Assembly: GCA_017480485.1 (NCBI GenBank)
Contig: JAFVAN010000049.1
Span: forward strand, 1-16,594
Direction of reading: 5' to 3'
DNA: 16,594 nt
Source: Ruminococcus sp.
Lineage (GTDB): Bacteria > Bacillota_A > Clostridia > Oscillospirales > Ruminococcaceae
Made by a program: the position numbers and the translations under genes. Shown here piece by piece: positions 1 to 16,594 of the stretch (within the stretch, counting starts at the first letter, position 1; each line of letters starts with the position of its first letter). A model generated the notes under the pieces. The model was not told the DNA's origin. It made no database searches and saw only the letters and a program-made list of their open reading frames with translations.

Positions 1-195
1 GTGTCTGCGACTTCGGGAAATAGCAGAGACTTTAAAGTCTGATGCACTCAGGGAAAACTCAGGCACCCTCGCCAAAAATCATTAAAAGTTTTAGTGAGGG
101 GGTTTGGGGGATGACCCTTTTTCAAAAGGGTCTCCCCCAATATTCCCCTGCGGGGGCGGGGCGGGAGCATATCATTTATGGATGGAGAGCTTTAG
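1..195. repeat. Palindrome-rich intergenic block at window start
   Basis: No gene is visible here. The stretch holds a perfect 14-bp palindrome at 27-40 (AGACTTTAAAGTCT), an imperfect stem-loop at 66-100 (CCCTC...GAGGG with flanking A/T pairing), a long hairpin at 104-140 and a small CCCC-TGC-GGGG hairpin at 145-155. Such density suggests an interspersed palindromic repeat, possibly also ending transcription from a gene left of the window. No good promoter was recognised for the following gene. Confidence 0.6.
104..140. repeat. Long hairpin with arms TTGGGGGA / TCCCCCAA
   Basis: The two arms pair over about 17 bases with one bulge and a 2-3 base loop between T-rich and A-rich inner arms. No T-tract follows on the + strand, so it is not a classic intrinsic terminator. 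It may be a palindromic repeat unit or a processing/stability element. Confidence 0.55.
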
Positions 196-1608
196 ATGCT
201 TTTTAGTAGTACGACATTTTTATTTTTCTTTTTAGCGCTTGTACTGGGCTGTTACTACATTGTGCCGAGGTTTTTGAAGAACGCGGTGCTGCTGGTATTC
301 AGCCTTGTGTTTTACGCTTGGGGCGAGCCCGTATACGTTTTTCTCATGATGGCCTCCATTGCGGTGGCCTACATCACGGGGCTCCTGTGCGACAGGGAGC
401 GCTATAAAAACAAGCTGCCTCTTGTTTCGATGATCCTTGCGATCGTCTGGAACATGGGGCTCTTGCTGTTTTTTAAGTATACGGACTTTTTCATCAACAA
501 CGCCAACAGCTTCATGCACCTTAACATCAAGCCCCTTGGCCTGACCCTGCCGATAGGCATTTCCTTCTACAGCTTCCAGACCCTTTCCTACGTCATCGAC
601 GTGTACAGGGGCGAGGTAAAGCCACAGAAGAACCTTCTGAATCTTGCCACCTACGTGACCCTGTTCCCCCAGCTGATCGCGGGGCCGATAGTAAGATATC
701 AGACCATCGAGGAGCAGCTGGGCTCCCGCAAGGAGAGCCTCTCCCAGTTCTCCCGGGGTGTTAAGCGCTTTGCGGTGGGCCTTGGAAAGAAGGTCATACT
801 TGCAAACAACATCGGCGCCCTCTTCTCGGCCATCAGCGAGGCCCCTCAGGCTCAGCAGAGCGTGGCCGCCAGCTGGATGGCCATAATCGCCTACACCTTC
901 CAGATCTACTTCGACTTCTCGGGCTATTCCGACATGGCCATCGGCCTTGGAAAAATGTTCGGCTTCGACTTTCTGGAAAACTTCAACTACCCCTATATCT
1001 CCGACACCATCACCGAGTTCTGGAGGCGCTGGCACATCTCCCTTTCCACATGGTTCAGGGATTATGTCTACATCCCGCTGGGGGGCAACCGCAAGGGGAA
1101 GCTGCGGCAGTGCGTGAACATCATGATCGTCTGGTTTTTGACGGGCTTCTGGCACGGCGCCAACTGGAACTTCATGCTCTGGGGCGTCTACTTCGGCGTG
1201 ATACTCCTCTGCGAGAAGCTGTTCCTGCTCAAGGCCCTCAAAAAGCTGCCCGCAGTGCTGCGGCACATCTACGCCCTGCTGCTGATAGTCATCGGCTGGG
1301 GCATCTTCGCCTTTGACGACACCTCTGCCCTGATACAGAACTTCAAGAATATGTTCGGCCTCGGCGGCCTGCCCCTGTGGAACGGCACCTACGACCTCCA
1401 GTGGCTGATGCAAAATCTGGTGCTCTTCGGAGTGCTGGTCATCGCCTCGACGCCGCTGTTCAAGGCCATCGGCCGGAGAATTACGGAAAAGGCCCCCGCA
1501 GTCTACGGCTGCGTGCTGGAGCCCCTGTGCGTGGCGGGCCTGCTGGTCATCTCGGCAGCATATCTGGCAAGCAATTCCTTCAACCCGTTTTTGTATTTCA
1601 GATTTTAA
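196..1608 (+). CDS. MBOAT-family membrane O-acyltransferase (AlgI/DltB-like)
   Basis: This 470-residue polytopic membrane protein probably moves an acyl (usually acetyl) group across the membrane onto a secreted or cell-wall glycan. It is hydrophobic throughout, with multiple membrane segments. It carries the MBOAT signature block RRWHISLSTWFRDYVYIP (His280) and the invariant active-site His320 in FWHGANWNF; 470 residues is normal for AlgI-type members. The ATG at 196 follows GGAGAG at 183-188 by 7 bases. The next gene, a DHHW/AlgJ-like protein, starts 13 bp downstream with its Shine-Dalgarno overlapping this stop, so the two are almost certainly one operon; MBOAT plus DHHW/SGNH-like partner is the usual arrangement for polysaccharide O-acetylation. 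DltB is less likely because no dltA/C/D gene is present. The acceptor polymer cannot be read from the sequence. Confidence 0.93.
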   Translation: MLFSSTTFLFFFLALVLGCYYIVPRFLKNAVLLVFSLVFYAWGEPVYVFLMMASIAVAYITGLLCDRERYKNKLPLVSMILAIVWNMGLLLFFKYTDFFINNANSFMHLNIKPLGLTLPIGISFYSFQTLSYVIDVYRGEVKPQKNLLNLATYVTLFPQLIAGPIVRYQTIEEQLGSRKESLSQFSRGVKRFAVGLGKKVILANNIGALFSAISEAPQAQQSVAASWMAIIAYTFQIYFDFSGYSDMAIGLGKMFGFDFLENFNYPYISDTITEFWRRWHISLSTWFRDYVYIPLGGNRKGKLRQCVNIMIVWFLTGFWHGANWNFMLWGVYFGVILLCEKLFLLKALKKLPAVLRHIYALLLIVIGWGIFAFDDTSALIQNFKNMFGLGGLPLWNGTYDLQWLMQNLVLFGVLVIASTPLFKAIGRRITEKAPAVYGCVLEPLCVAGLLVISAAYLASNSFNPFLYFRF

Positions 1609-1621
1609 GGAGGTGCGCTGA

Positions 1622-2794
1622 TTGAAAGCGGAAAACGCAAAGGGAAACGAAAACAATAAGAGCCGCCGCATCGGCGACCTTCTTACTGCGGGTGTGTTCC
1701 TGCTGTTCGTCTTCGGCATCGGCATCATGACCATTGCCACCAAGGACAGAGAATTCTCCGAGATGGAGAACCGCACCCTCGCCCAGCGCCCCGTGCTCAC
1801 CCTCGAGAGCGTGAAGAAGGGCGAATATACCGACAAGCTGGAGACCTACCTTTCGGATCAGGTGTTCTTAAAGGACCCCTTCGTCTCCATCAAGACCGAC
1901 TTTGACCGCCTGCTGGGAAAGAGCTTCCAGAACGGCGTATACCTCACCCACGACAGCGACGGCAGCCTGCGCTTTTTGCAGCAGTACACCGAAAACCCCG
2001 CCCAGCTGGACGAGAACGTGGACTATATCAACGAGTTCGCCGAGAGCGTGGACATCCCCGTGGACTTCATCCTTGTGCCCAACGCCCAGTGCGCCCTGGC
2101 GGAGCAGCTGCCCTCCTCGGCCCTCTGCGACGACCAGAACAAGAGCTTTGAGCGGGTGGCTCAGCGCCTCAGCGACAGGGTCAATTTCTACCCCATGAAC
2201 ACAGAGGCCGCGGGCCTTGTGGGCAGCGAGAGCGCCTACTACCGCACCGACCACCACTGGACCTCCCTTGGGGCATGGAACGCCGTCAACGCCTACCTTG
2301 CCGCCTCGGGCCAGAAGAATATCCTGCCCGAATATCAGAGCGAGAGCATCCCTGATTTCTACGGCACCCTCTATTCAAAGGCCCCCTCGGCCTTCACCGA
2401 GCCCGACCCCCTGTGGCTCTACACTAACCCCAACGGAGAGTACACCGTTACCTGGCTGCCCGAGGGCAGGACCGCCGACAGCATCATCGACCGCTCCTTC
2501 TTTGAAAAGAAGGACAAGTACGCGGGCTTCCTTGGCGGCAACTTCACTCGGGTGGATATCACCTCAAACAACGAGGGCGAGCGGGTGCTCATCGTCAAGG
2601 ACAGCTACGCCAACGCCGCCATGCAGTTCTTCATCGACCAGTACAGCCGGATCACCATGCTGGATATGCGCTACTACCGTATGCAGCTGCAGACCGTGGC
2701 GGAGCTCTGCGAGGAGATGCAGGCCGACAGGGTCATCCTGCTCTACAACATGGACTTTTTGAACGAGGACAGAAACTTTGTATGGCTGACCTGA
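1622..2794 (+). CDS. DHHW family protein (AlgJ/AlgX-like partner of MBOAT)
   Basis: This 390-residue protein has a basic N-terminus, a single membrane anchor at about residues 18-40, and an extracytoplasmic domain. The family signature TDHHWTSLGA lies at about 209-218, preceded by the common SEMENRTLAQRP juxtamembrane motif (about 46-57) and followed by RVLIVKDSYANAAMQFF. In related SGNH/AlgJ proteins the Asp-His pair belongs to the esterase/acetyltransferase centre, so it probably completes acyl transfer to a surface glycan outside the membrane. I chose the TTG at 1622 because AAGGAGG at 1607-1613 sits 8 bases upstream, inside the end of the MBOAT gene. The 3' end overlaps dusB by 13 bp. The family is secure; the substrate is unknown. 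Confidence 0.9.
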   Translation: MKAENAKGNENNKSRRIGDLLTAGVFLLFVFGIGIMTIATKDREFSEMENRTLAQRPVLTLESVKKGEYTDKLETYLSDQVFLKDPFVSIKTDFDRLLGKSFQNGVYLTHDSDGSLRFLQQYTENPAQLDENVDYINEFAESVDIPVDFILVPNAQCALAEQLPSSALCDDQNKSFERVAQRLSDRVNFYPMNTEAAGLVGSESAYYRTDHHWTSLGAWNAVNAYLAASGQKNILPEYQSESIPDFYGTLYSKAPSAFTEPDPLWLYTNPNGEYTVTWLPEGRTADSIIDRSFFEKKDKYAGFLGGNFTRVDITSNNEGERVLIVKDSYANAAMQFFIDQYSRITMLDMRYYRMQLQTVAELCEEMQADRVILLYNMDFLNEDRNFVWLT

Positions 2795-3774
2795 TAAGCA
2801 TCGGCGGGGTGGAGATAGAGCGCACCGCCGCCCTGGCGCCTATGGCCTCGGTGGCGGACAGGGCCTATCGGCTAATGTGCAGGCGCTTCGGGGCCTCGTA
2901 TCTGGTCAGCGAGATGATCTCTGCCAAGGGGCTTGTCTACGGCGACAAAAAGACCGCCGACCTCTGCCGCATAACGGAAGAGGAGCGCCCCATGGCCCTG
3001 CAGCTCTTTGGCAGCGAGCCCGAGTACATGGCGCGGGCCGTGGAGCTGCTGGCAAAATTTGAACCCGACATAATTGACATAAACATGGGCTGCCCCGTGC
3101 CGAAGGTCGTCCAGACAGGCGCAGGCTCGGCCCTGATGAAGACCCCTGAGACCGCCTTTCTTGTGGCAAAGGCGGCGGTGGACCACGCTCCCTGCCCCGT
3201 GACCGTAAAGATAAGGGCGGGCTGGGGCCCCGAGAGCGTCAACGCCCCCGAGCTTGCAAAGCGCTTGGAGCAGGCGGGCGTCGCGGCCATAGCCGTCCAC
3301 GGCAGGACCCGCAGCCAGTATTATTCCGGGCGGGCCGACCGTGAGGTAATAAGGCAGGTGAAGGCGGCAGTGCGCTGCCCCGTCATTGGCAACGGCGACG
3401 TAAGCTCCGCCGAGGAATGCAGGGAAATGTACGAGCAGACGGGCTGCGACCTTGTAATGATCGGCCGCGGCAGCTACGGCAGGCCTTGGATATTCCGAGA
3501 GGCAGCCCACTACCTCGATACAGGCGAGCTGCTGCCGCCCCCGAGTCTTTCGGAAAAAATGGAGATAATGCTTGAGCACGGCAGGCTTGCCGCAAGCTTC
3601 AAGGGCGAGGCTCAGGCAATGAAGGAGATGCGCCACAACGTTGCGTGGTACGTCAAGGGCCTGCCAGGGGCCGCAAAGATACGCGGCGAGAGCGGCAGCC
3701 TCTGCACTCTTGCAGACCTGGAGCGCATCGCTGACTCTGTCAATGCACAATGCACAATGCACAATGCACAATGA
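2782..3774 (+). CDS. dusB: tRNA-dihydrouridine synthase, DusB/NifR3 type
   Basis: This FMN enzyme reduces uridines in the tRNA D-loop to dihydrouridine using NAD(P)H. The 330-residue protein shows the family landmarks in order: LAPMASVADRAYR at the N-terminus, the catalytic Cys104 in INMGCPVPKV, AVHGRTRSQYYSG, the phosphate-binding GNGDV, and IGRGSYGRPWIF, followed by the C-terminal helical RNA-binding region. The ATG at 2782 lies inside the preceding DHHW gene (13-bp overlap), with only a weak GAGGA at about 2765-2769, so translational coupling is likely. The last ten residues (NAQCTMHNAQ) and the TGA stop are encoded by repeat element A1. The native C-terminus has therefore been replaced or extended. 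The fold should be complete without this tail. Confidence 0.94.
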   Translation: MADLISIGGVEIERTAALAPMASVADRAYRLMCRRFGASYLVSEMISAKGLVYGDKKTADLCRITEEERPMALQLFGSEPEYMARAVELLAKFEPDIIDINMGCPVPKVVQTGAGSALMKTPETAFLVAKAAVDHAPCPVTVKIRAGWGPESVNAPELAKRLEQAGVAAIAVHGRTRSQYYSGRADREVIRQVKAAVRCPVIGNGDVSSAEECREMYEQTGCDLVMIGRGSYGRPWIFREAAHYLDTGELLPPPSLSEKMEIMLEHGRLAASFKGEAQAMKEMRHNVAWYVKGLPGAAKIRGESGSLCTLADLERIADSVNAQCTMHNAQ

Positions 3775-4013
3775 ATGTATCGCCTGCGGCGATGGTTTTT
3801 GCCGCGAAGCGGATAAATTATCAATTCACAATAGTACATACTTTATTATTTGTGCGTTTGGACCTGTATTGTGCTCTCTTCCACCATCTACGACGGCCGA
3901 ATGGCCATAACGTGCGCGCAGCGCACACCATAATTGTGCATTGTGCATTGTGCATTGTGCATTGGAATGCATTGTGCATTGTGCATTGGAATGCATTGTG
4001 CATTGTGCATTGG
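3741..4013. repeat. Interspersed repeat element A, copy 1 (MITE-like, 7-bp-unit terminal inverted repeats)
   Basis: The left end is four AATGCAC units (3742-3769) entered from dusB; the right end is an array of the reverse complement, GTGCATT (about 3933-4013), giving long terminal inverted repeats. The interior carries perfect small hairpins: CGCC-TGC-GGCG at 3781-3791, CCGC-GAA-GCGG at 3802-3812, GGCC-GAAT-GGCC at 3895-3906 and GTGCGC-GCA-GCGCAC at 3912-3926, separated by AT-richer sequence. A second copy lies at 6592-6836, with the block from about 3879 rightwards most conserved. There is no transposase gene inside, so it is non-autonomous. No convincing target-site duplication was found. 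Confidence 0.9.
3933..4013 (+). repeat. Expanded right-end array of element A1 with 24-bp higher-order unit
   Basis: After four GTGCATT units, a 24-bp block beginning ATTGGAATGCATTGTGC occurs twice, then a third block begins. Element A2 has only one comparable variant step (with TAGAA). Because 24 is a multiple of three, the array stays open in frame with the AEC gene and reads as repeated ECIVHCAL. Confidence 0.8.
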
Positions 4014-4020
4014 AAAGGAT
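4014..4020 (+). promoter_or_regulatory. Ribosome binding site deciding the AEC start
   Basis: AAAGGAT lies 5 bases before the ATG at 4025, directly after the end of repeat A1. It supports 4025 over in-frame upstream starts inside the repeat. Confidence 0.65.
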
Positions 4021-4024
4021 AAAA

Positions 4025-4966
4025 ATGGGAAACATCGGCGTGCTGGACGCGGGGCTGCTCATCGGGCGGCAGATAGTTATAATGTTCATCATCCTGGTCA
4101 TCGGCGCGGGATGCTATATGAAGGGGCTCATCACCAAGGAGGGCACCAAGCAGCTCTCGGCTGTTGAGCTGCACCTGATAAACCCCCTGCTGATCTTTAT
4201 GTCCTACCAGACCGAGTACAGCAGCAGGCTGCTAAAGGGGCTGCTGTGGTCCTTCGGGCTGTCGGCTGTTGCCTTCGCACTGGCCATACTCATCTCCACC
4301 CTCGCCGTCCGCCGCGGGCGGGAGGATGCGGCGCTGGAGCGGTTCTCCTCCGTTTATTCCAACTGCGGCTTCATCGGCATACCCCTGATAAACGGCCTCT
4401 TCGGCAGTGAGGGCGTGCTGTACCTTACGGCCTATGTCACCCTCTTCAACCTGCTGGTCTGGACCCACGGGCTGATGCAGATGAAAGGCGAGCGGGACTT
4501 CTCCGCACTGCTGAAGGCCCTGAGGTCTCCCTCGGTGATCGCCGTGTTTCTGGGGCTCATCTGCTATCTGGCGCAGCTGCGGCTGCCTGCGGTGCCCCTC
4601 CAGAGCCTTAGGTACATATCCGACATGAACACTCCCCTTGCAATGATAATCGCCGGGGCCTCCGCCGCCCAGACAAATTTCATCAAGGCCTTCAAAAATT
4701 CGGGGATCTATCTGGTCTGCGCTTTGAAGCTGCTGGTGATACCCCTCATCTGCTGCGCTGTCATAAGCCTTCTCCCCGCTCCGCCGCTGGTGATAACGGT
4801 GGTGTCCATCGCCTGCGCCTGCCCCGTGGCAACAACGGGGACCATGTTTGCCATAATGTTTGACCGCAAGCCCCAGCGCTGCGCCGAATTCTTTGCGGTA
4901 ACAACGGTGCTCAGCGGCCTGACCCTGCCTGTGGTGACCATGGCCGCCTCGGCGCTGGCCGGCTAG
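4025..4966 (+). CDS. AEC family transporter (auxin efflux carrier / malate permease-like)
   Basis: This 313-residue integral membrane protein is hydrophobic from end to end with about ten predicted membrane segments. It has family-typical features: the opening GLLIGRQIVIMFIILVIGAGCYMKGLI, the broken-helix region LHLINPLLIFMSYQ, and YSNCGFIGIPLINGLFG. AEC members export or exchange small organic anions; the substrate here is unknown. The reading frame is open upstream through repeat A1, which would add an MCIVHCAL-type extension, but the Shine-Dalgarno at 4014-4020 and the hydrophobic start favour ATG 4025. The TAG stop lies within the first unit of a 7-bp-period array (4963-5000), so this gene too ends at a repeat. 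Confidence 0.9.
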   Translation: MGNIGVLDAGLLIGRQIVIMFIILVIGAGCYMKGLITKEGTKQLSAVELHLINPLLIFMSYQTEYSSRLLKGLLWSFGLSAVAFALAILISTLAVRRGREDAALERFSSVYSNCGFIGIPLINGLFGSEGVLYLTAYVTLFNLLVWTHGLMQMKGERDFSALLKALRSPSVIAVFLGLICYLAQLRLPAVPLQSLRYISDMNTPLAMIIAGASAAQTNFIKAFKNSGIYLVCALKLLVIPLICCAVISLLPAPPLVITVVSIACACPVATTGTMFAIMFDRKPQRCAEFFAVTTVLSGLTLPVVTMAASALAG

Positions 4967-5000
4967 AGGCTAGAAGTCAGAGACTAGAGGCTAGAAGCGG
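4963..5000. repeat. Short 7-bp-period array related to element B
   Basis: From 4966 the sequence runs as five 7-bp units, GAGGCTA, GAAGTCA, GAGACTA, GAGGCTA and GAAGCGG, matching the GAGGTTA-type units at the ends of element B (15201-15321). No opposite arm lies nearby, so this looks like a solo end or a decayed copy. The AEC stop codon overlaps its start. Confidence 0.75.
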
Positions 5001-5031
5001 GAAAGCTGCTTAACGAAAGGATAAGTTAAAA

Positions 5032-5982
5032 ATGAATTACTGCTTTGCGGATTTTGAATTTACCTGCGGGTATCAGATCACAAGGAACAAAAGCGAGGTG
5101 CTGTCGGTGGGGCTGGTGCTCTGTGACGAGCACTTTGAGCTGCTTGGCACCTTCTACCGCACCGCCTGCCCCAACAGGTACCCCAAGCTCACAAAGCAGT
5201 GCGTCACCCTGACGAAGCTGGATCAGGACGAGATATACCGCTCTCCCGACAGCGACGCCGTCATGGCAGAGGCGCTGCGCCTGCTGGACAGCTTTGACAT
5301 CGAGCACATCTGCGTCTGGGGCAACTTTGACATCCCGGGGCTGGAGGCGGACATCCTACAGCACAAGCGCCTGCACCGAGGCAGCGGCAACGTCCGGCGG
5401 GTCTGCGACATGGTAAGCGACATCCAGGCGGACCTGACCCGAAAGATGGAGCTTCCTCAGGCCGTGAACATCAAGGAGCTGGCCTCGGCCTTCGGCTACG
5501 TCCCCGAGCAGGGCACCTTCCACAACGCCCTCAACGACGCCATGGCCCTCTACACCGTCTGCAAGGCGGTGCTCACCACGGACTTCCACAGCTGCGAGGG
5601 CTTCAACGAGATGAAGCGCCTGCGGGAGGAAAAGATAGAGGCCGAGCGCCGGGCCGCCGAGGAGCGTCGCCTGCTGATACAGCGCAAATACCCCTTCTCG
5701 GAGGAGGAGCGCCGCCTGATAGACGACCTGAAGCAGAAGCACGAGGGGCGTCGGGTGCAGGACTATATGCGCCTGCGCAGCCGCATAATCACGGCCTTCG
5801 AGAGCTACCCCGAGGAGGAGCAGTTCTACGCCCTCACCTTCCCCGCCCGAAAGATCGAATACAAGGTGCTCACCGAGGAGCAGTACACCCAGAAAAACTA
5901 CCCCAAGAACGTGGAGGTGCGCCTTGTAGAGCGCCTGCCCAAGGACGACAAGGTATACATACGCATTGAGCGGAATTTGTAA
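5032..5982 (+). CDS. DEDDh-type 3'-5' exonuclease (RNase T / DnaQ fold)
   Basis: This 316-residue protein has an N-terminal exonuclease domain (about 1-185) with all acidic motifs: D7-x-E9 in ADFEFT, D100 in VWGNFD, and H164-N-A-L-N-D169, the HxAxxD of the DEDDh subclass. It should remove 3' nucleotides from RNA or DNA with two metal ions. The remaining C-terminal part (about 190-316) is a charged, probably helical segment rich in Glu/Arg (RLREEKIEAERRAAEERR), then a small domain I do not recognise. It resembles the KapD/ERI1-like exonucleases of Firmicutes; the natural substrate is uncertain. The ATG at 5032 follows AAAGGA at 5016-5021. A family C repeat begins three bases after the stop. 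Confidence 0.87.
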   Translation: MNYCFADFEFTCGYQITRNKSEVLSVGLVLCDEHFELLGTFYRTACPNRYPKLTKQCVTLTKLDQDEIYRSPDSDAVMAEALRLLDSFDIEHICVWGNFDIPGLEADILQHKRLHRGSGNVRRVCDMVSDIQADLTRKMELPQAVNIKELASAFGYVPEQGTFHNALNDAMALYTVCKAVLTTDFHSCEGFNEMKRLREEKIEAERRAAEERRLLIQRKYPFSEEERRLIDDLKQKHEGRRVQDYMRLRSRIITAFESYPEEEQFYALTFPARKIEYKVLTEEQYTQKNYPKNVEVRLVERLPKDDKVYIRIERNL

Positions 5983-5984
5983 GG

Positions 5985-6131
5985 ATCCCTCCGTCACGCC
6001 TCGCGTGTCGCCTCCTATGGTTGCTTTGATACCATATTCATGGGAGGTTCTGGAGTGGTCACACATGGTTTTTTGTTTACGCTCAACGGCCTCCCCTGAA
6101 AGGGGAGGTGCCCCGAAGGGGCGGAGGGGTT
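5985..6131. repeat. Family C repeat pair in inverted orientation (147 bp, no gene inside)
   Basis: The right part (6089-6131) is a full family C unit: hairpin CCTCCCC-TGAAA-GGGGAGG (6090-6108), second hairpin GCCCC-GAA-GGGGC (6110-6122), then CGGAGGGGTT. The left part (5985 to about 6047) is the same unit reversed and diverged: CCCTCCG, CACGC-CTC-GCGTG at about 5994-6006, then CCTCC and GGGAGG arms whose loop has grown to hold a TATGGT/ACCATA inverted repeat. The arrangement, reversed copy then forward copy, is the same as around the DUF559 gene at 10775-11354. Confidence 0.75.
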
Positions 6132-6138
6132 ATACAGG

Positions 6139-6144
6139 AAGGAG
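6139..6144 (+). promoter_or_regulatory. Ribosome binding site deciding the Nudix start
   Basis: AAGGAG, 7 bases before the ATG at 6152 and just downstream of the family C repeat. It rejects an in-frame start at 5966, which would translate the repeat. Confidence 0.75.
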
Positions 6145-6151
6145 CAGGAAA

Positions 6152-6625
6152 ATGTCTGACGGCTACATAATGGACCTGCGGAAGGTCGTGGGACACCGCA
6201 CCCTGATACAGGCGGCGGCCAGCGTTATCATCATGGACCGCGAGGGTCGGGTGCTGCTGGGAAAAAGGTCCGACAACGGCTTCTGGGGCTACTCGGGAGG
6301 CTCGCTGGAGATAGACGAGCGGGTGGAGGACTGCGCCCGCCGAGAGCTGCTGGAGGAGATGGGCCTGACTGCAAATAGCCTTGAATTCTTCATGGTGAAC
6401 TCGGGGCCCGAGGCCCACTACGTCTACCCCAACGGCGACGAGGTCTCGAACGTTGAGATCATCTACCTCTGCCGCGACTACAGCGGCGAGCCCCGCATGG
6501 CGGACGGCGAGATGACAGAGCTAAGGTTTTTCAGCCTCGACGACCTGCCGCCGATCTCGCCCCCCATCCGCCCGGCGATGGAGAGGCTTGTCAATGCACA
6601 ATTCACAATGCACAATGCACAATGA
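6152..6625 (+). CDS. Nudix hydrolase
   Basis: This 157-residue cytosolic protein hydrolyses a nucleoside diphosphate linked to another moiety. The Nudix box is a perfect match to Gx5Ex7REUxEExGU: Gly50, Glu56, Arg64-Glu65, Glu68-Glu69, Gly71. The substrate could be ADP-ribose, a coenzyme or a damaged nucleotide; the sequence does not decide, and a MutT assignment would be overreach. The strong AAGGAG site fixes the ATG at 6152, although the frame is open to 5966 through the upstream repeat. The last ten residues (NAQFTMHNAQ) and the TGA stop come from repeat element A2, exactly as in dusB and in the same phase. The recognisable fold ends before the tail at about residue 147. Confidence 0.92.
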   Translation: MSDGYIMDLRKVVGHRTLIQAAASVIIMDREGRVLLGKRSDNGFWGYSGGSLEIDERVEDCARRELLEEMGLTANSLEFFMVNSGPEAHYVYPNGDEVSNVEIIYLCRDYSGEPRMADGEMTELRFFSLDDLPPISPPIRPAMERLVNAQFTMHNAQ

Positions 6626-6836
6626 ATGTGCCGCCTGCGGCGGGATCTTGCCGCGAAGCGGGTAAATTTGCAATGCACTATCGTGCTTATTTTTCATTTG
6701 TGCGTTTGAGCCTGAATTGTACTCTCTTCCACCATCTACGACGGCCGAATGGCCATAATGTGCGCGCAGCGCACACCATAATTGTGCATTGTGCATTGTG
6801 CATTGTGCATTAGAATGCATTGTGCATTGTGCATTG
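6592..6836. repeat. Interspersed repeat element A, copy 2
   Basis: This is the second copy of the element at 3741-4013, same orientation. The left array is AATGCAC units with one AATTCAC variant (6593-6620); the right array is GTGCATT units (about 6781-6836). Internal hairpins are conserved as structures: CCGCC-TGC-GGCGG at 6631-6643, CCGC-GAA-GCGG at 6651-6661, GGCC-GAAT-GGCC at about 6744-6755 and GTGCGC-GCA-GCGCAC at 6760-6774. The stretch from about 6724 to 6810 is nearly identical to copy 1, while the AT-rich middle has diverged. Confidence 0.9.
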
Positions 6837-6842
6837 AAAAAA

Positions 6843-6848
6843 CGGAGG
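6843..6848 (+). promoter_or_regulatory. Ribosome binding site deciding the tex start
   Basis: CGGAGG, 8 bases before the ATG at 6857 and just outside repeat A2. It supports 6857 over the in-frame TTG at 6782 inside the repeat. Confidence 0.8.
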
Positions 6849-6856
6849 AAAATAAC

Positions 6857-8998
<2,142 letters not shown>

Positions 8999-9338
8999 AA
9001 CCCGAACTCGCCGGAATCCAAGGGGCGGCGTTAGCCCCTTGGCAGGGTCTTTAGGGGCAGAGCCCCTAAATCGCCGACCGCAGTCGGCGAAACCCCTTTA
9101 AGTTGCGGCACCGCCGCAATAAGGCGCTGCACCAAGACACAGTAGTGCGGCTATCCCAAAGACCCGCTCTATCCCGAGTGGAGCCACCAAATGCAGCGCC
9201 GAGAAATGTCCCCTCCCGCACTCTCAGGAAAGAGCGAAGCGATTTTCCGTGCGTAGAACAGCGAGTTTCCGGCTTGTTTTTGTGCGCTTGATCAAGCATT
9301 AAAATCTATAAACCCATCAGAAAGGAGAAAACATAACT
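8999..9338. repeat. 340-bp gene-less stretch with clustered hairpins, probable repeat remnant
   Basis: No supported gene lies here. The first 120 bases hold four hairpins in a row: AAGGGGC/GCCCCTT (about 9020-9041), TAGGGGC-AGA-GCCCCTA (about 9052-9068), CGCCGAC-CGCA-GTCGGCG (9072-9089) and TTGCGGC-ACC-GCCGCAA (about 9103-9119). None has a T-tract, so none is a clear intrinsic terminator. The remainder to about 9290 is open on both strands over 60-77 codons but lacks a ribosome site or recognisable domain. I suspect an interspersed element; a genome search would settle it. The gltX Shine-Dalgarno AAAGGAG is at 9321-9327. Confidence 0.5.
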
Positions 9339-10775
9339 ATGACCAGAACACGATTTGCGCCGAGCCCCACGGGCTATATGCACGTCGGGAACCTGCGCAC
9401 CGCCCTCTATGCCTACCTTACCGCAAGGCACGACGGCGGAAAATTCATCCTGAGGATAGAGGACACGGACCGCGAGCGCTATGTTGAGGGCGCGGTGGAC
9501 GTGATCTATAACACCCTGAAGGAAAACGGCATGACATGGGACGAGGGCCCCGATGTGGGCGGCGACTTCGGCCCCTATGTACAGAGCGAGAGGATGGGGA
9601 TGTTCAAGGGCTACGCCGAGGAGCTGGTGGAAAAGGGCATGGCCTACCGCTGCTTCTGCACCGAGGAGCGCCTTGCAGAGCTGCACGAGCAGCAGAAGGC
9701 CGCCGGAGAAGCCGTTGGACACTACGACAGGCGCTGCCGCTGCCTCTCCTGCGAGGAGATACAGAAGCACCTTGACGCGGGGGACCCCTACGTCATCCGC
9801 CAGAAGATGCCCACCGAGGGCGTCACGGCCTTCGACGACATCATCTACGGCCACATCGAAGTGCAGAACGCCGAGCTGGAGGACCAGATACTGATCAAGA
9901 CCGACGGGATGCCTACCTATAACTTTGCAAACGTGGTGGACGACCACCTGATGCAGATAAGCCACGTTATCCGCGGCTCCGAGTATCTTTCCAGCACCCC
10001 CAAGTATCAGCTGCTTTATCAGGCCTTTGGCTGGCAGGTGCCTGTGTACATCCACTGCCCGCCTGTAATGAAGGACGAGCACAACAAGCTCTCGAAGCGC
10101 AACGGCGACGCCAGCTATCAGGACCTTGTGGCTCAGGGGTATCTCAGTGAGGCGGTGCTAAACTACCTGCTGCTGCTGGGCTGGAGCCCCAAGGGCGAGG
10201 AGGAGATCTTCTCCCTTGCGGACATGATAAGCATCTGGGACCCCGCAAGGATAAACAAGTCCCCCGCCATCTTTGATATCGTCAAGCTGCGGGCCATCAA
10301 CGCCGCCCACATCAGCCGTATGTCGGACGAGGAGTTCACCAGGGCCGCAGAGCCATGGATAAGGAAGGTAGTGCAGAGCGACATCGACCTTGACCTGCTG
10401 TGCCGCAACCTGAAGCCCCGGTGCGAGATACTCAGCGACATCCCCGAGCGGGTGGCCTTCATCGACAATATGCCCGAGGCCATCGACCCCGAGCTTTACA
10501 AAAACAAGAAGTTCAAGACCGACGCTGACACCGCCCTCACGGCCCTGAAAGCCCTCGAGCCCGCCCTGACGGCCGTCACCGACTGGACCAAGGACAATAT
10601 CTACGAGGCCTGCCTCACCGTGGCAGGACAGCTGGAGGTCAAGAACGGCTGGCTGCTCTATCCCCTGGGTATCGCCCTTTCGGGCCAGCGCTCAACCCCC
10701 GGCGGCGGCACGGACATCGCGGCCATCATCGGAAGGGAGAAGACCCTCGAGAGGGTGAGAAGGGCTATTGGCTGA
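9339..10775 (+). CDS. gltX: Glutamyl-tRNA synthetase
   Basis: This class I aminoacyl-tRNA synthetase charges tRNA with glutamate. The 478-residue protein has the HIGH-type motif HVGN at 15-18 in FAPSPTGYMHVGNLRTAL, the KMSKS-type motif KLSKR at 250-254, and the conserved LRIEDTDRER. A probable zinc-binding set in the insertion domain is C105-x-C107 with C133/C135/C138. A helical anticodon-binding domain completes the C-terminus. Length is normal. Without a recognised asparaginyl/glutaminyl pathway gene here, I cannot tell whether it is strict for tRNA-Glu or also charges tRNA-Gln, as is common in Firmicutes. The ATG at 9339 follows AAAGGAG (9321-9327) by 11 bases. The final A of the TGA stop is also the first base of the inverted family C repeat. 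Confidence 0.96.
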   Translation: MTRTRFAPSPTGYMHVGNLRTALYAYLTARHDGGKFILRIEDTDRERYVEGAVDVIYNTLKENGMTWDEGPDVGGDFGPYVQSERMGMFKGYAEELVEKGMAYRCFCTEERLAELHEQQKAAGEAVGHYDRRCRCLSCEEIQKHLDAGDPYVIRQKMPTEGVTAFDDIIYGHIEVQNAELEDQILIKTDGMPTYNFANVVDDHLMQISHVIRGSEYLSSTPKYQLLYQAFGWQVPVYIHCPPVMKDEHNKLSKRNGDASYQDLVAQGYLSEAVLNYLLLLGWSPKGEEEIFSLADMISIWDPARINKSPAIFDIVKLRAINAAHISRMSDEEFTRAAEPWIRKVVQSDIDLDLLCRNLKPRCEILSDIPERVAFIDNMPEAIDPELYKNKKFKTDADTALTALKALEPALTAVTDWTKDNIYEACLTVAGQLEVKNGWLLYPLGIALSGQRSTPGGGTDIAAIIGREKTLERVRRAIG

Positions 10776-10823
10776 ACCCCTCCGACTTGCCTTCGGCAAG
10801 CCACCTCCCCTTTCAGGGGAGGC
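10775..10823 (-). repeat. Family C repeat, inverted copy left of DUF559
   Basis: It reads AACCCCTCCG, then hairpin CTTGCC-TTC-GGCAAG (10786-10800), then hairpin CCTCCCC-TTTCA-GGGGAGG (10804-10822). Its reverse complement aligns with the forward copies at 6089-6131 and 11308-11354. Confidence 0.88.
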
Positions 10824-10922
10824 AAAGTCCTGACCGCACGCCCCGTTGTTACACTTTTTATCACAAAAACCACGGCCCATCTGTCATAATGTTCAGAGCG
10901 ACAAGCTCAATGGTATTGCAAT

Positions 10923-11318
10923 ATGGAGAAAGAGCTGTTCACAGGATATAATAAAAAGCTAACAGAGTCAGCTAAAGAATTAAGGAAGAACATGACAAAG
11001 CAAGAGAGAAAGCTTTGGTATGAATTTCTTGTGTCTTATCCTGTGAAATTCTACCGTCAGAGGCCAATAGATAAGTATATTGCTGATTTCTACTGTTCAA
11101 AGGCGAAGCTTGTAATTGAATTAGACGGCTCTCAGCATTATACTGAGGAAGGCTTGGAGTACGACAGCATACGAACAGAAATACTTGAGCTCTACGGATT
11201 GAAAGTTATTCGGTTCAGAAATTACGAGATCGAGCATGATTTCGATGCAGTCTGCAAAAAGATCGATCATTATTGCAAGCAGCAAATTGAGCGGTCAGCA
11301 GCTAAAAGCCTCCCCTGA
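10923..11318 (+). CDS. DUF559 family endonuclease-like protein
   Basis: This 131-residue protein matches the DUF559 (Vsr-/PD-(D/E)XK-like) pattern: RKNMTKQERKLWYEFL, VKFYRQRPIDKYIADFYC, LVIELDGSQH and LKVIRFRNYEI. Candidate catalytic residues are Asp55, Glu66, Asp68 and His72. Family members are predicted DNA endonucleases; their role is not established. The gene is clearly AT-richer than its neighbours and has no obvious Shine-Dalgarno before the ATG at 10923, which suggests acquired or weakly expressed DNA. The last four residues (KSLP) and the TGA stop lie inside the right-hand family C hairpin, the stop falling in its loop. Flanking inverted repeats make it a candidate component of a repeat-mobilising or repeat-targeting unit. 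Family confident, function inferred. Confidence 0.87.
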   Translation: MEKELFTGYNKKLTESAKELRKNMTKQERKLWYEFLVSYPVKFYRQRPIDKYIADFYCSKAKLVIELDGSQHYTEEGLEYDSIRTEILELYGLKVIRFRNYEIEHDFDAVCKKIDHYCKQQIERSAAKSLP

Positions 11319-11354
11319 AAGGGGAGGTGGCACGCGAAGCGTGACGGAGGGGTT
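11308..11354 (+). repeat. Family C repeat, forward copy right of DUF559
   Basis: Hairpin CCTCCCC-TGAAA-GGGGAGG at 11309-11327, hairpin CACGC-GAA-GCGTG at 11331-11343, then CGGAGGGGTT to 11354. It supplies the DUF559 stop codon. Confidence 0.9.
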
Positions 11355-11377
11355 TACAAAAAATTAATATTCCCCCA

Positions 11378-11406
11378 TTGACAAAAGCACCACAGTTGAG
11401 TATAAT
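11378..11406 (+). promoter_or_regulatory. Sigma-A-type promoter of ohrR
   Basis: TTGACA at 11378-11383 and TATAAT at 11401-11406, both perfect consensus, are separated by exactly 17 bp. This is the best promoter in the window and drives ohrR. Confidence 0.9.
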
Positions 11407-11430
11407 TAAATTGTACACAATTTGATTTTG
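11401..11430. promoter_or_regulatory. Probable OhrR operator overlapping the -10 box
   Basis: The core AAATTGTACACAATTT (11408-11423) is an AAATTG/CAATTT inverted repeat, flanked on the left by another AATT half-site within the -10 region. The arrangement resembles the AT-rich, ACAATT/AAATTGT operators known for Bacillus OhrR. Placement over the -10 and start site predicts repression of its own gene. Confidence 0.75.
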
Positions 11431-11441
11431 CGGAGGGGAAT

Positions 11442-11897
11442 ATGGATAACGAGAACAACACAGGCGGCGCCTATGACTGCCTGAAGATCGAGAACCAGCT
11501 GTGCTTCCCGCTTTACGCCGCCTCTAAGGAGGTAATAAAGCGCTACAGGCCGTTCCTCGACAAGCTGGAGCTCACCTACACTCAGTATCTGGCCATGATG
11601 GTCTTCTGGGAGCAGAAGAGCATAAGCGTCAAGGAGCTGGGGCAGAAGCTCTATCTGGACAGCGGCACGCTTACACCCGTGCTAAAGCATCTGGAACAAA
11701 AGGAGTACATCACCCGCAGCCGCAGCCGCGAGGACGAGCGGGTGCTGGTGGCAGAGATAACCGAAAAGGGAGAGCGCCTGCGGGACAAGGCCGTAGAGGT
11801 GCCCGCGCAGATGGCCTGCTGCATAAGGCTGGAGCCCCAGGAGGCCGCAGAGCTCTACCGGCTGCTCTATAAGCTGCTGGGGAATTTTGAAGGATAG
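11442..11897 (+). CDS. ohrR: MarR-family organic peroxide sensor OhrR
   Basis: This 151-residue winged-helix dimeric repressor shows the OhrR signature at its N-terminus, KIENQLCFPLYAASKE, with the peroxide-reactive cysteine at Cys21 (equivalent to Bacillus Cys15), then LDKLELTYTQYLAMMVFWE. The DNA-recognition helix region is SVKELGQKLYLDSGTLTPVLKHLEQKEYI and the wing is RSREDERVL. Oxidation of the cysteine by organic hydroperoxides should release it from DNA. The ATG at 11442 follows CGGAGGGG (11431-11438). A consensus promoter overlapped by an OhrR-like operator predicts autoregulation. The usual partner, the peroxidase gene ohr, is absent: thrS follows after 250 bp of repeats. Only one cysteine occurs in the N-terminal region, suggesting the one-Cys sensing type. 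Confidence 0.93.
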   Translation: MDNENNTGGAYDCLKIENQLCFPLYAASKEVIKRYRPFLDKLELTYTQYLAMMVFWEQKSISVKELGQKLYLDSGTLTPVLKHLEQKEYITRSRSREDERVLVAEITEKGERLRDKAVEVPAQMACCIRLEPQEAAELYRLLYKLLGNFEG

Positions 11898-11898
11898 G

Positions 11899-12037
11899 CT
11901 TTCCGCCCCCCCGAGGAGCAAAGGCAAGACCAAGTATAAAAAACCGGCGGAAAAATGGTGACCGCACGGCAGAGGAGAAATATATTTTCCGCCCCCGAGA
12001 GCGAGGGCAGACCCAAGCATAAAAATCGGCGGAAAAT
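11899..12037. repeat. Family D tandem repeats (two copies) between ohrR and thrS
   Basis: Two about 50-bp units each begin TTTCCGCC and end GGCGGAAA, forming inverted-repeat arms: 11900-11907 with 11946-11953, and 11984-11993 with 12028-12037 (a perfect 10-bp pair ATTTTCCGCC/GGCGGAAAAT). Between the arms both have a GAG, GGCA and ATAAAAA pattern. A related, truncated copy lies downstream of thrS (about 14041-14100). Confidence 0.75.
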
Positions 12038-12073
12038 GGTATCTCCCCCCCCCGCAGGGGAGAATACCTTTTT
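12038..12073 (+). terminator. Probable intrinsic terminator after ohrR
   Basis: GGTAT-CTCCCC pairs with GGGGAG-AATACC (one bulged base) around a C-rich loop, followed directly by TTTTT. It fits a Rho-independent terminator separating ohrR from thrS, although it is 140 bp past the ohrR stop and may be part of family D. T-box antitermination was considered and not supported. Confidence 0.6.
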
Positions 12074-12086
12074 CCGCACACCCCGA

Positions 12087-12101
12087 GCCGCCGCAGGCGG
12101 C
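12087..12101. repeat. Perfect GNA-loop hairpin GCCGCC-GCA-GGCGGC
   Basis: A 6-bp stem with a three-base GCA loop, 48 bp before the thrS start. It has the same design as hairpins inside elements A, B and C. Confidence 0.7.
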
Positions 12102-12134
12102 GAGGGAAATAAACCGAGAAGAAACAAATAATGT

Positions 12135-12140
12135 TAGGAG
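12135..12140 (+). promoter_or_regulatory. Ribosome binding site deciding the thrS start
   Basis: TAGGAG, 8 bases before the ATG at 12149. It lies downstream of the alternative in-frame ATG at 12131, which has no such site. Confidence 0.75.
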
Positions 12141-12148
12141 TAAAGAAC

Positions 12149-13945
12149 ATGGACAAGGAATTTTTTAACGAGGTATACCGCCACTCGCTGGCTCACGTCA
12201 TGGCAAAGGCCGTGATCGAACTCTACGGCAAGGAGGTGCAGTACGCCATAGGCCCCCAGATATCGGACGGCTTCTACTACGACTTCCTGCTGCCCGAGAA
12301 CGTTAAGATATCTACCGAGGACTTCCCGAAGATCGAGCAGAAGATGAAGGAGATAATGAAGCGGGGCGAAAGCTGGACAAGGCGCGAGATATCCAAGGCC
12401 GAGGGCCTGGAGATATTCAAGGATCAGGAGTTCAAGAAGCGCATAATCAGCGACCTGCCCGAGGACGCCGTCATCACCACCTACAACACAGGCGACGACT
12501 TCATCGACCTCTGCCGCGGACCTCACGTTGACAATTCCCGAGAGCTGCTTTCGGCAGCCTTCGAGCTCAGGGCCGTTTCCGGCGCCTACTGGCGGGGCGA
12601 CGAAAGACAGGAGAGCCTCACAAGGCTCTATGCCTACGCCTTTACCGATAAGAACGCCCTCAAGGCCCACAAGGCCCTCATCAAGGAGGCCATGGAGCGG
12701 GACCACAAGAAGCTTGGCCCCCAGCTGGACCTCTTCATGTTCAACGAGACCGCTCAGGGAATGCCCTACTGGCTGCCCCGCGGCTGGAAGCTCTTCAACA
12801 CCCTGCTGGATTATTGGAGAGGCATCCACGAGGTACACGGCTACCACGAGATCTCGGCACCTATCATCAATAACAAGAAGCTCTGGCTCATCTCGGGCCA
12901 CTGGGCTCATTATGTGAACAATATGTTCATCTTCCCCGGCGAGGACGGCACCATCGAGGCCCCCGACACCATGGCCGCCAAGCCCATGAACTGCCCCAAC
13001 GCCATGCTGACCTACAAGCGGAAGGTACACTCCTACCGCGACCTGCCCATCCGCCTCTCGGAGACGGACGTGGTGCACCGCAAGGAAAAGACGGGCCAGC
13101 TCAACGGCCTCTTCCGCGTCCAGATGTTCAGGCAGGACGACGACCACACCTTTGTGATGGAAAGCCAGATCGAGAACGAGATAGATGACATCCTCTCCAT
13201 CGCCGACGAGATCTACTCCACCTTCGGCCTTACCTACCGCGCCGAGCTCTCTACCCGCCCCGAGGACTTCATGGGAGACATCGAGCTCTGGAACGACGCC
13301 GAGGCCGCCCTCAAGCGCATTCTGGACAAGAAATACGGCGAGGGCAACTACGAGATAAACGAGGGCGACGGAGCCTTCTACGGCCCGAAGATAGACCTTC
13401 AGATCAAAGACGCCCTGGGCCGCGAGTGGCAGTGCGGCACCGTTCAGCTGGACTTCCAGCTGCCCCGCAACTTTGAGCTGAGCTACAAGGCCAGCGACGG
13501 CACCGACAAGATACCCGTTGTCATCCACCGCGCCATCTTCGGCTCCCTCGAGCGCTTCATAGGCATCATTATCGAGAACTTCAAGGGCGCCTTCCCCTTC
13601 TGGCTGTCGCCCTATCAGGTGGGCATCGTGCCCATCAGGCCCGAGCATAACGAGTACGCCCAAAAGGTAGCTTCGCTGCTTGCCAAGAACCACATCCGCT
13701 TCGAGGCCGACTACGCCGACAAGAACATGAAGGAAAAGATCAAGTACTTCAAGACCTACAAGACCCCCTACACCATCGTCCTCGGCGACCGCGAGGCGGC
13801 GGAGAACACGGTCTCCATAAACATCCGCGGCACCGCAAAGCAGCTGCAGAACGTGCCTCTTGACAAGTTTATCGAGCTGTGCCGCACCATGAACGACGAG
13901 CACTCCCTTGAGCTCATCACAGAGCTGGACGAGGCCGCCAAATGA
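12149..13945 (+). CDS. thrS: Threonyl-tRNA synthetase, short form lacking the TGS domain
   Basis: This class II synthetase charges tRNA-Thr. At 598 residues it is shorter than the usual about 640, because it starts directly at the editing domain and lacks the N-terminal TGS domain. The editing site is intact: H12/H16 in YRHSLAH and C122/H126 in DLCRGPH. The catalytic core keeps the three zinc ligands, C282 in KPMNCP, H333 in RQDDDHTF and H460 in VVIHRAIFGSLERF, with motif 2 as VVHRKEKTG. Unusual changes near the active site are NCPNA for the common NCPGH and QLNGL for the common LHGL. A C-terminal anticodon-binding domain is present (VGIVPIRPEHNEYAQKVASLL...). The upstream frame is closed before 12131, so TGS is not hidden by start choice. 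No T-box leader was recognised. Confidence 0.94.
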   Translation: MDKEFFNEVYRHSLAHVMAKAVIELYGKEVQYAIGPQISDGFYYDFLLPENVKISTEDFPKIEQKMKEIMKRGESWTRREISKAEGLEIFKDQEFKKRIISDLPEDAVITTYNTGDDFIDLCRGPHVDNSRELLSAAFELRAVSGAYWRGDERQESLTRLYAYAFTDKNALKAHKALIKEAMERDHKKLGPQLDLFMFNETAQGMPYWLPRGWKLFNTLLDYWRGIHEVHGYHEISAPIINNKKLWLISGHWAHYVNNMFIFPGEDGTIEAPDTMAAKPMNCPNAMLTYKRKVHSYRDLPIRLSETDVVHRKEKTGQLNGLFRVQMFRQDDDHTFVMESQIENEIDDILSIADEIYSTFGLTYRAELSTRPEDFMGDIELWNDAEAALKRILDKKYGEGNYEINEGDGAFYGPKIDLQIKDALGREWQCGTVQLDFQLPRNFELSYKASDGTDKIPVVIHRAIFGSLERFIGIIIENFKGAFPFWLSPYQVGIVPIRPEHNEYAQKVASLLAKNHIRFEADYADKNMKEKIKYFKTYKTPYTIVLGDREAAENTVSINIRGTAKQLQNVPLDKFIELCRTMNDEHSLELITELDEAAK

Positions 13946-13966
13946 TAAAATGTCCATAATCACTGC

Positions 13967-13996
13967 CATGTGTATCCCGCCCCCGGGGTACACATG
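13967..13996. repeat. Strong hairpin downstream of thrS
   Basis: CATGTGTA pairs with TACACATG, extended inward by CCC/GGG around a short C-rich loop. No T-tract follows. It may limit read-through or protect the thrS mRNA 3' end; the role is unknown. Confidence 0.6.
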
Positions 13997-14040
13997 CTCT
14001 GTATATGGAGAAATATTTGACTATTTGCATACGACCACGA

Positions 14041-14110
14041 CCCCGAAGACGAGCGAAAACTCGGCGGAACAATGGTATATCTCCCCCCGTACCGCGAGGG
14101 AGCCCGTGCG
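14041..14110. repeat. Truncated family D copy between thrS and the radical SAM gene
   Basis: The CGGCGGAACAATGGTATATCTCC stretch region (14062-14084) parallels the right end of the second D unit and the following terminator stem at 12027-12048. The left TTCCGCC arm is missing. The remainder to 14121 holds nothing else recognised. Confidence 0.5.
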
Positions 14111-14121
14111 CGCCAGCACAT

Positions 14122-14128
14122 GAGGTGA
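14122..14128 (+). promoter_or_regulatory. Ribosome binding site deciding the radical SAM start
   Basis: GAGGTGA, 5 bases before the ATG at 14134. The in-frame opening to 14005 would translate the family D remnant and is not supported. Confidence 0.8.
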
Positions 14129-14133
14129 TTTTT

Positions 14134-15216
14134 ATGTTTGACATCCAAGAATACATGGCAGAGGGCGTGGAGCGCATCGTCTCCGAGGCGCTGAAGGCCA
14201 CGCTTTCAAACCCAAGAGAGAGCGCCTTTATGCTCAGCTTTGCGGCGGCCTCGAGACGGGCCACCAAGCTTCGGAAAAAGCAGGAGGCCGAGGGAATGCA
14301 CGTCCCGCCCTTCCTCATCGCCAGCATAACCTCCAGCTGCAACCTGCACTGCGCGGGCTGCTACGCCAGAGCCAACAGTATCTGCTCCGACGAGGCCCCT
14401 GCCAAGCAGCTCTCGGCAGAGGAGTGGGGAGAGATCTTCTCTCAGGCACAGGACATGGGCATAAGCTTTATCCTGCTGGCGGGGGGCGAGCCCTGCCTGC
14501 GGCGGGACGTCATCACAGCGGCAGGAGGCTGCAAGAACATCCTCTTCCCCATCTTCACCAACGGCACCTTCCTGGACGAGAAGTATTTTGACCTGCTGGA
14601 CCGCTGCCGCAACCTTGTGCCTATCATGAGCATCGAGGGCGGCCGCGAGACCACCGACGCCCGCAGAGGCAGCGGCGTCTACGACAGGCTGGAGAAAAAC
14701 ATGGAGCGCCTGCGCTCGGAGGGGCTCATCTTCGGCGCCTCGGTAACGGTGACGAAGGAAAATCTGTCAGAGGTCACGGACACCGCCTTCACCGACAGCC
14801 TTGCAAAAAAGGGCTGCAAGGCCGTGATCTACGTTGAATACGTCCCCACCGACGGCAGCAGCGGCCTTGCCCCGGACGACAGCGACCGAGAGCGCCTTGC
14901 CTCCGCCATCGAGGCCCTGCGAAAGCGCACCGATATGCTCTACATCTCCTTCCCCGGGGACGAAAAGAGCTCCGGCGGCTGCCTTGCGGCGGGCAGAGGC
15001 TTCTTCCACATCAACCCCTCGGGCGGCGCCGAGCCCTGCCCCTTCTCCCCCTTCTCGGACATAAACGTCAGGGACGTGAAGCTCTCGGGCGCCCTCCAAA
15101 GCAGTCTTTTCACCCTCATCAACGCGGGCGGCCTGCTGAACGACGACCACGAGGGCGGCTGCGTGCTCTATGAAAAGCGCCGCGAAGTCGAGGCGCTTTT
15201 AGAGGTTAGAGGTTAG
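14134..15216 (+). CDS. Radical SAM protein of unknown specificity
   Basis: This 360-residue protein carries the radical SAM iron-sulfur motif C69-x3-C73-x2-C76 in SSCNLHCAGCYARAN, the glycine-rich SAM-binding motif LLAGGEPCLRRDV, and the downstream FTNGTFLDEKYFDLL and PIMSIEGG strands of the barrel. The C-terminal third has further cysteines (GGCLAAGRGFF, GAEPCPFSPF, EGGCVLYEKR) in a SPASM-like pattern that could bind an auxiliary cluster. An N-terminal helix of about 55 residues precedes the barrel. No peptide substrate, protease or exporter is adjacent, so a RiPP role is not supported by context. The last residues (EVRG) and the TAG stop are encoded by the 7-bp units of element B. The ATG at 14134 is set by GAGGTGA. 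Confidence 0.88.
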   Translation: MFDIQEYMAEGVERIVSEALKATLSNPRESAFMLSFAAASRRATKLRKKQEAEGMHVPPFLIASITSSCNLHCAGCYARANSICSDEAPAKQLSAEEWGEIFSQAQDMGISFILLAGGEPCLRRDVITAAGGCKNILFPIFTNGTFLDEKYFDLLDRCRNLVPIMSIEGGRETTDARRGSGVYDRLEKNMERLRSEGLIFGASVTVTKENLSEVTDTAFTDSLAKKGCKAVIYVEYVPTDGSSGLAPDDSDRERLASAIEALRKRTDMLYISFPGDEKSSGGCLAAGRGFFHINPSGGAEPCPFSPFSDINVRDVKLSGALQSSLFTLINAGGLLNDDHEGGCVLYEKRREVEALLEVRG

Positions 15217-15321
15217 AAGATTTTTAGAGATAGGAAGATCTTAGAGGCTGGAAAATCGTCCGCGCAGCGGACAAATATTTCGCCGAAGGCGCACCGTGTC
15301 TAACCTCTCACCTCTGACCTC
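15201..15321. repeat. Interspersed repeat element B (7-bp-unit inverted termini)
   Basis: The left end consists of GAGGTTA units starting at 15202; the right end (15299-15321), read in reverse complement, is GAGGTCA, GAGGTGA, GAGGTTA. Inside are two hairpins, GTCCGC-GCA-GCGGAC (15258-15272) and CGCC-GAA-GGCG (15281-15291). It is about 120 bp with no coding capacity of its own. It supplies the end of the radical SAM gene and stops about 28 bp before the CDF Shine-Dalgarno. Confidence 0.85.
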
Positions 15322-15361
15322 TTTCGCACAGAATTAAGAAACAACAAACGAGGTAGTAACA

Positions 15362-16465
15362 ATGGACAGAACAAAGGAAATAGTAAAGGTCAGCTACAAG
15401 GGCATCGCAGTCAATGTGCTGCTGGTGGTGTTCAAGGCCATCGTGGGCTTTGCGGCGGGGTCCATCTCCGTCATTCTGGACGCCGTTAACAACCTGAGCG
15501 ACGCCCTGTCCTCGGTGATAACCATCGTCGGGACGAAGCTGGCAGGCCGCGGCCCCGACAGAGAGCACCCCTACGGCCACGGCAGGATAGAATACATCAC
15601 CTCTCTGGTGATAGCCCTCATCGTGCTGATAGCGGGCGTTACCTCCCTGCGGGAGGCCGTCGGAAAGATGATCAAGCCCACAGCGGCAGAGTTCACGGTG
15701 GTGTCTGTCATCATCATCGCGGCAGGTGTGCTGGTGAAGTTCTTCCTTGGGCGCTACTTCTCGGCAATGGGCAAGAAGCTTGACTCGGGCTCCCTCAAGG
15801 CCTCGGGCAAGGACGCCTCCTTCGACGCCGTCATCTCCTCGGCTACGCTGGTGTCGGCAATAATCACCATGACTCTGGGCCTGAACATCGAGGGCTGGCT
15901 GGGCGCCGTCATCTCCCTGTTCATCATCAAGGCGGGCATCGAGATAATCACCGAGACGCTGGACAACATCATCGGCGTGCGCACGGACAAGGAGCTCTCC
16001 ACGGGCATCAAGGAGCGGATAAACTCCTTCCCCCAGGTCCACGGCAGCCACGACCTGATACTCCACAGCTACGGCCCCTCGGAGACTCTGGGCTCGGTAC
16101 ACATCGAGGTAGACGACAGCATGACCGCCGCCCAGATCGACGAGCTGAGCCGCTGCCTCACGGCGGAGGTGTACAAGGAATACTCGGTTTACCTGACCAT
16201 CGGCATCTACGCCACCAACACCTCGGACGAGGTGAGCTCCCGCATCCGCCAGCGCCTGACTGAGCTTGTGAAGGCTGACCCGCTGATAATCGAGATGCAC
16301 GGCTTTTACGTTGACAAGGATAAGCAGACCGTGACCTTCGACCTGATCTACAGCTACGACGAGAAGGACCCAAGGGCGGCCGTCGAGCGCCTGCGCACCA
16401 CCCTGACAAAGGAATTCCCGGGCTTCACCTTCTTCCCGAATTTGGACCGGGATTTCAGCGATTAA
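15362..16465 (+). CDS. Cation diffusion facilitator transporter, Mn-type (MntE-like)
   Basis: This 367-residue membrane exporter of divalent cations has six predicted membrane helices followed by a cytoplasmic domain. Metal-site motifs are N43-x3-D47 in DAVNNLSDALSS (helix 2) and D151-x3-D155 in KDASFDAVISS (helix 5). NxxxD/DxxxD is typical of manganese-type CDFs, whereas zinc members usually have His in the first motif. HPYGHGRIEYI and VHGSHDLILHSYGP are also present. The C-terminal extension beyond the short cytoplasmic domain (about 290-367) ends in FTFFPNLDRDFSD, found in a Firmicute subgroup. GAGG at 15350-15353 precedes the ATG by 8 bases. It exports metal, probably Mn2+, with proton exchange; specificity is inferred from motifs only. 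It is monocistronic here. Confidence 0.91.
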   Translation: MDRTKEIVKVSYKGIAVNVLLVVFKAIVGFAAGSISVILDAVNNLSDALSSVITIVGTKLAGRGPDREHPYGHGRIEYITSLVIALIVLIAGVTSLREAVGKMIKPTAAEFTVVSVIIIAAGVLVKFFLGRYFSAMGKKLDSGSLKASGKDASFDAVISSATLVSAIITMTLGLNIEGWLGAVISLFIIKAGIEIITETLDNIIGVRTDKELSTGIKERINSFPQVHGSHDLILHSYGPSETLGSVHIEVDDSMTAAQIDELSRCLTAEVYKEYSVYLTIGIYATNTSDEVSSRIRQRLTELVKADPLIIEMHGFYVDKDKQTVTFDLIYSYDEKDPRAAVERLRTTLTKEFPGFTFFPNLDRDFSD

Positions 16466-16479
16466 TTCTGCTCGGTGGC

Positions 16480-16576
16480 AGATAATATCTTTATAGATAA
16501 TATCTTTATAGATAATATCTCTTAATAATATAAATATAAATAATATCTTATAGATAATATCTTATAGATAATATCT
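16480..16576. repeat. AT-rich array of near-palindromic 11-mers (AGATAATATCT)
   Basis: Copies start at 16480, 16495 and 16510 (15-bp period), then 16538 (degenerate), 16552 and 16566 (14-bp period). Each is an AGATA/TATCT inverted repeat around one base. The array lies just after the CDF gene and may continue past the window. It could be a protein-binding iteron array, a slippage-prone satellite or part of the next gene's control region. Confidence 0.8.
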
Positions 16577-16594
16577 ATGATATAATAATTATGA

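Follow-up and report, generated by a model that had tools for sequence, protein, structure and literature searches.

Inverted heptamer arrays and strand-specific hairpins point to a probable mobile element family, associated with PF05635 (S23) genes, behind gene-less repeats of Ruminococcus

Several short repeats in a 16,594-nt stretch of DNA from Ruminococcus sp., a gut-type bacterium (contig JAFVAN010000049.1; the window, taken at its full length) are of different sequence and similar build, which raises the question of what could read such a design. Two gene-less copies of element A, both on the plus strand, are flanked by inverted AATGCAC arrays that are fully complementary across 25-26 nt. 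Copy A1 (3741..4012) has its left array at 3741-3775 and its right array at 3937-3964, with extra right arrays at 3968-3988 and 3992-4012; between them lie the left outer hairpin (3779..3793, minus strand, stem 6, loop TGC, that is, GCA on the outward-running minus strand), a second left hairpin (3802..3812, plus strand, stem 4, loop GAA), the core palindrome GGCCGAATGGCC (3895..3906, no strand assigned), a member of the GCCCATTCGGGC type that also occurs in other copies, and the right outer hairpin (3912..3926, plus strand, stem 6, loop GCA). Copy A2 (6592..6836) has arrays at 6592-6626 (left), 6785-6812 (right) and 6816-6836 (extra right), a left outer hairpin at 6631..6643 (minus strand, loop TGC, or GCA on that strand), a second left hairpin at 6651..6661 (plus strand, loop GAA) and a right outer hairpin at 6759..6775 (plus strand, stem 7, loop GCA). 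Element B (15199..15322, plus strand), likewise gene-less, ends in shorter, degenerate GAGGTNA arrays: a GAGGTTA-type left array at 15199-15217, followed by degenerate units, and an inverted right array at 15299-15322, adjoined by the outer hairpin (15281..15291, plus strand, stem 4, loop GAA), with a further hairpin at 15258..15272 (plus strand, stem 6, loop GCA). A solo 7-bp array of CTAGAGG/CTAGAAG units occupies 4963..5000 on the plus strand. The automatic array scan reported the left array of B only, its right array and the solo array being found by eye. All these repeat copies are situated between protein ORFs and not within a 23S rRNA gene, the copies of A and B hold no PF05635 ORF, and an Rfam search of the window returned 0 matches above the gathering score.

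A sequence-only reading had described these features as one design, with 7-bp terminal units and hairpins closed by GNA three-base loops. All 12 hairpins that it listed were recovered in place, each a perfect stem closed by a GNA triplet or its complement, as were the inverted 7-bp arrays bounding A and B and the 7-bp periodicity of 4963-5000; the 7-bp design is thus common to A, B and the solo array, but does not extend to element C, whose ends are not 7-bp. The periodicity goes beyond chance: across 1.27 Mb (the window plus 80 related loci), 24 arrays and 7 inverted pairs were counted at period 7, with 5 of the pairs inside the window, while inverted pairs were absent at periods 5 and 6, despite 23 and 21 arrays, and at periods 8-13, with 3 arrays. 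The same scan found 228 arrays and 10 inverted pairs at period 4. Nor are GNA loops equally frequent outside the repeats, since GNA/TNC triloops (stem of at least 5) made up 11 of the window's 15 three-base-loop hairpins inside A, B and C vs 3 of the 30 in the rest of it; the intergenic DNA of the related loci L002-L080, counted without runs of N, gave 49 of 285.

Copies in other genomes connect the heptamers with a gene family. In a sister species (G001), A occurs with the identical 7-mer, which extends the periodicity to other copies, and the copies there have the layout of A1; among its fetched loci, 1 of 14 paired copies encloses a PF05635 ORF between window-A heptamers, and a gene-bearing relative (L129) matches PF05635 with an E value of 9e-30. 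A second species (G125) shows 90 forward and 111 reverse matches to another heptamer array, against 0 for the control, with overlapping matches inside one array counted separately; the 30 loci fetched of these 201 matches resolved into 10 distinct paired elements. This genome carries 4 PF05635 genes, together with gene-less copies that have the layout and core of window A and a different heptamer. The claim of a design without shared sequence stands as far as the layout is kept while the letters change, but it was too strong, because elements of differing heptamer share GCCCATTCGGGC-type core motifs.

PF05635, the "four helix bundle protein" or 23S rRNA intervening-sequence protein, is best known from insertions in rRNA genes; the family is widespread, and we know of no function for it. 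In a blind test, inverted 7-bp arrays spanned the ORF in 34 of 104 PF05635 loci, with many differing units: 11/25 in the family search (25 of 30 fetched loci, the fragments L168, L169, L170, L176 and L177 being excluded), 17/70 in the phylum search (30 loci fetched and 40 counted by place, leaving out other listed places with fragments, weak hits and some full-length hits) and 6/9 in plasmids (9 of 25 records), where the annotated cases sit among protein genes. Array pairs at periods 5, 6 and 8-12 spanned none of the PF05635 ORFs at these 104 loci, and inverted 7-bp pairs spanned 0 of 1318 control ORFs. A looser test for inverted flanks gave 58/103 vs 15/1318 control ORFs. The strict test was failed by 70/104 loci and the looser one by 45/103; some loci have arrays or hairpin rows upstream only, and three (L240, L250 and L253) have 11-bp units. 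Inverted flanks also occurred in 7/17 of a PF13366 (GxxExxY) comparison set (17 of 29 listed places), with no 7-bp pairs, and by themselves are therefore not special to S23. These comparisons point to A and B as probable gene-less (MITE-like) members of a small mobile element family, the gene-bearing members of which encode PF05635 (S23).

An element end in this family is an array usually of four or five heptamers, the two arrays being mutually inverted; of 68 arrays, 28 had about five units and 22 about four. The heptamer letters track S23 similarity weakly (Mantel rho 0.136, p 0.006), and strict coevolution of S23 and heptamer was rejected on this weak correlation, which means that recognition does not follow the letters by any simple, conserved code. 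The same weak tracking would fit an origin of the arrays by replication slippage, in which heptamers, whose unit length bacteria favour, gather at hairpins and the S23 genes are cargo or bystanders. We consider this unlikely, since slippage would not invert one unit across the ORFs of one gene family (34/104) yet across none of 1318 others, and it leaves unexplained the strand-specific loops, the covarying stems and the presence or absence of the whole insert, described below.

On the outward strand, a hairpin whose loop reads C-G(N)NA-G typically comes just before each array. Since copies in one genome are related, the counts here and above are not independent. With L153 and L172 added for the hairpins, the loop rule was followed by 47/65 outer hairpins and other loops were found in 18/65, the closing C-G pair was present in 60/65, and 16/81 array ends had no outer hairpin under the rule used; in the sister species, 34 array ends comprised 19 with a GNA hairpin, 6 with another loop and 9 without a hairpin. 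The loops are strand-specific, C-G(N)NA-G lying on the outward-running strand. Because stem length and spacing vary, so that a fixed register fails, pairing was assessed by a loop-anchored test, in which outer pairs amounted to 25/28 and 25/29 vs 499/20783. Stem covariation was 0.788 vs 0.191, and two of five covariation measures (pairs changed on both sides, and further pair types) were not above shuffles. The heptamer letters vary by species and element; what is conserved is the period, the inversion of the two arrays and the rule for the loop.

Hairpins with strand-specific loops recall the reading of REP hairpins by TnpA-REP, as described in portions of PMC8266576, and could suggest REP/REPIN-like repeats moved by a Y1 transposase of the IS200/IS605 or RAYT type that reads single-stranded hairpins. 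PF01797, the Y1 transposase family, has no match in the copy-rich sister genome, an absence that is not final because this is a draft MAG, and matches 2 of 12 genomes. A Y1 transposase as the mover was rejected on this ground, and we give the explanation very little credence.

Signs of mobility favour an element family that encodes S23. The element is absent at matching sites in congeners or related plasmids, which supplies the empty sites that the sequence-only reading had proposed to look for; one copy interrupts a methyltransferase gene; and the interior is inverted between G125 and another genome (G558), and is more alike between them than the flanks. As in MITEs, there are inverted ends and several gene-less copies. 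At the three filled/empty junctions compared, for which separate blastn pieces were used, no target-site duplication was visible, and some target bases were missing instead. These observations bear on the proposal that arrays and hairpins are non-mobile regulatory or RNA-processing sites kept by the host (terminators, RNase III sites or translation control). Copies are intergenic, one bears a terminator-like hairpin between genes, the Beggiatoaceae heptamers have been proposed as translational control sites (PMC4679880, in part), and the Coxiella S23p intervening sequence is excised by RNase III (PMC4990558, in part); however, presence varies at matching sites among congeners, a gene is interrupted and the heptamer letters differ between species, which makes this non-mobile reading quite improbable.

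Element C is a separate, parallel class that accompanies DUF559 nuclease genes; it has no 7-mers, and its hairpins obey a loop rule similar to that of the heptamer elements. The gene-less copy C1 (5987..6131, plus strand) has the ends CCCTCCGTC and GCGGAGGGGTT and hairpins at 6090-6108 and 6110-6122 with GAA loops. Two inverted C repeats flank a DUF559 (PF04480) ORF (10923..11318, plus strand, E 1e-32), one upstream (10775..10823, minus strand; hairpins 10786-10800 and 10804-10822, loops TTC, or GAA on the minus strand) and one downstream (11308..11354, plus strand; hairpins 11309-11327 and 11331-11343, loops GAA). Flanks of DUF559 ORFs contained a 7-bp array in 0 of 22 cases (22 small ORFs out of 53 fetched loci, with fragments, weaker hits and long ORFs excluded). 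The idea of a single machinery for every repeat family was therefore abandoned, the heptamer elements pairing with PF05635 and C with DUF559.

The heptamer elements can be set against four known systems: (i) 23S rRNA intervening sequences of Coxiella, Leptospira and others are alike in their PF05635-type ORF and complementary ends, the Coxiella S23p sequence having tandem GACAGAT heptamers before the ORF and a 28-bp terminal stem (PMC4990558, in part), and the same source reports earlier proposals that such sequences are transposition remnants, or are themselves mobile with an ORF that helps them move (Ralph and McClelland 1993), whereas the present elements lie in or between protein genes, have many gene-less copies and, in several phyla, combine inverted heptamer arrays with hairpins of the C-G(N)NA-G kind; (ii) bacterial heptamer repeats, such as TAACTGA in Beggiatoaceae, Cyanobacteria and Bacteroidetes (PMC4679880) and those of Geobacter (PMC2700814), are likewise tandem 7-nt units between genes in many copies, but the cited passages present them as direct repeats that may have a regulatory function, and mention neither inverted pairing nor an S23 gene enclosed by arrays, as found here; (iii) REP/REPIN sequences with RAYT (PMC8266576, in part; see also PMC3116915) also comprise high-copy, strand-specifically read hairpins and gene-less copies served by a gene elsewhere, but here the elements end in heptamer arrays and go with a PF05635 gene, and the sister genome yielded no Y1 gene; (iv) MITEs are similarly short, gene-less and multicopy, with inverted ends, but here no target duplication was visible at three junctions and no usual transposase was found as parent in the search with PF01797.

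GNA minihairpins of DNA have been described as extraordinarily stable (Yoshizawa 1997, as cited in a passage of PMC6479982), and recognition on single-stranded DNA is a plausible inference. In the likely mode of action, the hairpins would fold once the DNA is single-stranded; the S23 protein, of a homopentamer family homologous to Avd, the diversity-generating retroelement factor that shares family and fold with PF05635 (PMC10053308, in part), would bind the array, perhaps with one subunit per heptamer; it would aid insertion of its own element, often at gene borders, and gene-less copies would be helped in trans. S23 would be the mover and single-stranded DNA its substrate. More tentatively, the elements may form a mobile class that crosses phyla and has no known recombinase gene. 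In such a class the period and the shape of the single-stranded hairpins, instead of the letters, would identify the ends; the sole gene product would be a pentameric S23/Avd-type protein that docks one subunit per heptamer; and the intervening sequences of 23S rRNA, like many heptamer repeats of bacteria, would be special cases.

Since period, layout and loop type are kept while the letters change, shape recognition is directly testable. PF05635 gains a testable role, and three hitherto separate puzzles would be linked: the heptamer repeats, the intervening sequences of 23S rRNA and the hairpin repeats that lack a gene.

All 12 hairpins listed in the sequence-only reading are perfect stems with loops of GNA or its complement (12/12 exact); the 7-bp units that it proposed as a design common to the repeats are present in both copies of element A (A1, 3741..4012; A2, 6592..6836), in element B (15199..15322) and in the solo array (4963..5000), and are absent from repeat C (C1, 5987..6131). 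GNA loops might have been equally frequent outside the repeats, which is not what we observed: GNA or TNC made up 11/15 of the three-base-loop hairpins (stem of at least 5) within A, B and C, delimited here as 942 bases, versus 3/30 in the rest of the window and 49/285 (0.59 per kb) in intergenic DNA of the related loci L002-L080. GNA hairpins at 12050-12060 and 12087-12101 adjoin repeat D (TTTTCCGCC...CGGCGGAAAATGGT type; 11901-11960, 11986-12041 and about 14036-14080), and the window ends in a tandem run of ATAATATCTTATAG-like repeats (16480-16594). The ORFs 5' of both A copies extend into the heptamer array (3740-3774 and 6590-6625) with near-identical tails, VNAQCTMHNAQ and VNAQFTMHNAQ, from which we infer that the A insertions replaced gene 3' ends.

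Tandem arrays were compared by period across the window and 80 related loci, which were reached through a protein whose gene lies downstream of A2. At period 7 there were 24 arrays with 7 inverted pairs, 5 of which lie in the window. No inverted pair occurred at period 5 (23 arrays), period 6 (21 arrays) or periods 8-13 (3 arrays in all); at period 4 there were 228 arrays with 10 inverted pairs. The window resembles a Ruminococcus genome. The nearest species (G001, Ruminococcus sp. RGIG6795; 82% identity in the A2-downstream protein) yielded 103 matches to A, and the other 11 genomes yielded 1-4 weak matches (five genomes) or none (six). The fetched G001 loci contain 14 distinct paired A elements, 13 gene-less and one gene-bearing, as well as single arrays, several of them at contig ends. 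The gene-bearing copy sits between ORFs that by eye read as grpE and dnaK, and its own ORF matches PF05635 (E 9e-30; also TIGR02436, 'four helix bundle protein'), the family of the 23S rRNA intervening-sequence (IVS) protein, here S23.

When inverted arrays were sought around PF05635 ORFs irrespective of unit letters, a period-7 pair spanned the ORF in 34/104 loci (11 of 25 from the family, 17 of 70 from the phylum, 6 of 9 from plasmids), compared with 2/58 other ORFs in the S23 loci and 0/1318 control ORFs; no such pair occurred across the PF05635 ORFs of the 104 loci at periods 5, 6 or 8-12. The 68 arrays of the 34 loci comprise about 5 units in 28 cases and about 4 in 22. A looser inverted-flank test returned 58/103 for PF05635, 7/17 for PF13366, 6/21 for DUF559 and 15/1318 for controls. 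At some PF05635 loci only the upstream side carries arrays, or else GNA hairpins in rows. By eye, rows of GNA/TNC-loop hairpins precede the gene in L159, L161, L164, L173, L174 and L179; in several of these, ATGATG-like words separate the hairpins and the rows seem to lie immediately behind tRNA genes. They are a second arrangement of S23 genes. Units of 11 bp instead of 7 bp flank the gene in L240, L250 and L253 (by eye). GxxExxY (PF13366) genes in L284, L285, L286, L292 and L293 lie between CACGGAG, CACCAAG or CACAGATTA-type repeats, possibly a third class of small-gene element.

The S23 arrangement extends across phyla. Nine of 25 plasmid records with S23 were read, from Bacillota, Spirochaetota, Cyanobacteriota (5), Bacteroidota and Chloroflexota, and visual inspection shows 7-bp units to either side of the gene in every one of them, the inversion being unclear in L211; the strict inverted test was positive in six, from Spirochaetota, Cyanobacteriota and Chloroflexota, and in Bacillota within the genome sets. 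The gene occupies a cas2-cas1 gap (L210), an hsdS-hsdR gap (L204) and the interior of a DNA methyltransferase gene (L209).

In G125, a second species, PF05635 has four matches, and a TAACAGG-type array is matched 90 times in forward and 111 times in reverse orientation, each overlapping match being counted separately, versus 0 times for the control. The gene-less elements of G125 repeat the layout of A with a different heptamer, in the order array, outer hairpin, variable middle accompanied on one side or on both by a GCCCATTCGGGC-type palindrome, outer hairpin and inverted array; layout and core are therefore separable from the heptamer letters.

Among 81 distinct array ends scored from core to array, gene-bearing copies included (window 7, G001 34, G125 40), an outer hairpin was present at 65, with loops of GNA (33), GNNA (14), TNC (1) or other sequence (17) and a C-G closing pair in 60. 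With the C-G(N/NN)A-G motif as sole anchor, it was found near 28/42 array ends in G001 plus the window and 29/39 in G125, and 4-5 of the 5 outer pairs formed at 25/28 and 25/29 of these, versus 499/20783 control sites. A set of 22 distinct triloop hairpins, all preselected to form 4 or more of the 5 pairs, had a covariation score of 0.788 versus 0.191 shuffled and 44 versus 16.0 cells changed on both sides, with no excess in pairs changed on both sides (5 versus 4.2) or in further pair types (10 versus 9.3). Tetraloops of the d(cGNNAg) type are stable in DNA. GNA minihairpins of DNA are described as having extraordinary stability (Hirao 1994; Yoshizawa 1997; cited in PMC6479982). These stabilities favour a DNA substrate, with RNA compatible too.

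Empty sites, which the sequence-only reading had proposed to look for, were seen in relatives. One S23 element of G125 lies after a stop codon and before a ribosome-binding-site-like AGGAGC, where the congener G556 has 6-8 bases (depending on the alignment cut) versus about 497. At the site of a G125 gene-less element, among seven genomes of the genus, the element is present in G558, partial in G561 and absent from G556 and G559, a different heptamer element starts in G557, and the right side is unaligned in G560. The interior is inverted between G125 and G558 (L368 1502-1699; L416 540-806), with 140/142 aligned bases (98.6%) identical in reverse complement, a reverse-complement score of 114 versus 20 forward, and 22 extra bases in G558. 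The flanks are less alike (89% and 86% identical). We take this pattern to reflect recent movement or conversion, together with an inversion at the arrays. In two cyanobacterial cases, about 61 and 328 bp present in the empty site are missing from the filled one.

The DUF559 ORF (PF04480; 10923..11318) is flanked by two inverted C repeats (10775..10823 and 11308..11354). By eye, C-like repeats adjoin 10/11 small DUF559 ORFs of the family, five of them with exact inverted stretches of 12-19 bases on both sides; with respect to the gene, C is oriented differently in the window and in L185. A search that left the hairpin region free recovered 17 C repeats in 8/148 genomes, all 17 with a stem there (by eye) and with loops GAA (5), GCA (1), GACA (1), GCTA (1), AAA (2), TTC (3), TTCA (2) and TTTA (2), the last three types all from one genome.

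Literature searches on the topic, covering open-licence papers, listed none that treats the pairing of S23 genes and heptamer arrays as a mobile element spread through genomes; in the Coxiella IVS, heptamers are described as preceding S23p, and the same paper cites earlier proposals that IVSs were mobile (PMC4990558). The sole PDB sequence relative found for S23 is 2rld (five chains); the homologue Xcc0516 is described as an assembly of five four-helix bundles, and the family as homologous to Avd (PMC10053308, PMC4990558). With 4-5 heptamers in an array and five subunits in the protein, one S23 subunit may sit on each heptamer, and the weak tie between heptamer letters and S23 protein similarity (rho 0.136) argues that what is read is period or shape.
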